This document shows positions 1-64,000 of a stretch of DNA of 64,000 bases, piece by piece. This DNA comes from Rhodococcus pyridinivorans (GTDB lineage: Bacteria > Actinomycetota > Actinomycetes > Mycobacteriales > Mycobacteriaceae), in the NCBI RefSeq assembly GCF_900105195.1, contig NZ_FNRX01000002.1, positions 1,674,001 to 1,738,000 of the forward strand, read 5' to 3'. The position numbers and the translations under genes are program-made. Positions within the stretch are counted from its first letter, which is position 1. The number at the start of each line of letters is the position of its first letter. Below the pieces are notes generated by a model that made no database searches, was not told the origin of the DNA, and was given only the letters and a program-made list of their open reading frames with translations.

Positions 1-1
1 C

Positions 2-436
2 CGGTGCTCGTGCGGCGGCACGGGTTGCCTCGAGGCGACGGTGAGCGATCGGGCGGTCGTGCAGCGCGCGGTGGCCGAGGGCATCCTCGCCGACGGCGAC
101 AACACCATTCAGTCGCTCTACCGCCTCGCGCGCGGCGGTTCCGAGGCCGCCCACGGTCTGCTCGTCGATCGGGCCACCGTGCTCGGCCGCACCGTCGGAA
201 TGCTGCGCGACCTGTTCAATCCCGACCGTGTGATTCTCGGCGGACAGGCCTTCACCGAGTACCCGGCCGCGGTTCCGCACGTCGCCCGCGCGTTCGCCGC
301 GTCGACCACCCTGCCGCGCAAGGACATCCGCATCACCGGCTTCGGCAACCGGGTGCAGGCCCACGCCGCGGGTGTCGTCTCGCTCAGCTCGTTGTTCTCG
401 GATCCGATCGCGGCGATGAAGCGCACCGAACTCTGA
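2..436 (+). CDS. ROK family protein (regulator or sugar kinase), C-terminal part
   Basis: Only the last 144 codons are present; the reading frame is open to the window edge. The first visible residues contain the ROK zinc-site signature (CSCGGTGCLE, residues 2-11), followed by the C-terminal actin-like subdomain. ROK proteins are either sugar kinases or NagC/XylR-type repressors; the N-terminal part that would carry a winged helix is outside the window, so the two cannot be separated here. An ROK regulator stands just upstream of mshA in mycobacteria, which favours the regulator reading. The downstream gene is on the other strand and converges on it with a 15 bp gap. Confidence 0.85.
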   Translation, partial: RCSCGGTGCLEATVSDRAVVQRAVAEGILADGDNTIQSLYRLARGGSEAAHGLLVDRATVLGRTVGMLRDLFNPDRVILGGQAFTEYPAAVPHVARAFAASTTLPRKDIRITGFGNRVQAHAAGVVSLSSLFSDPIAAMKRTEL

Positions 437-451
437 GCGATCCCGTCGGAT

Positions 452-1546
452 TCACACGCTCGGTGGGGCGTCCGTCGCGTCCGCAGCGGCGCCCCGCCGG
501 TCGAGTTCCGCTCGGGCCCGCTCCAGCCCGCCGTGTTCGAGTGCGGCCGAGTGCGATTCGTCGGCCCACACCAGTTTCCCCCGTTCGTGGACCGTCACGG
601 TCATGCGACCGCCGAGATGTTCGATCGAACCGGCGACGTTCCGTCGTTCCGCGGGCACGGGGACCGGCAGGACGTGTGCCGCTCCGAGGGGTGAACTTCC
701 CGAGATCTCCACGCTCCAGCGGGCATTGCGGCCGCGCAGGTGCCAGCTCTCGTCGGTGACCGTCGCCCGGACCGGGGATGTGACGGGATTGCCCAGCCGC
801 ACGATGCGCCCGTCGGGTAGTGCGACGACGACCGCCGTGACCTCCGTGTGCAGCGGACCCGAATGCACCTGCCCGCCTGCGAACGCCACACACGCCTGCG
901 GGTCGGCGAATCCCTGCGCCTGACCCCACCACCACGACTCGGGGAAACCGCCCTTGCCCCAGTTCTTCTCGCCGTAGACCTGGGCGCCGGTCAGATCCCA
1001 CTTCTCGTCGCCGAGGATCGCGTGCCCTTCCACCCGGCCGCCGAGCAGCCAGGAATGCCAGTACTGGTTGAGACCGGGGACGGAATGGAACACGCTCGAC
1101 GCGCCGAAGCGGCGTCGCGGCCAGAGCCACAGATCCGACAACCGGATGTCGAGACGGGCGTCGTCGCCGAGATCCATCCACACGCGTTCTCTGTCGCCGC
1201 AGAAGACGTCGCCGGCCGATGCGCCGAGCCGATCGGGATCGGACGCGGCCACCGGATGCGCGGCGGTGCGCAGGAAACCCCCGGGATGGGCGGCCAGACC
1301 GAGCGTCGCCCAGTGCGAGCCGGGCCCTCCCGAGTCGTCCGCACGGTTTACCCCGCACAGAGCGATGACGACGCGGCCGGTTCCGGGCTGGGTGAAGCGC
1401 CAGAAGTAACCCTCCATCGCGACGCCGTGCGCGGCGAGCGGATTCCCGAAGGGCAGATCCGCTCCCGACGCGCGGTAGCGGGTCCACAGGCTCCTCGGAG
1501 AGAGATCCTTCGGTGAGAGCCGTCCGTGTCGTTCGTGCACCGCCAT
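452..1546 (-). CDS. Tocopherol cyclase-like protein
   Basis: The 364-residue product is rich in Trp, Gly and aromatic residues and has no signal peptide or membrane span. The stretch around residues 190-215 (VYGEKNWGKGGFP then ESWWWGQAQGF) matches the conserved core of the tocopherol cyclase family, and the preceding LNQYWHSWLLGGRVEG also fits. Plant and cyanobacterial members close the chromanol ring of vitamin E; bacterial members outside cyanobacteria have no settled substrate. The ATG at 1546 was chosen because GGAG lies a few bases upstream; the open frame extends further but would run into the divergent transporter gene. The gene faces away from an MFS gene with about 190 bp between the starts. 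The family call is fairly firm; the substrate is unknown. Confidence 0.8.
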   Translation of the reverse strand: MAVHERHGRLSPKDLSPRSLWTRYRASGADLPFGNPLAAHGVAMEGYFWRFTQPGTGRVVIALCGVNRADDSGGPGSHWATLGLAAHPGGFLRTAAHPVAASDPDRLGASAGDVFCGDRERVWMDLGDDARLDIRLSDLWLWPRRRFGASSVFHSVPGLNQYWHSWLLGGRVEGHAILGDEKWDLTGAQVYGEKNWGKGGFPESWWWGQAQGFADPQACVAFAGGQVHSGPLHTEVTAVVVALPDGRIVRLGNPVTSPVRATVTDESWHLRGRNARWSVEISGSSPLGAAHVLPVPVPAERRNVAGSIEHLGGRMTVTVHERGKLVWADESHSAALEHGGLERARAELDRRGAAADATDAPPSV

Positions 1547-1732
1547 GCCCGCTCCGTTCCGTGGATCCGTCCTGTCCGTTCTCCGGATGTACCCGGCATG
1601 GCCGTTCCCGTCACGGAACGTGCGGAATCGGGCAGCGATGTGCGGACGCGGGGGAGGTACCTTCACCTCGCGTGGTCGGTCGGCCATAACGTTGACCGGA
1701 CCGGATCGGACCGAAGAGAACGCGAGAAGTAC

Positions 1733-2926
1733 GTGACAGGAGAGAAGGGCGGCTCGTACCGCGAGTTGTTCGCAGCGCCGGGTGCAGCCGCGTTCTGCCT
1801 GGCGGGATTGGTGGCGCGACTGCCGATCGCGATGGTCGGGATCGGCATCGTCACGATGTTCTCCCAGCTCGAGGGTAACTACGCGGTCGGCGGCGCACTG
1901 TCCGCGGTGTTCGCGCTGTCGTACGCCGTGCTCACCCCGCTCGTCTCCCGCGCGGTCGACCGGTACGGCCAGCGACGGGTCCTGCCCACGGCGGCGGCCG
2001 TCAGTGCGGTCGCCACCCTCGCGATGCTCGCGGGCGTCCGGTTCGAGGTGCCCACGGTGTGGCTGTTCGTCTGCGGGATCCCGGCGGGACTCATGCCCAC
2101 GATCGGCGCGATGGTGCGGGCGCGGTGGACACAGCTCTACGGCGGCACCCCGCGACTGCGCACCGCCTTCGCGCTCGAAGCGGTGGTCGACGAGGTGTGC
2201 TTCATCGTCGGCCCCGTCCTGTCGGTGGGCCTGAGCGTGGCGGTCTTCCCCGAGGCCGGCCCGTTGCTCGGCGCGGTCCTGCTGCTCGTCGGCACCCTTG
2301 CCCTTGCGGCGCTGCGCAGCACGGAGCCTCCCGTGCAACCGCACACCGACGACCGTGCGCGGACGAACATCCTGCGCATGCCCGTCCTCCTGTCGATCGT
2401 CGTGGTTATGGTCGCGATGGGTGTGGTCTTCGGCGTGATCGATGTCGCAGCCGTCGCGTTCACGGCCGAACAGAACTCTCCGGGCTCGGCCACCTTCGCG
2501 CTCGCACTGTTCGCGACGGGTTCGGCGATGAGCGGCCTGATCTTCGGTAGCCGGGTGGGATCGAGTGCTCCGACCCGCCAGTTGTTCGTCGCCACCGGCA
2601 CTCTCGCCGTCCTGCTGTGCCCGTTGCTGCTCGCCGGTTCGGTGCCGATGCTCACGGTGCTGTACTTCGTTGCCGGATGCGCGATCTCGCCCATCATGAT
2701 CGTGGCGACGTCGCTGACGCAGCAGATCGTGCCGCCCGACCGGCTCACCGAGAGCATCACGTGGACGGTCGCGGGTCTCGGCGTCGGCGTCGCCGCAGGT
2801 TCGGCGCTGGTGGGACAGGTCATCGACCGGACCGATGCCGGCACCGGATATCTCGTGGCGGTCGCCGCGGGCATCCTCGCGGTCACCTGTGCCGGCGGGA
2901 TCCATGTGCGAGCACGGTTAGAGTGA
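1733..2926 (+). CDS. MFS transporter
   Basis: A 397-residue hydrophobic protein with about twelve predicted membrane segments. The loop after the second or third segment carries SRAVDRYGQRRVLP, a variant of the MFS motif A (G-x-x-x-D-R-x-G-x-R-R). It is a single-permease exporter or importer of the inner membrane with unknown substrate. The GTG at 1733 (VTGEKGGSYRELF) begins just before the first membrane segment; in-frame upstream codons would add a polar, unlikely extension. Its stop lies 5 bp before the start of the next gene, an alpha/beta hydrolase, so the two are probably co-transcribed. The tocopherol-cyclase-like gene is divergent. Confidence 0.8.
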   Translation: MTGEKGGSYRELFAAPGAAAFCLAGLVARLPIAMVGIGIVTMFSQLEGNYAVGGALSAVFALSYAVLTPLVSRAVDRYGQRRVLPTAAAVSAVATLAMLAGVRFEVPTVWLFVCGIPAGLMPTIGAMVRARWTQLYGGTPRLRTAFALEAVVDEVCFIVGPVLSVGLSVAVFPEAGPLLGAVLLLVGTLALAALRSTEPPVQPHTDDRARTNILRMPVLLSIVVVMVAMGVVFGVIDVAAVAFTAEQNSPGSATFALALFATGSAMSGLIFGSRVGSSAPTRQLFVATGTLAVLLCPLLLAGSVPMLTVLYFVAGCAISPIMIVATSLTQQIVPPDRLTESITWTVAGLGVGVAAGSALVGQVIDRTDAGTGYLVAVAAGILAVTCAGGIHVRARLE

Positions 2927-2931
2927 CGCGC

Positions 2932-3834
2932 ATGGCAGTTCGTGAAGTGGCCGGTATCGACGGCACCTCCCTCGTTTATCGCACATTCGGCTCCGAGACG
3001 GCACCGGTTCTGGTGCTGCTCCACGGGTGGGCGCAGTCGTCGCGGTGCTGGGGCGACGGGGTCCTCGACGCACTCGCCCGCGACTTCCGTGTCGTCGCCG
3101 TCGACCTGCGCGGACACGGTTATTCGCAGGCTCCCGAGACCGGATACGCCGATCGCAGTCTGTGGGCCGGCGACCTCGCCGCGGTGCTCGCCGCCGAGAA
3201 CGTCTCCGAGACGAACCCGGCGGTGCTGCTCGGTTGGTCGTACGGCGGCCTGGTGATCTGCGACTATCTCGCCGAACACGGCGCGGGAGCCGTCGCCGGC
3301 CTGGTCCTCGTGGGTGCCATCACGAGCATCGGCCGTGGCGAGAAGGGCGGACGCGTCGGTGCCTCGATGCGTGCCGCGATCCCCGCCGCGATGTCGGAGG
3401 ACCCGAAGGAAGCGGTGCGCGCGCTCGGCTCCTTCGGTAACGCCCTCACCGGTCCCGTCGTCGAGGGCAGCGCTCTCCTCGAAGGCAAGGGCGCGGTGTC
3501 GCAGGCCTTGTTCGGTGCGAGCCTGTGCACCCCGCCCCGCGTCCGTGCGGCGCTGTTCGACCGGGCGGTGGGCAACGACGACCTGCTCGCCGACCTGGAT
3601 GTGCCGGTTCTCCTCCTGCACGGCGACGCCGACTCGGTCGTCGACGTCGCCGCGGCGCACCACGCGGCGTCGCTGCTGCGACGCGCCACGACCTCGATCT
3701 GGGAGGGCGTCGACCACGGTCCGTTCGTCGAGGATCCCCACCGGTTCGTGTCGGAGGTCGGAGAGTTCGCTCGCGCCGCGACGGCGGAGGCGGCGACACG
3801 CGAAGATCGGCAGCAGGGCAGTATGGAGGGGTGA
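2932..3834 (+). CDS. Alpha/beta hydrolase
   Basis: The 300-residue protein has the alpha/beta-hydrolase layout: oxyanion-hole motif LHGWAQSS near residue 28, nucleophile elbow GWSYGG with Ser103, acid residue in HGDADS (Asp232 or Asp234) and catalytic His262 in VDHGPF. It probably hydrolyses a small ester, lactone or amide in the cytoplasm; the substrate cannot be read from sequence. The ATG at 2932 lies 5 bp after the MFS stop, and its own TGA overlaps the GTG of mshA (GTGA), so translation of mshA is likely coupled to it. The linkage to mshA is notable but may be only positional. Confidence 0.85.
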
Positions 3835-5165
3835 CGTCCCAGCCCAGCCGCCCGCACCGCGTGGCCGTGATATCGGTCCACACCTCGCCGCTGGCGCAGC
3901 CCGGAACCGGGGACGCAGGCGGTATGAACGTGTACGTCCTGCAGACCGCCGTCGAGCTCGCGCGTCGCGGCGTCGAAGTCGAGATCTTCACCCGCGCGAC
4001 CTCGTCGGCCGATCCGGCCGTCCAGCAGGCCGCGCCCGGGGTGCTCGTCCGCAACATCGAGGCCGGCCCCTTCGAAGGCCTCGACAAACACGACCTGCCG
4101 ACGCAGCTGTGCGCTTTCGCTGCCGGCGTGCTGCGCGAGGAGGCACGGCACCCGCAGGGCTACTACGACCTGGTGCACTCGCACTACTGGTTGTCGGGGC
4201 AGGTCGGCTGGCTCGCCCGCGACCGCTGGGGTGTGCCGCTCGTGCACACCGCCCACACGCTCGCCGCGGTGAAGAACGCCTCGCTCGCCGAGGGCGACAC
4301 CCCCGAACCCGCAGCCCGGCAGATCGGGGAACAGCAGGTCGTCGCGGAGTCCGACCGCCTGGTGGCCAACACCGCCGACGAAGCGGGGCAGCTCGAACGC
4401 ATCTACGGGGCCGATCCCGCGAAGATCGACGTCGTCGCACCGGGCGCCGACCTGAACCGCTACCGGCCCGGCGACCGCGCGGCCGCCCGCGCCGAGCTCG
4501 GACTCGATCCGCGCGAGACCGTCGTGGCGTTCGTGGGCCGCATCCAGCCGCTCAAGGCCCCCGACGTGCTGCTCGAGGCCGCTGCGCGGGCACTCGCCGA
4601 CGATCCCGGCATGCCACTGCGGGTGCTCGTGGTGGGAGGTCCCTCGGGAACGGGTCTCGAGCGCCCCGACGCGCTCATCGAACTCGCGTCCGCGCTGGGT
4701 ATCGCGTCGCGGGTCACCTTCCTCCCGCCGCAGCCGCCGGACCGTCTCGTCCAGGTCTACCGGGCTTCGGATCTCGTTGCGGTGCCGAGCTATTCGGAGT
4801 CCTTCGGTCTCGTCGCAATCGAGGCGCAGGCTTGCGGCACGCCCGTGCTGGCCGCGAACGTCGGGGGTCTCGGCGTCGCCGTGCGCGACGGGGAGACCGG
4901 CATGCTCGTCGACGGGCACCGCATCGACGACTGGGCGACGGCGTTGCGTTCGCTCGTCGGCGATCCGGATCGTCTCGCCCGATTCGCGGCGACCGCGCCC
5001 GTGCATGCGGAGTCCTTCTCGTGGGAACACACCGCGGAAGGACTGCTCGACAGCTATCGGCGGGCCGGGATGCGCCGCAACCGCGCCTTCGGTACCGGTG
5101 AGCATTCGCTGCGACGGCAGCGTGGAGTGTGGAAGTTGCGACGGACGAGGGGAGTCACGGCATGA
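3831..5165 (+). CDS. mshA: D-inositol-3-phosphate glycosyltransferase (mycothiol synthesis)
   Basis: MshA transfers GlcNAc from UDP-GlcNAc to 1L-myo-inositol-1-phosphate, the first step of mycothiol synthesis. The 444-residue protein is a GT-B fold, family GT4 enzyme: the N-terminal loop [20 protein letters not shown] is the MshA-type acceptor and donor loop, and the C-terminal half has [17 protein letters not shown] (about residues 323-340), the E-x7-E nucleotide-sugar signature. Length and motif order match known MshA. The GTG at 3831 overlaps the hydrolase stop; the stop overlaps the next ATG. Mycothiol is the actinobacterial replacement for glutathione, which fits the other redox genes in the window. 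Confidence 0.95.
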
Positions 5166-5716
5166 GCGACCGGCTCATCGAACTGATCGAATCCACGCTG
5201 CGCGATCGCGAGCTCGAGTTCTCCGTCAAGGAGGGCGGGCACTTCGTCGTCGAGCTTCCGGGCGAGAAGAAGCTCAAGACGACCACGCTGCTCAGCGTCG
5301 GACAGCACGGTGTGCGGGTCGAGGCGTTCGTGTGCCGCAAGCCGGACGAGAACTTCGAATCGGTGTACCGCTACCTGCTGCGTCGCAACCGTCGCCTGTA
5401 CGGCGTGGCGTACACGCTCGACAAGGTCGGCGACATCTATCTGGTGGGACGCATCGCCGCGCACGCGTTGACCCCCGAGGAGATCGACGCGGTCCTCGGG
5501 CAGGTCCTCGAGGCGGCGGACCACGACTTCAACATCATCCTCGGTATCGGGTTCATCACGTCCATCAAGCGCGAATGGGAGTGGCGGGTCTCGCGGGGCG
5601 AACCGTTGCGCAATCTCGAGCCGTTCCGTCACCTCATCGAGGAGGAGGCCGGCACGCCGTTCGAGCCCGATGTGGACGACGACGAACCCGGGGATCGGCG
5701 CGAAGCGAACGGGTGA
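5162..5716 (+). CDS. YbjN domain-containing protein
   Basis: A soluble 184-residue protein with the YbjN fold (type III secretion chaperone-like): alternating strands such as [21 protein letters not shown], then [31 protein letters not shown], and a C-terminal helical stretch. The ATG at 5162 overlaps the mshA stop (ATGA), so the pair is translationally coupled, the same arrangement as in mycobacteria. No catalytic residues are apparent; YbjN-like proteins have been proposed as chaperone-like or regulatory proteins. The last 20 residues are acidic (Asp/Glu-rich). Confidence 0.85.
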
Positions 5717-6490
<774 letters not shown>

Positions 6491-6555
6491 CCGCAGCGCC
6501 CTCCGGGGTGGCGAGCGCAGCTCACACGCCATCGTGAGTGCAGCTCCAGCAGCTT

Positions 6556-6595
6556 CACAAACCCCGCGTGCGATCCGTCGCACGCGGGGTTCGTG
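6556..6595 (+). terminator. Rho-independent-type terminator after the rpf-like gene
   Basis: Perfect 14 bp stem AACCCCGCGTGCGA (6560-6573) and TCGCACGCGGGGTT (6578-6591) with a TCCG loop, extended on the outside by CAC/GTG. No long U-run, as usual in high-GC actinobacteria. Confidence 0.8.
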
Positions 6596-6738
6596 CTTTC
6601 CGGCAGGGGAATCGCGCCGGGGACGGTAGCCTCGCAATCCCCACACAGCGTGTGTGACGGGCTTCATAGCCGCTGCGGTAGTGTGAACTCGACCGAAAGT
6701 CGGCACGGCGTGCCAGCAGAATGCTCGGAGGATGAGTA

Positions 6739-8325
6739 ATGAGTTTCCGCAGTCCCTTTCCCGACGTGGACATCCCGGCATCGAGTGTCTACGACTTCCT
6801 GTTCGGTTCGCTCGACGAGTCCGAGCTCGATCGACCCGCGCTGATCGACGGCGCGTCCGGCACGGTGACGGACTACCGCACGCTCGTGGCCCACATCGAC
6901 GCCGTCGCCGGAGCGCTGGCCGCCCGGGGCATCGGTGTGGGGAAGGTCGTCGGGCTGCTCGCACCCAACGTGCCGGCCTTCGCCTCGGTCTTCCACGGCA
7001 TCCTGAGGTCCGGCGCCACCGCGACCACGATCAACGCTCTCTACACGGCCGGGGAGATCTCGAAGCAGCTCGACGACTCGGGGGCCGTGGCACTGTTCAC
7101 GGTGTCCCCGTTCCTGCCGCAGGCGAAGGAGGCCGCCGCGGCCGCCGGGATCCCCGATGAGCTGCTCTTCGTGCTCGACGGGGCCGAGGGCCATCCGTCC
7201 CTGCGCGACGTGCTCACCGAGGGGTCACCGGCTCCCGCGGTCGAGTTCGATCCGGCCACCCACCTCGCGGTACTGCCGTATTCCTCGGGCACGACCGGCC
7301 GGCCCAAGGGCGTGATGCTCACGCACCGTAATCTCGTCGCGAACGTCTGCCAGATCATCCCGCGGATGGGTATCGCCGCCGACGACCGCGTGCTCGCACT
7401 GCTGCCGTTCTTCCACATCTACGGCATGACGGTGCTGCTGAACGCCGCGCTGTACAACCGCGCGTCGCTGGTGACGATGCCGAAGTTCGACCTCGTCGAC
7501 TTCCTCACCTACATCTCGGAACACAAGTGCACGTACGTGTTCATCGCGCCGCCGGTCGCGGTCGCGCTCGCCAAGCACCCCCTCGTCGACCAGTACGACC
7601 TGTCGAGCGTGCACACGGTCTTCTCCGGTGCCGCACCGCTCGACAAGGAACTCGCCGGATCCGTCGTGAAGCGCCTGGGCTGCAACGTCCGGCAGGGATA
7701 CGGCATGTCGGAGATGTCGCCCGTGTCGCACGCAATTCCCTTCGAGGACAACGAGACCGAACTCGATTCGGTGGGTCCGACGATCGCGAACATGGAATGT
7801 AAGATCGTCGATCCCGCGACCGGCGAGGAAGTCGAATATCCCACCGGCGACGGCGTTTCGGCGCCCGGCGAACTGTGGTGCAAGGGGCCGAACGTCATGG
7901 TCGGTTATCTCGGCAATCCCGAGGCCACGGCCGACACCCTCGACGATGACGGCTTCCTCCACACCGGCGACATCGCCACGGTCGACGGGAAAGGTGCCGT
8001 CCGGATCGTCGACAGGCTCAAGGAACTCATCAAGTACAAGGGCTACCAGGTGCCGCCGGCCGAGCTCGAGGCTCTGCTGCTCACGCACCCGCAGATCGCC
8101 GACGCCGCGGTGATCGGCGTCCGCGACGACGAGGGCGAGGAGGTCCCGAAGGCCTTCGTCGTCCGGCAGCCGGATTCGACGATCGACGAGGACGAGGTCA
8201 TCGACTTCGTGGCCGCGCGGGTCGCGCCGCACAAGAAGGTCCGCCAGGTCGAGTTCATCGACACGGTGCCGAAATCCTCTGCGGGCAAGATTCTTCGGAA
8301 GGATCTGCGCGCCCTGAACGCCTGA
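6739..8325 (+). CDS. 4-coumarate-CoA ligase-like acyl-CoA synthetase
   Basis: A 528-residue member of the ANL adenylate-forming superfamily. The P-loop-like motif SSGTTGRPKGVMLTH (about residues 182-196), the YGMSEMSP adenine-binding motif (about 316-323), TGD (about 412-414), and the C-terminal catalytic lysine in PKSSAGKILRKDL (about residues 511-523) are all present. It activates a carboxylic acid, aromatic or fatty, as its acyl adenylate and transfers it to CoA. The overall pattern is closest to 4CL-type ligases; the substrate is not predictable. GGAGG stands 9-13 bases before the ATG at 6739. It is apparently a single-gene unit bounded by terminators. Confidence 0.9.
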   Translation: MSFRSPFPDVDIPASSVYDFLFGSLDESELDRPALIDGASGTVTDYRTLVAHIDAVAGALAARGIGVGKVVGLLAPNVPAFASVFHGILRSGATATTINALYTAGEISKQLDDSGAVALFTVSPFLPQAKEAAAAAGIPDELLFVLDGAEGHPSLRDVLTEGSPAPAVEFDPATHLAVLPYSSGTTGRPKGVMLTHRNLVANVCQIIPRMGIAADDRVLALLPFFHIYGMTVLLNAALYNRASLVTMPKFDLVDFLTYISEHKCTYVFIAPPVAVALAKHPLVDQYDLSSVHTVFSGAAPLDKELAGSVVKRLGCNVRQGYGMSEMSPVSHAIPFEDNETELDSVGPTIANMECKIVDPATGEEVEYPTGDGVSAPGELWCKGPNVMVGYLGNPEATADTLDDDGFLHTGDIATVDGKGAVRIVDRLKELIKYKGYQVPPAELEALLLTHPQIADAAVIGVRDDEGEEVPKAFVVRQPDSTIDEDEVIDFVAARVAPHKKVRQVEFIDTVPKSSAGKILRKDLRALNA

Positions 8326-8347
8326 CGGGCGCACCGGCGACGTGTGG

Positions 8348-8378
8348 ATCCCCGGGAGATCGTGTGTCTCCCGGGGAT
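8348..8378. terminator. Bidirectional terminator between the CoA ligase and the decayed oxidoreductase
   Basis: Perfect 12 bp inverted repeat ATCCCCGGGAGA (8348-8359) and TCTCCCGGGGAT (8367-8378) with a 7-base loop, lying between the ends of two converging genes. Confidence 0.8.
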
Positions 8379-8447
8379 GCCGCTGTCCGGCCCCTGCTAC
8401 GGAACCGCCGGGCCTCGACCTCTCGGGCCGTGGAGGACCCTGCCCGA

Positions 8448-9091
8448 TCAGGCGAGCATGTGTGGTTGTCCCGCTCGGTACCGGTCGGCGTTGATGCGCC
8501 GCAAGGGTTCCAGTTCGGGCGGTTCGTGCAACTTGTACAGTGCCGGCGGTGCGGCGGGGGAGTCCGCAGTCTGGAGCAACGCACCCACCGCCGCCCGCGC
8601 CGATTCGTTCGCGCTCCCCATCGTCGCGAGGTCGATGTCGTTGCGGACGTAGTCGCCCGCGAGGAACAGGTTCGGGATCGCGGTGTGTGCCTCGGGCCGG
8701 TTCGCGAGCGACCCCGCGGGATGTGCTGGTTGAAGCCAGGGAAGAAGCGGAAGCCGTGTTCACCGGGCAGATCGAGGCGGCCGCCTGCCGCGGTGCCGGG
8801 GGAGGGGATGCTGCGCGCCTTGCCGCCGAGCGCGGTCGGCTCGAAGACGGTGACCTCGAAGCCGCGTTCGATCAACTCGTGCGCGGCGGCCGGTCCGGCC
8901 ATCCCGCCGCCGAGGATCGCGACCCGGCGTCCGCCGGAGTGCACCGCCGGTGCGCGGCGGCTCGGCTGTGCGCCCGCCGTGACCGGCAGGGCTGCGGCCC
9001 CGAGCGCGCCGAGGGCGGTGAGGACGGTGCGGCGGGACATGCGTCCGTCGGGCTGCGGACCCCGGTGTGGCTGCGGACCCCGGTGTGACAT
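8448..9091 (-). pseudogene. FAD-dependent amine oxidase / phytoene-desaturase-like protein, internally deleted
   Basis: The 5' part encodes a Tat signal (MSRRTVLTALGALGAAALPV, start 9040 or 9091), a Rossmann FAD motif (VAILGGGMAGPAAAHEL) and GEHGFRFFPGFNQHIP, typical of hydroxysqualene-dehydroxylase/phytoene-desaturase-like enzymes. Immediately after that the frame is lost. The C-terminal part of the same family (IPNLFLAGDYVRNDIDLATM, the second FAD-binding motif, ending in QPHMLA) follows in another frame, between about 8720 and the stop at 8448-8450. Roughly the central half of a normal ~500-residue enzyme is missing, so this is a remnant formed by a deletion with frame loss. An assembly collapse is the alternative. 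Confidence 0.85.
9051..9086. repeat. 18 bp perfect tandem duplication
   Basis: GGCTGCGGACCCCGGTGT occurs twice back to back (9051-9068, 9069-9086). On the minus strand it encodes a doubled HRGPQP between the two possible starts of the decayed oxidoreductase. Confidence 0.9.
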
Positions 9092-9233
9092 CGAATCCCG
9101 TGTGTGTCGGTGATGACGAACTGTGGTGCGCGGCGCCGACTCCCGCGTTCCTGGCAACGTACATTGTCAGATATGGCCCACGATCGGGGGCGCCCGTGGC
9201 GAAATCCCCATCCGTGCATGTCAGGATTGGGTC

Positions 9234-9980
9234 ATGACTATCGGAACACTTGTTCTGCTCCGCCACGGCGAGAGCGAATGGAATGCGATGAACCTGTTCA
9301 CCGGCTGGGTGGACGTGCATCTGACCGACAAGGGGATCGCCGAGGGCAAGCGGGCCGGTGCCCTCCTCGCCGAGCACAATGTGCTTCCCGACGTCTCCTA
9401 CACCTCCCTGCTGCGCCGCGCGATCAGCACCGCCAACTTCGCGCTCGACGCCGCCGACCGGCACTGGATCCCCGTCATCCGCGACTGGCGTCTCAACGAA
9501 CGCCACTACGGCGCGCTCCAGGGCAAGAACAAGTCCGAGATCAAGGACGAGTTCGGCGAGGAGCAGTTCATGCTGTGGCGTCGCAGCTACGACACCCCGC
9601 CGCCGCCGATCGAGCCGGGTTCGAAGTACAGCCAGGACGCCGACCCGCGCTACGCCGACGTCGACGAGGTTCCCCTCACGGAGTGCCTGAAGGACGTCGT
9701 CGCCCGTTTGATCCCGTACTGGGAGTCGACGATCTCCCGGGACCTGCTCGCGGGCAAGACCGTGCTCGTCACCGCGCACGGCAACTCGTTGCGCGCGCTC
9801 GTCAAGCACCTCGACGGGATCTCCGACGACGACATCGCGGGCCTGAACATTCCGACGGGCATCCCGCTGCGCTACGACCTCGATGAGAACCTGCGCCCGC
9901 TGAACCCGGGTGGCACCTATCTCGACCCCGAGGCCGCAGCTGCCGGTGCGGCGGCGGTCGCGAACCAGGGCGCCAAGTAG
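9234..9980 (+). CDS. gpmA: 2,3-bisphosphoglycerate-dependent phosphoglycerate mutase
   Basis: Interconverts 3- and 2-phosphoglycerate in glycolysis and gluconeogenesis. The 248-residue sequence has the phosphohistidine motif [10 protein letters not shown] near the N terminus (His about residue 10), [24 protein letters not shown], and the second catalytic His in [15 protein letters not shown]. Length is typical of dPGM. The ATG at 9234 starts exactly at the family N terminus ([12 protein letters not shown]). It stands upstream of senX3-regX3 as in mycobacteria but is separated by a terminator, so it is probably its own unit. Confidence 0.96.
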
Positions 9981-10000
9981 CAGCCTCACGGAAGCGAGAT

Positions 10001-10032
10001 CCGACCCCGTTGCCGTTCGGTGACGGGGTCGG
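10001..10032 (+). terminator. Terminator after gpmA
   Basis: Inverted repeat CCGACCCCGT (10001-10010) with ACGGGGTCGG (10023-10032), a G+C-rich stem 20 bp after the gpmA stop, followed by TTCGTTCG. Confidence 0.65.
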
Positions 10033-10070
10033 TTCGTTCGTGCAGGTCCGTCGCAGAGTGGTCCGTTCTG

Positions 10071-10088
10071 GGCGAACAAAGGGTGAAC
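10071..10088 (-). promoter_or_regulatory. PHO-box-like direct repeat (candidate RegX3 site) upstream of senX3
   Basis: Read on the minus strand, the site is GTTCACCCTTTGTTCGCC: two 7-base half-sites GTTCACC and GTTCGCC with an 11-base period, the layout of actinobacterial PhoP and RegX3 boxes. It lies about 95 bp before the senX3 GTG, suitable for autoregulation of the two-component operon. Confidence 0.6.
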
Positions 10089-10181
10089 AACACTCCAACA
10101 TCCGAAAAATGGGGTGTGACGTGCGGGAAATGCCGTTGACCCGCTGTCCGGTGGGGTACCGGTGTCATTACGATTCGAAGT

Positions 10182-11363
10182 GTGAGTGTTACGCAGGCCG
10201 TGTTGCTGGCCGTGGTCGCAGCGGTCCTCGGCGGGATCGTCACCGTCGCCGCCGGGAGGCTGGTGCAGCGCCGGGCCCACGGTAGCGACCAAGCCGACCT
10301 CACGATGTTCGACGTGCTCGACCGGGTCGTGCACGGGGCGTCGACCGGTATCGCGGTGGTCGACAAGTTCCACGACGTCGTCCTGTCGAACCCGCGCGCC
10401 GAGGAACTCGGCCTCGTCCGCAACCGGCAGATCGACGACCGGGCCTGGGCGGCCGCCTGCCAGGTGCTCGAGAAGAGGAAGCCGATCGAACTCGACCTGG
10501 GCGCGAAGGCATTGCTCGGCCGCGAGCCCGTCGCGGTGCGCTGCACCGTCCGGCTGCTGCTCGACCAGGATCCGCGCTTCGTCGTGCTCTACGCCTTCGA
10601 CGACTCCGAGCACGTCCGCATGGAGGCCACCCGGCGCGATTTCGTGGCCAACATCAGCCACGAACTGAAGACCCCCGTCGGCGCGATGGCGTTGCTCGCG
10701 GAGGCGCTGCTCGAATCCGTCGACGATCCCGAGACCGTCCGCCACTTCGGCGAACGGGTCCAACGCGAGGCGACGCGCCTCGGCAACATGGTGACCGAAC
10801 TGATCGCCCTCTCGAAGCTCCAGGGTGCCGAGAAACTGCCCGATCTCGAGGTCGTGGACGTCGACGACGTCGTCGACGAGGCTCTCGACCGCACGCGCCT
10901 GACCGCCGAGAACGCCTCGATCACCATCAGCACCGACCGGCCGAGCGGTCTCGAGATCCTCGGTGACCGAACGCTGCTCGTCAGCGCCCTCACCAACCTC
11001 ATCGAGAACGCGATCGCCTACTCCCCGGCCGGCTCACCGGTGACCATCAGCAGGTCGCTGCGCGACGGCAAGGTCGCTATGGCCGTCACCGACCGGGGGA
11101 TCGGTATCGCCAAGGAGGACCAGGAGCGGGTCTTCGAGCGCTTCTTCCGCGTCGACAAGGCCCGGTCGCGGGCCACCGGAGGCACCGGCCTCGGGCTGGC
11201 CATCGTCAAGCACGTCGCTGCGAACCATCACGGCGAGATCACCCTGTGGAGCAAGCCCGGTACCGGCTCCACCTTCACCCTCCTCGTCCCGGCCCACGTC
11301 GAGGACGCCGAGGACGACGAGAACCACACCGCCGACCGCACCGAGAAGGTGGTCGGATCGTGA
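10182..11363 (+). CDS. senX3: Sensor histidine kinase SenX3
   Basis: A 393-residue membrane-anchored kinase. One N-terminal hydrophobic segment (about residues 5-25) and a short basic stretch precede a PAS-like domain ([20 protein letters not shown] onward), the dimerisation and phosphoacceptor motif [16 protein letters not shown] with His160, and the ATPase boxes N ([13 protein letters not shown]), G1 ([12 protein letters not shown]) and G2 ([13 protein letters not shown]). It phosphorylates RegX3 in response to phosphate limitation. The GTG at 10182 follows a likely autoregulatory site and no clear ribosome binding site. The receiver gene follows 61 bp later. Gene order gpm-senX3-regX3 is conserved in mycobacteria. 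Confidence 0.95.
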
Positions 11364-11424
11364 CGCAGACCCCACCCGGGTTCCCGGGCGGACGGATATC
11401 GAGAAACAGACGGAGGACCAGCTC

Positions 11425-12114
11425 GTGACGCGTGTGCTGATCGTCGAGGACGAGGAATCGTTGGCGGATCCGCTCGCCTTCCTGCTGCGGAAGGAGGGGT
11501 TCGAGACGACCATCGCCGGCGACGGCCCCTCGGCCCTCGCCGAGTTCGACCGGGAGGGCGCCGACATCGTCCTGCTCGACCTGATGCTCCCCGGGATGAG
11601 CGGCACCGACGTGTGCAAGCAGTTGCGGACCCGCTCGGGTGTGCCGGTCATCATGGTCACCGCTCGCGACAGTGAGATCGACAAGGTCGTCGGGCTCGAA
11701 CTCGGCGCCGACGACTACGTCACCAAGCCGTACTCGGCGCGTGAACTCATCGCCCGGATCCGTGCGGTCCTGCGGCGCGGGGCCGACACCGAGAGCGAGG
11801 TAGCGGCGGACGACGGACTGCTCGAGGCCGGACCCGTGCGGATGGACGTCGACCGTCACGTCGTGCACGTCAACGGTGAGCCGGTTGCCATGCCGCTCAA
11901 GGAATTCGACCTGCTCGAATATCTCCTGCGGAACTCCGGGCGGGTGCTCACCCGCGGACAGCTCATCGACCGGGTGTGGGGCGCCGACTACGTCGGCGAC
12001 ACCAAGACCCTCGACGTCCACGTCAAGCGTCTGCGCTCGAAGATCGAGGAGGATCCGGCCAAGCCGCGTCACCTCGTGACGGTGCGCGGTCTGGGTTACA
12101 AGCTCGAGGCCTGA
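11425..12114 (+). CDS. regX3: Response regulator RegX3
   Basis: A 229-residue OmpR/PhoB-type regulator. The receiver domain has the acidic pocket (VEDEE), phosphoacceptor Asp52 in LLDLMLPG, the conserved Thr in VTARD and Lys in VTKPYS. The C-terminal winged helix (about residues 130-229) ends in [15 protein letters not shown]. It activates phosphate-scavenging genes and probably its own operon. GGAGGACC lies ahead of the GTG at 11425. Its 3' end overlaps that of the converging Cys-rich gene by 19 bp, so antisense read-through could link the two. Confidence 0.96.
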
Positions 12115-12926
12115 TCGGAGCCGGCATCGGAGCCCGCCTGTGCTGCCGACGTCGCGGGATGGATCGCGATCAGACCCAGTCCCTGGCGTCGCCGGCACAG
12201 GCGCGCGAGCTCGTCGTAGGCCGCCGCACCGAGGAGTTCGGTGAGCTCGGGGGCGTACGACTGCCAGACCGGACGCTCGCCGACGTGCGCGTCGGGAGAG
12301 CCCGAGCAGTACCAGTCGAGGTCGTGCCCACCCTCACCCCAGCCGCGTCGGTCGTACTCGGTGATGACCGTGCGCAGGATCTCGGTGCCGTCGGGGCGCT
12401 CGACCCAGTCCTGGGTGCGGCGGATCGGGAGCTGCCAGCACACGTCCGGCTTCATCTCGAGCGGTTCGATGCCGCGTCGCAACGCCATGGTGTGGAGAGC
12501 ACAGCCCTGGCCGCCCTCGAATCCGGGACGGTTCAGGAAGATGCACGCACCCTTGTAGCGGCGGGTGCGCAGGGCGGGCTCGTCGTCGATCTCGTCCTCT
12601 TCGAGGTAGCCCTTCTTGCCCAGGCCCTTGTCCATGAACTGCCAATCGGCCGGCGTGAGGTGTTTCACTGCCTTCGCCAGCTTCTGGCGATCGTCGTCGT
12701 CGGACAGGAACGCACCGTGCGAGCAGCACCCGTCGTCGGGTCGCTCGGCGATGATGCCCTGGCACGCCGGAGTGCCGAACACGCAGGTCCACCGCGAGAG
12801 CAGCCATGTCATGTCTGCGGCGATGACGTGTTCGTCGTTGTCGGGGTCGGTGAACTCCACCCATTCCCGAGGAAAGTCGAGAGGGACTTCCGGGGCCGGG
12901 TCGAGTTTGTGTGGGGCATGGGACAT
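12096..12926 (-). CDS. Conserved Cys-rich protein of unknown function (Rv0495c-like)
   Basis: A soluble protein of 276 residues from the ATG at 12926 (a GTG 12 bp further out is equally possible). It contains clustered cysteines in family-like positions: [50 protein letters not shown] and DWYCSGSPD. The arrangement suggests a metal-binding or Fe-S-type site, similar in spirit to YkgJ-type zinc/iron chelating proteins, but I cannot assign a reaction. Its neighbours regX3 and ppx are the same as for the mycobacterial homologue. It overlaps regX3 tail to tail and is divergent from ppx with a gap of only 45 bp. Confidence 0.75.
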
Positions 12927-12971
12927 ACCTGCTGTCACAGGTCCCGACGGTAGACCCAGTACCGTATTGAT

Positions 12972-13925
12972 GTGCGCTTAGGGGTACTCGACGTCGGAAG
13001 CAACACCGTTCACCTGTTGGTGGTGGACGCCCATCGTGGTGGGCACCCCACGCCGATGAGTTCGACGAAGGCCACGCTGCGGCTGTCCGAGAACATGGAC
13101 GACAACGGCGACATCACCTCCAACGGCGCCGATCAGCTCGTCGAGACCACCGCCGAATTCGCCAGCATCGCCCGCACCTCGGGATGCGGCGAGCTCATGG
13201 CGTTCGCGACGTCCGCGGTGCGCGACGCCGGCAACTCCGAGGCCGTCCTCGAGCGGGTGCGCCGGGAGGCCGGGGTGTCGCTGGACGTGCTCTCCGGCGA
13301 GGACGAGGCGCGGCTGACCTTCCTCGCGGTGCGCCGCTGGTACGGCTGGAGCGCCGGAAACATCCTCGACCTCGACATCGGCGGTGGTTCGCTCGAGCTC
13401 ACCTTCGGTGGCGACGAGGACCCCGAGATCGCCTACTCGCTCCAGCTCGGTGCGGGACGGCTCACCCGCGACTGGTTCCGTGAGGACCCGCCCGGCAAGC
13501 GCCGGATCTCGGCGCTGCGCGACTGGCTCGACGCCGAACTCGCCGAGCCGGCGAAGGCCATACGCAACGCGGGCGACCCCGACCTGTGTGTGGGCACCTC
13601 CAAGACCTTCCGGACCCTCGCCCGCCTGACCGGCGCGGCCCCCTCGTCCGCCGGCCTGCGGGTACAACGGACCCTGACGGCCAGCGGACTGCGCCAGCTC
13701 ATCGCCTTCATCTCCCGGATGACCACGGCCGACCGCGCAGAACTCGAAGGCGTCAGCTCGGACCGGTCCGAGCAACTCGTCGCCGGCGCCCTCGTCGCGG
13801 AGGCGAGCATGCGTGCCCTCGGAGTGGAGACGCTGCAGATCTGCCCGTGGGCGTTGCGCGAAGGCCTGATTCTTCGGAAGCTCGATACGGATATGGGTGG
13901 CGAACTGGTGGTGGCAACCGGATGA
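12972..13925 (+). CDS. Ppx/GppA family exopolyphosphatase
   Basis: A 317-residue member of the actin-like ASKHA Ppx/GppA family. The phosphate-1 motif ([17 protein letters not shown]) starts the protein; [10 protein letters not shown], the catalytic Glu region [13 protein letters not shown] and the phosphate-2 loop [12 protein letters not shown] follow. It probably removes terminal phosphate from polyphosphate or from pppGpp. The short form lacks the extra C-terminal domain of E. coli Ppx. The GTG at 12972 has no obvious ribosome binding site, so the message may be leaderless. It is coupled by ATGA to the next gene, and its placement near senX3-regX3 suits a role in phosphate metabolism. Confidence 0.9.
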
Positions 13926-15202
13926 GCGAGAATCGCAGCAACGACACGGGGCAGATCTCCGTGGCCGAGCTGTTGGCGCGTAACGGCCAGAAGGTGGGAA
14001 CACGGGCCGGGGGACGACGCCGACGAGGTGCGAGCGGCGGCATCTCCGTCGCCGAGCTGACGGGCGAGATCCCGATCACCCGCGCAGACAGCAAGGTCGA
14101 GCGGCACACCCCGACCGATGCGGAAAGCGCTGCCGGGCAGGCGGATTCGTCGTCCTCGACGGCTGCTGCCGAGGCGGATACCCCGCCGAAGGCCGTCCCG
14201 GCGCCACGCAAGGTCGAGACCCCGAAGCTAGAGACGCCGAAGGCGGCGACCTTCGCGCTGTCCGACATCGAGAAGACCACCGTGACCCCGCGGGTTGCCG
14301 TCGAGACGAAGACGCCGCCGGTGAAGACCGGAACGAGCACGCCTGCCGTCACGAAGACGACGCCTGCCGCGAAAACACCACCCACTGCGAAGACGCCGTC
14401 CGGCCCGGCGGCGAAGGTGCCTGCAGCCGCGGATGAAGTGTCGAAGACGGACACGGTGTCGAAGACGGATGCAGTCTCGAAGACGGCCGCATCGACGAAG
14501 GCAGCGTCCAAGGCGGCGCCGCCCAAGATCGAGTCGCCGACCGAGGTCATCCGTCCCGAGGCGCTTCCCCGGCGCGCGCGGGCGCATCTCGGAGCGGCAG
14601 CGCCCGGCTCGCAGTCCGGTGAAGGAGCAGCGGTCGCCGACAAGAAGGCGGACAAGAAATCCGAGAAGGCGAGCGCCCCGGCGGTGTCGGTGCGCAAGGC
14701 CGACGTCGCCGAACCGCGACTACTGTCCGGCCCCGCCAGCGACCTGCAGGGCACCGGTTCCGACGCCGACGACTCGACCGACACCATCGGTGCTGCGGGT
14801 GCCGCGCCCGACGCTTCGGAGGGAGTGGCATCGTCGCGGTCGCGGAAGTCCCGCGGCAAGGGTGGGAAGGCGACGTCCGACGCCGCCGACGACTCGGCAC
14901 GGAAGAGTGCGGACGACGAGTCCACCGACGCGGAGCAGGGCAGTGGCCTCAAGCAATGGGCGTTGCTGATCGGCGAGAGCGTCGCCGCGATCGTCGCGGG
15001 CGGATTGCTCTTCAAGGGCTTCGAGCGGTTGTGGGACCTCATGCCGTGGGTCGCCTTCGCGCTCGCGCTGCTGGTGATCGTGGGCCTGGTCGCGCTGGTG
15101 CGTGTCCTGCGGCGCACCGACGACATCACGAGTCAGCTCATCGCGCTCGCGGTGGGAGCATTCGTGGCCTTCGGGCCGCTGTTGTTCCTGCTGCCCGGGT
15201 GA
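13922..15202 (+). CDS. ISVAEL-motif membrane protein with long disordered region
   Basis: A 426-residue protein in three parts. The N terminus has two copies of a short motif, ISVAELLARNG (about residues 11-21) and ISVAELTGEIP (about residues 41-51), separated by a basic GRRRRG stretch. The middle (about 60-330) is low-complexity, rich in Lys, Thr, Pro, Ala and Ser with repeated VSKTD and TPK units. The last ~90 residues hold two or three membrane segments (LLIGESVAAIVAGGLLFKG; AFALALLVIVGLVALVRVL; LALAVGAFVAFGPLLFLLPG). It resembles the mycobacterial Rv0497 type, of unknown function; the layout suggests a membrane-anchored cytoplasmic scaffold. It is coupled to ppx. Confidence 0.8.
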   Translation: MSENRSNDTGQISVAELLARNGQKVGTRAGGRRRRGASGGISVAELTGEIPITRADSKVERHTPTDAESAAGQADSSSSTAAAEADTPPKAVPAPRKVETPKLETPKAATFALSDIEKTTVTPRVAVETKTPPVKTGTSTPAVTKTTPAAKTPPTAKTPSGPAAKVPAAADEVSKTDTVSKTDAVSKTAASTKAASKAAPPKIESPTEVIRPEALPRRARAHLGAAAPGSQSGEGAAVADKKADKKSEKASAPAVSVRKADVAEPRLLSGPASDLQGTGSDADDSTDTIGAAGAAPDASEGVASSRSRKSRGKGGKATSDAADDSARKSADDESTDAEQGSGLKQWALLIGESVAAIVAGGLLFKGFERLWDLMPWVAFALALLVIVGLVALVRVLRRTDDITSQLIALAVGAFVAFGPLLFLLPG

Positions 15203-15206
15203 GCCG

Positions 15207-16160
15207 ATGCCGACCGCGCAGGGAATCCGGGTAGGGCTGTCCACCGCTTCGGTCTATCCGGAGAACACCGAAGCGGCGTTCCGCTTCGCGGCCGATCTCG
15301 GTTTCGACGGGGTCGAGCTGATGGTGTGGGCCGAACCGGTGAGCCAGGACCCCACCTCGGTGGAGCGTCTGGTCCGCGAGTACGGCGTGCCGGTGCTCGC
15401 CGTGCACGTGCCGTGTCTGCTGATCTCGCAGCGCGTGTGGGGATCCGATCCCGCCGCCAAGCTCGACCGTTCGGTGCGTGTCGCCGAGATCCTCGGTGCG
15501 GAGACCGTCGTGGTCCATCCGCCCTTCCGGTGGCAGCGTCGCTATGCGGAGGGATTCTCCGACCAGGTCGCGGCGCTCGAGGCCGACAGCCACGTGGTGC
15601 TCGCGGTCGAGAACATGTACCCGATGAGGGCCGACGTCGTCTTCGGCGGTCGTGATCGCGGCGCCGAACGTCTGCGCCGGCGCGGTCCCGGCCGCGCGGT
15701 CTCGGCCTACAGCCCGTCGCTCGACCCCACCGACACCGGTTTCGCGCACTACACGCTCGACCTGTCGCACACCGCGACCGCGGGGGCCGACGCCCTCGCG
15801 CTCGCGGATCGGATGGGGGAGGGGCTCGCCCACCTCCATCTCGCCGACGGCCGGGGCTCCTCGCTCGACGAACACCTCGTCCCGGGAACGGGCACGCAGC
15901 CGTGTGCGGACGTGTGCCGCCGGCTCGCCGCGAGCGACTTCGGCGGGCACGTGGTGCTCGAGATCAGCACCCAGAGCGCACGGACGCGTGCGGAGCGCGC
16001 CGGGATGCTGGCGCGTTCGCTGGCCTTCGCGCGCACGCACCTGGATCGCTCGGCGACGCGCGCGATCACCGCCGGCCCCGAGAGTCCCCGGCACACGGAC
16101 ATCGCGCGCGTCCCCGCCTCAGAGGGCAGCGATTCCGGCGGCGAGCACGGCGACGCCTGA
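15207..16160 (+). CDS. Sugar phosphate isomerase/epimerase-like TIM barrel protein
   Basis: A 317-residue AP-endonuclease-2/xylose-isomerase-like TIM barrel. Family features are LGFDGVELMVW near residue 30, VLAVHVPC, TVVVHPPFRWQRRYAEGF, VLAVENMYPM, HYTLDLSHTATAG, LAHLHLADGRGS and HVVLEISTQ; the His, Glu and Asp residues in these loops would form the metal site. The substrate is unknown. The ATG at 15207 is 4 bp after the preceding stop. A charged stretch DRGAERLRRRGPG (about residues 150-162) looks like an insertion relative to my memory of mycobacterial relatives. Confidence 0.8.
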   Translation: MPTAQGIRVGLSTASVYPENTEAAFRFAADLGFDGVELMVWAEPVSQDPTSVERLVREYGVPVLAVHVPCLLISQRVWGSDPAAKLDRSVRVAEILGAETVVVHPPFRWQRRYAEGFSDQVAALEADSHVVLAVENMYPMRADVVFGGRDRGAERLRRRGPGRAVSAYSPSLDPTDTGFAHYTLDLSHTATAGADALALADRMGEGLAHLHLADGRGSSLDEHLVPGTGTQPCADVCRRLAASDFGGHVVLEISTQSARTRAERAGMLARSLAFARTHLDRSATRAITAGPESPRHTDIARVPASEGSDSGGEHGDA

Positions 16161-16535
16161 GATCAGCACGCCCGCGGTGAGGGAGACGGCGCCGAGCCGG
16201 ACCGCCGCGAACATCCGGCCGGGCCGCGTCGGATCGGGCCCGAGCACCGACAGGAAGAAGCCTGCCGGGATCAGGATCGCGGCGACGAGCACGGCGATGG
16301 CGCCGGCCGCCGACCAACCGGGTGATGCGCCCACGACGTGCGTGAGAACGGCGATGAGCAGCCCGAGGGTGACGAGTACTCCAGCGTGGGCGTGACCGGC
16401 ACGGAAGAACGTCTTCTGCAGGTCGTTGGTGGGTACGCCGCCCGCGGCGACGCGTAGCAGGAAGGTGCCTCCGAAGGCGATGCCTGCGACGGTGAGCACG
16501 GTGCTCCCGAGAACGATGGTCACGAGCGGATGCAT
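16119..16535 (-). CDS. Small four-TM membrane protein under MerR control
   Basis: A 138-residue integral membrane protein with about four hydrophobic segments (LVTIVLGSTVLTVAGIAFGG; AHAGVLVTLGLLIAVLTHVV; AAGAIAVLVAAILIPAGFFL; AVRLGAVSLTAGVLISGVAV). A conserved-looking loop FFRAGHAHAGVLVTLGLL contains two His residues that could bind metal or haem. GAGGAGG stands a few bases before the ATG at 16535. It is divergent from a MerR regulator, and the shared 94 bp spacer carries a perfect palindrome, so it is almost certainly that regulator's target. Function unknown; it overlaps the end of the upstream isomerase gene by 42 bp on the opposite strand. Confidence 0.75.
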   Translation of the reverse strand: MHPLVTIVLGSTVLTVAGIAFGGTFLLRVAAGGVPTNDLQKTFFRAGHAHAGVLVTLGLLIAVLTHVVGASPGWSAAGAIAVLVAAILIPAGFFLSVLGPDPTRPGRMFAAVRLGAVSLTAGVLISGVAVLAAGIAAL

Positions 16536-16565
16536 GAGGGCCTCCTCGGCCGGTACTCCGTGACT

Positions 16566-16605
16566 GGATACTACAACTATCCAATACTGGATAGTTGTAG
16601 TATCC
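16566..16605. promoter_or_regulatory. Perfect 18+18 bp palindromic operator between merR-type gene and membrane gene
   Basis: Arms GGATACTACAACTATCCA (16566-16583) and TGGATAGTTGTAGTATCC (16588-16605) are exact reverse complements around a 4-base ATAC centre. Both outer edges contain TAGTAT, a plausible -10 element, one for each divergent gene. The position and symmetry fit a MerR-family operator controlling both directions. Confidence 0.85.
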
Positions 16606-16629
16606 GGTGTCGAGGAGCGGAGGTGATCG

Positions 16630-17295
16630 GTGCGTATCTCGGAACTCGCCGAGCGTTGCGGCATACCGCTGCCGACGGTGAAGTACTACCTGCGCGAGGG
16701 GCTGCTCATGCCGGGCGTGGCGACGAGCGTCACCTCGGCGACCTACGACGACCGGCACGTGCGGCGCATGGGTCTGGTCCGGTCACTCGCCGCGCAGGGT
16801 CTGCCCCTCGAGAAGATCAAGACCGTCGTGGATCTCGTCGACAATCCCCGCGACGACCTCTTCGTCGAACTCGGCCACGCCATCGCCGCGCTGCCACCCT
16901 ACGTCGAGGACTCGGCCGGTCCCGGCTATCCCCGCGCCCGCCACCTGCTCGAACGCCTCGGCCAGATCTACGACCCACGGTTCGCGGCCGTGGCGCAACT
17001 CGAACACGCGCTCGCGGCACTCGAAGCCGCCGGCCTGCGGATGGACGACCGCCGGATCGACGCCTACGGCCGTCACGTCCGCGCCATCGCCGAACTCGAC
17101 CTCGAACTGCTGCCGACGCACTCCCGGGAAGCCACCGTGGAAGCGGCCGTGCTCGGGACCGCCCTGTACGAACCGGTCCTCACGGCCATGCGCCGGTTGG
17201 CCCACCAGCATCTCGCCGCCCGCATGTTCGGGTCCGGTGGACCCCCCACGACCGGCGCCGATCCGGCCCCGAACGACGACCAGGAGCAGCAGTGA
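16630..17295 (+). CDS. MerR family transcriptional regulator
   Basis: A 221-residue regulator starting with the MerR winged helix (RISELAERCGIPLPTVKYYLREGLL, then the wing SVTSATYDDRHVRRMGLVRSL). After a short linker comes an unusually long C-terminal effector region (about residues 75-200, helical, with no Cys cluster), so it is not a classical metal sensor; a small-molecule or multidrug ligand is more likely. GGAGGTGAT precedes the GTG at 16630. The divergent membrane gene and the palindrome between them define the regulon at least locally. Its stop overlaps the start of the thioesterase gene. Confidence 0.88.
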   Translation: MRISELAERCGIPLPTVKYYLREGLLMPGVATSVTSATYDDRHVRRMGLVRSLAAQGLPLEKIKTVVDLVDNPRDDLFVELGHAIAALPPYVEDSAGPGYPRARHLLERLGQIYDPRFAAVAQLEHALAALEAAGLRMDDRRIDAYGRHVRAIAELDLELLPTHSREATVEAAVLGTALYEPVLTAMRRLAHQHLAARMFGSGGPPTTGADPAPNDDQEQQ

Positions 17296-18149
17296 CCCTC
17301 ACCGACCAGCCCTTCCTCGACCTGACCTCGGTCACCCGGGTGCCGGGAGAGCACCCGGATGGCACGGCGGCCTGGCAGGCGCACATCGATCCGGTGTGGA
17401 CCATCGGGCCCAAGGTGCACGGCGGATGCATGCTCGCGGTCTGCGCGTCCGCGGCGCGCAGGTCGGTGCTCGACGCCGGCGTCGACCCGCTCACCCAGCC
17501 CCTCGCCGTGAGTGGCTCGTTCGTCGCCGCGCCCAACCCCGGCGACGTCGAACTCACCACCGTCCTACGCAAGCAGGGCAAGCAGATCGCCCTTGTGGAC
17601 GTCGAACTGTCCCAGGCCGGGCGTGTGGCGGTGCGGGCGAGTGTCACCCTCGGCACGCCGGATACCGAGGAGCCCCTCCACACGGTGCCGCACCGCGCGA
17701 CCACCATGCCCGCCGACCCGCCGGCCGAGTCGGTGCTCGTCACCCCCGAGCACCCCATGGGGCAGATCGTGAAGTTCGCCGCCACCTCCCACCTCCGGAT
17801 CGACTCCGCCACCGCGCGTTTCCTCGACGGGCAGCAGGGCGAACCGCTCGTGTCGATGTGGACGCGGCCGTCGCCGGGCGACGAGGCCGACGTCGACACC
17901 TCGGTGCTGTTCGCGCTCATGTGCGGCGACGTGTCGGCTCCCGTCGCGATGAACCTCGGCCGTTTCGGCTGGGCGCCGACGGTGCAACTCACCGCCTATC
18001 TGCGGCGGGTCCCGGCTCCGGGATGGCTGCGGGTCATCGCCGAGAGCAGCGTGCTCGGCAGCACCTGGTTCGAGGAGGACCACACTGTCGTCGACTCGAC
18101 CGGCCAGGTGGTCGTGCAATCGCGTCAGCTGGCCATGATGCCGCGCTGA
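17292..18149 (+). CDS. Thioesterase-family (double hotdog) protein
   Basis: The 285-residue protein fits the acyl-CoA thioesterase-like TesB/double-hotdog family: an N-terminal hotdog with KVHGGCMLAVCASAARRSV and a C-terminal hotdog ending in WFEEDHTVVDSTGQVVVQSRQLAM, as in bacterial TesB-like sequences. It probably hydrolyses an acyl-CoA thioester; chain length is not predictable. The GTG at 17292 overlaps the regulator stop (GTGA), so it is co-translated with the MerR gene. A homologue sits in the same place in mycobacteria without that regulator, which suggests the MerR/membrane pair was inserted. Confidence 0.8.
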   Translation: MTLTDQPFLDLTSVTRVPGEHPDGTAAWQAHIDPVWTIGPKVHGGCMLAVCASAARRSVLDAGVDPLTQPLAVSGSFVAAPNPGDVELTTVLRKQGKQIALVDVELSQAGRVAVRASVTLGTPDTEEPLHTVPHRATTMPADPPAESVLVTPEHPMGQIVKFAATSHLRIDSATARFLDGQQGEPLVSMWTRPSPGDEADVDTSVLFALMCGDVSAPVAMNLGRFGWAPTVQLTAYLRRVPAPGWLRVIAESSVLGSTWFEEDHTVVDSTGQVVVQSRQLAMMPR

Positions 18150-18227
18150 TAGGCCCGAACGCGGTAGGTCCCGACAGGCGGGTGACCGTGGTGTAGGCCG
18201 CACGGACGGTCGTGGCAGGCTGTCCCC

Positions 18228-19088
18228 ATGACGAGAATCGCAGTGATCGGTGGCGGCAGGATCGGCGAGGCGCTGATCTCGGGTCTGCTGAAGAACGGCT
18301 TCGCGACCAAGGATCTCGTGGTCGCCGAGAAGTTCGAGGAACGGCGTGAGGAACTGTCCCGGGCCTACTCGATCCGGGTCACCGACAGCACCTCCGACGC
18401 CGCGGAAGGCGCCGACGTGGTGGTCGTGGCCGTCAAGCCCAACGACGTGGACGTCGTCGTCACCGCCCTCGCGGCGGTCGACGCCGGGAACGACGACGAG
18501 CAGATCCTGGTGTCGCTTGCCGCGGGCATCCCGACGGTCCGCTACGAGACCAAGCTCCCGGCCGGCTTCCCCGTCGTGCGCGTGATGCCGAACACCCCGA
18601 TGCTCGTCGGGGAGGGCGCGAGCGTGCTGTCCGCCGGTCGGTACGTCAAGCAGCAGCATCTCGACACGGTCCGCGAGATCCTCGCGAGCGTGGGAACGGT
18701 CTCGGTGGTCCCGGAGGCGCAGATCGACGCGGTCACCGCGGTTTCCGGATCCGGGCCCGCATATTTCTTTCTCGTCGCGGAGGCGATGATCGACGCCGGT
18801 GTCTCGCTCGGCCTGACGCGGGCGGTGGCCACCGATCTGGTGGTGCAGACGATGACCGGCTCGGCCGCGATGCTCACGCGCTCGGGGGACAACGCTGCCG
18901 ACCTGCGCGCCGCGGTCACCTCGCCGGGTGGCACCACGGCGGCCGCGATCCGCGAACTCGAGCGTGGAGGCCTGCGTACGGCCTTCTACGAGGCGCTCGA
19001 CGCTGCGAAGCGCCGTTCCGCGCAACTCGGGGCGGCATCGGATCAGCCGTCGCCTGCGGCCCGCGAGGGGCTCTCCGGGACGGCCTGA
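18228..19088 (+). CDS. proC: Pyrroline-5-carboxylate reductase
   Basis: Last enzyme of proline synthesis, reducing 1-pyrroline-5-carboxylate with NAD(P)H. The 286-residue sequence starts with the Rossmann motif IAVIGGGRIGEALISGLL, has VVAVKPNDV, RVMPNTPMLVGEG, and the signature region VTAVSGSGPAYFFLVAEAM, followed by TSPGGTTAAAIRELERGGLR, all typical. The ATG at 18228 fits the family N terminus. It is monocistronic or follows the thioesterase after 78 bp. Confidence 0.96.
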   Translation: MTRIAVIGGGRIGEALISGLLKNGFATKDLVVAEKFEERREELSRAYSIRVTDSTSDAAEGADVVVVAVKPNDVDVVVTALAAVDAGNDDEQILVSLAAGIPTVRYETKLPAGFPVVRVMPNTPMLVGEGASVLSAGRYVKQQHLDTVREILASVGTVSVVPEAQIDAVTAVSGSGPAYFFLVAEAMIDAGVSLGLTRAVATDLVVQTMTGSAAMLTRSGDNAADLRAAVTSPGGTTAAAIRELERGGLRTAFYEALDAAKRRSAQLGAASDQPSPAAREGLSGTA

Positions 19089-19108
19089 CAGGGCATCCAC
19101 CCGAGGCA

Positions 19109-19145
19109 CTGACAGGTGTCACTGCGGAACGCTGACAGACGTCAC
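19109..19145. promoter_or_regulatory. Two TGAC-N4-GTCA dyads upstream of the BldC/excisionase-type gene
   Basis: CTGACAGGTGTCAC (19109-19122) and CTGACAGACGTCAC (19132-19145) form two similar dyads with a 23 bp period. The first contains the perfect palindrome TGACAGGTGTCA. They lie about 155-190 bp before the HTH gene and could be operators; no experimental support. Confidence 0.4.
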
Positions 19146-19301
19146 CGTAGGGCGTAGCGTGGCGACGAACAGCCGCCCGCCGGAAATTCCCCAGCTGCAT
19201 CGTCGCACAGGAACCATTCGTCACGCTAAGCTCGAATCAGCACGTGCGTGTCTGTTCCGCCGGAGGGGAAGCCGGCGGCGCGGGCGTGCCGGAGGTGTGT
19301 A

Positions 19302-19538
19302 ATGGTTTCAGGAAACACGCCGTCGAAGGGTCAACCTCAAGACGGACAGTCGGTTCTCGCCGGTACCCAGTTCCTGACGGTTGCCGAAGTGGCAGCTCTC
19401 ATGCGGGTGTCGAAGATGACCGTGTACAGGCTGGTGCACAGTGGCGAACTACCCGCAGTGCGTGTGGGACGCTCGTTCCGCGTGCATGCGAAGGCCGTCC
19501 ACGACTACCTCGAGACGTCGTACTTCGACGTCGGATAG
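19302..19538 (+). CDS. BldC/excisionase-type helix-turn-helix protein
   Basis: A 78-residue protein made of a single MerR-like HTH domain: [20 protein letters not shown], then [23 protein letters not shown]. It lacks any effector domain, as in BldC and phage excisionases; in mycobacteria the corresponding gene also stands after proC and before the tiny ribosomal protein gene. It probably binds DNA cooperatively as a developmental or stress regulator; there is no integrase nearby, so excision is unlikely. GGAGGTGTGTA precedes the ATG at 19302. Confidence 0.88.
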
Positions 19539-19798
19539 AGGTCGGACAGGGACGATCGGCGCATCGTCGGGGACGACGGTACGACGAACGGATCCGGTGC
19601 GCGAGGGAAGTCGCGTTCCGGGACGGACCTCGGTTTCACGCCGGGTGGGCCGCCCCGGTAGGATTGCTTGTCGTCGTACCGGCCAGCCGGTGTCGTGAGG
19701 CGCTGTTACTCGTCGCCACGAGGCCCAGCGTCGACATACATCAGGCGTACGTCACCGGCGTGCGCAGGAACGCTACAAGGAACGTGAGGGATGCCCAC

Positions 19799-19900
19799 AT
19801 GGGATCTGTGATCAAGAAGCGCCGTAAGCGCATGTCGAAGAAGAAGCACCGCAAGCTGCTCCGCCGCACCCGAGTGCAGCGTCGTAAACTCGGCAAGTAA
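19799..19900 (+). CDS. Ribosomal protein bS22 (33 residues)
   Basis: A very short, extremely basic protein ([18 protein letters not shown] and onward), 33 residues with about 20 Lys/Arg. This is the actinobacterial small-subunit protein bS22, related to the AURKAIP1/COX24 domain, found near the decoding centre of mycobacterial ribosomes. The sequence is essentially invariant in the order. GAGGG lies before the ATG at 19799. It is preceded by 260 bp in which I see no gene and followed by a terminator hairpin. Confidence 0.93.
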
Positions 19901-19915
19901 GCCCTGCGCCTATCC

Positions 19916-19947
19916 GATGCCCGTCACCTTCCATGGTGGCGGGCATC
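19916..19947 (+). terminator. Terminator after bS22 gene
   Basis: GATGCCCGTCACC (19916-19928) pairs with GGTGGCGGGCATC (19935-19947) over 13 positions with one G-U and a 6-base loop, 15 bp after the stop. Confidence 0.75.
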
Positions 19948-20053
19948 GTTCGTCTGTGCATCCCGGTACACGAAAGTTCACCCACGAGTCGTGCGATGGC
20001 GGCGAAGTGGCCGTATTGTGGGACGGCATACCGCGTCGGGGCGAATGTGACCG

Positions 20054-21157
20054 ATGACGCGTGCGGTGCAGCAGGGGGTTTCACGAGTGGTTTCGCAGGG
20101 GCACGAAGTGGCACGTCCACGAGTCGTGCTAGTCACCGGAGCAAGTCGGTTCCTGGGTGGTTTCCTCGTCACCAGGCTCGCCCAGAATCCCGACATCGAG
20201 CGGGTGATCGGCGTCGACACCCAGTCGCCGTCGAAGGACATGCTCCGGCGCATGGGGCGGGCCGAGTTCGTGCTCGCCGACATCCGCAACCCACTCATCG
20301 GCAAGATCATCCGCAACATGGACGTCGACACCGTCGTCCACGCGTCCGCCGTCACGAAGGCCCCGAAGTCCGGGAGTCGCACGGCGATGAAGGACATGAA
20401 CGTCCTCGGCGCGATGCAGCTGTTCGCGGTGTGCCAGAAGGCACCCTCGGTGCGCAGGATCGTGCTGCGCTCGTCGTCCGTCCTCTACGGATCGAGTGCC
20501 AAGGACCCCGCGAAGTTCACCGAGGAGATGAGCGCCCGCCGCCGGCCCACGGGCGCCTTCGCCCGCGACATGATAGAGGTCGAGGGATATCTGCGCGGCG
20601 TCGCCCGGCGGCGCAGCGACATCGCGACCACCATCCTCCGGTTCGCACCCACCGTCGGGAACCGGCTGCCCGGCTCGGTGTCGAGCTATCTCACCTCCCC
20701 GCTCGTCCCCAACGTGCTCGGCCGCGACGCGCGACTACAGTTGCTGCACGAGGAGGACGCACTCGGTGCGCTCGAACACGCGGTCGTCGCCGGACCGTCA
20801 GGGACGTACAACATCGCCGGTGAGGGGATCGTCACGATGACCCAGGCCGTGCGCCGGGCCGGTGGCGTCACCGTGCCGATGCCCTACGCGCTGTTCCGCA
20901 CGGTCGGGCACGCACTCATGGGTTCCGTGATGAACTCCTTCACCAAAGAAGAACTCGACTATTTCCATTTCGGATGCGGACTCGACACCACGCGCATGCG
21001 CAACGAGTTCGGATTCGAACCACGCTGGACCACGAGAGAAGCGCTCGACGATTTCGCCCGGGGCCTCGCCCTCACCCGCATCGTGAAGACCGAATGGGTG
21101 GACAAGGCCGAGTCGATGGCGCTCTCCGTGCTCGGAGAGACGAGGGAGACGCGATGA
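20054..21157 (+). CDS. NAD-dependent epimerase/dehydratase family protein
   Basis: The 367-residue protein is an extended SDR: the NAD-binding motif is VLVTGASRFLGGFLVTRL (about residues 25-42), followed by IGVDTQ and VVHASAV. The usual Tyr-x3-Lys catalytic pair is not evident; at that position one reads FARDMIEVEGYL, so it may bind a nucleotide sugar without epimerising it or act on another substrate. The first ~20 residues are a variable extension; GTG/ATG alternatives exist downstream. It is coupled (ATGA) to the acyltransferase gene, an arrangement kept in mycobacteria. Confidence 0.82.
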   Translation: MTRAVQQGVSRVVSQGHEVARPRVVLVTGASRFLGGFLVTRLAQNPDIERVIGVDTQSPSKDMLRRMGRAEFVLADIRNPLIGKIIRNMDVDTVVHASAVTKAPKSGSRTAMKDMNVLGAMQLFAVCQKAPSVRRIVLRSSSVLYGSSAKDPAKFTEEMSARRRPTGAFARDMIEVEGYLRGVARRRSDIATTILRFAPTVGNRLPGSVSSYLTSPLVPNVLGRDARLQLLHEEDALGALEHAVVAGPSGTYNIAGEGIVTMTQAVRRAGGVTVPMPYALFRTVGHALMGSVMNSFTKEELDYFHFGCGLDTTRMRNEFGFEPRWTTREALDDFARGLALTRIVKTEWVDKAESMALSVLGETRETR

Positions 21158-22137
21158 CGGAGGTCGCGAAGGTCATCCCGTTGCACGCCGGCAACCGCCG
21201 TCCCGGCGAACGGGTCACACGCACACCCCATCCGTCGATGGGGCCACCGCCCACCCCCGAGCAGGTGAACCGCACCGATCGATTCCTCGACGACCTGCGC
21301 GGCACGCTCGCACAACAGGTCACCGCCACCGCCGAGTTCGTGCGCCGCCGGATGACCGGCGACTACGAAGTCGACGACTTCGGCTTCGACCCGCACTTCA
21401 CCGAGAACGTCGTCCTGCCGGTGCTGCGACCCCTGTTCGACAAGTGGTTCCGCGTCGAGGTCCGCGGCGTCGAGAACATCCCCGCCGACGGCAGCGCACT
21501 CGTCGTCGCCAACCACGCCGGCACGCTCCCCGTCGACGCACTGATGACCTCCGTCGCCGTGCACGACCACGCGGATCGTCACCTGCGGATGCTCGCCGCC
21601 GATCTCGCCTTCGGTATGCCCGTGGTGGGGACGGTGACGCGCAAGGCCGGCCACACCCTCGCGTGCCATCCCGACGCCGAACGACTCCTCCGGCAGGACC
21701 AGGTGGTCGCGGTCTTCCCCGAGGGGTACAAGGGACTCGGCAAGCCGTTCAAGGAGCGTTACAAACTGCAGCGGTTCGGCCGCGGAGGTTTCGTGTCGGC
21801 GGCCCTGCGCACCCAGGCGCCCATCGTGCCGTGCTCGATCGTCGGCTCCGAGGAGATCTACCCGAACATCGCCGACCTCACCTCGCTCGCACGCCTGCTC
21901 GGCCTGCCCTACTTCCCGATCACCCCGCTGTTCCCGGCGCTCGGCCCGCTCGGGATCGTGCCGCTGCCGTCGAAGTGGTACATCGAGTTCGGCACACCCA
22001 TCGTCACCGACGTGTACGACGAGGCCTCGGCGGAGGATCCGATGGTGTTGTTCGAGGTCACCGACCACGTGCGCGAGACGATCCAGCAGACCCTCTACAA
22101 ACTGCTCACGCGCCGGCGGAACGTCTTCCTCGGCTGA
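21154..22137 (+). CDS. Phospholipid/glycerol acyltransferase (PlsC-like)
   Basis: A 327-residue PlsC-domain protein. The acyltransferase box is NHAGTLPVDAL rather than the classic NHxxxxD with close spacing, still giving His-x-x-x-x-x-Asp; the later motif VVAVFPEGYKGLGKPF corresponds to the FPEG block, and IVPCSIVGSEEIYP to the P-block. It probably acylates a glycerol-type or polyketide lipid acceptor at the membrane. The N-terminal ~90 residues are hydrophilic and variable. The gene is coupled to the SDR gene upstream, hinting at a shared lipid substrate. Confidence 0.85.
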   Translation: MTEVAKVIPLHAGNRRPGERVTRTPHPSMGPPPTPEQVNRTDRFLDDLRGTLAQQVTATAEFVRRRMTGDYEVDDFGFDPHFTENVVLPVLRPLFDKWFRVEVRGVENIPADGSALVVANHAGTLPVDALMTSVAVHDHADRHLRMLAADLAFGMPVVGTVTRKAGHTLACHPDAERLLRQDQVVAVFPEGYKGLGKPFKERYKLQRFGRGGFVSAALRTQAPIVPCSIVGSEEIYPNIADLTSLARLLGLPYFPITPLFPALGPLGIVPLPSKWYIEFGTPIVTDVYDEASAEDPMVLFEVTDHVRETIQQTLYKLLTRRRNVFLG

Positions 22138-22149
22138 GCACCTCGAAAA

Positions 22150-22196
22150 TCAAGCCGCTCGGTCGCGGCTGTACTGTCAGGCCGCTCGATCGCGGC
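22150..22196. repeat. Imperfect 20 bp direct repeat at the convergent gene ends
   Basis: TCAAGCCGCTCGGTCGCGGC (22150-22169) and TCAGGCCGCTCGATCGCGGC (22177-22196) differ at two positions; the second contains the stop codon of the minus-strand HAD gene. AGCCGC/GCGGCT in the first copy can form a hairpin and may end transcription. Confidence 0.6.
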
Positions 22197-23133
22197 GGCG
22201 ACCCACGAGGACCGCGACAGCACCACCCGCGGCACCGAGACCGAGCGCCGTCGGCACCCCGACCTTCGCGGCCTTGCGCGCCGTCCGGAAGTCGCGGATC
22301 TCCCACCCGCGTGTGCGAGCGACCTGCCGTAGATCCGGATCGGGATTGATCGCGACGGCCGTGCCGACCACCGAGAGCATCGGCACGTCGTTGTGGCTGT
22401 CCGAATAAGCCGTGCAGCGCTTGAGATTCAGACCCTCACGGATCGCGAGGGCCCGCACCGCGTGCGCCTTGCCGAGACCGTGCAGGATGTCGCCGACGAG
22501 ACGGCCCGTGAAGACGCCGTCCTTCGACTCGGCGACGGTGCCGAGCGCACCGGTCAGGCCGAGGCGTTCGGCGATGACGTCGGCCAGTTCGACCGGCGTC
22601 GCGGTCACGAGCCACACCTGCTGGCCCGCGTCCAGGTGCATCTGCGCGAGCGCGCGGGTGCCCGGCCAGATCTTGTCGGCGATGATGTCGTCGTAGATCT
22701 CCTCGCCGAGCCGGCGCAGTTCCTCCGTGGAGCGGCCCTGCACGAACGACAGCGCCTTGTCGCGACCGGACGCGACGTCGTTCATGTTCTCCTTGCCCGT
22801 CAGGCGGAACTTGACCTGCTGCCAGGCGAACTCGAACAGGTCGGACTTGTCGAAGTAGTTCCGGGCGACGAGGCCGCGGGCGAAGTGGATGATCGACGCG
22901 CCCTGCACCATCGTGTTGTCGACGTCGAAGAACGCCGCCGCGGTCAGATCGCGCGGGACGGGAGCGGTATCGGGGGAGGGCTCGGGTTCGACGCGGGATT
23001 CCTGCAACGCGAGGGCGGCATCGGCGCTCGCCTCACCTGCGAGATTGGCGCGGACCTCTTCCTCGCTGGGTCCGAATTTGCGAGAGAAGAGCCGACGTCC
23101 GGGACGGATGATGCTCGCCCACGTCTCACCCAT
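22177..23133 (-). CDS. HAD-IB family phosphatase (SerB-like)
   Basis: A 318-residue haloacid-dehalogenase-type phosphatase. Motif I is [16 protein letters not shown] (nucleophile Asp in FDVDNT, about residue 70), motif [13 protein letters not shown], motif III contains the Lys of LGKAHAVR, and motif [13 protein letters not shown]. This is the HAD-IB group of SerB-like phosphatases; a C-terminal hydrophobic segment ([20 protein letters not shown]) follows, so it is probably membrane-associated. Phosphoserine or a lipid-linked phosphate are both possible substrates. The start at 23133 (MGETW) is preferred to upstream codons with no family resemblance. Confidence 0.88.
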
Positions 23134-23375
23134 GCCCCATCCGTAGGGAAACGAACGTCCTGGCACTCGCACCTCCGGTGTCGTAACGGGCGGGGCTGTC
23201 GAAACGGGCGGGCCCCGTGTGACCCCTGCACTTCCGGGCGCCGCACATATGGCGACCGCATGCACGGGCGACCCGCGCCAAGCCTAGCCCGCGACACCGC
23301 CCCTCACCGGGAGGCCGTCGCCCCCGTGACGGGGTGTGACGTTCATCTCGACAGGTCGTGCCGCACAGTGGAGGC

Positions 23376-23666
23376 ATGAGTGAGCAATCGTCATCGGCAA
23401 CGAGCGGCTCCGCGAGCCGTCATCACCTGACCCTTCTCGTGCGCGCCGGGTGCGGTGCGTGCGGTCCTGCGCGCGAGCAGCTCGAGGCGCTCGCGGAGGA
23501 GCTCGGCGTCGAGGTCACCTGCATCGACGTGGATGTCGCTGCCGCAACCGATCCCGATCTGAGGGCCGAATTCGGGGACCGTCTGCCCGTCGTTCTGCTC
23601 GACGGACGCGAGCACAGCTACTGGGAGGTCGACGAGCCGCGACTGCGCGCAGATCTCGCTCGGTGA
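23376..23666 (+). CDS. Glutaredoxin/thioredoxin-like protein (C-x-x-C)
   Basis: A 96-residue thioredoxin-fold protein of the DUF836/glutaredoxin-2 type. The motif LLVRAGCGACGPAREQLEAL carries the redox pair Cys-Gly-Ala-Cys (about residues 27-30), and LPVVLLDGREHSYWEV contains the cis-proline. It is likely to reduce disulphides in the cytoplasm, possibly with mycothiol. GGAGGC precedes the ATG at 23376. It is followed, 159 bp on, by rex, with the Rex operator between them. Confidence 0.85.
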   Translation: MSEQSSSATSGSASRHHLTLLVRAGCGACGPAREQLEALAEELGVEVTCIDVDVAAATDPDLRAEFGDRLPVVLLDGREHSYWEVDEPRLRADLAR

Positions 23667-23725
23667 GTCGGCAGGTCCTCGTCGTACAGCAGGTGGGAAG
23701 CACATTCGGGGTGCTTCGAGCAACT

Positions 23726-23743
23726 TTGTGCATGGCTTCACAA
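23726..23743. promoter_or_regulatory. Rex operator
   Basis: TTGTGCATGGCTTCACAA matches the Rex consensus TTGTGAA-N4-TTCACAA at 13 of 14 specified positions (A to C at position 6). It lies 82 bp before the rex GTG, so rex and the haem genes downstream are likely controlled by the NADH/NAD ratio. Confidence 0.85.
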
Positions 23744-23825
23744 GCGGTTACCGTGGTGTGAACGAATTCCCGGATCACCGTGAGGCCAGGCGTGTATCCA
23801 CCGGCCGGACGAGGAGCCACGTACC

Positions 23826-24695
23826 GTGACGCAGTTGCACCCACCGCAGGGCGAGGACGCTCGCGGCACCGCCGAGTCCGGCGAGGGTGCCACTCCCACT
23901 CCTCCGGTCCGCGATATCCCACAGGCTACTGTGACGCGTCTCGCGACCTACCTCCGGGTCCTCGGTGCGTTCGCCGAAGCGGGCACTCTCATCGTCTCCA
24001 GTGAGGAACTCGCGGCCGCCGCCGGGGTCGGTTCGGCCAAACTGCGCAAGGATCTGTCCTTCCTCGGACCCAACGGAGTGCGCGGCGTCGGCTACGACGT
24101 CCTGCGCCTCCAGTCCCGCATCGAAGCAGCTCTCGGACTCGACCGGGGCCATCGCGTCGTGCTCGTCGGAGTTGGCAGCCTCGGCCGCGCCCTCGCCCGG
24201 TATCCGGGCTTCGACCGCCGCGGTTTCACGATGGCCGGACTCTTCGATTCCGATCCCGACGTGGTGGGCACACGTGTGGGCGATCTCGTCGTGCGTCACG
24301 TCGACGATCTCGAGAACGGAGCCCATGAACTCGGCGCGACCATCGGTGTCGTCGCCACCCCCGACGAGGCAGCACAGCAGGTGTGCGATCGGCTCGTGCT
24401 CGCAGGAGTGCGCAGCATCCTGAGCTTCGCTCCCGTCGAACTCGATGTCCCCGACCACGTCGAGATCCGACGCGTCGATCTGTCCGTCGAGATGCAGGTC
24501 CTGTCCTTCAACAGCACCCGCAACGGGGAGACCCCCCGGGCCGCGACCGCTGACGTTCGTCCTGCTGCCGGCGACGTACGCCCCGCCGGCATACCGCGGG
24601 TGTCCACCCGAAGCTCTGCTCGGCGTACCACAACAGGAAAGGCGGGTCCGATGGGCTCGGCCGCGACCAGAAACGGATCGGTGATCGCACCGTGA
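23826..24695 (+). CDS. rex: Redox-sensing transcriptional repressor Rex
   Basis: Rex represses respiratory and fermentative genes when the NADH/NAD ratio is low and is released by NADH. The 289-residue protein has an N-terminal winged helix (about residues 30-100: [14 protein letters not shown] then [23 protein letters not shown]) and a Rossmann domain with [19 protein letters not shown]. The C-terminal ~65 residues after [10 protein letters not shown] are a basic, probably disordered tail not found in all Rex proteins. The GTG at 23826 is used; the stop overlaps hemA, putting Rex at the head of the haem operon with its own operator upstream. Confidence 0.95.
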
Positions 24696-26113
24696 GTGTT
24701 CTCCTCGTCGGGATATCGCATAGGAGCGCACCGGTCCCGGTGCTCGAGAAGGTGGCGGTCACGGACACCGACCGCCCCAAGCTCACCGACAAGATGCTGG
24801 CGTCGGACAAGATCTCCGAAGCGATGATCGTCTCCACCTGCAACCGGGTGGAGATCTACGCGGTGGTCGACGCCTTCCACGGCGCGCTCGCCGCGGTCAG
24901 CGAACTGCTCGCCGAGCACTCGGGTCTGCCCGTCACCGAACTGCACAAGCACGCCTACGTCCGCTACAGCGAGGCCGCTGCCGAACACCTGTTCTCCGTC
25001 GCCAGCGGGCTCGACTCGATGGTCGTGGGGGAGCAGCAGATCCTCGGTCAGATCCGCACCGCCTACGCCGCCGCCGACGCTCAGCAGGCCGCCGGCCGCA
25101 CCCTGCACGAACTCGCCCAGCAGGCGCTGCGCGTCGGCAAGCGGGTGCACTCGGAGACCGGCATCGACGCCGCCGGTGCATCCGTCGTGTCGGTCGCGCT
25201 CGACAAGGCCTCGAACTTCCTCGGAGGCGCCCTGAAGGGCCGCACCGCCGCGGTGATCGGTGCCGGCGCCATGGGTGGTCTCGCCGTCGCGCATCTCGTC
25301 CGGGCCGAGGTCGGCTCGATCGTCGTCGCCAACCGCACCCGCGACCGTGCCGAGCGACTCGCCGAGACCGCACAGGCCGCCGGTGTCGACGCCGAGGTCG
25401 TCGGATTCGACGATCTCGCGACCGCACTGAGCCGCGCCGACGTCGCCGTCACCTGCACCGGAGCCGTGGGCGCCGTCGTCACGCTCGCCGACGCGCACCG
25501 CGCACTCGCGCAGCCCGGCCGCGGCGAACGCCCCCTCGCGATCTGCGATCTCGGTCTGCCGCGCGACGTCGACACCGCCGTGGCCGGTCTTCCCGGTGTG
25601 CAGGTCTTCGACATGGAGTCGCTGCAGCGCGACCCGTCGGCCGGCGCCGCCGCGACCGACGCGGAGGCCGCCCGCACGATCGTCGCCGCCGAGCTGTCGC
25701 AGTACCTCACCGCGCAGCGACTCGCCGAGGTCACCCCCACCGTGACGGCACTGCGTCAGCGCGCCGCCGAAGTGGTCGAGGGCGAACTGATGCGCCTCGA
25801 ATCGCGACTGCCCGATCTCGACGACGGCCAGCGCGGCGAGGTCGCCCGCACCGTGCGCCGGGTCGTCGACAAGCTCCTCCACGCACCGACGGTGCGCGTC
25901 AAGCAGCTCGCGTCGACGCCGGGAGGCGACCAGTACGCCGAGGCCCTGCGCGAGCTGTTCGAGCTGCGCCCGGGCTCGGTCGAGGCGGTCGCGACACCCA
26001 CCAAGGATCTGAACTCGCTGACCGATCCCACCCTCTCGGGGGATCTGTCCGCCGCACTCGACCCCGCTGTCACCACCGAACTCCAGGCCTCACGAAAGGA
26101 CGGCACCGCATGA
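24692..26113 (+). CDS. hemA: Glutamyl-tRNA reductase
   Basis: First step of the C5 pathway of tetrapyrrole synthesis: reduces Glu-tRNA to glutamate-1-semialdehyde with NADPH. The 473-residue protein has the catalytic Cys50 in [10 protein letters not shown], the GlTR signature [22 protein letters not shown] split over the catalytic domain, the NADPH-binding Rossmann motif [18 protein letters not shown] and a C-terminal helical dimerisation domain. The GTG at 24692 overlaps the rex stop and the stop overlaps hemC, so rex-hemA-hemC are translationally coupled. Confidence 0.97.
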
Positions 26114-27120
26114 GCACCGAAGCCGCATCGGTTTCCCGCGACGATGTTGCTCGGCAGGATCGTCCCCTGCGTATCGGTACCCGCGGCAGCGTGCTCGCCA
26201 CGACCCAGGCCGGTACCGTGCGCGACGCACTGATTGCCGCCGGTCGCCCGGCAGAGCTCGTCATCATCACCACCAAGGGCGATGTGACGCCCGGCCCGGT
26301 GCAGCGCATCGGCGTCGGCGTGTTCACCGCCGAGCTGCGCGAGGCGCTGCTCGCAGGTGAGGTCGACGTCGCCGTGCACTCCTACAAGGACCTGCCGACC
26401 TTCCAGGATCCGCGCCTCGTCGTCGCGGCCGTCCCCGAGCGGGAGGACCCGCGCGACGCGCTCGTCGCCCGTGACGGACTCGTCCTCGGCGAGCTGCCGC
26501 CCGGCTCCAAGGTCGGTACCTCGGCGCCGCGCCGGCGGGCACAACTCGCTGCGCTCGGCCTGGGACTGCAGATCGAACCGCTGCGCGGCAACATCGACAC
26601 CCGCATCGGCAAGGTCGACTCCGGCGAACTCGACGCGATCGTCATCGCGCGTGCCGGACTGTCGCGGATCGGACGCCTGGACCGGGTCACCGAGTCCCTC
26701 GAACCGGTGCAGATGCTGCCCGCGCCGTCGCAGGGTGCGCTCGCCGTGGAGTGCCGGTCGGACGATCCCGAGATGATCGAGCTGCTCGCCGGACTCGACC
26801 ATGCGCCGAGCCGCGCCGCAGTCGTCGCGGAGCGCTCGCTGCTCGCCGAACTCGAAGCCGGATGCACCGCACCGGTGGGGGCGATCGCCGAGGTCGTCGA
26901 ATCGCTCGACGACGACGGCCGGGTGATCGAGGAACTGTCGGTGCGCGGATGCGCCGCCGCCATGGACGGATCGGATGTGCTGCGAGCGAGCGCGGTGGGG
27001 GCGCCGGAGAAGGCCGAGGAACTCGGTCGCCGTGTCGCCCGCGAACTGCTCGACCTCGGTGCGCGCGAGCTCATGGTCGAGCACGGGGTCCTCCCCGAGA
27101 CGAGACCTGCCGATGATTGA
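26110..27120 (+). CDS. hemC: Porphobilinogen deaminase (hydroxymethylbilane synthase)
   Basis: Polymerises four porphobilinogen units into hydroxymethylbilane. The 336-residue sequence has [16 protein letters not shown] near the start, [13 protein letters not shown] with the catalytic Asp in AVHSYKD, and the dipyrromethane cofactor-attaching Cys252 in [14 protein letters not shown]. The N-terminal ~15 residues are an extension. It lies in the hem operon with a 4-base overlap to hemA and 63 bp to hemD. Confidence 0.97.
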
Positions 27121-27183
27121 CACAGCCGTCACCGTCACCCGATTTGCCCTTACCGCTGATTTGACCGCACTGGAGAATGACCG

Positions 27184-28749
27184 ATGAGCCGAGTCCGTAA
27201 GCACAACCCCGGGCGCATCCTGTTCGTGGGATCGGGCCCGGGCGATCCTGCGCTGCTCACCGTGCGCGCGCGTGACGTGCTGGCGGGCGCCACGATCGCC
27301 TTCACCGACCCCGATGTAGACAAGGGTGTCGTGGCCCTCGTCGGTGTCGACCACGGCACCGACCCGGAGACCGGTGAGCCCGTCGCCGAGGTCCGTCCCG
27401 CGCTCGGCGAGCCCGCCGAGGTCGCCAAGACGCTCGTCGCCGAGGCGAAGGCCGGTCGCGACGTGGTGCGCCTCGTCGCGGGCGACCCGCTCACCACCGA
27501 CTCGGTGATCGCCGAGGTCAACGCGGTCGCCCGCACCCAGGTGGTCTTCGAGGTCCTGCCGGGCCTGCCCGCCGGATCGTCCGTGCCGAGCTACGCCGGT
27601 ATGGCGCTCGGCTCGTGCCACACCGAGGTCGACGTGCGCGGAGAGGTCGACTGGGCCGCGCTCGCCGCCGCCCCCGGCCCCCTCGTCCTCCATGCGACCT
27701 CCGGCCACCTCGCCGAGACCGCCAGCGCGCTGGTCGAACACGGCCTGGCGCCGCAGACCCCCGCCGCGATCACCGTGCGCGGCACCACCCGTCAGCAGCG
27801 CACCGTCGAGGCCACCCTCGCGACTCTGAACGACGCGGGTTCCGAGCTCGTCGGACCGCTCGTCGTCACCGTCGGCAAGGTCGTCTCGCACCGCAACAAG
27901 ATGTCGTGGTGGGAGTCGCGCGCCCTGTACGGCTGGACCGTGCTCGTGCCCCGCACCAAGGATCAGGCCGGCGAGATGAGCGAGCGGCTCGTCACGCACG
28001 GCGCGATCCCGATGGAGGTGCCGACCATCGCGGTCGAGCCGCCGCGCAGTCCCGCGCAGATGGAACGCGCGGTCAAGGGCCTGGTCGACGGTCGCTACCA
28101 GTGGGTGGTGTTCACTTCCACCAACGCGGTGCGTGCGGTGTGGGAGAAGTTCGAGGCGTTCGGTCTCGACGCGCGCGCGTTCTCCGGCGTCAAGATCGCG
28201 TGCGTCGGTGAGGCCACCGCTGCGAAGGTGCGCTCGGTCGGCATCATCCCCGAGCTCGTGCCCAGCGGCGAACAGTCCAGCCTCGGCCTGCTCGCCGAGT
28301 TCGCCCCGTACGACGACGTCTTCGATCCGGTCAACCGGGTGCTGCTGCCGCGCGCCGACATCGCCACCGAGACCCTCGCCGAGGGTCTGCGCGAGCGCGG
28401 CTGGGAGATCGACGACGTCACCGCCTACCGCACCGTGCGTGCCGCTCCGCCGCCGGCCGCGACCCGCGAGATGATCAAGACCGGTGGTTTCGACGCGGTG
28501 TGCTTCACCTCGTCGTCGACGGTCCGCAATCTCGTGGGTATCGCCGGCAAGCCGCACGCCCGCACGATCGTCGCGTGTATCGGCCCGAAGACGGCCGAGA
28601 CGGCGATCGAGTTCGGCCTGCGGGTGGACGTGCAGCCCGAGACCGCGCAGATCGGGCCCCTGGTCGACGCGCTCGCCGAGCACGCGGCCCGGCTCCGCGC
28701 GGAAGGCGCACTGCCTCCGCCGCGGAAGAAGTCCCGCGCCCGCCGCTGA
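27184..28749 (+). CDS. hemD: Fused uroporphyrinogen-III methyltransferase-like / uroporphyrinogen-III synthase
   Basis: A 521-residue two-domain fusion. Residues about 1-240 are of the SAM-dependent tetrapyrrole methylase fold (RILFVGSGPGDPALLTVRAR; VVRLVAGDPLTTD; FEVLPGLPAGSSVPSYAG). Residues about 255-510 are uroporphyrinogen-III synthase (GWTVLVPRTKDQAGEMSERL; FTSTNAVRAVWE; VCFTSSSTVRNLVG). The methylase half departs from the classical GDPFVFGRG loop (here AGDPLTTDSV), so its activity is uncertain; the synthase half should close hydroxymethylbilane to uroporphyrinogen III. The fusion is usual in mycobacteria and relatives. The 63 bp gap after hemC contains no clear second promoter. Confidence 0.92.
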   Translation: MSRVRKHNPGRILFVGSGPGDPALLTVRARDVLAGATIAFTDPDVDKGVVALVGVDHGTDPETGEPVAEVRPALGEPAEVAKTLVAEAKAGRDVVRLVAGDPLTTDSVIAEVNAVARTQVVFEVLPGLPAGSSVPSYAGMALGSCHTEVDVRGEVDWAALAAAPGPLVLHATSGHLAETASALVEHGLAPQTPAAITVRGTTRQQRTVEATLATLNDAGSELVGPLVVTVGKVVSHRNKMSWWESRALYGWTVLVPRTKDQAGEMSERLVTHGAIPMEVPTIAVEPPRSPAQMERAVKGLVDGRYQWVVFTSTNAVRAVWEKFEAFGLDARAFSGVKIACVGEATAAKVRSVGIIPELVPSGEQSSLGLLAEFAPYDDVFDPVNRVLLPRADIATETLAEGLRERGWEIDDVTAYRTVRAAPPPAATREMIKTGGFDAVCFTSSSTVRNLVGIAGKPHARTIVACIGPKTAETAIEFGLRVDVQPETAQIGPLVDALAEHAARLRAEGALPPPRKKSRARR

Positions 28750-28770
28750 TCTCTGGTGATCCGATGATCC

Positions 28771-28810
28771 GTGCGCGGTCCCGGTAGTCGCCACTACCGG
28801 GGCCGCGCAC
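28771..28810 (+). terminator. Strong hairpin between hemD and hemB
   Basis: GTGCGCGGTCCCGGTAGT (28771-28788) pairs with ACTACCGGGGCCGCGCAC (28793-28810), 18 positions with a single G-U and a CGCC loop. It ends 25 bp before the hemB start and lies within the hem operon, so it is either an intercistronic terminator that attenuates hemB or an RNA processing site. Confidence 0.7.
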
Positions 28811-28835
28811 GACCCGTATGGAAGGTGTTCTCCCC

Positions 28836-29813
28836 ATGTTTCCCGACATCCGTCCCCGCCGGCTGCGCAGCACACCCGCCATCCGACGGCTCGTGGCAGA
28901 AACCTCCCTCGAACCCCGCCACCTCGTGCTCCCGATGTTCGTGGCCGACGGCCTCGACGAGCCGCGCGAGATCGCGTCGATGCCCGGGGTGTACCAGCAC
29001 ACCGCCGATTCGCTGCGCAAGGCCGCGGCCGCGGCCGTGTCCGCCGGTGTCGGCGGCCTGATGCTCTTCGGTGTGCCCAGCCCCGAGGACAAGGACGCCC
29101 GTGGTTCCGCGGCGAGCGATCCCGGCGGTGTGCTCAACCGCGCGCTGCGGTCGCTGCGCAGCGAACTCGGCGACTCCACGGTGATCATGGCCGACACCTG
29201 CCTCGACGAGTTCACCGATCACGGCCACTGCGGTGTGCTCACCGACACCGGCGTCGTCGACAACGACGCGACCCTCGAGCGTTACGCCGAGATGGCCGTC
29301 GCGCAGGCCGACGCCGGGGCGCACCTGCTCGGCCCGAGCGGCATGATGGACGGCCAGATCGGTTTCATCCGGTCCGCGCTGGACGAGGCCGGGCACACCG
29401 AGGTCGGTCAGCTCGCCTACTCCGCGAAATACGCCTCGGCGTTCTACGGTCCCTTCCGCGACGCCGTCGGCTCGTCCCTCGAGGGAGATCGCCGCACCTA
29501 CCAGCAGGATCCGGCGAACCGTCGCGAGTCGCTGCACGAGGTGGACCTCGACCTCGCCGAGGGCGCCGACATGGTGATGGTCAAGCCGGCGATGTCGTAC
29601 CTCGACGTGCTGCGCGAGGTGGCCGACCGCTCGCCCGTCCCGGTGGCCGCCTACCAGATCTCGGGGGAGTACTCGATGATCACCGCGGCCGCGCAGAAGG
29701 GCTGGATCGATCGCGATGCGGCGATCCTCGAATCGCTGGTCGGCATCCGGCGGGCCGGTGCGGACGTCGTCCTCACCTACTGGGCCGCCGAGGTCGCGGG
29801 TCGTCTGTCATGA
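28836..29813 (+). CDS. hemB: Delta-aminolevulinic acid dehydratase (porphobilinogen synthase)
   Basis: Condenses two aminolevulinates to porphobilinogen. The 325-residue sequence holds both active-site lysines: Lys198 in [15 protein letters not shown] and Lys250 in [10 protein letters not shown]. The metal loop is [12 protein letters not shown]: of the three zinc cysteines of the classical enzyme (Cys122, Cys124, Cys132) the middle one is Asp124, so it is probably not a plain zinc enzyme. The ATG at 28836 is preferred to one 18 bases upstream because GGAAGG precedes it. The stop overlaps the next gene. Confidence 0.96.
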
Positions 29814-30343
29814 GCTTCCCCGCACCTCCTGTCGGGCCCGGCCCCGCGGCGAATCGTCCCGTTCCCGGAGACGTCACGACGGCCCACCAATTGTGGTGCG
29901 GGGTACTCGCTCTCGCCGTCGTGAGTTTGGCGGCAAGTCTCGCCGATCTGCTGAGTCGACGCGAGGAACTGCTCGACCTCATGACCACGATGGCCGCCGA
30001 GCAGGCCATCGAGGGCGTCACCACGGAGCAGCTCGAGTCGGCGGTCCCGCTGCTGGTCGCGCTGACCGCCGGCATCGGCCTGGTGATCGTCGGACTGCTC
30101 TATCTGGTAGTCAGGCAGCTGTTGAAGGCCAAGAACTGGGCCCGGATGCTGCTGACCCTGCTCGGGGTGTTCATGTCGCTGTCGACCCTGCCCACCGTCT
30201 TCGGTGTGGGCGTCGGGGAGGGCGGCGCGGGGTGGATACTCGGTGTGGTGGGCATTCTGCAAGCCGTCGCGACCGTCGGAGCGATCGTGCTGATGCACCG
30301 GCGGGATGCCAACCGCTTCTTCCTGCGACTGCCGGAAGAATAG
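29810..30343 (+). CDS. Four-TM conserved membrane protein
   Basis: A 177-residue membrane protein: a Pro/Gly-rich cytoplasmic start, a first membrane segment ([21 protein letters not shown]), an extracytoplasmic stretch of about 40 residues, and three further segments to about residue 165. No catalytic motif. Its ATG overlaps the hemB stop, so it is produced with haem synthesis enzymes, an arrangement also found in mycobacteria. A role connected with porphyrin or membrane assembly is conceivable but not supported by sequence. Confidence 0.7.
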
Positions 30344-30436
30344 ACGTACCACTCGGTTTCGTCCGGCGCGACCGAAGAGTACGGTGGGCTCACCATGTGG
30401 GCCGCACGGCCCTTTCCGTCGAGCGAAAAGGACGTC

Positions 30437-30556
30437 ATGCAGGTGGAACCGCGGCCCTATGGGCGCCGTCGCGAATTGGTGTTGATCGCTCTCATCGCCC
30501 TCCTCGGACTGGTGACCACCGTGCTGCTGGTGATCCCCGGCGCGTTCGCCGCTTGA
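30437..30556 (+). CDS. 39-residue single-TM protein
   Basis: A small frame not normally reported: MQVEPRPYGRRRELVLIALI then ALLGLVTTVLLVIPGAFAA. A basic start (RRR) precedes one strong membrane segment of about 22 residues. AAAAGGA stands before the ATG at 30437, an in-frame ATG at 30395 is an alternative, and its TGA overlaps the TTG start of the next gene (TTGA), in the style of the coupled junctions in this window. The combination of ribosome binding site, membrane segment and coupling makes it credible. Function unknown. Confidence 0.6.
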   Translation: MQVEPRPYGRRRELVLIALIALLGLVTTVLLVIPGAFAA

Positions 30557-31098
30557 CCGACCCGACGGCCCCCGATCCGGCGACCCCTGATCCGGCAACC
30601 CCTGATCCGATGGGCACCGACCCGGCCGGGCCGCTGTTCCACGAACCCGGAGCGCGCTGGCGCACGGTCGCCATCGGCCCGCTGGTCTGCGTCGTGGCCC
30701 TCGTCGTCGAACTGTTCACCGGCCCCGTCGTGCACTGGGTCGCGCTGCCGATCATCGCGATCGTGCTCGCCGGCTTTTCCTACGTGATGGTCGTGGCTGC
30801 TCGTCGGCACGTCAGCGTCGAGCTCACCTCCACGGTCCTGCGGCAGGGAACCGAGGAACTGCCGGTCGCCGAGATCGAGGCGGTGCTGCCGCCGCCACCG
30901 GACGACCGGCGCGATCCGGAACGCTGGGAGACCGCCCGAAGCCTCGGCGAACTGGCGGATGTGCCGCGCGGCCGCAAGCCTGTCGGACTGCGGCTCATCG
31001 GAGGAACGTTCGTGCGGGCGTGGGCGAAGGACGCCGACGAGCTGCGAGCACGGCTCGGCGAGCTCGTCGGCGAACCCGGTCAGACTGCGACGTCCTGA
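30553..31098 (+). CDS. Two-TM conserved membrane protein
   Basis: 181 residues if the TTG at 30553 is used, 162 from the ATG at 30610; the TTG overlaps the stop of the small TM gene. The N terminus has a PDPATPDP-type repeat (15 bp imperfect tandem repeat at 30574-30603). Two adjacent membrane segments follow (AIGPLVCVVALVVELFTG; VALPIIAIVLAGFSYVMVVA), then a cytoplasmic beta-rich domain (HVSVELTSTVLRQGTEELPV; VGLRLIGGTFVRAWAKDADE). The layout resembles the DUF3093 type of actinobacterial membrane protein, though I am not sure of the family. Its end overlaps the converging acyl-CoA dehydrogenase by 19 bp. Confidence 0.7.
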   Translation: MTDPTAPDPATPDPATPDPMGTDPAGPLFHEPGARWRTVAIGPLVCVVALVVELFTGPVVHWVALPIIAIVLAGFSYVMVVAARRHVSVELTSTVLRQGTEELPVAEIEAVLPPPPDDRRDPERWETARSLGELADVPRGRKPVGLRLIGGTFVRAWAKDADELRARLGELVGEPGQTATS

Positions 31099-33026
31099 GG
31101 TGGGACGACCGCTCCCTCACGGTCGAGCATGGCCGAGCCGAGCAGGTAGTCGGGCACACCCAACCCGTCCACGAGCGTCAACGCGTGCGGACGCAGGCTG
31201 CGGCCCCGCTCGTTGATCCCGCGTGTGACGGCCTTGGCGCGTTCGACCGACAGCAGGCGGTGCTCCATGAACCACGCCTTGTCCTCGTCGATGATCGTCA
31301 GCGCGTAGAGATCGCACAGCTCCGACAGCAGGTCGCGGGCGGTCTCGTCCTTGCAGTCCTCGATCGCGGCGACGAACGCCTCGAGCACGACTCGGTCGAT
31401 GTGCGCGCGGGCGGCGTGCAGAACGTGGTCCTGCACGAAGTTGAAGGCGTCGAACGGGTTGTCCTCACGCTTCATCGCGGCCTGCAGGCGCCGGGCCGCA
31501 GTGGACAGCAGGTACTGCTCACGGTCCTCGAACATCGTCACCTGGGTGCCGCGGTCGAAGAGGCTGCCGTCCTCCTCGTTGTCCTGGCGGGTGTCGACGA
31601 TCGTCTGGATGATCTGCTGCGCCGCGGTGCGCTTCTTGACGATGTCGGAGATGGTGGTCGCGGCGAAGCGCATCCACTCCACCGGGCTCATGCCCTGCAC
31701 CTCGTCGGCGTAGGCCGTGAGCAGTTCCTTCGCGACCAGCTGGGTCAGGACGTGGTTGTCGCCCTCGAAGGTCGTGAACACGTCCACGTCCGCGCGCAGC
31801 GCCGTCAGCCGGTTCTCGGCCATGTAGCCGGCACCACCGCACGCCTCGCGGCACTCCTGTATCGCCCGCGACGCGTGCCAGGTGTTGGCGGCCTTGAGGC
31901 CGGCCGCGCGACCCTCGAGTTCGCGCTGTTCCTGCGCGTCGAGTTCCTGCAACGACGTCGACTGCAGCCGGTGCATCGTCGTGAGCAGCTCGTTCTGGGC
32001 GAAGCCGAGCGCGTACGAGCGGGCGATCAGCGGGAGCAGGCGCCGCTGGTGGACGAGATAGTCCATGATCGGCACCTCGCCGTCGCGCCCGGGGGCGTCG
32101 AACTGGCGACGCTTCTCGGCGTAGCGGGTGGCGATGCTCAGCGCGACCCGCGCCGCCGCACCCGCCGAGCCGCCGACGGTGATGCGCCCGCGGACCAGCG
32201 TGCCGAGCATCGTGAAGAACCGTCGGCTCGGGTTGTCGATGTCCGAGGCGTAGGTGCCGTCCGGTTCGACGTCCGCGTACTTGTTGAGCAGGTTCTCCCG
32301 GGGGATGCGCACCTGGTCGAAGACGATGCGGCCGTTGTCGACACCCGGCAGGCCGCCCTTGTAACCGCAGTCGGAGGTCGTCACACCCGGCAGGTCGTTG
32401 CCGTCCTCGTCGCGGATCGGGACGACGAAACAGTGCACACCGTGCGTCTCACCCTGCGTGACGAGCTGCGCGAAGACGGCCGCGAACCGGGCGTGTTGCG
32501 CCGCGCCACCGATGTAGTCCTTGCGGGACGACGGGGTGGGGGAGTGGATCACGAACTCCTGGGTGTCCGGATCATAGGTCGCCGTGGTCTCGAGCGACTG
32601 CACGTCGCTGCCGTGGCCCGTCTCGGTCATCGCGAAGCAGCCGAGCACGTCGAGGTCGATGAGCTGCTTGACGTACTTCTCGTGGTGCCGCTCGGTGCCG
32701 AGGTTCTCGATGGCACCGCCGAACAGGCCCCACTGCACGCCCGCCTTGACCATCAGCGACAGGTCGGACATCGCGAGCATCTCGATGGATGCGACCGCGC
32801 CGCCCGCGTCGCCCGTGCCGCCGGACTCGACGGAGAAGCCCGCCGCGGCATAGCCGTGTTCGGCGAGGATGCGCATCTGCTCGAGCGTGATGGCGCGCGC
32901 CTTGTCGGTCTCGGGGGTGTAGTGCGGTGCAAACTTCTCGTGCGCGAGATCCTTGCGTGCGCGTTCGCGTGCTTCGTGCCACGCACCGTCGAGTGCGATG
33001 CGCAGGTGTTCGGCTGTCGTCGGCAT
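31080..33026 (-). CDS. Acyl-CoA dehydrogenase/oxidase family protein (long form)
   Basis: A 648-residue flavoprotein. The FAD-binding segment CFAMTETGHGSDVQSLETTA and the C-terminal ACGGAGYMAENRLTALRADV are typical of the acyl-CoA oxidase branch of the acyl-CoA dehydrogenase superfamily, and the length (against about 380 for ordinary dehydrogenases) includes the extra helical ACOX C-terminal domain. It should catalyse the first step of fatty-acid beta-oxidation, passing electrons to ETF or oxygen. The ATG at 33026 lies only 126 bp from the hemL start on the other strand; that gap is AT-rich and should hold both promoters. Confidence 0.9.
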   Translation of the reverse strand: MPTTAEHLRIALDGAWHEARERARKDLAHEKFAPHYTPETDKARAITLEQMRILAEHGYAAAGFSVESGGTGDAGGAVASIEMLAMSDLSLMVKAGVQWGLFGGAIENLGTERHHEKYVKQLIDLDVLGCFAMTETGHGSDVQSLETTATYDPDTQEFVIHSPTPSSRKDYIGGAAQHARFAAVFAQLVTQGETHGVHCFVVPIRDEDGNDLPGVTTSDCGYKGGLPGVDNGRIVFDQVRIPRENLLNKYADVEPDGTYASDIDNPSRRFFTMLGTLVRGRITVGGSAGAAARVALSIATRYAEKRRQFDAPGRDGEVPIMDYLVHQRRLLPLIARSYALGFAQNELLTTMHRLQSTSLQELDAQEQRELEGRAAGLKAANTWHASRAIQECREACGGAGYMAENRLTALRADVDVFTTFEGDNHVLTQLVAKELLTAYADEVQGMSPVEWMRFAATTISDIVKKRTAAQQIIQTIVDTRQDNEEDGSLFDRGTQVTMFEDREQYLLSTAARRLQAAMKREDNPFDAFNFVQDHVLHAARAHIDRVVLEAFVAAIEDCKDETARDLLSELCDLYALTIIDEDKAWFMEHRLLSVERAKAVTRGINERGRSLRPHALTLVDGLGVPDYLLGSAMLDREGAVVPPQDVAV

Positions 33027-33152
33027 GCCTCAAACGATAGGTGCGACAAGTCACTCACGGTGTCCCTTTTTCCTGGTAAGGGAGAAAAAACACATGAGGT
33101 TTGAGGAACACTGTTTTTGGCAAATCCCGCGAAACTACGGACACTGGAAGTC

Positions 33153-34478
33153 GTGACTGCGACCCCCGATGCTTCGTCCACCCACGACACTCGATCCGCC
33201 GCACTCTTCCACCGGGCATCGAAGGTGACACCGGGGGGCGTCAACTCTCCGGTCCGCGCGTTCGGATCGGTCGGCGGCAATCCTCCTTTCTTCGCATCGG
33301 GATCGGGTCCGCTGCTCACCGACGTCGACGGAAAAACCTACGTCGACCTGGTGTGTTCTTGGGGCCCGATGATTCTCGGGCACGCGCATCCGGCGGTCGT
33401 CGAGGCCGTCCGATCCACCGCGCCGGCGGGTCTGTCGTTCGGTGCCCCCACCGAGGGTGAGGTCGAACTCGCCGAGGAGATCGTCGCCCGCATCGCACCC
33501 GTCGAGCAGGTCCGGCTCGTCAACTCCGGCACCGAGGCGACGATGAGCGCCGTCCGTCTCGCGCGCGGATTCACCGGACGGTCGAAGATCGTGAAGTTCG
33601 CGGGTTGTTATCACGGTCACGTCGACGCGCTGCTCGCCGACGCCGGTTCCGGCCTCGCCACCTTCGGTCTGCCCACCTCGCCCGGCGTCACGGGCGCCCA
33701 GGCGGGCGACACCATCGTCGTCCCCTACAACGACCTCGCCGCCGTGCGCGCCGCCTTCGAGGCGAACCCCGGTGAGATCGCCGCGGTCATCACCGAGGCC
33801 GCCGCCGGCAACATGGGCACCGTCCCGCCGGTGTCCGGCTTCAACGAGGGCCTGCGCGAACTCACCCGTGAGCACGGCGCGCTGCTGATCATGGACGAGG
33901 TGATGACCGGCTTCCGCGCGAGCCCGACCGGCTGGCACGGCATCGACGGTGTCTCCGGCGACCTGATGACCTTCGGCAAGGTCATGAGCGGAGGTCTGCC
34001 CGCCGCGGCCTTCGGTGGCCGCGCCGACGTCATGGCCCATCTCGCCCCGAGCGGACCGGTCTACCAGGCCGGCACCCTGTCCGGTAATCCCGTCGCCGTG
34101 GCCGCCGGCCTCGCGAGCCTGCGTGCCGCCGACGCCGAGGTCTACGCCAACCTGGACCGCAACTCCGAGACCCTCGGGCGTCTGCTGGGGGAGGCACTCG
34201 CCGCCGAAGGGGTGCCGCACCGCGTCCAGAATGCCGGCACGCTGCTGAGCGTCTTCTTCACCGATGAGCCGGTGACGAACTACGAGCAGGCCAAGGCCGC
34301 GCAGACCTGGCGCTTCCCGGCCTTCTTCCACGCGCTGCTCGAGCGCGGCGTCTATGCACCCCCGAGTGCCTTCGAGACGTGGTTCGTCTCGTCCGCGCTC
34401 GACGACGACGCGTTCTCGCGGGTCGCCGACGCGCTGCCGCACGCCGCGCGCGCGGCCGCCGCGGCGACCGCGCCGTAG
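33153..34478 (+). CDS. hemL: Glutamate-1-semialdehyde 2,1-aminomutase
   Basis: Converts glutamate-1-semialdehyde to 5-aminolevulinate, the step after HemA. The 441-residue class III aminotransferase has [15 protein letters not shown] at the start, [30 protein letters not shown] and the PLP lysine, Lys276, in [18 protein letters not shown]. The GTG at 33153 has GGAAG a few bases before it. It stands apart from the rex-hemACDB operon, 3.3 kb downstream, and is followed by a phosphatase and the cytochrome c assembly genes, all on the same strand, as in mycobacteria. Confidence 0.96.
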
Positions 34479-34539
34479 CACCGCTCTCCTGCCTGCCCAG
34501 CCCGATCCGCCCCTCCCACACCCCTCGAGGAACATCGAC

Positions 34540-35190
34540 GTGACCGACGCCGCCCCGTCCGAGACCCGCACGATCGTGCACGTGCTCCGCCACGGAGAGG
34601 TCCACAACCCCTCCGGAATCCTCTACGGCCGCCTGTCCGGCTTCAAGCTGTCGGTGACCGGTGAGGCCCAGGCACGTGCGGTCGCGGCGTCGCTCGCCGA
34701 CCACGACATCGCACACGTGGTCGCGTCCCCGCTCGAACGGGCCCAGCAGACCGCCGCCCCGATCGCGGAGAAGCACGGACTGCAGATCCGCACCGACGAG
34801 AACCTCATCGAGGCGGCCAACGACTTCGAGGGCTTGAAGGTCTCGGTCGGCGACGGTGCGCTCAGCCGCCCGCGCCACTGGTGGAAGCTGCGCGATCCGT
34901 TCACCCCTTCCTGGGGCGAGCCCTACCTGCAGATCGCCCACCGCATGCTCGCCGCCGTCCACGCGGCCCGCGTGGCCGCGGTGGGGCGGGAAGCGGTGTG
35001 CGTGAGCCACCAACTCCCGGTGTGGACGCTGCGCCGCTTCCTCGAGGGCGAGCGACTGTGGCACGACCCGCGTCGCCGCCAGTGCAGCCTCGCCTCGCTG
35101 ACCTCCCTGGTCTACGAGGGTGACACCCTCGTCGACCTGGTCTACTCCGAGCCGGCCGGCGCCTCCGACCCGAACGTCCACGGCGCATGA
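34540..35190 (+). CDS. Histidine phosphatase family protein
   Basis: A 216-residue phosphoglycerate-mutase-like phosphatase. The phosphohistidine motif is VHVLRHGEVHNPSGILYGRL (His about residue 18), later SPLERAQQTAAPI, and the second His in VCVSHQLPVW. It is most like broad-specificity phosphatases rather than mutases. GAGGAA lies before the GTG at 34540. Its TGA overlaps the start of the tlpA-like gene, so it belongs to the cytochrome c biogenesis operon, although a direct role there is not known. Confidence 0.88.
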   Translation: MTDAAPSETRTIVHVLRHGEVHNPSGILYGRLSGFKLSVTGEAQARAVAASLADHDIAHVVASPLERAQQTAAPIAEKHGLQIRTDENLIEAANDFEGLKVSVGDGALSRPRHWWKLRDPFTPSWGEPYLQIAHRMLAAVHAARVAAVGREAVCVSHQLPVWTLRRFLEGERLWHDPRRRQCSLASLTSLVYEGDTLVDLVYSEPAGASDPNVHGA

Positions 35191-35792
35191 GAAAGGTGTT
35201 CCGGGCGACGGTCGCCGCGATCTGCGGTGCCGTCCTTCTCACCTCCTGCGCCACCGGGGACGACGCCGTCGCCACCGGGGGAACGTTCGACTTCGTCTCG
35301 CCCGGCGGGCAGACCCGCATCTTCTACGACCCCCCGGCCGACCGGGGCACCCTCGGTGAGCTCACCGGCGAGGACCTCATGAACGAGGGCGAGACCATCT
35401 CCCTCGACGACTACGAGGGCCAGGTCGTCGTGCTCAACGTGTGGGGCCAGTGGTGCGCGCCGTGCCGCAGCGAAGCCGACGATCTCGAGGAGGTCTACGA
35501 GGCCACCAAAGATCTCGGGGTGCAGTTCCTCGGCATCAACGTCCGCGACAATCAGCGCGACAAGGCCCAGGACTTCGTCACCGACCAGCGGATCGGCTAC
35601 CCGTCGATCTACGACCCGCCGATGCGGTCGCTGCTCGCCCTCGGCCGCAACTACCCGACCTCGGTCGTGCCGACGACGGTCGTCCTCGACCGTGAGCACC
35701 GCGTGGCTGCGGTCTACCTGACCGAACTGCTCGCCGAGGACCTGCAACCGGTCGTCGAACGGGTCGCGGCGGAACCGGATTCGGAGCAGTAA
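35187..35792 (+). CDS. TlpA-like thiol:disulphide oxidoreductase lipoprotein (cytochrome c biogenesis)
   Basis: A 201-residue lipoprotein: signal peptide with lipobox LTSC (Cys21), then a TlpA/ResA thioredoxin fold with active site WGQWCAPCRSEADD (Cys90, Cys93). It should keep apocytochrome c cysteines reduced on the outer face of the membrane, receiving electrons from the CcdA protein encoded next. The GTGA/ATGA-type junctions connect it to the phosphatase gene, and two bases separate it from ccdA. Confidence 0.93.
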   Translation: MRKVFRATVAAICGAVLLTSCATGDDAVATGGTFDFVSPGGQTRIFYDPPADRGTLGELTGEDLMNEGETISLDDYEGQVVVLNVWGQWCAPCRSEADDLEEVYEATKDLGVQFLGINVRDNQRDKAQDFVTDQRIGYPSIYDPPMRSLLALGRNYPTSVVPTTVVLDREHRVAAVYLTELLAEDLQPVVERVAAEPDSEQ

Positions 35793-35794
35793 CA

Positions 35795-36613
35795 GTGATC
35801 CTTGCGTCGGGTGTCGGGGAGACCTTCCAGAACGCGGCCCTGTCGGGTCCGCTGCTGCTGGCGATGGGCGCGTGCCTGCTCGCCGGTCTCGTCTCCTTCG
35901 CATCGCCGTGTGTCGTGCCGCTCGTTCCCGGCTATCTGTCCTACCTCGCCGGAGTGGTGGGAGCCGAAGCCCCCGCCGTCACCGCCGAGCAGGCCGGTGC
36001 CCGCACCACGACCGTCCGCAGCGACGGCCGCCTCCGGGTGGCCGGTGCCGCCGGGCTGTTCGTCCTCGGATTCACCGTGGTGTTCGTCCTCGCGACGGCC
36101 TCGGTGTTCGGGGCGATCTCCGCGCTCGCCGTCAACCGCGAACTGCTCATGCGGATCGGTGGGGTCGTCACCATCGTGATGGGTCTGGTCTTCATCGGTC
36201 TCATCCCGGCCTTGCAGCGCGACACGCGTCCGGCGCCCCGGCGCATCTCGAACCTTGCGGGAGCCCCGCTGCTCGGCGCGGTGTTCGCGCTCGGGTGGAC
36301 CCCGTGCCTCGGTCCCACCCTCGCCGGCGTCATCTCGCTCGCGGCGGGCACCGAGGGCACCACCGCGGCACGCGGGGTGACGCTGATCGTCGCCTACTGC
36401 CTCGGCCTCGGGTTGCCGTTCGTCGTGCTCGCGCTCGGTTCGGCGCGGGCGCTGCGCGGGGTGGGCTGGCTGCGCACCCACGCGCGGACCGTGCAAATCG
36501 TCGGTGGCCTGATGCTCATGGCCGTCGGCATCGCTCTCGTCACCGGTGCGTGGGACCTGTTCGTGTCCTGGGTCCGTGACTCGTTCATCTCGGAAGTGAC
36601 TCTGCCCGTATGA
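35795..36613 (+). CDS. ccdA: Cytochrome c biogenesis protein CcdA
   Basis: A 272-residue six-TM protein that moves reducing power from cytoplasmic thioredoxin to the outer face. The two redox cysteines are in VSFASPCVVPLVPGYLSYLAG and LGWTPCLGPTLAGVI, in the pseudo-symmetric CcdA arrangement. A charged loop (about residues 60-85) separates the first segments. The stop overlaps the resB-like ATG. The four genes tlpA-ccdA-resB-ccsB form a complete system II assembly set. Confidence 0.95.
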   Translation: MILASGVGETFQNAALSGPLLLAMGACLLAGLVSFASPCVVPLVPGYLSYLAGVVGAEAPAVTAEQAGARTTTVRSDGRLRVAGAAGLFVLGFTVVFVLATASVFGAISALAVNRELLMRIGGVVTIVMGLVFIGLIPALQRDTRPAPRRISNLAGAPLLGAVFALGWTPCLGPTLAGVISLAAGTEGTTAARGVTLIVAYCLGLGLPFVVLALGSARALRGVGWLRTHARTVQIVGGLMLMAVGIALVTGAWDLFVSWVRDSFISEVTLPV

Positions 36614-38277
36614 CCGCGACACACACCCCGACCCCCGCACCGCAGCCGTCGCCTCCGCCGCGACAGGCCGCGTTCGGACGTGCCACGGCCTTCGTGCGGA
36701 ACACCTGGCGCGGCCTGACGTCGATGCGGACCGCGCTGGTCCTGCTGTTCCTGCTCGCGCTCGCCGCGATCCCGGGCGCACTCCTGCCGCAGCGCAGCCT
36801 CAACACCCAGAAGGTCGACGAGTACATCGCGGCCCGGCCGACGCTCGGACCGATCATGGACCGCTTCGAGCTGTTCGACGTCTTCGGAAGCTTCTGGTTC
36901 ACCGCCGTCTACGTGCTGCTGTTCGTCTCTCTGGTCGGCTGCATCCTGCCGCGCTGCGTCGAGCACTTCCACGCCCTGCGCACCCCGCCGGTCGCCGCGC
37001 CGCGCAACCTGCAGCGCCTGCCGCACCACACACAGACGATGGTGGCCGAGGCCCCCGCCGACGCCCTCGACCGGATCCAGAAAGAGCTGCGCGGTTGGAA
37101 GGTCGTGCGCCGCGAGGGCGGTGCCCGCGGGCGTGACGGCGAGGTGACCCTGTCCGCCGAGAAGGGTTATCTGCGCGAGGCCGGCAACCTGGTCTTCCAC
37201 ATCTCCCTCGTCGGGCTGCTCGTCGCCGTCGCCGCCGGCAAGCTCTTCGGTTACGAGGGGCAGCGCATCCTGGTCGCGAACGGTGAGGAGTTCTGCACCA
37301 CCTCGCCCGCCTCCTTCGACTCGTTCCGCGCCGGCAGCACGCTCGACGGCACCGGTCTGAACCCCATGTGCGTGCGGGTGAACACCTTCGTCGCCGACTA
37401 TCTCGACAACGGCCAGGCCGAGATGTTCACCTCCGACATCGAGTACCAGTACGGCGACGACCTCGTCACGAACACCTGGCGCGACGCGCAATTGAAGGTC
37501 AACCATCCGCTGCGGGTCGGCAGCGACCGCGTGTACCTACAGGGTCACGGTTACGCCCCGACCTTCACGGTCACCTGGCCGAACGGCGAGACCCGCACCG
37601 AAACGATGCAGTGGGCGCCCGACGACGCGACGACCTTCCTCAGCAGCGGCGCCATGCGCTTCGACCCGCCCGGTGGCATGTACCCCGACGCCGACGAGCG
37701 CCGGAAGAACCAGATCGCGATCGAGGGACTGTTCGCGCCGACGGCGTCCTTCCACGGCACGCTGCTCACATCGATCTTCCCCGCCCTGACGGACCCGGCT
37801 GTCGCCATCGACATCTACAAGGGCGACTCCGGTCTCGACACCGGCAACCCGCAGTCGCTGTTCTCGCTCAACAAGGAACTGATCAATCAGGGACGCCTCG
37901 TGAAGCAGGATCGTGTCAACCTGCGTCCGGGGGAGAGCGTGACGCTCGCCGACGGCACCGAGGTGCGATTCGACAAGGCCACCGACTTCGTCAACCTGCA
38001 GGTCTCCCACGACCCGGCTCAGCAGTGGGTGCTGGTCGCGGCGATCTTCATGATGGGCGGACTGCTCGTGTCGCTGCTGGTCAAACGACGCAGAGTGTGG
38101 GCACGCGCGTACCCGGACGGTACAGTGAGCGACGGCGAACGACGGACCGTAGTAGAGCTCGGCGGTCTCGCACGAACCGATCAGGCCGGATGGGGAGACG
38201 AGTTCGACCGACTGGTCGAGCGCCTTCTCGGCGACGATGCACCCTCCGCCCCGGCGGCACAGGAGAAGAAGAACTGA
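36610..38277 (+). CDS. resB: Cytochrome c biogenesis protein ResB/Ccs1
   Basis: A 555-residue membrane protein of system II haem ligation. After a Pro-rich cytoplasmic start, TM segments occur at about residues 35-60, 95-115 and 190-215, then a large extracytoplasmic domain of about 250 residues, a final TM near residue 478-495 and a ~60-residue cytoplasmic tail. Typical sequence stretches are TSMRTALVLLFLLALAAIPG, LPQRSLN, and AGNLVFHISLVGLLVAVAAG. It binds haem together with CcsB. It is coupled at both ends to its neighbours. Confidence 0.94.
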   Translation: MTATHTPTPAPQPSPPPRQAAFGRATAFVRNTWRGLTSMRTALVLLFLLALAAIPGALLPQRSLNTQKVDEYIAARPTLGPIMDRFELFDVFGSFWFTAVYVLLFVSLVGCILPRCVEHFHALRTPPVAAPRNLQRLPHHTQTMVAEAPADALDRIQKELRGWKVVRREGGARGRDGEVTLSAEKGYLREAGNLVFHISLVGLLVAVAAGKLFGYEGQRILVANGEEFCTTSPASFDSFRAGSTLDGTGLNPMCVRVNTFVADYLDNGQAEMFTSDIEYQYGDDLVTNTWRDAQLKVNHPLRVGSDRVYLQGHGYAPTFTVTWPNGETRTETMQWAPDDATTFLSSGAMRFDPPGGMYPDADERRKNQIAIEGLFAPTASFHGTLLTSIFPALTDPAVAIDIYKGDSGLDTGNPQSLFSLNKELINQGRLVKQDRVNLRPGESVTLADGTEVRFDKATDFVNLQVSHDPAQQWVLVAAIFMMGGLLVSLLVKRRRVWARAYPDGTVSDGERRTVVELGGLARTDQAGWGDEFDRLVERLLGDDAPSAPAAQEKKN

Positions 38278-39260
38278 TGACAGAGAACGACACCCTCGCG
38301 CAGTACAGCGACTGGGCCTTCGAATCGGCGTTCGCGGTGCTCGTGCTGGCTCTGCTGCTGCTCATCGCCGAGTACGCGACCCACCGGGCCGACGTCGTGG
38401 CGGAACGGGAGCGCGAACTCGTGGCCGCCGGAAGGCAGCAGGCCCCCGCCGAGCGCGCGACCGGGCCGGGACGGATCGACCAGACGCCGAAGCGCACCGT
38501 GTCGCAGCGTCTCGGCAACATGGGACGCGCGCTCGTCGTCGTGGTCGCGGGCCTGCAGCTCGCCTCGATCGTCCTGCGTGGGCTGGCCACCGAGCGGTTC
38601 CCGCTCGGCAACATGTACGAGTTCGTCTCGATGGCGTGCACCGCCGCGGTGATCTTCGGGCTGATCGTCCTCCGCAAGCCGGCCTACCGGATCATGTGGG
38701 TGTACCTGGTGGTCCCCGTATTGATCCTCATGTTCCTCGCGGCGACGGTGTTGTATGCCGACGCCGCTCCCGTGGTGCCGGCCCTCCGATCGTTCTGGCT
38801 GCCGATCCACGTGACGATCATCAGCGTCGGCAGCGGCATCTTCCTCGTCTCGGGTGTCGCGAGCGTGCTGTTCCTGCTGCGCATCCGCTTCCCGAAGGGC
38901 GAGGAGCGCAGCGGTGTGTTCGCGGCGATCGCCGAGCGGCTGCCCGACGCTCAGACCCTCGACCGGCTCGCCTACCGCACCACGATCATCGGCTTCCCGC
39001 TGTTCGGCGCCGGCATCATCCTCGGGGCAATCTGGGCCGAGGCGGCGTGGGGACGCTTCTGGGGCTGGGACCCGAAAGAGACGGTCTCGTTCATCTCGTG
39101 GGTCATCTACGCCGCCTATCTGCATGCGCGTGCGACCTCCGGCTGGCGGAACACCCGCGCAGCGTGGATCAACATCGTCGGCTTCGTCACGGTGCTGTTC
39201 AACCTGTTCATCATCAACATGGTCGTGTCGGGCCTGCACTCGTACGCCGGGCTCAACTGA
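38277..39260 (+). CDS. ccsB: Cytochrome c biogenesis protein CcsB/ResC (haem transport)
   Basis: A 327-residue, about eight-TM protein that carries the haem-handling WWD motif WGRFWGWDPKETVSFISW (about residues 255-272), flanked by His-containing helices (LPIHVTIISVGSG; AAYLHARAT). With ResB it exports haem and ligates it to apocytochrome c. Its ATG overlaps the resB stop by one base (TGATG). Confidence 0.95.
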   Translation: MTENDTLAQYSDWAFESAFAVLVLALLLLIAEYATHRADVVAERERELVAAGRQQAPAERATGPGRIDQTPKRTVSQRLGNMGRALVVVVAGLQLASIVLRGLATERFPLGNMYEFVSMACTAAVIFGLIVLRKPAYRIMWVYLVVPVLILMFLAATVLYADAAPVVPALRSFWLPIHVTIISVGSGIFLVSGVASVLFLLRIRFPKGEERSGVFAAIAERLPDAQTLDRLAYRTTIIGFPLFGAGIILGAIWAEAAWGRFWGWDPKETVSFISWVIYAAYLHARATSGWRNTRAAWINIVGFVTVLFNLFIINMVVSGLHSYAGLN

Positions 39261-39311
39261 GGCTGCTATCGTCGCGCCGTCGTCCGTGACAGTCGACGGG
39301 GGGAGAACGCG

Positions 39312-40277
39312 GTGAATGGGGCCGGTAACGGGTCGTCGGGGCTCGACGGACACGCATTGGACGCGACGGCGCTGGACTCGTCGCTACTTGTACGTCCGGT
39401 CGCCGCGCCGCCGCGGAAGGGCTGGCGGCGGGTCGTCTACCGGGCGACCGGTGGTCGCGTGCACGTGGGGGAGAGTTCCCGGCAGCAACGCAAGGAGGAA
39501 TCGGCCGAGCGGGTGCGTGCACCGCTGCACGGCTGCCATCGGATCGCCCTGCTGAGTCTCAAGGGCGGGGTGGGCAAGACGACCACCACGGTCACGCTCG
39601 GCTCGACCTTCGCGGAGCTGCGTGGCGATCGGATCGTCGCGGTCGATGCGAATCCGGACCGCGGGACGTTGAGTCAGAAGGTGGCCGAACAGACGCCGGC
39701 CACGGTGCGCACGCTGCTGCGCGATCAGTCGCTGCTCGAGACATATGCGGACGTGCGCGCCTACACCTCGCAGAACACGCATCGTCTCGAGGTGCTCGCC
39801 TCGGACACCGATCCGGCGGTCTCGGAGGCCTTCAGCGCCGACGACTACGAACGGACGTTGGGTCTTCTCGAGCGGTTCTACAGCATCGTGCTCACGGATT
39901 GCGGGACCGGGCTCATGCACTCCGCTATGACCGCGATCCTCGAGAACGCCGACACGCTGGTCGTCATCAGTTCCGGTTCGGTGGACGGCGCCCGCAGCGC
40001 ATCGGCCACGCTCGACTGGCTCGACGCGCACGGCTATCGCGAACTCGTCGAACGGTCGTTGGCCGTCGTCAACGCGGTGCGGCCGAGGTCGGGCAAGGTC
40101 GACCTCGACCTCGTGGTGCGACACTTCGAACAGCGGTGCCGCGCGGTCCACGTCCTGCCCTTCGATCCCCACCTCGAAGAAGGGGCGGAGATCGACCTGG
40201 ACCGGCTGCAGTCGGGTACGCGGCGCGCCCTGCTCGGACTCGCCGCGGATATCACCGACGGTTTCGCCGCGCGGTGA
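39312..40277 (+). CDS. MinD/ParA-like P-loop ATPase
   Basis: A 321-residue protein with a disordered ~70-residue N terminus and a deviant Walker A ATPase: IALLSLKGGVGKTTTTVTLG (about residues 77-96, with the signature Lys of MinD/ParA), the switch I region VDANPDRGTLS, and the Walker B-like IVLTDCGTGLMHSAM. The C-terminal part resembles MinD-like ATPases such as mycobacterial Rv0530 and EspI. No obvious partner (ParB, MinE, type VII genes) is adjacent; it follows ccsB by 51 bp. Cell positioning of a membrane complex is possible. Confidence 0.85.
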   Translation: MNGAGNGSSGLDGHALDATALDSSLLVRPVAAPPRKGWRRVVYRATGGRVHVGESSRQQRKEESAERVRAPLHGCHRIALLSLKGGVGKTTTTVTLGSTFAELRGDRIVAVDANPDRGTLSQKVAEQTPATVRTLLRDQSLLETYADVRAYTSQNTHRLEVLASDTDPAVSEAFSADDYERTLGLLERFYSIVLTDCGTGLMHSAMTAILENADTLVVISSGSVDGARSASATLDWLDAHGYRELVERSLAVVNAVRPRSGKVDLDLVVRHFEQRCRAVHVLPFDPHLEEGAEIDLDRLQSGTRRALLGLAADITDGFAAR

Positions 40278-40303
40278 CAGACCGCTCGGCGTAACGCGAA
40301 CGG

Positions 40304-40504
40304 TCAGTCGCCCCGCTCCTGATCGGACTCGCCGGTGCCGTCGCCACTCCGGCGGCGGTGCACCTCGCGATCGACCTTCCACAGGAAGTCGGGATCGTCG
40401 TCCGGCCCCATCACGCGGGACGGCGGACGAGATGTGGGACCGTACGCCTTCCACAGCAGGACGGCGAGTGTCACCGCACCGATGAGTGCCAACAGATAGA
40501 GCAC
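40304..40504 (-). CDS. Small single-TM membrane protein
   Basis: 66 residues: a membrane segment at the N terminus (VLYLLALIGAVTLAVLLWKAYG) followed by a hydrophilic tail rich in Asp and Arg (GPDDDPDFLWKVDREVHRRR). A strong AGGAGGTG ribosome binding site supports the GTG at 40504. It converges on the MinD-like gene with a 26 bp gap. Function unknown. Confidence 0.75.
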   Translation of the reverse strand: MLYLLALIGAVTLAVLLWKAYGPTSRPPSRVMGPDDDPDFLWKVDREVHRRRSGDGTGESDQERGD

Positions 40505-40694
40505 GTTGCACCTCCTGACCGTGGTGGTGCCGGACGAGGACGTGCCCTCGCCGTGCACCTCCGGGCCGCGGCGACCGCAGACCGGTTCGTCCACATTCTA
40601 GGTGGGAGGAACCCGGTCCGGCACGTGGGTTCCGCGGGTGGTCGGCCGAGATCCGGCAGGTGTACGCCGGAGGTGCGGATTCTGCTGTCCCGGA

Positions 40695-40904
40695 TCAGCG
40701 TGTCGCTTCGGTCGTGAGGGAGCGGAGAAGCGCCAGGACCTCGGACTCACGGAAGCGCCGATGGCCACCGGGGGTCCGCAGCGAGCCCAATCGGCCGGCG
40801 TGGGCCCACCGGGTGACGGTCTTGGGATCCACATGGAACAGTGCCGCCACCTGGCCCGGGGTCAGCAGGGATTCCTTCGCGCCGTTGAAAGTGGGTGCGC
40901 TCAT
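40695..40904 (-). CDS. BldC family DNA-binding regulator
   Basis: A 69-residue protein with a single MerR-type HTH: LLTPGQVAALFHVDPKTVTRWA then HAGRLGSLRTPGGHRRFRESEV, almost the BldC consensus. BldC proteins bind AT-rich direct repeats cooperatively and control development or stress in actinobacteria. GGGAGGAC precedes the ATG at 40904; a longer frame upstream has no family support. Direct repeats with an 18 bp period lie immediately upstream (40929-40961) and may be its own target. Confidence 0.9.
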   Translation of the reverse strand: MSAPTFNGAKESLLTPGQVAALFHVDPKTVTRWAHAGRLGSLRTPGGHRRFRESEVLALLRSLTTEATR

Positions 40905-40928
40905 TGCGAATGTCCTCCCGGTTGTCGT

Positions 40929-40961
40929 GATCGTGTTGTTCGACGCGATCGAGTTGTTCGA
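40929..40961. repeat. Direct repeat upstream of the BldC-like gene
   Basis: GATCGTGTTGTTCGA (40929-40943) and GATCGAGTTGTTCGA (40947-40961) match at 14 of 15 positions with an 18 bp period, 25-57 bp before the BldC-like start; a candidate binding site for BldC-type proteins. Confidence 0.5.
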
Positions 40962-41115
40962 TCGGGATGTCCAAGCCCATGGTGGCACCGATACCCCTGG
41001 TTGCTCGAACGGTCTACGGTTGGTAAAGCGGAAGTAATAGACAAAACGGACGGATGTCCGACTTACGGAAATCGACGCGGAGCTCGTCGTCCGGGCGGCC
41101 GGTTAACCTGGAGTG

Positions 41116-41496
41116 GTGAACGACGAACGCCGGAACGAACCCTCGGATACCCCCTCCCAGCCCACTCCACACCCTCACGGTGAGGGCGCCACGGCCGCCG
41201 ACGGTCAGGCGGGGGCCGGGTCTCTGATCCGGGACGTCGCGTTGTACTCGGTGGCCCGACTCGCCCTCGTGGTCGTGCTCACTCTGCTCATTCTCTACGT
41301 TCCTCGGGCATTCGGGGTGGAAATCCCCCTCCTCGTCGCGGCCCTGTTCGCCGTGCTCATCGCCCTGCCCGTCTCGCTCGTGCTCTTCGCGTCGCTTCGG
41401 CGTCGCGTCAACGTGGGCATCGCCGCGGTCGATGAGCGTCGGCGCACCGAACGCGCGGACCTCGAGAAGCGCATGCGCGGCGAGAACGGGCGGTGA
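41116..41496 (+). CDS. DUF4229-like two-TM protein
   Basis: 126 residues: a polar, Pro/His-rich start, two membrane segments ([40 protein letters not shown]) and a basic C-terminal tail ([18 protein letters not shown]). This matches the DUF4229 family of small actinobacterial membrane proteins of unknown role. Two GTG codons in tandem (41113, 41116) are possible starts. It is coupled (GTGA) to the PLP enzyme that follows. Confidence 0.75.
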
Positions 41497-42590
41497 CGGC
41501 GACCGGTGCGGTCGTCGACCGCAGCGCACCCCGGGACTGGGTCGACAACGCGGTCCGGCTCATCGAGGCCGACGCCCAGCGCAGCGCCGACACCCACCTG
41601 CTCCGCTACCCCCTCCCCGCGGACTGGGGCATCGACCTGTACTTGAAGGACGAGTCGACGCACATCACGGGCAGCCTCAAGCACCGTCTCGCGCGCTCGT
41701 TGTTCCTCTACGCCCTGTGCAACGGCTGGATCCGTGAAGGGACCCCGATCATCGAGGCGTCGTCCGGGTCCACCGCGGTCAGTGAGGCGTACTTCGCGCG
41801 ACTCCTCGGCCTCGACTTCGTCGCCGTCGTACCGCGCCGCACCTCACCGGCGAAGGTCGCGCTCATCGAGGCGCAGGGCGGCCGGTGCCACTACATCGAC
41901 CGCCCGCCCGAGATCTACACCGAGGCTCAGCGGCTCGCCGACGAGCTCGGGGGCTGCTTCATGGACCAGTTCACGAACGCCGAGCGGGTCACCGACTGGC
42001 GGGGCAACAACAACATCGCCGAGAGCATCTACTCGCAGATGCGTCTCGAGCGTCATCCCGTGCCGGAGTGGATCGTCGTCGGCGCCGGAACCGGCGGCAC
42101 GAGCGCGACCCTCGGCCGCTACATCCGCTATCGCCGTCACCGGACACGGCTGGCGGTCGTCGACCCGGAGAACTCGGCGTTCTTCGGCGGGTTCGAGACG
42201 GGATCGGCCGACTACACGACCGGCATGCCCTCGCGTATCGAGGGGATCGGACGTCCGCGCGTCGAGCCGTCCTTCGTGCCCGAGGTCGTCGACCGAATGG
42301 TGCGGGTGCCCGACGCGGCGTCCATCGCCGCCATGCGGCACGCGAGCACCGTGCTCGGACGTCGGGTGGGCGGCTCGACCGGCACGAACCTCTGGGGAGC
42401 CTTCGGCCTGATCGCCGAGATGCTCGCGAAGGGCCGTGAGGGCAGCGTCGTGACGTTGCTGTGCGATGGCGGCGAGCGCTACGCCGACACTTATTTCTCC
42501 GACGAGTGGGTCGCTGCCGAGGGGATGGACCTCGCAGGGCCGCTCGCGGTGCTGGAGAAGTTCGCGACCACCGGCGGCTGGCGCCGGTAG
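41493..42590 (+). CDS. PLP-dependent cysteine desulfhydrase-like enzyme (Cds1 type)
   Basis: A 365-residue fold-type II PLP enzyme of the cysteine synthase superfamily. The PLP lysine is Lys63 in [12 protein letters not shown], followed by the phosphate-binding-type [17 protein letters not shown] and [15 protein letters not shown]. It resembles mycobacterial Rv3684 (Cds1), reported as an L-cysteine desulfhydrase producing H2S, more than CysK or CysM: it lacks the usual NPxxSVKDR loop. It probably degrades cysteine to H2S, pyruvate and ammonia. The GTG overlaps the DUF4229 stop; no cysteine biosynthesis gene is nearby. Confidence 0.82.
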
Positions 42591-42621
42591 AGCCTTCACC
42601 ACCTGCGCAGATTCCGTTTCT

Positions 42622-42637
42622 GTCAATCGTCGTTGAC
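42622..42637. promoter_or_regulatory. Upstream operator dyad (GTCAA-N6-TTGAC)
   Basis: GTCAATCGTCGTTGAC, a 5+5 bp dyad with a 6 bp spacer, overlapping the -35 element of the HTH/Clp-N operon. It is repeated 27 bp downstream. Confidence 0.75.
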
Positions 42638-42661
42638 GCGCCCTCGGTGTCAACCTATATT
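42633..42661 (+). promoter_or_regulatory. Sigma-70-type promoter giving a leaderless message
   Basis: TTGACG (42633-42638), exactly 17 bp, TATATT (42656-42661). The expected start of transcription is at about 42668, the A of the ATG, so the HTH mRNA should be leaderless; there is no ribosome binding site in the 6 bp left. Confidence 0.8.
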
Positions 42662-42665
42662 GACA
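42648..42665. promoter_or_regulatory. Downstream operator dyad (TGTCAA-N6-TTGACA)
   Basis: TGTCAACCTATATTGACA is a perfect 6+6 bp dyad covering the -10 element and ending 2 bp before the start codon. With the upstream copy it fits cooperative binding by a repressor, most simply the HTH protein itself. Confidence 0.75.
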
Positions 42666-42667
42666 AC

Positions 42668-42883
42668 ATGAGTGAAGCCACCACCCTCGCCGCTGCCGCC
42701 GCGAGCTCCGATCCCGCAGTGGGCCTGCGCGCCGTGCGTGCCCTGCGCCGGCTGCTGGAACGGCTCGAGGAGGTCCAGGTCACGAATGCCCGTGAGCGAG
42801 GTTGGTCCTGGCAGGCCATCGCCGACGAGCTCGGTGTCAGCCGCCAGGCGGTCCATCAGAAGCACAATCGGAAGCGCAGGTGA
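42668..42883 (+). CDS. Small helix-turn-helix protein (autoregulator candidate)
   Basis: A 71-residue protein: a helical N-terminal half (AVGLRALRALRRLLERLEEV-like; actual start MSEATTLAAAAASSDP) and a C-terminal HTH WSWQAIADELGVSRQAVHQK ending in NRKRR. There is no ligand domain. Its promoter carries two identical dyads, and it is followed by the Clp N-domain gene, whose nearest in-frame GTG overlaps its stop. The natural reading is a self-repressed two-gene operon in which the partner or a Clp chaperone controls the small repressor. I do not recognise a named family member. Confidence 0.85.
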   Translation: MSEATTLAAAAASSDPAVGLRAVRALRRLLERLEEVQVTNARERGWSWQAIADELGVSRQAVHQKHNRKRR

Positions 42884-42888
42884 TCGAC

Positions 42889-43452
42889 ATGTTCGAACGA
42901 TTCGCCGACGGTGCCAGATCCGCCGTTGTCGCAGCGCAACAGGAGGCGATCCGGGTGTGCGATCCCCGGATCGAGGCGTCGCACCTGCTCATCGGGGCCG
43001 CTGTCGCTGCGGACGAACCGCTGCGGGTCCTGCTCGCGGAGGAAGGTCTCACGGTCGACGGGCTCCGCTCCGACCGGGCCGCCCGCACCGCCGACGCCCC
43101 GCTCGGTGACGAGGACGCCGCGGCGCTCGAAGCGATCGGGATCGATCTCGACGAGGTCCGGAGCCGTCTCGAAGCGGCCTTCGGCAAGGGGGTGCTCGAC
43201 GGGAAGAACGCCGATCGGCGGGGCGTCGCGAACCGGCTCGGTCACATCCCGTTCGACCGGGCGGCGAAGAAGTCGCTCGAACTCGCGCTGCGGGAGGCCA
43301 TCGCACGCCGCGAACGGGTCATCCGTCCCGAGCACATCCTGCTCGGACTGCTGCGCAGCGACGATCCGGCGACCGGCGCCCTCGTGGAAGCGCACGTGCC
43401 GCGCGCGCAGCTCCGTCAGCGCCTGAGCGGCCACCTCGACGCCGCTGCCTGA
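42889..43452 (+). CDS. Stand-alone Clp N-terminal (double Clp-N repeat) domain protein
   Basis: A 187-residue protein containing only the ClpA/ClpC N-domain: repeat 1 FERFADGARSAVVAAQQEAI with ASHLLIGAAV, repeat 2 IPFDRAAKKSLELALREAIA with IRPEHILLGLLR. There is no AAA+ module, so it cannot unfold proteins itself; N-domains of ClpC bind adaptors and phosphoarginine-type substrates, so this could be an adaptor or decoy. The ATG at 42889 is preferred (an in-frame GTG at 42880 overlaps the previous stop). It is coupled to the small HTH gene. Confidence 0.88.
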   Translation: MFERFADGARSAVVAAQQEAIRVCDPRIEASHLLIGAAVAADEPLRVLLAEEGLTVDGLRSDRAARTADAPLGDEDAAALEAIGIDLDEVRSRLEAAFGKGVLDGKNADRRGVANRLGHIPFDRAAKKSLELALREAIARRERVIRPEHILLGLLRSDDPATGALVEAHVPRAQLRQRLSGHLDAAA

Positions 43453-43473
43453 CGTCGTCGAGCCTTCGGGTGG

Positions 43474-44460
43474 TTACCGGGTCGGCTGCGCGGGGGCGAC
43501 GGCGAGCGGACGCCCGGCGACGAGCGGGACGACCGTCGCCGCGACGAGCAGCAGCGTGCCGACCGCGATCGTCGCGAACGGCCACCACTGACGATCCGAT
43601 GTCGCCGTGACCTCCGCAGCCTGCGTGTCCGTAGCGGCCGGCGCGGTGCGCGGCAGCGCTTCGGTGGCCGACCGGACGTTGTCGGCGATGCCACCGACGA
43701 CGTCGGCCACCGGCCCCACACCGTCGACCAGCTGTCCGGTGCCGTCCGTCAGGGCTCGGCCACCGTCGTCGAGGAGAACGAGGCCGTCGCGGAGCTGTCG
43801 CGAGCCGTCGGCGGCCTGCGCCATACCCGCGACGAACTGCGCGTTCGGATCGGTGAGTTCGTAGGCGAGCTGCCGTGCGCCGTCGCGCAACTGCCCGAGC
43901 TGGGCGAGGGTGTCCGGTCCGAGGCCCTGCGTGTCGAGGGTCTCGACGAGCCCGCGCAGTCGGCCGGCCGCGCCCTGCGAGACCGGATCTGCAGACGCAC
44001 CGAGCGTGTCGGCGACAGCTGCGAGTTGCGCGGTGACGTCGCCCTGCATCTCCCCGAAACCGGAGAGCCGGTCGACCACCTCGTCGACGCCACCGCTCAC
44101 CTGGCGGGCACCGTCGCCGAGCATGTCGACACCGCCGTCGAGTTGTCCGAGACCGTCGGCGAGCTGCTCCCCGCCGTCACGGGCCTGCCGGAGACCGTCG
44201 GAGAGCTGGTGGGCACCGTCGTCGAGCTGGGTGCTGCCCTCCGTCAGCTGACCGACCCCGCCGTCGAGCACCGACAGCGGCAGTCCGGCCCGCTGCAGAT
44301 TGCTCCGCGCCTCGTCGACGCCGTCCGCAGAGGGACTCGGCTCTTCCGAGACGGTCGCGACCGTCGTCTGGGGGCGGTCGAGCCAGGCGAAGACCGAACC
44401 CGTGCCCACGAGGAGCAGACCGGCTACAGCGAGAAGCAGGGGGAGAAGACGTGAACGCAC
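43474..44460 (-). CDS. Membrane-anchored heptad-repeat protein (YhgE/Pip-like)
   Basis: A 328-residue protein with one membrane segment at each end (about residues 5-27 and 296-318) and an extracytoplasmic middle of seven-residue repeats of the pattern G-x-x-x-L-x-D. About nine repeats lie at residues 67-130 (GVGQLTE, GSTQLDD, GAHQLSD...) and about six at 225-265. This is the X-Leu-X-X-Gly heptad type found in YhgE/Pip, EsaA-like and some MmpL-associated proteins. It probably forms a long coiled coil or beta-helix outside the cell, possibly docking an exporter. The GTG at 44460 just before the first TM was chosen; a start 100 bp upstream is also open. No transporter gene is adjacent. Confidence 0.78.
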   Translation of the reverse strand: MRSRLLPLLLAVAGLLLVGTGSVFAWLDRPQTTVATVSEEPSPSADGVDEARSNLQRAGLPLSVLDGGVGQLTEGSTQLDDGAHQLSDGLRQARDGGEQLADGLGQLDGGVDMLGDGARQVSGGVDEVVDRLSGFGEMQGDVTAQLAAVADTLGASADPVSQGAAGRLRGLVETLDTQGLGPDTLAQLGQLRDGARQLAYELTDPNAQFVAGMAQAADGSRQLRDGLVLLDDGGRALTDGTGQLVDGVGPVADVVGGIADNVRSATEALPRTAPAATDTQAAEVTATSDRQWWPFATIAVGTLLLVAATVVPLVAGRPLAVAPAQPTR

Positions 44461-44571
44461 GCCGGCCGACGCTACCGTCCGTCGCTGAGAGGCCCCTGAG
44501 GGGGAGGGGCGATCCCGGATGGGCCCGATTTGCCCGTTACGAGACCGAGTTCGGTGTGCCACAGTGGCACC

Positions 44572-44961
44572 ATGATTTCTCTGATACTGCGGTTGATCAT
44601 CAACGCGGTCGGTCTGTGGCTCGCGGTCGAGCTGGTCGACGGGATCGACTTCACCGATCCCGCAGGCACCTCCGACACGACCCGCAAGGTCATCTCGCTC
44701 GTCGTGCTGGCCGCCATTTTCACCGTCGTCAACGCACTCGTGAAGCCGCTGGTGAAGCTGCTGTCGCTGCCGCTGGTGATCCTCACCCTCGGGCTCTTCC
44801 TGCTCGTCGTCAACGCGCTGATGCTCATGCTCACTGCGTGGCTGAGCGGATTCACCGAATACGGCCTCACGATCGACGGTTTCTGGGCGGCGCTGTGGGG
44901 CGGCGTGATCATCGCGATCGTCAACTTCGTCCTCGGCCTGGTCGTCCCGGACCGCGACTGA
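44572..44961 (+). CDS. Phage-holin-family IV / YvlD-like membrane protein
   Basis: A 129-residue protein with four membrane segments (ISLILRLIINAVGLWLAVEL; VISLVVLAAIFTVVNALVKP; VILTLGLFLLVVNALMLMLT; FWAALWGGVIIAIVNFVLGL). The NALVKPLVKLLSLPL stretch is characteristic of the YvlD/DUF360 family, annotated as mycobacterial phage holin superfamily IV. It is a chromosomal membrane protein of unknown role; there is no prophage here. It converges on menA with a 42 bp gap. Confidence 0.85.
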   Translation: MISLILRLIINAVGLWLAVELVDGIDFTDPAGTSDTTRKVISLVVLAAIFTVVNALVKPLVKLLSLPLVILTLGLFLLVVNALMLMLTAWLSGFTEYGLTIDGFWAALWGGVIIAIVNFVLGLVVPDRD

Positions 44962-45003
44962 TCCCGTCCGCCCGCGACCCGGTCCGCCGCGCCCGCGTCA
45001 TGG

Positions 45004-45873
45004 TCAGCCGAAGGCCAGCGCGGGCGCGGTGGCTACCGCCCACACGAGCATCGCGACACCCGAATCGCTGAGCGCCGGGATCAGCGCGAGACCGAGGGCA
45101 CCGGCCCGCACCGGTTTGTGCGCGCGGACCGCGAACGGTGCGGCGAGGAAGCCGGCGAGCGCCCACGGCGTCGCCGCGACCAGCACGAGCGACATCACGA
45201 ACGGCACGACGACCAGCACCAGGTGGAGCGTGCGGGTCCTCGGGTCGCCCAGCTTGACCGCCAGGGTCCGCTTGCCGGTCTCCGCGTCGGTGGCGATGTC
45301 GCGGAGATTGTTCGTCACCAGGACGGCCGTCGAGATCGAGCCGACGGCGACCGCGCAGGCCAGACCCACCCAGTCGACGCGACCGGCCTGAACGAACTGG
45401 GTGCCGAGCACCGCGACCAGCCCGAAGAACACGAAGACGCCGATCTCACCGAAGCCGCTGTAGCCGTACGGGTTCTTTCCGCCGGTGTAGTACCAGGCCC
45501 CGGCGATGCAGACCGCGCCGACGAGCACGAGCCACCAGGCGGTCGTGACGGCGAGAGCGAGTCCCGCGACGGCCGCGATGCCGAAGCACACGAACGCCGC
45601 GCGCTTGACGGCGCCGGGGCTCGCCGCCCCCGAACCCACGAGCCGCATCGGGCCGACCCGCTCGTCGTCGGTGCCGCGGATGCCGTCGGAGTAGTCGTTG
45701 GCGAAGTTCACGCCGATGATCAGTCCGAGCGCGACGACCAGTGCCAGCAGCGCCTTCCACCACACGGCCTCACCGAGCCACGCCGCAGCGCCCGTGCCCG
45801 CCAGGACGGGTGCGATCGCGTTGGGGAGGGTGCGCGGACGAGCGCCTTCGAGCCATTGACCAGCCGTTGCCAT
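45004..45873 (-). CDS. menA: 1,4-dihydroxy-2-naphthoate octaprenyltransferase
   Basis: Membrane prenyltransferase that attaches the polyprenyl chain to dihydroxynaphthoate in menaquinone synthesis. The 289-residue UbiA-family protein begins [20 protein letters not shown], has the first Asp-rich motif [20 protein letters not shown] and the second [20 protein letters not shown], with about eight TM segments. It stands on the minus strand, 48 bp downstream of menE; its likely polyprenyl donor is made by the prenyl synthase near 61 kb. Confidence 0.96.
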
Positions 45874-45921
45874 GGATCGATCTTCGCACCCGGGCCTGCC
45901 TGCCGCGTCGTGCGCACCCCG

Positions 45922-47067
45922 TCAGGAGAAGCGCGAGACGAGGGCGCGGCGATCGACCTTGCCCGGTCCACGCAGCGGCAGCGTGTCGACGACCTGCAGC
46001 TCACGCGGCGCAGCAGTGGGATCGAGCGTGGCCTCGACGTGGTCGCGGAGTTCGGCGAGCGTCGGCGTCGCGCCGGGGACGGGCACGACGACCGCCGCGA
46101 CGCGCTGACCGAGCCGGGCGTCGGGCAGACCCACCACCGCGACCTCCCGAACGGCCGGGTGCTCGACGAGCACGGCCTCGACCACCTGGGGGACCACGGT
46201 GAGCCCACCGGTCGAGATGGCCTCGTCGAGCCGTCCCAGGATGCGCAGGACCCCGTCGTCGAGCAGGCCCGCGTCGTCGGTGCGGAACCAGCCGGGTTCG
46301 GCGAAGGCAGGATGGTCGGGCAGGTTCCGGTAGCCCGAGGCGAGCGTGGCGCCGCCGAGCCACACCCGCGAGTCCCCGTCGACGCGCACGTACACGCCGT
46401 CGAGCGACACGCCGTCGTAGACGCAGCCGCCGCAGGTCTCGCTCATGCCGTAAGTGCGCACGACGGTGATGCCGGCCGCGCGGGCGCGGTCGAGGATTGG
46501 CACGGGAGTCGCGGCCCCACCGAGCAGGATCGCGTCGAGGCGGGCAAGCGCCGCGGTGGCGTCGGGATGGTCGAGGGCCTTGATCAGCTGCGTGGGAACC
46601 ATCGAGCTGTACCGGCGGGGGCCCGGCACGGCGTCCACCGCCGCCGGCAGATCCGCAGGATCGAAACCGGCGGACACGTCGACGACGACGGGTTCGGTTC
46701 CGGAGAGCAGACTGCGCAGCAGCACCTGCATGCCCGCGATGTGATGGGCGGGCAGGGCCAGGAGCCACGAGCCCGTCCCGCCCAGCCGGGCGTGGGTGGC
46801 GTCGCCGCTCGCGCGCAGCGCCTGCGCGGACAACATGGCACCCTTCGGGGTCCCGGTCGTGCCGGAGGTCGCGACCACCAGTCCCACACCGTCCGCGACG
46901 GGTTCACCGGGGCTCAGTGCTGCGGTGAGTCGGAGCGTCTCCCGCTCGTCCCCGGCGGGGACGGGGAGCAGCGCCGGTCCGTCACCGTCGAGCATGCGCT
47001 GCAGGGTGGGCAGCACGGAGCGGACGGCGGACCCGGCAGGGACGGGCAGGAGCTCGAGTGTGGTCAC
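45922..47067 (-). CDS. menE: o-Succinylbenzoate-CoA ligase
   Basis: Activates o-succinylbenzoate to its CoA ester. The 381-residue ANL enzyme has VVATSGTTGTPKGAMLSAQ, the adenine motif YGMSETCGG, RTDDAG (in place of TGD) and a C-terminal catalytic Lys in LPLRGPGKVDRRALVS. It is shorter than typical MenE proteins (about 450), as in other actinobacteria. The GTG at 47067 overlaps the stop of the DUF3349 gene, so it is translated as part of the minus-strand operon DUF3349-menE-menA. Confidence 0.95.
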   Translation of the reverse strand: MTTLELLPVPAGSAVRSVLPTLQRMLDGDGPALLPVPAGDERETLRLTAALSPGEPVADGVGLVVATSGTTGTPKGAMLSAQALRASGDATHARLGGTGSWLLALPAHHIAGMQVLLRSLLSGTEPVVVDVSAGFDPADLPAAVDAVPGPRRYSSMVPTQLIKALDHPDATAALARLDAILLGGAATPVPILDRARAAGITVVRTYGMSETCGGCVYDGVSLDGVYVRVDGDSRVWLGGATLASGYRNLPDHPAFAEPGWFRTDDAGLLDDGVLRILGRLDEAISTGGLTVVPQVVEAVLVEHPAVREVAVVGLPDARLGQRVAAVVVPVPGATPTLAELRDHVEATLDPTAAPRELQVVDTLPLRGPGKVDRRALVSRFS

Positions 47068-47363
47068 AGATCGTATTGTGTCGTGTCCCATCCGCCTGCC
47101 TCGAGCTGGCGGCGGACCCGGTCCACATCGTCGGGCGACGGCATGTTGTTGGTGATCTTGCTGATCAGGACCGCGATGTCGATGCGGTTGATCGACAGGT
47201 CACCGTCCTCGACCAAGGTGTCGGCGACCTGGGCGACCTCCTCGTCGGACAGGCGCCGCGCGAGCAGTGCGAACAGGGGTACGTAGTCCTGTTCCGGTAC
47301 CCCTTCGGGGTAACCGGCGCGGAGCCACTCGACGATGGAAGCGAGAAACGGCGGGAGAGCCAC
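47064..47363 (-). CDS. DUF3349 family protein
   Basis: A 99-residue soluble helical protein (LPPFLASIVEWLRAGYPEGV; YVPLFALLARRLSDEEVAQV; INRIDIAVLISKITNNMPSP) of the DUF3349 family, whose mycobacterial members are small helical proteins without known function. It starts at a GTG at 47363, 12 bp after the stop of a small membrane protein gene, and is coupled to menE. Confidence 0.88.
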   Translation of the reverse strand: MALPPFLASIVEWLRAGYPEGVPEQDYVPLFALLARRLSDEEVAQVADTLVEDGDLSINRIDIAVLISKITNNMPSPDDVDRVRRQLEAGGWDTTQYDL

Positions 47364-47375
47364 CCGTCACTCCGA

Positions 47376-47636
47376 TCAGAAGATGTCGATGCCGAACGTT
47401 CCGGCGAGGAAATCGGACGCCAGCAAGAGGATTCCCGCCAGGATCGCGCAGGCGACCACGGCGAAGCACAACACCGCGGCGGTCCGCGCCACGGGAGTCG
47501 GTAGGCCGTCGCTGCCCCGACCGGTGTCGAGCGCGCGGACCCCCAGGGCGAACAGGGAGGGCAGGCCGGCGCCGAGCAGCAGGCCCACGAGAACGACCTG
47601 CCACAGGGAATCGAGGGTGTGCGTCAACAGGTTCAC
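47376..47636 (-). CDS. Small two-TM membrane protein downstream of pitA
   Basis: 86 residues with two membrane segments (DSLWQVVLVGLLLGAGLPSLFA; VARTAAVLCFAVVACAILAGILLLAS) joined by a Gly/Asp-rich loop. GGAAGGAC precedes the GTG at 47636, which overlaps the pitA stop. The pair PitA + small TM protein is conserved in mycobacteria; the small protein may be an accessory subunit. Confidence 0.82.
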   Translation of the reverse strand: MNLLTHTLDSLWQVVLVGLLLGAGLPSLFALGVRALDTGRGSDGLPTPVARTAAVLCFAVVACAILAGILLLASDFLAGTFGIDIF

Positions 47637-48814
47637 GAGCGTCCTTCCCCGCTGACCGTTGCGGAGGCACCCGGCGCCGGGGCCAGCTTGTCGTCCCAGT
47701 CGGCGGTGACATTGGAGGCGTCGACGGGCTGCCGGCGCGAGCGCACCCACATGAACAGGGCCAGGGCGCACAGGATCGCGAACACGACGAGCACGCCGGA
47801 CATGCCGCCGATGAGGTGGGCGAGCGCCCAGCAGATCGCTCCGACGACCGCGGCGCACGGCAGGGTGATGACCCACGCGACGACCATCCGTCGCGCCACC
47901 GACCAGCGCACCTCGGCGCCCTTGGTGCCCAGACCCGTTCCGAGGATCGACCCCGTGGCGACGTGCGTGGTCGACAGCGGCAGACCGAAATGGCTCGAGG
48001 TGAGGATGATGGCGGCCGACGACGACTCGGCGGCCAGGCCCTGCGGCGGGGCGATCTCGACGAGGCCCTTGCCCAGCGTGCGGATGATGCGCCAGCCACC
48101 GAGATAGGTGCCGAGTGCGATCGCGACGGCACAGGCGACCTTCACCCAGAACGGCATCTCGGTGTCGGCGGTGATGGTGCCGTGGGCGACGAGGGCCAGG
48201 AAGATCACGCCCATCGTCTTCTGCGCGTCGTTGGTGCCGTGCGCGAGGGACATCAGGGACGCCGTGCCGATCTGTCCCAGCCGGAAGCCGCGGTCGCGGT
48301 GCTCGGTGGAGACGGATCGGGTCAGGCGGTGAATCGACCAGATGCCCACCGTGGACACGAGCGCCGCGATGACGGGCGCAAGCACGGCGGGGATCAGGAC
48401 CTTGCCCAGGACTCCGTCCCACACGACGCCCTGGACACCGATCGACGCCAGTGCAGCGCCGACGAGACCGCCGAACAGAGCGTGCGACGAGCTGGACGGC
48501 AGGCCGAACAGCCAGGTCGAGATGTTCCAGAGGATCGCTCCGACCAGACCGGCGAAGACGATGAGCAACAGATCGGTACCGCCGACGGTGTCGAGGTCGA
48601 CGACACCCTTCGCGACGGTCGCGGCGACTTCCACGGACAGGAAGGCGCCGACGAGGTTGAGAGTCGCGGACAAAGTGACCGCGGTCTTGGGTTTGAGGGC
48701 GCCGGTGGCGATGGATGTCGCCATGGCATTGCCGGTGTCGTGGAAGCCGTTGGTGAAATCGAAAGCGAGGGCAGTGACGACCACCACCAGGAGCACGACG
48801 AACTCTGCGGTCAC
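47633..48814 (-). CDS. pitA: Inorganic phosphate transporter PitA
   Basis: A 393-residue PiT-family low-affinity, metal-phosphate/H+ symporter with about ten TM segments. The two PD001131-type repeats are visible: FDFTNGFHDTGNAMATSIAT at the start and MSLAHGTNDAQKTMGVIFLA in the second half, each with the paired Asn-Asp/His residues. GLPSSSSHALFGGLVGAA and FGLPLSTTHVATGSILG are the related loops. The GTG at 48814 begins the protein. The upstream 190 bp contain TTCAC repeats on the coding strand in an 11 bp phase, which may be RegX3 sites. Confidence 0.94.
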   Translation of the reverse strand: MTAEFVVLLVVVVTALAFDFTNGFHDTGNAMATSIATGALKPKTAVTLSATLNLVGAFLSVEVAATVAKGVVDLDTVGGTDLLLIVFAGLVGAILWNISTWLFGLPSSSSHALFGGLVGAALASIGVQGVVWDGVLGKVLIPAVLAPVIAALVSTVGIWSIHRLTRSVSTEHRDRGFRLGQIGTASLMSLAHGTNDAQKTMGVIFLALVAHGTITADTEMPFWVKVACAVAIALGTYLGGWRIIRTLGKGLVEIAPPQGLAAESSSAAIILTSSHFGLPLSTTHVATGSILGTGLGTKGAEVRWSVARRMVVAWVITLPCAAVVGAICWALAHLIGGMSGVLVVFAILCALALFMWVRSRRQPVDASNVTADWDDKLAPAPGASATVSGEGRS

Positions 48815-48840
48815 GTCTGTCGATTGTGGGGTAGCGGGCA

Positions 48841-48869
48841 GGTGAATGTACAGCGACGGGGATGTGAAT
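48841..48869 (-). promoter_or_regulatory. TTCAC repeats upstream of pitA (weak PHO-box candidate)
   Basis: On the minus strand TTCACATCCCC and TTCACCTGCCC occur 22 bp (two 11 bp turns of the PHO box) apart, the middle unit being degenerate. The position, within 60 bp of the pitA start, is suitable for a RegX3 site, but the match is partial. Confidence 0.35.
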
Positions 48870-48996
48870 TCTGCGTCTCGCCGTCACACCCGACCGGTTC
48901 TTTCGGACTCCGACCATGAGCGGAGTGCAGAGCAGACCGCACGGCTTGTGTGCAAGATCACCGGCGCCGCGCGACTGCCTCCGGCCGTGCCCGGGT

Positions 48997-49018
48997 ACCT
49001 CCGTTCGTCAACGGAGGT
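48997..49018 (-). terminator. Hairpin at the end of the VOC gene
   Basis: ACCTCCGTT (48997-49005) pairs perfectly with AACGGAGGT (49010-49018); the stop codon of the VOC gene lies at its loop. Probably its terminator. Confidence 0.6.
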
Positions 49019-49397
49019 CGCGCCGCAAGGGATGGTCCTCGGGGATCTGCACCAGGACGATCGGGATCCCCTCGGGATCCGCGATCCACAGCTCGCGCAG
49101 TCCCCACGGCTCCTGCTTCGCACCCCGGACGATGCGCACGCCCTTCAGCGCCAGTTCGGCCTCGGCGTCGTAGACGTCGCGCACCTGGAGCCACAGGGCG
49201 CCGTGGAACATTTCGTCGCTGTCGTCGGATCGGCCGTGCGCGGCGATCTCGATGAGCGACTGCCCCGCGAAGAAGACGGTTCCGCCGGGATACTCGCGGG
49301 CGATCGCCAGTCCCAGCGTCGAACCGTAGAACTCGAGGGCGGCCTCGGGGTCGCGCGGACGGAGGATGGTGCGGCTGCTGAGGATCTCCACGGTCAC
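49008..49397 (-). CDS. VOC/glyoxalase family protein
   Basis: A 129-residue vicinal-oxygen-chelate protein: RTILRPRDPEAALEFYGSTL at the start, GGTVFFAGQSLIEIAAHG, and the second half VYDAEAELALKGVRIV with LRELWIADPEGIPIVLVQ. The Glu/His pattern is that of small glyoxalase/bleomycin-resistance-type dimers, which may bind a metal; the substrate is unknown. GAGGAGCA precedes the GTG at 49397, which overlaps the upstream gene's stop. Confidence 0.85.
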   Translation of the reverse strand: MTVEILSSRTILRPRDPEAALEFYGSTLGLAIAREYPGGTVFFAGQSLIEIAAHGRSDDSDEMFHGALWLQVRDVYDAEAELALKGVRIVRGAKQEPWGLRELWIADPEGIPIVLVQIPEDHPLRRDLR

Positions 49398-49840
49398 TGC
49401 TCCTCGGCCGGGCAGGCCTCGTGATGGCGGCGGCCGTGCGTGCGCCGCGATTCCTTCATCTCGGCCTCGAACAGATGGCGCCGGCCCTCCACGAGTTCGT
49501 CGCGCACCTGCTTCTCGAACGTGCGGAAGTCCGACCAGTAGCCGTCGTCGAACTCCTCGACGAGCTGGAAGGTCCAGCGACCCTCGGCGATGTTGCGTCC
49601 GATGATCTCGGTGCCGAGCCGCTCGGCGATCTCGTCGTGCCCGGCCTCGCGGAACAACTCCTCGGCGTCGCCGGTGAGCAGATCGGCGCGGCCCATCAGC
49701 TGGTGGAAGGCATAGAGATGGCCTCGCGCCTGCTCGACGGTCTCGAGGGCCTCGGACAGTTTGCCGGTCGCTTTCACAGTGGCGTCGGAGACGCTTTCCG
49801 GGCGGGTGTGGGCGGTTCGCGGACTCTGGCGATCGGTCAT
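49394..49840 (-). CDS. Conserved helical protein of unknown function
   Basis: A 148-residue soluble protein, mostly helical and charged: KLSEALETVEQARGHLYAFH, LMGRADLLTGDAEELFREAG, FQLVEEFDDGYWSDFRTFEK, ending in His/Arg-rich RRTHGRRHHEA. I do not recognise a family. The His-rich tail could bind metal. It is coupled to the VOC gene and divergent from the DUF4193 gene over 184 bp. Confidence 0.65.
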   Translation of the reverse strand: MTDRQSPRTAHTRPESVSDATVKATGKLSEALETVEQARGHLYAFHQLMGRADLLTGDAEELFREAGHDEIAERLGTEIIGRNIAEGRWTFQLVEEFDDGYWSDFRTFEKQVRDELVEGRRHLFEAEMKESRRTHGRRHHEACPAEEQ

Positions 49841-50024
49841 GTCCCACAGTGTGCCCGAGAGCACACGGTTCGAACGTAACTGAACATATGTGTTTGACGA
49901 AGCTTTCGATGGGACATTACTGACGGCAACGGTGCCCATGACAGCGCCGGCCTGCCACAGCGGATCCGACGCAGCCGTTACCGCGGCTGCGCGGCACCGC
50001 CGACAACGAGTGAGGAGAACTGCC

Positions 50025-50321
50025 ATGGCGACCGACTACGACGCTCCCCGCACCACCGACATCCTGGGCGGCGGTGGCACTGCCCTGGACGAGCTGGACA
50101 TCAAGCCCACCGCGGCCGCCGACACCGACGAGGGCGAGATCCTCGAGACCCTCGACCTGCCCGGCGCCGACCTCTCGGCACTGTCGGCGGAGGAGCTCTC
50201 GGTGCAGGTCCTGCCGAAGCAGTCGGACGAGTTCACCTGCATGGGCTGCTTCCTCGTCCAGCACCACAGCCGTCGCGCGACGAGCGCCGGCGAGCAGGCC
50301 TACTGCCGCGACTGCGTCTGA
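50025..50321 (+). CDS. DUF4193 zinc-finger-like protein
   Basis: A 98-residue acidic protein ending in a zinc-ribbon-like pair: FTCMGCFLVQHHSRRATSAG and AYCRDCV, i.e. C-x2-C and C-x2-C. The first ~70 residues are acidic and probably disordered (EGEILETLDLPGADLSALSA). This is the DUF4193 family of small actinobacterial proteins; a role in transcription or stress is suspected only. GAGGAGAAC precedes the ATG at 50025. A TTGACG-N18-TACTGA promoter-like pair lies 100-130 bp upstream. Confidence 0.85.
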   Translation: MATDYDAPRTTDILGGGGTALDELDIKPTAAADTDEGEILETLDLPGADLSALSAEELSVQVLPKQSDEFTCMGCFLVQHHSRRATSAGEQAYCRDCV

Positions 50322-50351
50322 CCTTCCGTCGGACGACCCCTCCCTGCGCGG

Positions 50352-50396
50352 CGAACCGGGCTTTGCACCTGCTGTAGCAGGGGCGAAGCCGGTTCG
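50352..50396. terminator. Bidirectional terminator between DUF4193 gene and menB
   Basis: CGAACCGG-G-CTT pairs with AAG-CCGGTTCG (ends at 50352 and 50396), enclosing a second hairpin CCTGCT/AGCAGG. It lies between two converging genes. Confidence 0.7.
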
Positions 50397-50407
50397 TCGC
50401 GTCAGGA

Positions 50408-51301
50408 TCAGTAGTAGTGCGGGTAGGGCGACCAGTCGGGCTCGCGCTTCTCGAGAAAAGCGTCGCGACCCTCGATCGCTTCGTCGGTCATGTAGGCCAG
50501 ACGCGTGGCCTCGCCCGCGAACAACTGCTGACCGACGAGGCCGTCGTCCTGCAGGTTGAAGGCGTACTTGAGCATGCGCTGCGCCTGCGGCGACTTGCCG
50601 TTGATCTTCTGCGCCCACTCCAGCGCGACGTTCTCGAGCTCGTCGTGGTCGACGACCTTGTTCACCGCACCCATGTGGTGCATCTCCTCGGCCGTATAGG
50701 TGTCGCCGAGGAAGAAGATCTCCCGCGCGAACTTCTGGCCGACCATCTTGGCGAGGTAGGCGCTGCCGTAGCCCCCGTCGAAGCTGCCCACGTCGGCATC
50801 GGTCTGCTTGAAGCGGGCGTGCTCGCGGGAGGCGAGCGTCAGGTCGCACGTGACGTGCAGGCTGTGACCGCCACCGGCGGCCCAGCCGTTGACCAGAGCG
50901 ATGACGACCTTCGGCATGAACCGGATCAGCCGCTGGACCTCGAGGATGTGCAACCGGCCCGCGCGGGCCTTGTCGACGGTGTCGGCGGTCTCGCCGCTCG
51001 CGTACTGGTAGCCGCTGCGGCCACGGATCCGCTGGTCGCCGCCGGAGCAGAACGCCCACCCGCCGTCCTTCGGGCTCGGGCCGTTGCCCGTGAGCAGCAC
51101 GACGCCCACGTCGGAGGTGGTCCGCGCATGATCGAGCACGCGGTAGAGCTCGTCGACGGTGTGCGGACGGAAGGCGTTGCGCACCTCGGGACGATCGAAC
51201 GCGACGCGGACCGTGCCCTGCGTGACGTGTCGGTGATAGGTGATGTCGGTGAGGTTCTCGAACCCGGGTACCGGGCGCCACAATTCTGGATCGAAGGTCA
51301 C
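50408..51301 (-). CDS. menB: 1,4-dihydroxy-2-naphthoyl-CoA synthase
   Basis: Closes o-succinylbenzoyl-CoA to dihydroxynaphthoyl-CoA. The 297-residue crotonase-fold protein has AFCSGGDQRIRGRSGYQYAS (oxyanion and CoA-binding loop), VNGWAAGGGHSLHVTCDLTL and DVGSFDGGYGSAYLAKMVG with the catalytic Asp in the latter, and the C-terminal typical end. Length and motifs match MenB. The GTG at 51301 gives the usual MenB start (FDPELWRPVPGFENLTDITY); longer starts are open. It is divergent from the PaaI-like gene over 64 bp. Confidence 0.96.
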   Translation of the reverse strand: MTFDPELWRPVPGFENLTDITYHRHVTQGTVRVAFDRPEVRNAFRPHTVDELYRVLDHARTTSDVGVVLLTGNGPSPKDGGWAFCSGGDQRIRGRSGYQYASGETADTVDKARAGRLHILEVQRLIRFMPKVVIALVNGWAAGGGHSLHVTCDLTLASREHARFKQTDADVGSFDGGYGSAYLAKMVGQKFAREIFFLGDTYTAEEMHHMGAVNKVVDHDELENVALEWAQKINGKSPQAQRMLKYAFNLQDDGLVGQQLFAGEATRLAYMTDEAIEGRDAFLEKREPDWSPYPHYY

Positions 51302-51365
51302 CTCGTCACCATAAAGGGCCGGACATCTCGGCGACGTGCGCTGCCGCCCGATAACGTGCACAACC

Positions 51366-51998
51366 ATGACCGAGCAGACCGATCCCCGCGACGACTACGA
51401 ACACCACGGCGGATTCCCGGTCTACGAACCGGTGAAGGCGGGGCCGAACTACGGTCGCCTCGTCGAGACCTTCCGGCGTCTGCAGGATCTGATGGTCTCC
51501 ACGAACCCGCCGGACGAGGTCGTCGACCGCGCGATCGAGCAGACCGAGGCACTCGTCGGCCTGCTCGCCGAGCACGCCGTGCCCGAGGGCCGCTCGCCCG
51601 CCGGATTCAACGTCGACCTGCCCGGACGCGGCAGCGCGCTGCTGCTGCCGTGGACGATCGAGAAGTACGGACCGGACGGTGTCCGTGAGCGCGGCGTCTT
51701 CCGCCGCTACCACCTCGGAGGCAACGGGGCCGCGCACGGCGGCACGCTGCCACTGCTGTTCGACGACCTGTTCGGCATGGTCATCCACGCCAACGGCCGC
51801 CCGATCGCCCGCACCGCCTATCTCCACGTCGACTACCGCAGGATCACTCCGATCGAGACCGAACTCGTCGTCGACGGCTGGGTGGACCGCGTGGACGGTC
51901 GCAAGGCCTTCTGCAAGGCCGAACTGCGCGATGTCGACGGCAACCTCCTCGCCGACTGCGAGGCGCTGATGGTCCAGTTGCTGCCGGGCCAGCCGTGA
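51366..51998 (+). CDS. PaaI-type hotdog thioesterase
   Basis: A 210-residue hotdog-fold protein. A helical N-terminal region (about 90 residues) precedes the domain with GGNGAAHGGTLPLLFDDLFG, the family signature containing the catalytic acid, and YLHVDYRRITPIETELVVDG. Standing between menB and menC, it may hydrolyse dihydroxynaphthoyl-CoA, the otherwise missing thioesterase step (MenI) of menaquinone synthesis. That assignment is inferred from position. Its stop overlaps menC. Confidence 0.85.
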   Translation: MTEQTDPRDDYEHHGGFPVYEPVKAGPNYGRLVETFRRLQDLMVSTNPPDEVVDRAIEQTEALVGLLAEHAVPEGRSPAGFNVDLPGRGSALLLPWTIEKYGPDGVRERGVFRRYHLGGNGAAHGGTLPLLFDDLFGMVIHANGRPIARTAYLHVDYRRITPIETELVVDGWVDRVDGRKAFCKAELRDVDGNLLADCEALMVQLLPGQP

Positions 51999-53008
51999 CC
52001 TCCCTGCCCCTCCCGTCCGCGCTGCCCCTCCCGTCCGCGGACGAGTTGCTCGACGGGGCAGTCGTCGTCTCGCTGCCCATGCGCGTCCGGTTCCGCGGCA
52101 TCACCGAACGCGAGGTGCTGCTGCTGCGCGGACCCGCCGGGTGGGGCGAGTTCGGACCGTTCCCCGAATACGGCGACGACGAGGCGGCGCACTGGTTGCA
52201 GTCGGCGATCGAAGCCGCCTGGCAGGGCCATCCGGCTCCGCGCCGCTCCCGGATCGCGGTCAACGCGACCGTGCCCGCCATCGGCCCGGAGCGCGTCCCC
52301 GAGGTGCTCACCCGGTTCCCCGGCGCGCGCACCGCGAAGGTGAAGGTCGCCGAAACGGGCCAGGATCTCGCGCAGGATGTCGCTCGCGTCCGGGCCGTGC
52401 GCGAACACGTGCCCCACGTCCGGATCGACGCGAACGGCGGCTGGAGCGTGGACGAGGCCGTCCGCGCCCTCACGGCGTTCACCGCCGACGGTCCGCTCGA
52501 ATACGCCGAGCAGCCGTGCGCGACCGTCCCCGAACTCGTCGAGGTGCGCCGGCGACTGCCCGGGGTGCGCATCGCGGCGGACGAGAGCATCCGCCGCGCC
52601 GAGGATCCCCTGCGGGTCGTGCGGGCCGGGGGAGCGGACGTCGCCGTCGTGAAGGTCTCGCCGCTCGGTGGGGTCCGACGCCTCGTCGCGCTCGCCGACG
52701 AACTCGCCGGGCACGGCGTCGAGGTGGTCGTCTCGAGCGCCCTCGACTCCGCGGTGGGGATCGCCACCGGTCTCGCGGCGGCAGCCGCCCTGCCCGACCT
52801 CCCGTACGCCTGCGGGCTGGGCACGGGTGGCTTCTTCGACGCCGACGTCGCGCCGGCTCTGCACATGTCCGACGGAGCGCTCGATGTCGTCGTGGTCGAG
52901 CCCGAACCCGAGCGGCTCGACGCGCTGCGGGCCGATCCCGATCGAGTCGAGTGGTGGTGCGAGCGGGTGCGTCGGTGCCGTACGGTGCTCGCCGGACGCG
53001 GACTGTGA
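51995..53008 (+). CDS. menC: o-Succinylbenzoate synthase
   Basis: Dehydrates SHCHC to o-succinylbenzoate. The 337-residue enolase-superfamily protein has the catalytic Lys pair in TAKVKVAE, the metal-binding Asp/Glu residues in RIDANGGW, EYAEQPC and IAADES, and the second Lys in VVKVSPLGG. The start region contains an 18 bp tandem duplication encoding LPLPSA twice; the last 23 bp are duplicated after the stop. It is coupled to the PaaI-like gene (GTGA). Confidence 0.96.
   Translation: MTSLPLPSALPLPSADELLDGAVVVSLPMRVRFRGITEREVLLLRGPAGWGEFGPFPEYGDDEAAHWLQSAIEAAWQGHPAPRRSRIAVNATVPAIGPERVPEVLTRFPGARTAKVKVAETGQDLAQDVARVRAVREHVPHVRIDANGGWSVDEAVRALTAFTADGPLEYAEQPCATVPELVEVRRRLPGVRIAADESIRRAEDPLRVVRAGGADVAVVKVSPLGGVRRLVALADELAGHGVEVVVSSALDSAVGIATGLAAAAALPDLPYACGLGTGGFFDADVAPALHMSDGALDVVVVEPEPERLDALRADPDRVEWWCERVRRCRTVLAGRGL
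52004..52039. repeat. 18 bp perfect tandem duplication in menC 5' end
   Basis: CTGCCCCTCCCGTCCGCG at 52004-52021 and 52022-52039, in frame, giving LPLPSALPLPSA at residues 4-15 of MenC. Confidence 0.95.
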
Positions 53009-53035
53009 CGACCTCGCCGGACGCGGACTGTGACG
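52988..53035. repeat. Tandem duplication of the menC 3' end
   Basis: The 23 bp at 52988-53010, including the TGA stop, recur at 53013-53035 (period 25 bp). The second copy is outside the gene. Confidence 0.95.
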
Positions 53036-53100
53036 GCACGGAATCGTCGTATATCGTTCCCCGCGTCCCAACGGTCACAAGTGTCACATCTACGGAGGCA

Positions 53101-53547
53101 GTGAAAGTGGTTGCAGCTCTGGGCGATGCCCTCCTCGGCGCCGACAAGTTCCCGGCGGTCAAGGCAGACGTCGAAGCCCTGATCGATGCTGAGGTGTCGG
53201 ACAAGAAGGGTGCGTCCGGTCTCGCCCTCAAGGGTGGCTACGCAGCAGTGAAGAAGGTCGGCCCGGGCATCGTGCCGGGTGCCGTCGAAGGTCTGCTGCC
53301 CGAATTCGTCGAGAAGCTCCAGCCGTTCTGGGTGGAGTACGCAGGCAACGGTTCGTTCGCGGACTTCCTGGTCGCCCGCGGCGAGGTCGTCGCCGACGCT
53401 CTCCTCGGCGTGACCGACGAGCGCATCGCCGGCACGTCGAAGTCCGGCGTCAAGAAGGTCTACGACTCGCTGCGCCCCTCGGCCAAGAAGCACGTCGTCG
53501 AGGCCCTGCCGCGCCTGGGTGATCTCATCCAGAAGCACGCCGGCTGA
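53101..53547 (+). CDS. Conserved hypothetical protein (DUF6918-like)
   Basis: A 148-residue soluble protein (146 if the GTG at 53107 is used; GGAGG lies closer to that one). It is helical, rich in Lys, Val and Ala, with VVAALGDALLGADKFPAVKA at the start and SAKKHVVEALPRLGDLIQKH at the end, and no Cys or catalytic motif. I believe it belongs to the DUF6918 family of actinobacterial proteins but am not certain. It follows menC and is ended by a repeat-containing terminator. Confidence 0.7.
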   Translation: MKVVAALGDALLGADKFPAVKADVEALIDAEVSDKKGASGLALKGGYAAVKKVGPGIVPGAVEGLLPEFVEKLQPFWVEYAGNGSFADFLVARGEVVADALLGVTDERIAGTSKSGVKKVYDSLRPSAKKHVVEALPRLGDLIQKHAG

Positions 53548-53568
53548 GCCGACACCAGCGACATCCGG

Positions 53569-53611
53569 ACGTCGCGGTCCCGAACCGGTTCGCCGGTCGG
53601 TACCGCGACGT
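53569..53611 (+). terminator. Terminator hairpin after the hypothetical gene
   Basis: ACGTCGCGGT (53569-53578) pairs perfectly with ACCGCGACGT (53602-53611); the loop contains the palindrome CGAACCGGTTCG. The right arm is duplicated by the adjacent tandem repeat. Confidence 0.6.
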
Positions 53612-53641
53612 TCGTCGTTCGGTACCGCGACGTTCGTCGTT
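53598..53641. repeat. 22 bp perfect tandem repeat in the intergenic region
   Basis: CGGTACCGCGACGTTCGTCGTT occurs twice back to back (53598-53619, 53620-53641), followed by an imperfect doubling of GTTCGAGGGG to about 53663. Confidence 0.95.
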
Positions 53642-53665
53642 CGAGGGGGTCGTTCGAGGGGTCCG

Positions 53666-54526
53666 TCAGTAGACGGGCTCCCCGTACTTCCAGTAGCCGA
53701 TGAAGGTCACCGCCGCACGGTCCCAGCCGCACTCGCGCACGAGATGGCGGCGCACGCCGGTCGCGAGCGACGACTCGCCTGCGACGAACGCGTGGGCCGA
53801 ATCCGACGAGGGCGTCGACTCCCGCACCGCGTCGACGACGAGACTGCCCGGAACCGCCTCGCCATCCGTCCTGATCACCGGGTGCACCAGCACGTTCTCG
53901 CCCGTCGGCAGATTCTGGGCGCTGAGATCGTCCGGGTGCGGAACCTCGACGAAGACCTCCACGGCCGCGAACGGGTCGAGGGCAAGAATCGAGTCGAGGA
54001 TGCCGACCACGGCGGGCACCGCGCTCTCGTCGCCGACGAGCAGCCACGACCGTGCTTCGTCGAGGGGCAGGTTGCTGATGCCCTCGTCGAGGATGCCGAT
54101 CTCGTCGCCGGGCTGTGCCCGCTCCGCCCACGCCGAAGCCGGACCCAGATCGCCGTGCGACGCGAAATCGATCTCGATCTCTGAGGTCGGACCGAACAGC
54201 CCGGTGCCCGCAGGTCGCACACGGCGGAACGTGTAGTTCCGCAACGCCGGACGCCGCTCCTCGGGCAGTTCCTGGTATTCGGGCCACCAACGGTCGTCGG
54301 TCGCGCCGGGAAGGGTCAGCTCCTGCTGATCCGGGGTGGGGAAGAACATGCGGAACCAGTGGTCGAAGCCCATCGGTGCGATCGAGTCGACGTCGTCGCC
54401 GCCCACGGTGATGCGCACGAAGGTCCGGCTGATGCGTTGGGCGGCGAGTACCTGCGCGCGCACCATCCGCCGCGACTCGGGCTTGAGATAGGGATTGCGC
54501 CGTGCGGTTCCGGTGCTCTTCGCCAT
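53666..54526 (-). CDS. Siderophore-interacting protein (FAD-dependent ferric-siderophore reductase)
   Basis: A 286-residue SIP-family flavoprotein (ViuB-like). The FAD-binding signature RNYTFRRVRP lies near residue 97, the NAD(P)H-binding motif WLLVGDESAVPAVVGIL near residue 145-160, and the C terminus has AFVAGESSLATGVRRHLV. It reduces ferric siderophores in the cytoplasm to free iron. GGAGGG precedes the ATG at 54526. No siderophore biosynthesis or uptake gene is nearby; the repeat region downstream ends the unit. Confidence 0.92.
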   Translation of the reverse strand: MAKSTGTARRNPYLKPESRRMVRAQVLAAQRISRTFVRITVGGDDVDSIAPMGFDHWFRMFFPTPDQQELTLPGATDDRWWPEYQELPEERRPALRNYTFRRVRPAGTGLFGPTSEIEIDFASHGDLGPASAWAERAQPGDEIGILDEGISNLPLDEARSWLLVGDESAVPAVVGILDSILALDPFAAVEVFVEVPHPDDLSAQNLPTGENVLVHPVIRTDGEAVPGSLVVDAVRESTPSSDSAHAFVAGESSLATGVRRHLVRECGWDRAAVTFIGYWKYGEPVY

Positions 54527-54609
54527 ACGGCCCTCCGAGGTTGCTCGGATGCCACCACTGACGACGTGCAGCATCCCGACGATCGTTCAGCGGAGCCTAA
54601 CCTGTGTCG

Positions 54610-55215
54610 TCACCCGGGAGTGCCGGGCCGCTGCAGTCTCCGCACCGCGGGCGTCAGTCCCCATTCGGTCCGCCCCAACCGGCTCACCGCGCCGAGCGCG
54701 GCGAAGTCGGGGGCACCGTCCTCCGCCAGCACCTCCGGATCGACCGTCACGGCGAGGACGTCGCCCATCACGACGAACGAGTCGCCGATCTCGATCACAC
54801 GGTGCAACCGGCACTCGATCGAGGCGGGTGCCTCCGCGACCCGCGGGGGCCGCACCCGCTCGCTCGGCTCGGCGTGCAACCCCACCTCGGTGAACTCGTC
54901 GATGTGGTGCGGGAACGCCGCCGACGAGGCGTTGACCTTCTCCATCAACGGCACGGTCGCGATGTTGATCACGAACTCGCCCGTCTGCTCGATGTTCCGC
55001 AGACTGTCCTTCCGGCCCACGGAGGTGAACTGCACGACCGGCGGGGCCGTACTCGCCACCGTGAAGAAGCTGTAGGGAGCGAGATTGAACACACCGTCCT
55101 CGGCCTCGGTGGACACCCACGCGATCGGTCTCGGCACGATTGTCGCGGTGAGAAGGCGGTAGAAGCGGCCGGGACTCGACTCGGCGGGATCGAAGACTGT
55201 GCGCACGGCCTCCAT
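54610..55215 (-). CDS. Flavin reductase-like domain protein
   Basis: A 201-residue FMN-binding split-barrel protein of the flavin reductase (DUF447-like) family: [20 protein letters not shown] at the start, [20 protein letters not shown] in the middle, and [20 protein letters not shown] near the end. It binds FMN and probably transfers electrons from NAD(P)H to flavin or to a metal complex. It is divergent from menD with a gap of 52 bp and stands next to the siderophore reductase gene. Confidence 0.88.
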
Positions 55216-55267
55216 TCTGACCGCACCTGTACCCGGCCACACTTCCGGCGCAATTACCCTGGACTCC

Positions 55268-56887
55268 GTGAATCCGTCCACTGCCCAGGCCACTGCTGTC
55301 GTCGACGAACTCGCCCGGGGCGGTGTTCGGGACGTCGTGCTGTGCCCGGGCTCGCGCAACGCGCCGCTCGCCTTCGCGCTCCAGGCCGCCGACAGCGCAG
55401 GACGTTTGCGCCTGCACATGCGTATCGACGAGCGCACCGCCGGATTCCTCGCGATCGGCCTGGCCCTCGCATCGGGGCGTCCCGTCCCGGTCGTCATGAC
55501 CTCCGGTACCGCCGTGGCCAACCTCGCGCCCGCTGTGCTCGAGGCGAACTACGCCCGCGTCCCGCTGGTCGTGCTCAGCGCCAATCGCCCCTACGAACTG
55601 CTCGGATCCGGTGCGAACCAAACCGTCGAACAGCTCGGGTTGTTCGGCAGCCAGGTGCGCGCCACCATCAGTCTCGGCCTCGCCGAAGGCATCGAGCAGA
55701 ACAGCCAGTGGCGTTCGGCTGTCTCCCGGGTTCTCGCTGCCGCCCGCGGAACCCGATCGGGCAACGCCGGCCCGGTCCACTTCGACATCCCGCTGCGCGA
55801 ACCGCTCGTGCCCGAGCTCGACGCGAAGGGCCCGGTGCCCGAGGGCCGCCCCGACGGCAATGCCTGGACCACCACGGTGAACGCCACCCTCGACGTCCCG
55901 CTCGAGATCGACCTGACCCCCGACACGATCGTCGTCTCCGGTCACGGTTCCGCCCACCGCCCCGAATTGTCCGGGCTGCCGACCGTCGCCGAACCCACCG
56001 CACCGTTGCACGGCATCCCGGTGCATCCGATGGCGCTGCCGCACCTGAAGCCGCGCCAGGCGATCATCACCGGACGGCCCACGCTGCACCGGCCGGTGTC
56101 GAACCTGCTCGCCGACCCCGCCGTCACCGTGTACGCGCTGACCACCGGCCCGCGCTGGCCCGACGTGTCGGGCAACGTCATCGCGACAGGCACCCGCGCC
56201 GTGGTGTCGGGAACACCCGACGAGGCGTGGCTCGAACGATGCCGCCAGCTGTCGGCACACACCGACAAGGCCGTGCGCGCCCAGCTCGACGGGCATCCGA
56301 AGGCCACCGGACTGCACGTCGCGGCGGTCGTGACGGACTCGCTGAAGCCCTGCGACCAGCTGCTGCTCGGGGCGTCGAACCCGGTGCGCGACGCGGCGCT
56401 CGTGAGCTACCCGAAACCCGACGTGAAGGTGCTGTCCAACCGGGGTGTCGCCGGGATCGACGGTACGGTCTCCACCGCCGTCGGTGCCGCACTCGCCTAC
56501 GAGCAGGGACGGACCGTCGCGCTGCTCGGCGACCTGACCTTCCTGCACGACGCGTCGGGCCTGCTCATCGGGCCGTCGGAGCCGCGGCCGCAGAACCTCA
56601 CCATCGTCGTCGCGAACGACGACGGCGGCGGAATCTTCGAACTGCTCGAACAGGGCGACCCGCAGTACGCGGGTGTTTTCGAGCGTGTCTTCGGCACCCC
56701 GCACGGTATGGACCTCGCGGCACTGTGTGCGGCCTACCGCGTCCCGCACGAGCTGGTGGATCTGCAGGGACTCGCGCTCGCCCTCTCGAACGACACGGCG
56801 CCACCCGCGGGCATCCGTGTGGTCGAGGTCACCACCGATCGGGCCGGGCTGCGCGAATTGCACGCGGCGGTGCGGGCGCAGCTGTGA
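55268..56887 (+). CDS. menD: SEPHCHC synthase (menaquinone pathway)
   Basis: Thiamine-diphosphate enzyme that adds 2-oxoglutarate to isochorismate. The 539-residue protein has the ThDP Glu in [17 protein letters not shown] (about residue 60), [16 protein letters not shown], and the cofactor motif [12 protein letters not shown] with [14 protein letters not shown] (about residues 423-460). The GTG at 55268 fits the family N terminus ([19 protein letters not shown]). Its stop overlaps the next gene. Confidence 0.96.
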
Positions 56888-57336
56888 GCGGACCCGAGCG
56901 CGCGCGGCGCGCGGTTCTCATGGTCGCGGCGGCGATTTCCGCCCTCGCGGTGATCCTGTTGCTCGGCGCCCTCCGCAACGACCTCACCATCCGCTCCGAC
57001 ACGGGCACGGCCGTCGCGGAGGTGCTCTCGGCTGGCTCCGTGCGGTCCGCCGTGAGTTTCGTCACTCCTGACGGTGTGACGCACAATCCGGAGCTCGGCG
57101 TTCTGTACCCGACGGGGCTGACCACCGGGCAGCGGATCGCCGTCGAGTACGCCCGGAGTGATCCCGATCTCGTTCGTGTGACCGGTCGCGACGCCCGCGT
57201 CGCCCTGATCCCGGCCGGATCGGTGATCGTCGTCACATGGTTGATCGCCACGCCGGTGCTGATCTGGCTGCGGCGGAGGGCGACCGCCGCACCCGCTGTC
57301 GCTCCCGACGTGAAGGATCGACAGCTGCAGGTGTGA
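56884..57336 (+). CDS. DUF3592-like two-TM protein
   Basis: A 150-residue membrane protein: an N-terminal TM ([20 protein letters not shown]), an outer beta-rich domain ([40 protein letters not shown]) and a second TM ([20 protein letters not shown]). The layout is that of DUF3592. It is coupled to menD; in mycobacteria a membrane gene sits at the same place. Function unknown. Confidence 0.8.
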
Positions 57337-57418
57337 CGAACGAAACGTTCGTCGCGACTTCGTCCATCGGTCACCGAGCTCGCACCTGCTCGACTCGCAG
57401 GCTCGCCACGCTGTCGGC

Positions 57419-58561
57419 GTGCGAGTAGCCATCGTCGCGGAATCCTTCCTCCCGAACGTCAACGGCGTCACCAACTCGGTGCTCCGCGTCCTCGAGCACC
57501 TCGACCGCACCGGACACGACGCGTTGGTCGTCGCACCCGACACGGTCGCAGGCAGGCCACCTGCTCCGTCCGACCATCACGGGACACCCGTCCACCGCGT
57601 ACCGGCGGTGCGCGTACCGAGGATCAGCTCCCTCCCGGTGGGCGTGCCCGGCCCGGAACTCCTTCCGGTGTTGCGCACTTTCGCGCCGGACGTGGTGCAC
57701 CTCGCGTCCCCGTTCGTGCTCGGTGCCGGCGGTCTCGCCGCCGCGGGACGCCTCGACATTCCGACGGTCGCGATCTATCAGACGGACGTGGCCGGATTCG
57801 CCTCCAGCTACGGGCTCGGCCTCGCCGCGCGTGCGTCCTGGCGGTGGACTCGGCGCCTGCACCGCGGCTGCGATCTCACCCTCGCTCCCTCGACCTCCGC
57901 CGTGGACGACCTCGTGGCCCACGGCATCCCGCGCGTGCGGCGCTGGTCGCGGGGCGTCGACACCGACCGCTTCGCGCCGTCCCGGCGGGACGAGGACCTG
58001 CGCTCCTGCTGGTCGCCGGACGGCCGTCCGATCGTCGGTTTCGTGGGACGCCTCGCGCCCGAGAAGCACGTCGAGCGGCTCGCGATCCTCGCCCACGACC
58101 CGCGGCTGCAGCTCGTCGTCGTCGGCGACGGTCCCGAACGGTCGCGGCTCGAACGTCAGCTGCCGTCGGCCGTGTTCACCGGGCAGCTGGGGGGTGAGGA
58201 ACTGGCCCGCGCCCACGCGAGCCTCGACGTCTTCGTCCATCCCGGCGAACACGAGACCTTCTGCCAGGCCGTGCAGGAAGCCCTGGCGAGCGGGGTCCCG
58301 GCGATCGTGCCGGACGCGGGCGGACCACGCGACCTCGTCGCCCACTGCCGCAACGGTTACCGCTTGCCGGTGGACCGCTTCGTCGAATTGCTGCCCCGAG
58401 CCGTCGATGCGCTGCTCGCTCCTGGGGTCCGGGACGAGTTCGGTGGTGCGGCACGCAGTGGAGTGCTCGGCCGCACCTGGCCCGTGCTGTGCGACGAGTT
58501 GTTCGCCCATTACCGGCGGGTGCAGGGCCTTCCCGCGCACGCGCTCCGCCGCGCCGCATGA
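57419..58561 (+). CDS. GDP-mannose-dependent alpha-mannosyltransferase (MgtA/PimB type)
   Basis: A 380-residue GT-B, GT4-family glycosyltransferase. The N-terminal start is [20 protein letters not shown], the acceptor side has [14 protein letters not shown], and the donor domain [16 protein letters not shown] and [21 protein letters not shown] with the E-x7-E pair. The closest mycobacterial relative, Rv0557 (MgtA, earlier called PimB), uses GDP-mannose to make mannosylated glycolipids. It probably acts at the inner face of the membrane. It starts at a GTG 82 bp after the DUF3592 gene; menG follows 39 bp later. Confidence 0.9.
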
Positions 58562-58600
58562 GCGCCGGCGTCCACTAGGGGAGCGGGTAACGTTTCGGCC

Positions 58601-59302
58601 GTGGCAACAACTCACGGATCACGCGCGTCGCTCGACAAGGACCCGCGTGAGGTCGCGTCCATGTTCGACGGGGTCGCTGCACGCTACGACCTGACCAACA
58701 CCGTCCTGTCGTTCGGGCAGGACCGCGGGTGGCGTCGCGCGACCCGTGCGGCTCTCGACCTGAAGCCCGGCGAGCGGGTGCTCGACCTGGCCGCCGGCAC
58801 CGGGGTCTCCACCGTCGAACTCGGACGGTCCGGCGCGTGGGTCGTCGCCACCGACTTCTCCAAGGGCATGCTGCACGCCGGTGAGTTCCGCAACGTCCCG
58901 ATGGTCGCAGGCGACGCGATGAAACTGCCGTTCGCCGACGCGGTCTTCGACGCCGCGACCATCTCCTTCGGCCTGCGCAACGTCGCCGACCCGGACGAGG
59001 GACTGCGCGAGATCGCCCGGGTGGTCAAGCCGGGTGGACGCCTCGTGGTGTGCGAGTTCTCCACACCCGTGCGGGAACCGCTACGCACCGTCTACATGGA
59101 GTACCTGATGCGGACGCTGCCGCGGGTCGCGCGGGCGGTCAGCAGCAATCCCGACGCCTACGTCTACCTCGCCGAATCGATCCGGGCCTGGCCCGATCAA
59201 GAGCAGCTCGCCCGGCGCATCGAGGCCGCGGGCTGGAGCGACGTGAAGTGGCGCAATCTCACCGGGGGCATCACCGCCCTGCACCGCGCGGTACGCAAGT
59301 AG
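58601..59302 (+). CDS. menG: Demethylmenaquinone methyltransferase
   Basis: Last step of menaquinone synthesis: SAM-dependent C-methylation. The 233-residue UbiE-type protein has [20 protein letters not shown], motif [17 protein letters not shown], and motif [25 protein letters not shown] with [14 protein letters not shown]. Length and motifs are standard. The 3' 18 bp are repeated 34 bp downstream. Confidence 0.96.
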
Positions 59303-59332
59303 CCGGGCGCATCGGCACCGCGCGGTACGCAA
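59281..59332. repeat. Duplication of the menG 3' end
   Basis: GCACCGCGCGGTACGCAA at 59281-59298 (end of menG) recurs at 59315-59332, period 34 bp. Confidence 0.9.
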
Positions 59333-59358
59333 ATTGCCGCGCGGCGCTGTATCGGCGC

Positions 59359-60630
59359 TCAGGCGAAGAGCGGCTGCCGATCCCAGCGCATCGAGAGATG
59401 ACCGCTCGTCCGCCACACCCGGGCCACGAAGTCGGCGTCCTCGTCGGTGACGAGATTGCCCATCACCCGCACCGCGACCGACATCATCGTCCGCGACCGC
59501 ATCGCGATCGGGCCGGTCGCCGGCAGGAACTTCGGGATCGTGAGCAGGCTCGCGAGGCGACGCGCGGTGGAGAACGCCCGGCCGTAGTGGGAGCGCAGCG
59601 TCGCCGGCCACAGGTCGGTGAGGTCGTCGGAGTCGAGCAGCCCGGCGAGCAACCGACCGCCTTCGAGTCCGTAGTCGATGCCCTCGCCGTTGAGCGGATT
59701 GACGCACGCCGCGGCGTCGCCGATCAGCGCCCAGTTCCTGCCCGCGACCCCCGACACGGCTCCGCCCATGGGCAGCAGCGCCGACGCCACACGCGTCACC
59801 TCGCCGAGTTCCCATTCCTTGCGGCGCTGCCGCGCGTAGAGGTCGATGAGATGCCGCAGCGATCCACTCGCCGGTCGCGAGGCGGTCGCGAGGGTCCCCA
59901 CTCCCAGGTTCACCTCGCCGGTGCCGAGCGGGAACACCCAGCCGTAGCCCGGCTGGACGGCCCCCGCGTCGTCGCGCAGTTCGAGGTGCGAGGTGATCCA
60001 CGGATCGTCGCTGCGCGGGGAGGTGGCGTAGGCCCGCGCGGCCACGCCGTAGGTGGTGTCGCGGTGCCAGCGACGACCGAGCACCTTGCCGAGGGGAGAA
60101 CGCACCCCGTCGGCGACGATCACCGTGCGGCAGCGGACGGTCCGCGGTCCGTCGGCGGTGCGGAAGATCACGGCCGAGACCCGGTCGCCGTCGCGTTCGA
60201 CGTCGACGGCCTTCGTTCCGTCCACGGCGCGGGCACCCGAGTCGAGCGCGGCCTGCCGGATCCGGGCGTCGAGTTCGGTGCGCGGCACGGCGCTGCCCAC
60301 GACCGGGAACGACGAGTCGGGCCAGGGGAGTTCGAAGCGGCCACCGAAGCCCTCGAGACGCAGACCGCGGTTGACGGTGCGGGTGCGCAGCCAGTCGCCG
60401 AGGCCGAGTTCGTCGAGTTCGGCGACGGCACGCGGGGTCAATCCGTCACCGCAGGTCTTGTCGCGAGGGAAGGTCGCGGCATCGACGAGCAACACCTCGC
60501 GACCGGCGCGGGCAGCCCACGCGGCGGCGGCGGAACCGGCTGGACCGGCACCGACGACGAGAACATCGGTACTGTCGGGAACGCAGGACTGGGATTGCCG
60601 CGGATCTCGCGCGGAGTGTTCGGCCACCAC
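59359..60630 (-). CDS. menJ: Menaquinone isoprenyl reductase, geranylgeranyl reductase family (MenJ)
   Basis: A 423-residue FAD-dependent reductase: Rossmann motif DVLVVGAGPAGSAAAAWAAR, FPRDKTCGDGLTPRAV, and IGDAAACVNPLNGEGIDYGL (the GD motif of PHBH-type flavoproteins). The family is geranylgeranyl reductase; the homologue at this position in M. tuberculosis (Rv0561c, MenJ) saturates one isoprene unit of menaquinone. The position between menG and the prenyl synthase supports the same role. The GTG at 60630 is used, and the gene is divergent from the prenyl synthase. Confidence 0.93.
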   Translation of the reverse strand: MVAEHSARDPRQSQSCVPDSTDVLVVGAGPAGSAAAAWAARAGREVLLVDAATFPRDKTCGDGLTPRAVAELDELGLGDWLRTRTVNRGLRLEGFGGRFELPWPDSSFPVVGSAVPRTELDARIRQAALDSGARAVDGTKAVDVERDGDRVSAVIFRTADGPRTVRCRTVIVADGVRSPLGKVLGRRWHRDTTYGVAARAYATSPRSDDPWITSHLELRDDAGAVQPGYGWVFPLGTGEVNLGVGTLATASRPASGSLRHLIDLYARQRRKEWELGEVTRVASALLPMGGAVSGVAGRNWALIGDAAACVNPLNGEGIDYGLEGGRLLAGLLDSDDLTDLWPATLRSHYGRAFSTARRLASLLTIPKFLPATGPIAMRSRTMMSVAVRVMGNLVTDEDADFVARVWRTSGHLSMRWDRQPLFA

Positions 60631-60742
60631 CGCTCCATCTTCTCAGGCCGCGATCGGCCGCCTCGACGAGGTGGATCGGGGAACGAACGGCTAGGTTCAC
60701 TACGGTGAAGTCGAGGCGACAGAACAGGATGGGTACGTCATC

Positions 60743-61789
60743 GTGAGCACTGAGGGGGCGGCTCGGACCGCTGGTTCGGCCGATGCGGCGCCGAGCACCG
60801 TCGTGGCCGGTGTGGAACTCGGCGATCCGGTCCTCGCCGCGACAGTCGGGGACGGCCTCGCGAGCGTCGAGAAACTCCTGGTCGAGGAACTGTCCGACGG
60901 TGAGGACTTCCTGACGGAGGCCGCACTGCACCTTGCTAAGGCGGGTGGCAAGCGGTTCCGGCCGCTGTTCACTATCCTCACCGCGCAGCTCGGGCCGAAG
61001 CCCACCGATCCCGCCGTGGTGACGGCGGCGACCGTCGTCGAGCTCGTGCACCTCGCGACGCTCTATCACGACGACGTGATGGACGAGGCGACGATGCGTC
61101 GCGGCGCCCCGAGCGCCAACGTGCGCTGGGGCAACAGCGTCGCGATCCTCGCCGGCGACTATCTGTTCGCGCACGCCTCGCGGTTGGTGTCGACGCTGGG
61201 TCCGTCGGCCGTGCAGATCATCGCGGAGACGTTCGCCGAGCTGGTCACCGGTCAGATGCGCGAAACCATCGGTGTGCGTACCAACGACGACCCGGTCGAG
61301 CACTACCTGCGGGTGATCTGGGAGAAGACCGGTTCGCTGATCGCCGCCAGCGGTCGCTTCGGCGGTACGTTCTCGGGCGCTGATCCGGAACATGTAGAGC
61401 GTCTCGAACGGCTCGGTGACGCCGTCGGCACCGCTTTCCAGATCGTCGACGACATCATCGACATCGCGTCCGACACCACGGAGTCGGGCAAGACCCCCGG
61501 AACCGATCTCCGCGAGGGTGTGTACACCCTGCCGGTGCTCTACGCGCTGCGGGAGACCGGACCGGAGGCGGATCGTCTGCGTGAACTGCTCGTCGGTCCC
61601 ATCGAGGACGAAGCACACGTCGCGGAGGCGCTCGAACTGCTCGTCCGCTCGCCGGGGATGGATGCGGCGAAGGCGACTCTCGCGACCTACGCCGCCCGCG
61701 CTCACGCCGAACTCGATGCCCTGCCGCAGGGGTCGGCGAACGAGGCGCTGCGTCGCCTCGTGGACTTCACCGTCGCCCGCGTCGGCTGA
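60743..61789 (+). CDS. Polyprenyl diphosphate synthase
   Basis: Builds the isoprenoid chain of menaquinone. The 348-residue class I trans-prenyltransferase has GGKRFRP, the first Asp-rich motif DDVMD (residues 110-114, with LYH before it) and the second DDIID (236-240, in [13 protein letters not shown]). Large residues before FARM decide chain length and cannot be read reliably by eye. The GTG at 60743 starts a variable ~25-residue extension. Corresponds to mycobacterial grcC1. It is ended by a hairpin terminator. Confidence 0.94.
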
Positions 61790-61804
61790 CGGACCGTCGT
61801 GTCG

Positions 61805-61826
61805 TCCCGCCCCGGTCGGGGCGGGA
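61805..61826 (+). terminator. Terminator after the prenyl synthase gene
   Basis: TCCCGCCCC (61805-61813) pairs perfectly with GGGGCGGGA (61818-61826), loop GGTC, 15 bp after the stop. Confidence 0.7.
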
Positions 61827-61890
61827 ACCGCGCCGTTCGCTCGTTCGTTGGACGAATGAGTGGGAAATCGTGGTGCGGAAGGGGTGCGAC

Positions 61891-62751
61891 GTGCACGGAT
61901 ACTCGAACCGTCTCAAGACGGCCGGTCTGTTGATCGGAATGTCCGCGCTGATCGTGTTCGTCGGAGCGTTGTTCGGCAATTCGACGATCCTGCTGATATC
62001 GATCGTGCTCGCCGTCGGCATGAACGGCTACGCGTACTTCAACAGCGACAAGCTCGCCCTGCGGGCGATGCACGCCCAGCCGGTCACCGAGGTGCAGGCA
62101 CCGGCGATGTACCGGATCGTGCGTGAACTCGCGACCGCGGCGCACCAGCCCATGCCGCGGCTCTACATCAGCCCCACCAACGCCCCCAACGCGTTCGCCA
62201 CGGGTCGTAACCCGCGAAACGCCGCCGTGTGCTGCACGACGGGCATCCTGGAGATCCTGAACGAACGGGAACTGCGCGCGGTGCTCGGCCACGAACTCGC
62301 CCACGTCTACAACCGCGACATCCTCATCTCGTCGGTCGCCGGCGCGATGGCTGCCGTCATCTCGGGCCTGGCGAACTTCGCGTTCTTCGCCTCGGCCTTC
62401 GGCAACCGGGAGGGTGGCGCGAACCCACTGGCGCTGCTGCTGGTTTCCCTGCTCGGCCCCATCGCGGCGTCGGTCGTCAAACTCGCTGTGTCGAGGTCGC
62501 GCGAGTACCAGGCCGACCAGTCCGGTGCCGAGCTCACCGGCGACCCGCTGGCCCTCGCGTCGGCGCTGCGCAAGCTCGCTCTCGGCACGCAGGCCGCGCC
62601 GCTGCCACCCGAACCGAAACTCGCGGCCCAGTCGCACCTGATGATCGCCAACCCGTTCCGGGCGGGCGACAAGATGAGCCGGCTGTTCTCGACGCACCCG
62701 CCGATGGCCGACCGCATCGAACGGCTCGAGCGCATGGCCGGGATCCGCTGA
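61891..62751 (+). CDS. htpX: Membrane metalloprotease HtpX
   Basis: A 286-residue zinc protease of membrane protein quality control. TM segments lie at the N terminus ([39 protein letters not shown]) and in the middle. The metal site is HELAH (134-138) in [12 protein letters not shown], with the third ligand Glu in [23 protein letters not shown] precedes the GTG at 61891, giving the normal length. A strong terminator follows. Confidence 0.96.
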
Positions 62752-62781
62752 CCGGACGGCACCCCACAGACGACATCCCAG

Positions 62782-62819
62782 ACGACTCCGCCCGCGACGA
62801 CGGTCGCGGGCGGAGTCGT
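62782..62819. terminator. Bidirectional terminator between htpX and yajQ
   Basis: ACGACTCCGCCCGCGAC (62782-62798) pairs perfectly with GTCGCGGGCGGAGTCGT (62803-62819) over 17 bp, loop GACG. It lies between converging genes. Confidence 0.85.
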
Positions 62820-62851
62820 AGGAGAGGGCGTCGTCGGCAGTGGTCGACGTA

Positions 62852-63343
62852 CTAGCGGTAGTTGACGAACTGCAGGGCGATGTCGAGGTCGGCGTTCTTG
62901 AGCAGCGAGATGACGGCCTGCAGGTCGTCGCGCTTCTTGCTGCTCACGCGCAGCTCCTCGCCCTGGATCTGCGCCTTGACGCCCTTCGGGCCCTCGTCAC
63001 GGATGAGCTTGGAGATCTTCTTGGCATTCTCCTGGCTGATGCCCTGCACCAGCGTGCCGGTGATCTTGTAGACCTTGCCGGACTGCGTCGGCTCGCCGGC
63101 GTCGAAGGACTTGAGGGACAGGTCGCGGCGGATCAGCTTCTCCTTGAAGACCTCGAGCGCGGCGAGCGCGCGGTCCTCGGTCTCGGCCGAGATCGTGATG
63201 GCCTCGTCGCCCGACCACTCGATGTGCGCCCCGGTGTTCCGGAAATCGAAGCGGTTGGCGATCTCCTTCGCCGCCTGGTTCAGCGCGTTGTCCACTTCCT
63301 GGCGGTCGACCTTGCTCACCACATCGAACGACGAATCAGCCAC
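62852..63343 (-). CDS. yajQ: YajQ family nucleotide-binding protein
   Basis: A 163-residue protein with the two-lobed YajQ fold: [20 protein letters not shown] at the start, [40 protein letters not shown], and [20 protein letters not shown] at the end. In Xanthomonas a homologue binds cyclic di-GMP; whether this one does is not known. GGAG precedes the GTG at 63343. Confidence 0.93.
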
Positions 63344-63493
63344 GTCTCACTCCACTTCGGGGTCGGTCTGTAAGGGTTCTGTCCACCCGACGCTATCGGG
63401 TCGCGCGGAGCTGTGACCACTCGGTTTGCGTTTCGGGGGGGTATGCGTTGTATTCTTCCAAACGCATCGAGGACGCGGTCCCGATCGCACCCC

Positions 63494-63576
63494 GGCAGGT
63501 TGCCCGAGCGGCCAATGGGAGCGGACTGTAAATCCGTCGGCTTACGCCTACGTAGGTTCGAATCCTACACCTGCCA
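63494..63576 (+). tRNA. tRNA-Tyr(GTA)
   Basis: 83 nt without encoded CCA. The acceptor arm GGCAGGT pairs with ACCTGCC, the D-arm is GCCCGAGCGGCC-like, the anticodon GTA is at 63528-63530 in CTGTAAA, a long class II variable arm follows, and the T-arm is GTAGGTTCGAATCCTAC. A terminator hairpin stands directly after it. Confidence 0.95.
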
Positions 63577-63580
63577 CCGG

Positions 63581-63612
63581 AACGGCCCCGGTTCTTCGGA
63601 ACCGGGGCTGTT
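63581..63612 (+). terminator. Terminator after tRNA-Tyr
   Basis: AACGGCCCCGGTTC (63581-63594) pairs with GAACCGGGGCTGTT (63599-63612), 14 positions with one G-U, and a UUCG tetraloop. Confidence 0.85.
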
Positions 63613-63816
63613 CTGCATTCCGGGGCCCTTCGGTGCGGGCTCCGGAGTGTGGGTCCTGCTCTCCCCGAGGTTCCGGGCGGCTCGGCACGCGGTGCCGTTC
63701 CGCCTCGCGCCCGATGCCTCCCGCCGGCCCGCCGCGCGCGTATGTGTGGGCACGGGTGGGTGCGGGTGGGCAGAGGTCGGAGAGGAGCGGCGTTTATGCG
63801 CCTCTACCAGCGGATT
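63613..63816. other. Gene-free spacer between the two tRNA genes
   Basis: I see no credible gene here; the open frames that cross it are low-complexity Pro/Arg/Ala strings without family resemblance. Confidence 0.6.
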
Positions 63817-63844
63817 TTGCACCAGGACCGAGTGTGTGTAATCT
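63817..63844 (+). promoter_or_regulatory. Candidate promoter for tRNA-Thr
   Basis: TTGCAC (63817-63822), 16 bp, TAATCT (63839-63844), 40 bp before the tRNA. Confidence 0.5.
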
Positions 63845-63883
63845 TTTGGAGGCCGCAGCGAGCAGAGATGCTCCGGAGGCCAC

Positions 63884-63956
63884 GCCCCCTTAGCTCAGTC
63901 GGCAGAGCGTTTCCATGGTAAGGAAAAGGTCGACGGTTCGATTCCGTCAGGGGGCT
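63884..63956 (+). tRNA. tRNA-Thr(GGT)
   Basis: 73 nt; acceptor GCCCCCT pairs with AGGGGGC, D-arm AGCTCAGTCGGCAGAGC, anticodon loop ATGGTAA within stem TTTCC/GGAAA (anticodon GGT), T-arm GACGGTTCGATTCCGTC. CCA is not encoded. In mycobacteria this tRNA is followed by tRNA-Met and rpmG, which would lie beyond the window edge. Confidence 0.95.
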
Positions 63957-64000
63957 CGCTGGATTGAGGTGCCGCCTTCGTAGCGACACTCGGCACCGAG

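Follow-up and report, generated by a model that had tools for sequence, protein, structure and literature searches.

Two adjoining genes of Rhodococcus pyridinivorans, one for a small helix-turn-helix (HTH) protein and the other for a Clp N-terminal (Clp-N) domain that lacks an AAA+ module, stand behind a promoter covered by two inverted repeats, and the question raised by this locus is what such a pair does and which part of it reads the repeats. The locus lies in the window analysed here, a stretch of 64,000 nt (assembly GCF_900105195.1, NZ_FNRX01000002.1, positions 1,674,001-1,738,000 of the forward strand). The pair is probably a version of the ClpC2 stress-decoy system divided over two genes, composed of a leaderless autorepressor and a decoy or sensor of ClpC1. 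It belongs to the known ClpC2/ClpC3 kind, and what is new is the split two-gene form together with the argument on DNA reading. The initial annotation described a self-contained operon, which holds for the locus as a unit, but it did not name the known kind, the ClpC2/ClpC3 stress decoys. The features are collected in Table 1.

Table 1. Features of the two-gene locus, in window coordinates
Feature	Position	Strand	Basis or remark
Distal candidate operator dyad, GTCAATCGTCGTTGAC	42622-42637	.	Exact GTCAA-N6-TTGAC match; covers -35
-35 element, TTGACG	42633-42638	+	Sequence; within right half of distal dyad
Proximal candidate operator dyad, GTCAACCTATATTGAC	42649-42664	.	Exact GTCAA-N6-TTGAC match; covers -10
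-10 element, TATATT	42656-42661	+	Sequence; 17 bp from -35
Putative HTH repressor gene, 71 aa, predicted leaderless	42668-42883	+	PF13384, E=1e-5
AGGTGA, likely ribosome site of Clp-N gene	42878-42883	+	Sequence, inferred; overlaps HTH stop codon
Clp-N protein (putative MSMEG_3761/ClpC3 counterpart), 187 aa, two Clp_N repeats, no AAA+	42889-43452	+	Stop 43450-43452

The promoter agrees in full with the initial annotation. The ATG of the HTH gene (42668) lies 6 bp past the end of the -10 element with no Shine-Dalgarno sequence in between, and by position alone the gene is predicted to be leaderless. This spacing and the AGGTGA sequence suggest that the HTH gene lacks a leader while the Clp-N gene has a ribosome site of its own. 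Both dyads are exact, as first described, with their centres 27 bp apart, and they are the only exact ones in the window; when one mismatch is allowed, the window holds three matches against 0.70 expected, a number reached in 4 of 100 shuffles. A single exact dyad is not rare, since the 5.26-Mb genome has three such sites (two of them here) versus two for the pattern read backwards. The tandem N6 arrangement occurs once in this genome and was found in 94 of the 296 class genomes searched, compared with 0 of 296 for the backward-read control. Among relatives with two exact dyads, the distal one begins at about -46 to -48 and the proximal one at about -18 to -20 from the start codon, and 32 of the 39 proximal dyads listed have TA at the place of the -10 element and T at its last base. 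Elsewhere in this genome an exact N6 dyad stands alone (L016, about 2042-2057; G000:C2:4020941-4020956), with a TetR-like gene on one side and, on the other, the start region of a monooxygenase-like gene that runs divergently, both named by eye. The AlphaFold model of the HTH protein (mean pLDDT 93.3) has helices at residues 3-11, 16-43, 48-55 and 59-70, of which the last, residues ~59-70, is the recognition helix.

The second gene is, as also recognised at the outset, a Clp N-domain gene directly downstream. A domain search of the 187-residue product found Clp_N only, in two stretches, and no AAA+ domain, so that the protein is not a ClpC AAA+ unfoldase. Its frame has an alternative upstream start, GTG 42880, which overlaps the HTH stop codon, but the ATG at 42889 is the most likely start because all 14 of 14 aligned homologues begin with MFE[RK]F. 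The protein has the fold of the ClpC1 N-terminal domain (NTD), and the three ClpC1 residues critical for cyclomarin, F2, F80 and E89, correspond to its F5, F125 and E134, which are invariant in a 15-row alignment and conserved at 90% or more in a 52-row alignment. The gene upstream of the pair encodes the L-cysteine desulfhydrase Cds1 (NF052478, 687 bits), and a gene for a heptad-repeat protein lies downstream on the opposite strand. In one incomplete genome of the genus (G304, loci L200 and L201), the Clp-N gene is in two pieces in different frames, either a sequencing fault or a broken copy.

ClpC2 (Rv2667) is reported to be a fused mycobacterial autorepressor and cyclomarin sponge, whose operators, tested by gel shift, read CGTCAAC-n5-GTTGACG, that is GTCAA-N7-TTGAC, and whose binding to DNA is weakened by cyclomarin in vitro with no protease present (PMC10030653). 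It is like the window pair in having an HTH-like N-terminal domain, a ClpC1-NTD-like domain and no AAA+ module, and the layout of its promoter, with tandem palindromes on the -35 and -10 elements and a proposed leaderless start, is the same. However, ClpC2 is one fused protein whereas the window has two genes, its half-sites are spaced by N7 rather than N6, its recognition helix is of the class QAAQKRF in contrast to QAVH[QK]K, and its Clp-N domains form their own group without split rows. The genome of the window carries both spacings, N6 at this locus and tandem N7 dyads at a fused canonical ClpC2 gene (L015:970-1716, minus strand).

By synteny, the Clp-N protein would correspond to MSMEG_3761 of Mycobacterium smegmatis, a gene named clpC3 and raised in cold shock (PMC10454040). 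The 36-bp MSMEG_3762 operator printed in PMC10663510 has an exact match in 1 of 396 genomes (L231), and just upstream of it lie tandem N6 dyads (starts -46 and -19), an HTH gene whose start is 19 bp beyond that of the second dyad, and a Clp-N gene. Because this layout adjoins the MSMEG_3762 operator, MSMEG_3760-3761 appears to be this pair, and ClpC3 would share with the window the two-gene layout, the N6 dyads in tandem near -46 and -19 (seen in L231) and the stand-alone Clp-N protein. The available text of PMC5660060 reports a 16-bp palindromic motif that occurs twice ahead of the MSMEG_3760 start, at -47 and -19, with weak promoter activity and without binding by the TetR protein MSMEG_3765. 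The same text gives MSMEG_3760 and MSMEG_3761 as monocistronic by RT-PCR, which counts against a single operon in M. smegmatis. Four papers (PMC10864484, PMC10892018, PMC10914731, PMC10746685), whose ClpC3 is here assumed from the gene name in PMC10454040 to be MSMEG_3761, report in their available text that ClpC2 and ClpC3 are each bound by cyclomarin and ecumicin and increase in response to cyclomarin, and that one or both dampen Homo-BacPROTACs in M. smegmatis. The available text of these four papers and of PMC10454040 describes no regulator or operator for ClpC3; the HTH protein and the tandem dyads are proposed here for these roles, and thus for a protein reported, with ClpC2, to blunt such compounds.

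Pairs of this kind are found widely across Actinomycetes. In named genomes 562 loci were confirmed by a scan, and among the best 80 of them the HTH gene adjoins the Clp-N gene in 44, while 36 have no HTH gene and are mostly full-length ClpC. Together with the window, the 44 named loci form a set of 45 pairs; many of the genomes are related, so that these and the other counts are not independent. Two exact N6 dyads precede 36 of the 45 pairs from these best loci, the mismatches total one in three pairs, two in three and three in one (L051), and a single exact dyad is present in two mycobacterial pairs (L024 and L031). At least one exact N6 dyad is thus found in 44 of 45, and N6 dyads alone were listed among the gaps of 4-9 that were tried. 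At the 36 HTH-less loci of the same best 80, the best tandem has at least six mismatches, except in three of them, where none was found. The centres of the dyads in the 39 best pairs are 27 bp apart in 22 cases, 28 bp in 11 and 29 bp in 6. Within the genus, the Clp-N gene occurs in 16 of 18 genomes, and the tandem is present in exactly these 16 and absent, like the gene, from the other two; in the family, 58 of 151 genomes have the Clp-N gene at E<=1e-25. The 46 loci taken from genus and family (L185-L230), a number that includes the window and counts some genes twice, have two exact dyads in 44 cases, one exact dyad in one and one dyad with a mismatch in one. Conservation of the dyads alongside the pair, which the initial annotation had put forward as a check, is therefore borne out, with 16 of 16 in the genus. 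Four mycobacterial loci (L024, L031, L204 and L205) keep both genes with one dyad left, mismatched in L204, and two others (L049 and L061) have Clp-N frames without AAA+ and without an adjoining HTH gene. A tree built from 111 Clp-N domains places the fused rows in one group and the ClpC1 rows in another, neither of which holds a split row; all remaining rows are split ones, and they are not one group. Since they lie outside both groups and form no single group themselves, the split form looks old rather than the product of a recent fission.

The two spacings bear on which part of these proteins reads the operator. Searches for tandem N6 and tandem N7 dyads were run on the identical 296 class genomes, and the N7 tandem was found in 79 of them (backward-read control, 0 of 296); it is also present in 8 of the 8 family- and order-level genomes that have the N6 tandem. 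Thirty loci were fetched for each spacing, at ~3 kb each, so that a more distant Clp-N gene would escape the following counts: the N6 loci comprise 14 split pairs, 11 HTH genes without a Clp-N gene, 5 with neither and no fused form, and the N7 loci comprise 21 fused ClpC2, 7 HTH genes without a Clp-N domain, 2 with neither and no split form. The residue that follows QA[VA] in the recognition helix changes with the spacing, being H in 25 of 26 N6 proteins (N in the other one; window included) and Q in 26 of 29 N7 proteins (W in one; the two that the script could not parse are Q by eye; the ClpC2 of the window's genome included). HTH proteins without a Clp partner obey the identical rule. Because the spacing follows the recognition helix even where there is no Clp domain, the reader of the operator is probably the HTH and not the Clp domain proposed for ClpC2, and this is the main argument. 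The N6/N7 code would also predict insulated parallel systems within one cell.

This reading conflicts with the work of Taylor et al. 2023 (PMC10030653), in which DNA binding by ClpC2 is reported to be assigned by mutation to R185 and R189 of the Clp domain. The crystallised ClpC2 fragment stops short of the recognition helix, and neither 'helix-turn-helix' nor 'HTH' occurs in the main text of that paper; the region is already named an HTH domain region in the available text of PMC13284704. The likeness of the HTH protein to the N-terminal domain of ClpC2 (residues 4-72) depends on how it is searched. With a 49-row HTH profile free of ClpC2 rows, the ClpC2 fragment 8ADA is a weak match (E=0.0069 over 32 residues) and the ClpC2 reading frame of the window's genome scores 22.7 bits; 8ADA is not matched at E<=1 by the window HTH as a lone query, and it reaches E=5e-15 when the profile itself contains a ClpC2 row.

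From the anatomy of the locus, its conservation and the link between HTH and operator, all observed computationally, we infer DNA binding, ligand binding and a derepression step as follows. An HTH dimer would occupy each GTCAA-N6-TTGAC dyad, and two dimers would cover the -35 and -10 elements and silence their own leaderless promoter. The Clp-N protein would be a free copy of the ClpC1 N-domain that binds peptides or unfolded segments otherwise bound by ClpC1. A ligand on the Clp-N protein would relieve repression; most likely the empty protein keeps the HTH dimer on DNA, or aids it there, and releases it once loaded with ligand, as fused ClpC2 would do within one chain. The extra Clp-N protein then made would soak up ligand and protect ClpC1. 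These steps differ in strength, for reasons found mainly in the N6/N7 locus counts, the helix residue and the co-occurrence in the genus. Self-repression at these dyads, already suggested by the initial annotation, is very likely, as the dyads accompany the gene in its relatives, overlie the -35 and -10 elements in the layout of ClpC2 operators, and have a spacing that tracks the recognition helix. The Clp-N protein quite likely acts as a decoy. Control of the HTH protein by ligand-bound Clp-N protein is plausible only, by analogy with ClpC2, and leans slightly to the doubtful side; HTH proteins that have matching operators and no adjoining Clp-N gene count against Clp-N-dependent repression, and since ilamycin and ecumicin bind ClpC2 without inducing it in M. 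tuberculosis, binding alone need not relieve repression. The locus is a natural dissection of ClpC2 into a reader and a sensor, in which the relief of ClpC2 repression by cyclomarin becomes testable with two separate proteins.

The derepression step could be achieved differently if the HTH protein, repressing alone, were a labile substrate of ClpC1-ClpP: stimulation of ClpC1P, or a shift in its clients, would lower the level of the HTH protein and open the promoter, and the Clp-N protein would be an induced decoy that never touches it. A stand-alone repressor of 71 residues would suit such a fast-turnover switch, HTH proteins with these operators do occur away from a Clp-N gene, and cyclomarin, like the targeting of ClpC1 by BacPROTACs, is reported to raise ClpC2 and ClpC3. 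Against it stands the protease-free weakening of ClpC2 DNA binding reported for cyclomarin, and this alternative seems unlikely. The initial annotation had left it open whether the Clp-N protein is an adaptor or a decoy. The ClpC1-NTD fold, the three cyclomarin-critical residues and the reported binding and induction of ClpC3 speak for the decoy, and no adaptor feature was found. An adaptor that brings ClpC1 the HTH repressor, or some other client, would explain the gene adjacency, and adaptors are reported to dock on Clp-N domains (PMC10030653); that, however, makes the Clp-N domain the receptor side and not the docking partner, and the characterised relatives ClpC2 and ClpC3 are described in the available literature as competitors of ClpC1, which makes an adaptor improbable.

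It is more improbable still that the dyads belong to another regulator and that the HTH protein reads something else. The DNA pattern does serve other regulators, as the five of 30 N6-tandem loci without this HTH family indicate; in four loci (L109, L113, L124 and L126), genes for small XRE-like regulators and membrane-protein-like genes, assigned by eye, lie next to tandem GTCAAG-N4-CTTGAC dyads, and these loci appear to be another system with the same half-site. Against this stand the agreement of presence and absence in 18 of 18 genus genomes and the correlation of recognition helix and spacing. A toxin-antitoxin pair, with the HTH protein as an autoregulating RelI-like antitoxin and the second gene as its partner, is very remote: RelI is the best solved relative of this HTH family (9SDC, E=2.6e-9 with the 49-row profile without ClpC2, 0.021 with the window HTH alone) and adjoins the RelS toxin (Rv2663-Rv2664), its authors reporting its likeness to ClpC2 within the HTH region (PMC13284704), but its partner is a toxin without a Clp-N domain, whereas the HTH gene here has Cds1, the Clp-N gene and the heptad-repeat protein around it, with no RelS toxin gene adjoining, the partner has the ClpC1-N-domain fold and not that of a RelE-like toxin, and its relatives are described, in the available literature, as protective.

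The same HTH module appears in other combinations. In L133 (1548-1922) and L165-L168 it is fused to a ClpX zinc-binding domain (PF06689, E=2.5e-14 in L133), and these genes start right after tandem N7-type dyads, GTCARG-N5-CTTGAC. In a search of 197 genomes, 21 have a match to L133 at E<=1.6e-15, a level that no full-length ClpX gene reaches. A motif filter recognised 6 of 20 ClpX zinc-binding-domain loci, of which L165-L168 have the N7-type dyads and L182 and L184 have none. This fusion is possibly the ClpX counterpart of ClpC2. A wider proposal, to which we give an even chance, is that a TTGAC code is read across actinobacteria by one small HTH module and not by the Clp domain, with N6 or N7 spacing that follows the recognition helix. 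The module would be joined to various receptor or defence parts: to a separate Clp-N protein as in the window, to a Clp-N domain in the same chain (ClpC2), to a ClpX zinc-binding domain likewise fused (L133, L165-L168) or to an ABC exporter gene (L099, L104). Those with a Clp part would be self-repressing units that sense attack on a Clp unfoldase and lose their hold on DNA once the decoy domain is occupied. If so, the DNA-binding site of M. tuberculosis ClpC2 would be reassigned to the recognition helix that is missing from the crystallised fragment. The exporter-like arrangement, in which an ABC exporter-like gene comes after an HTH gene that has tandem N6 dyads but lacks a Clp-N gene, is found in L099 and L104 (PF00664 by Pfam) and, by eye, in L101, L102, L105 and L107. 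In L128, L129, L130 and L154, N7-type tandem dyads precede a small membrane-protein-like gene, which is followed by the HTH fused to another domain; this extra domain may make them a DUF2812 fusion of PMC13284704.
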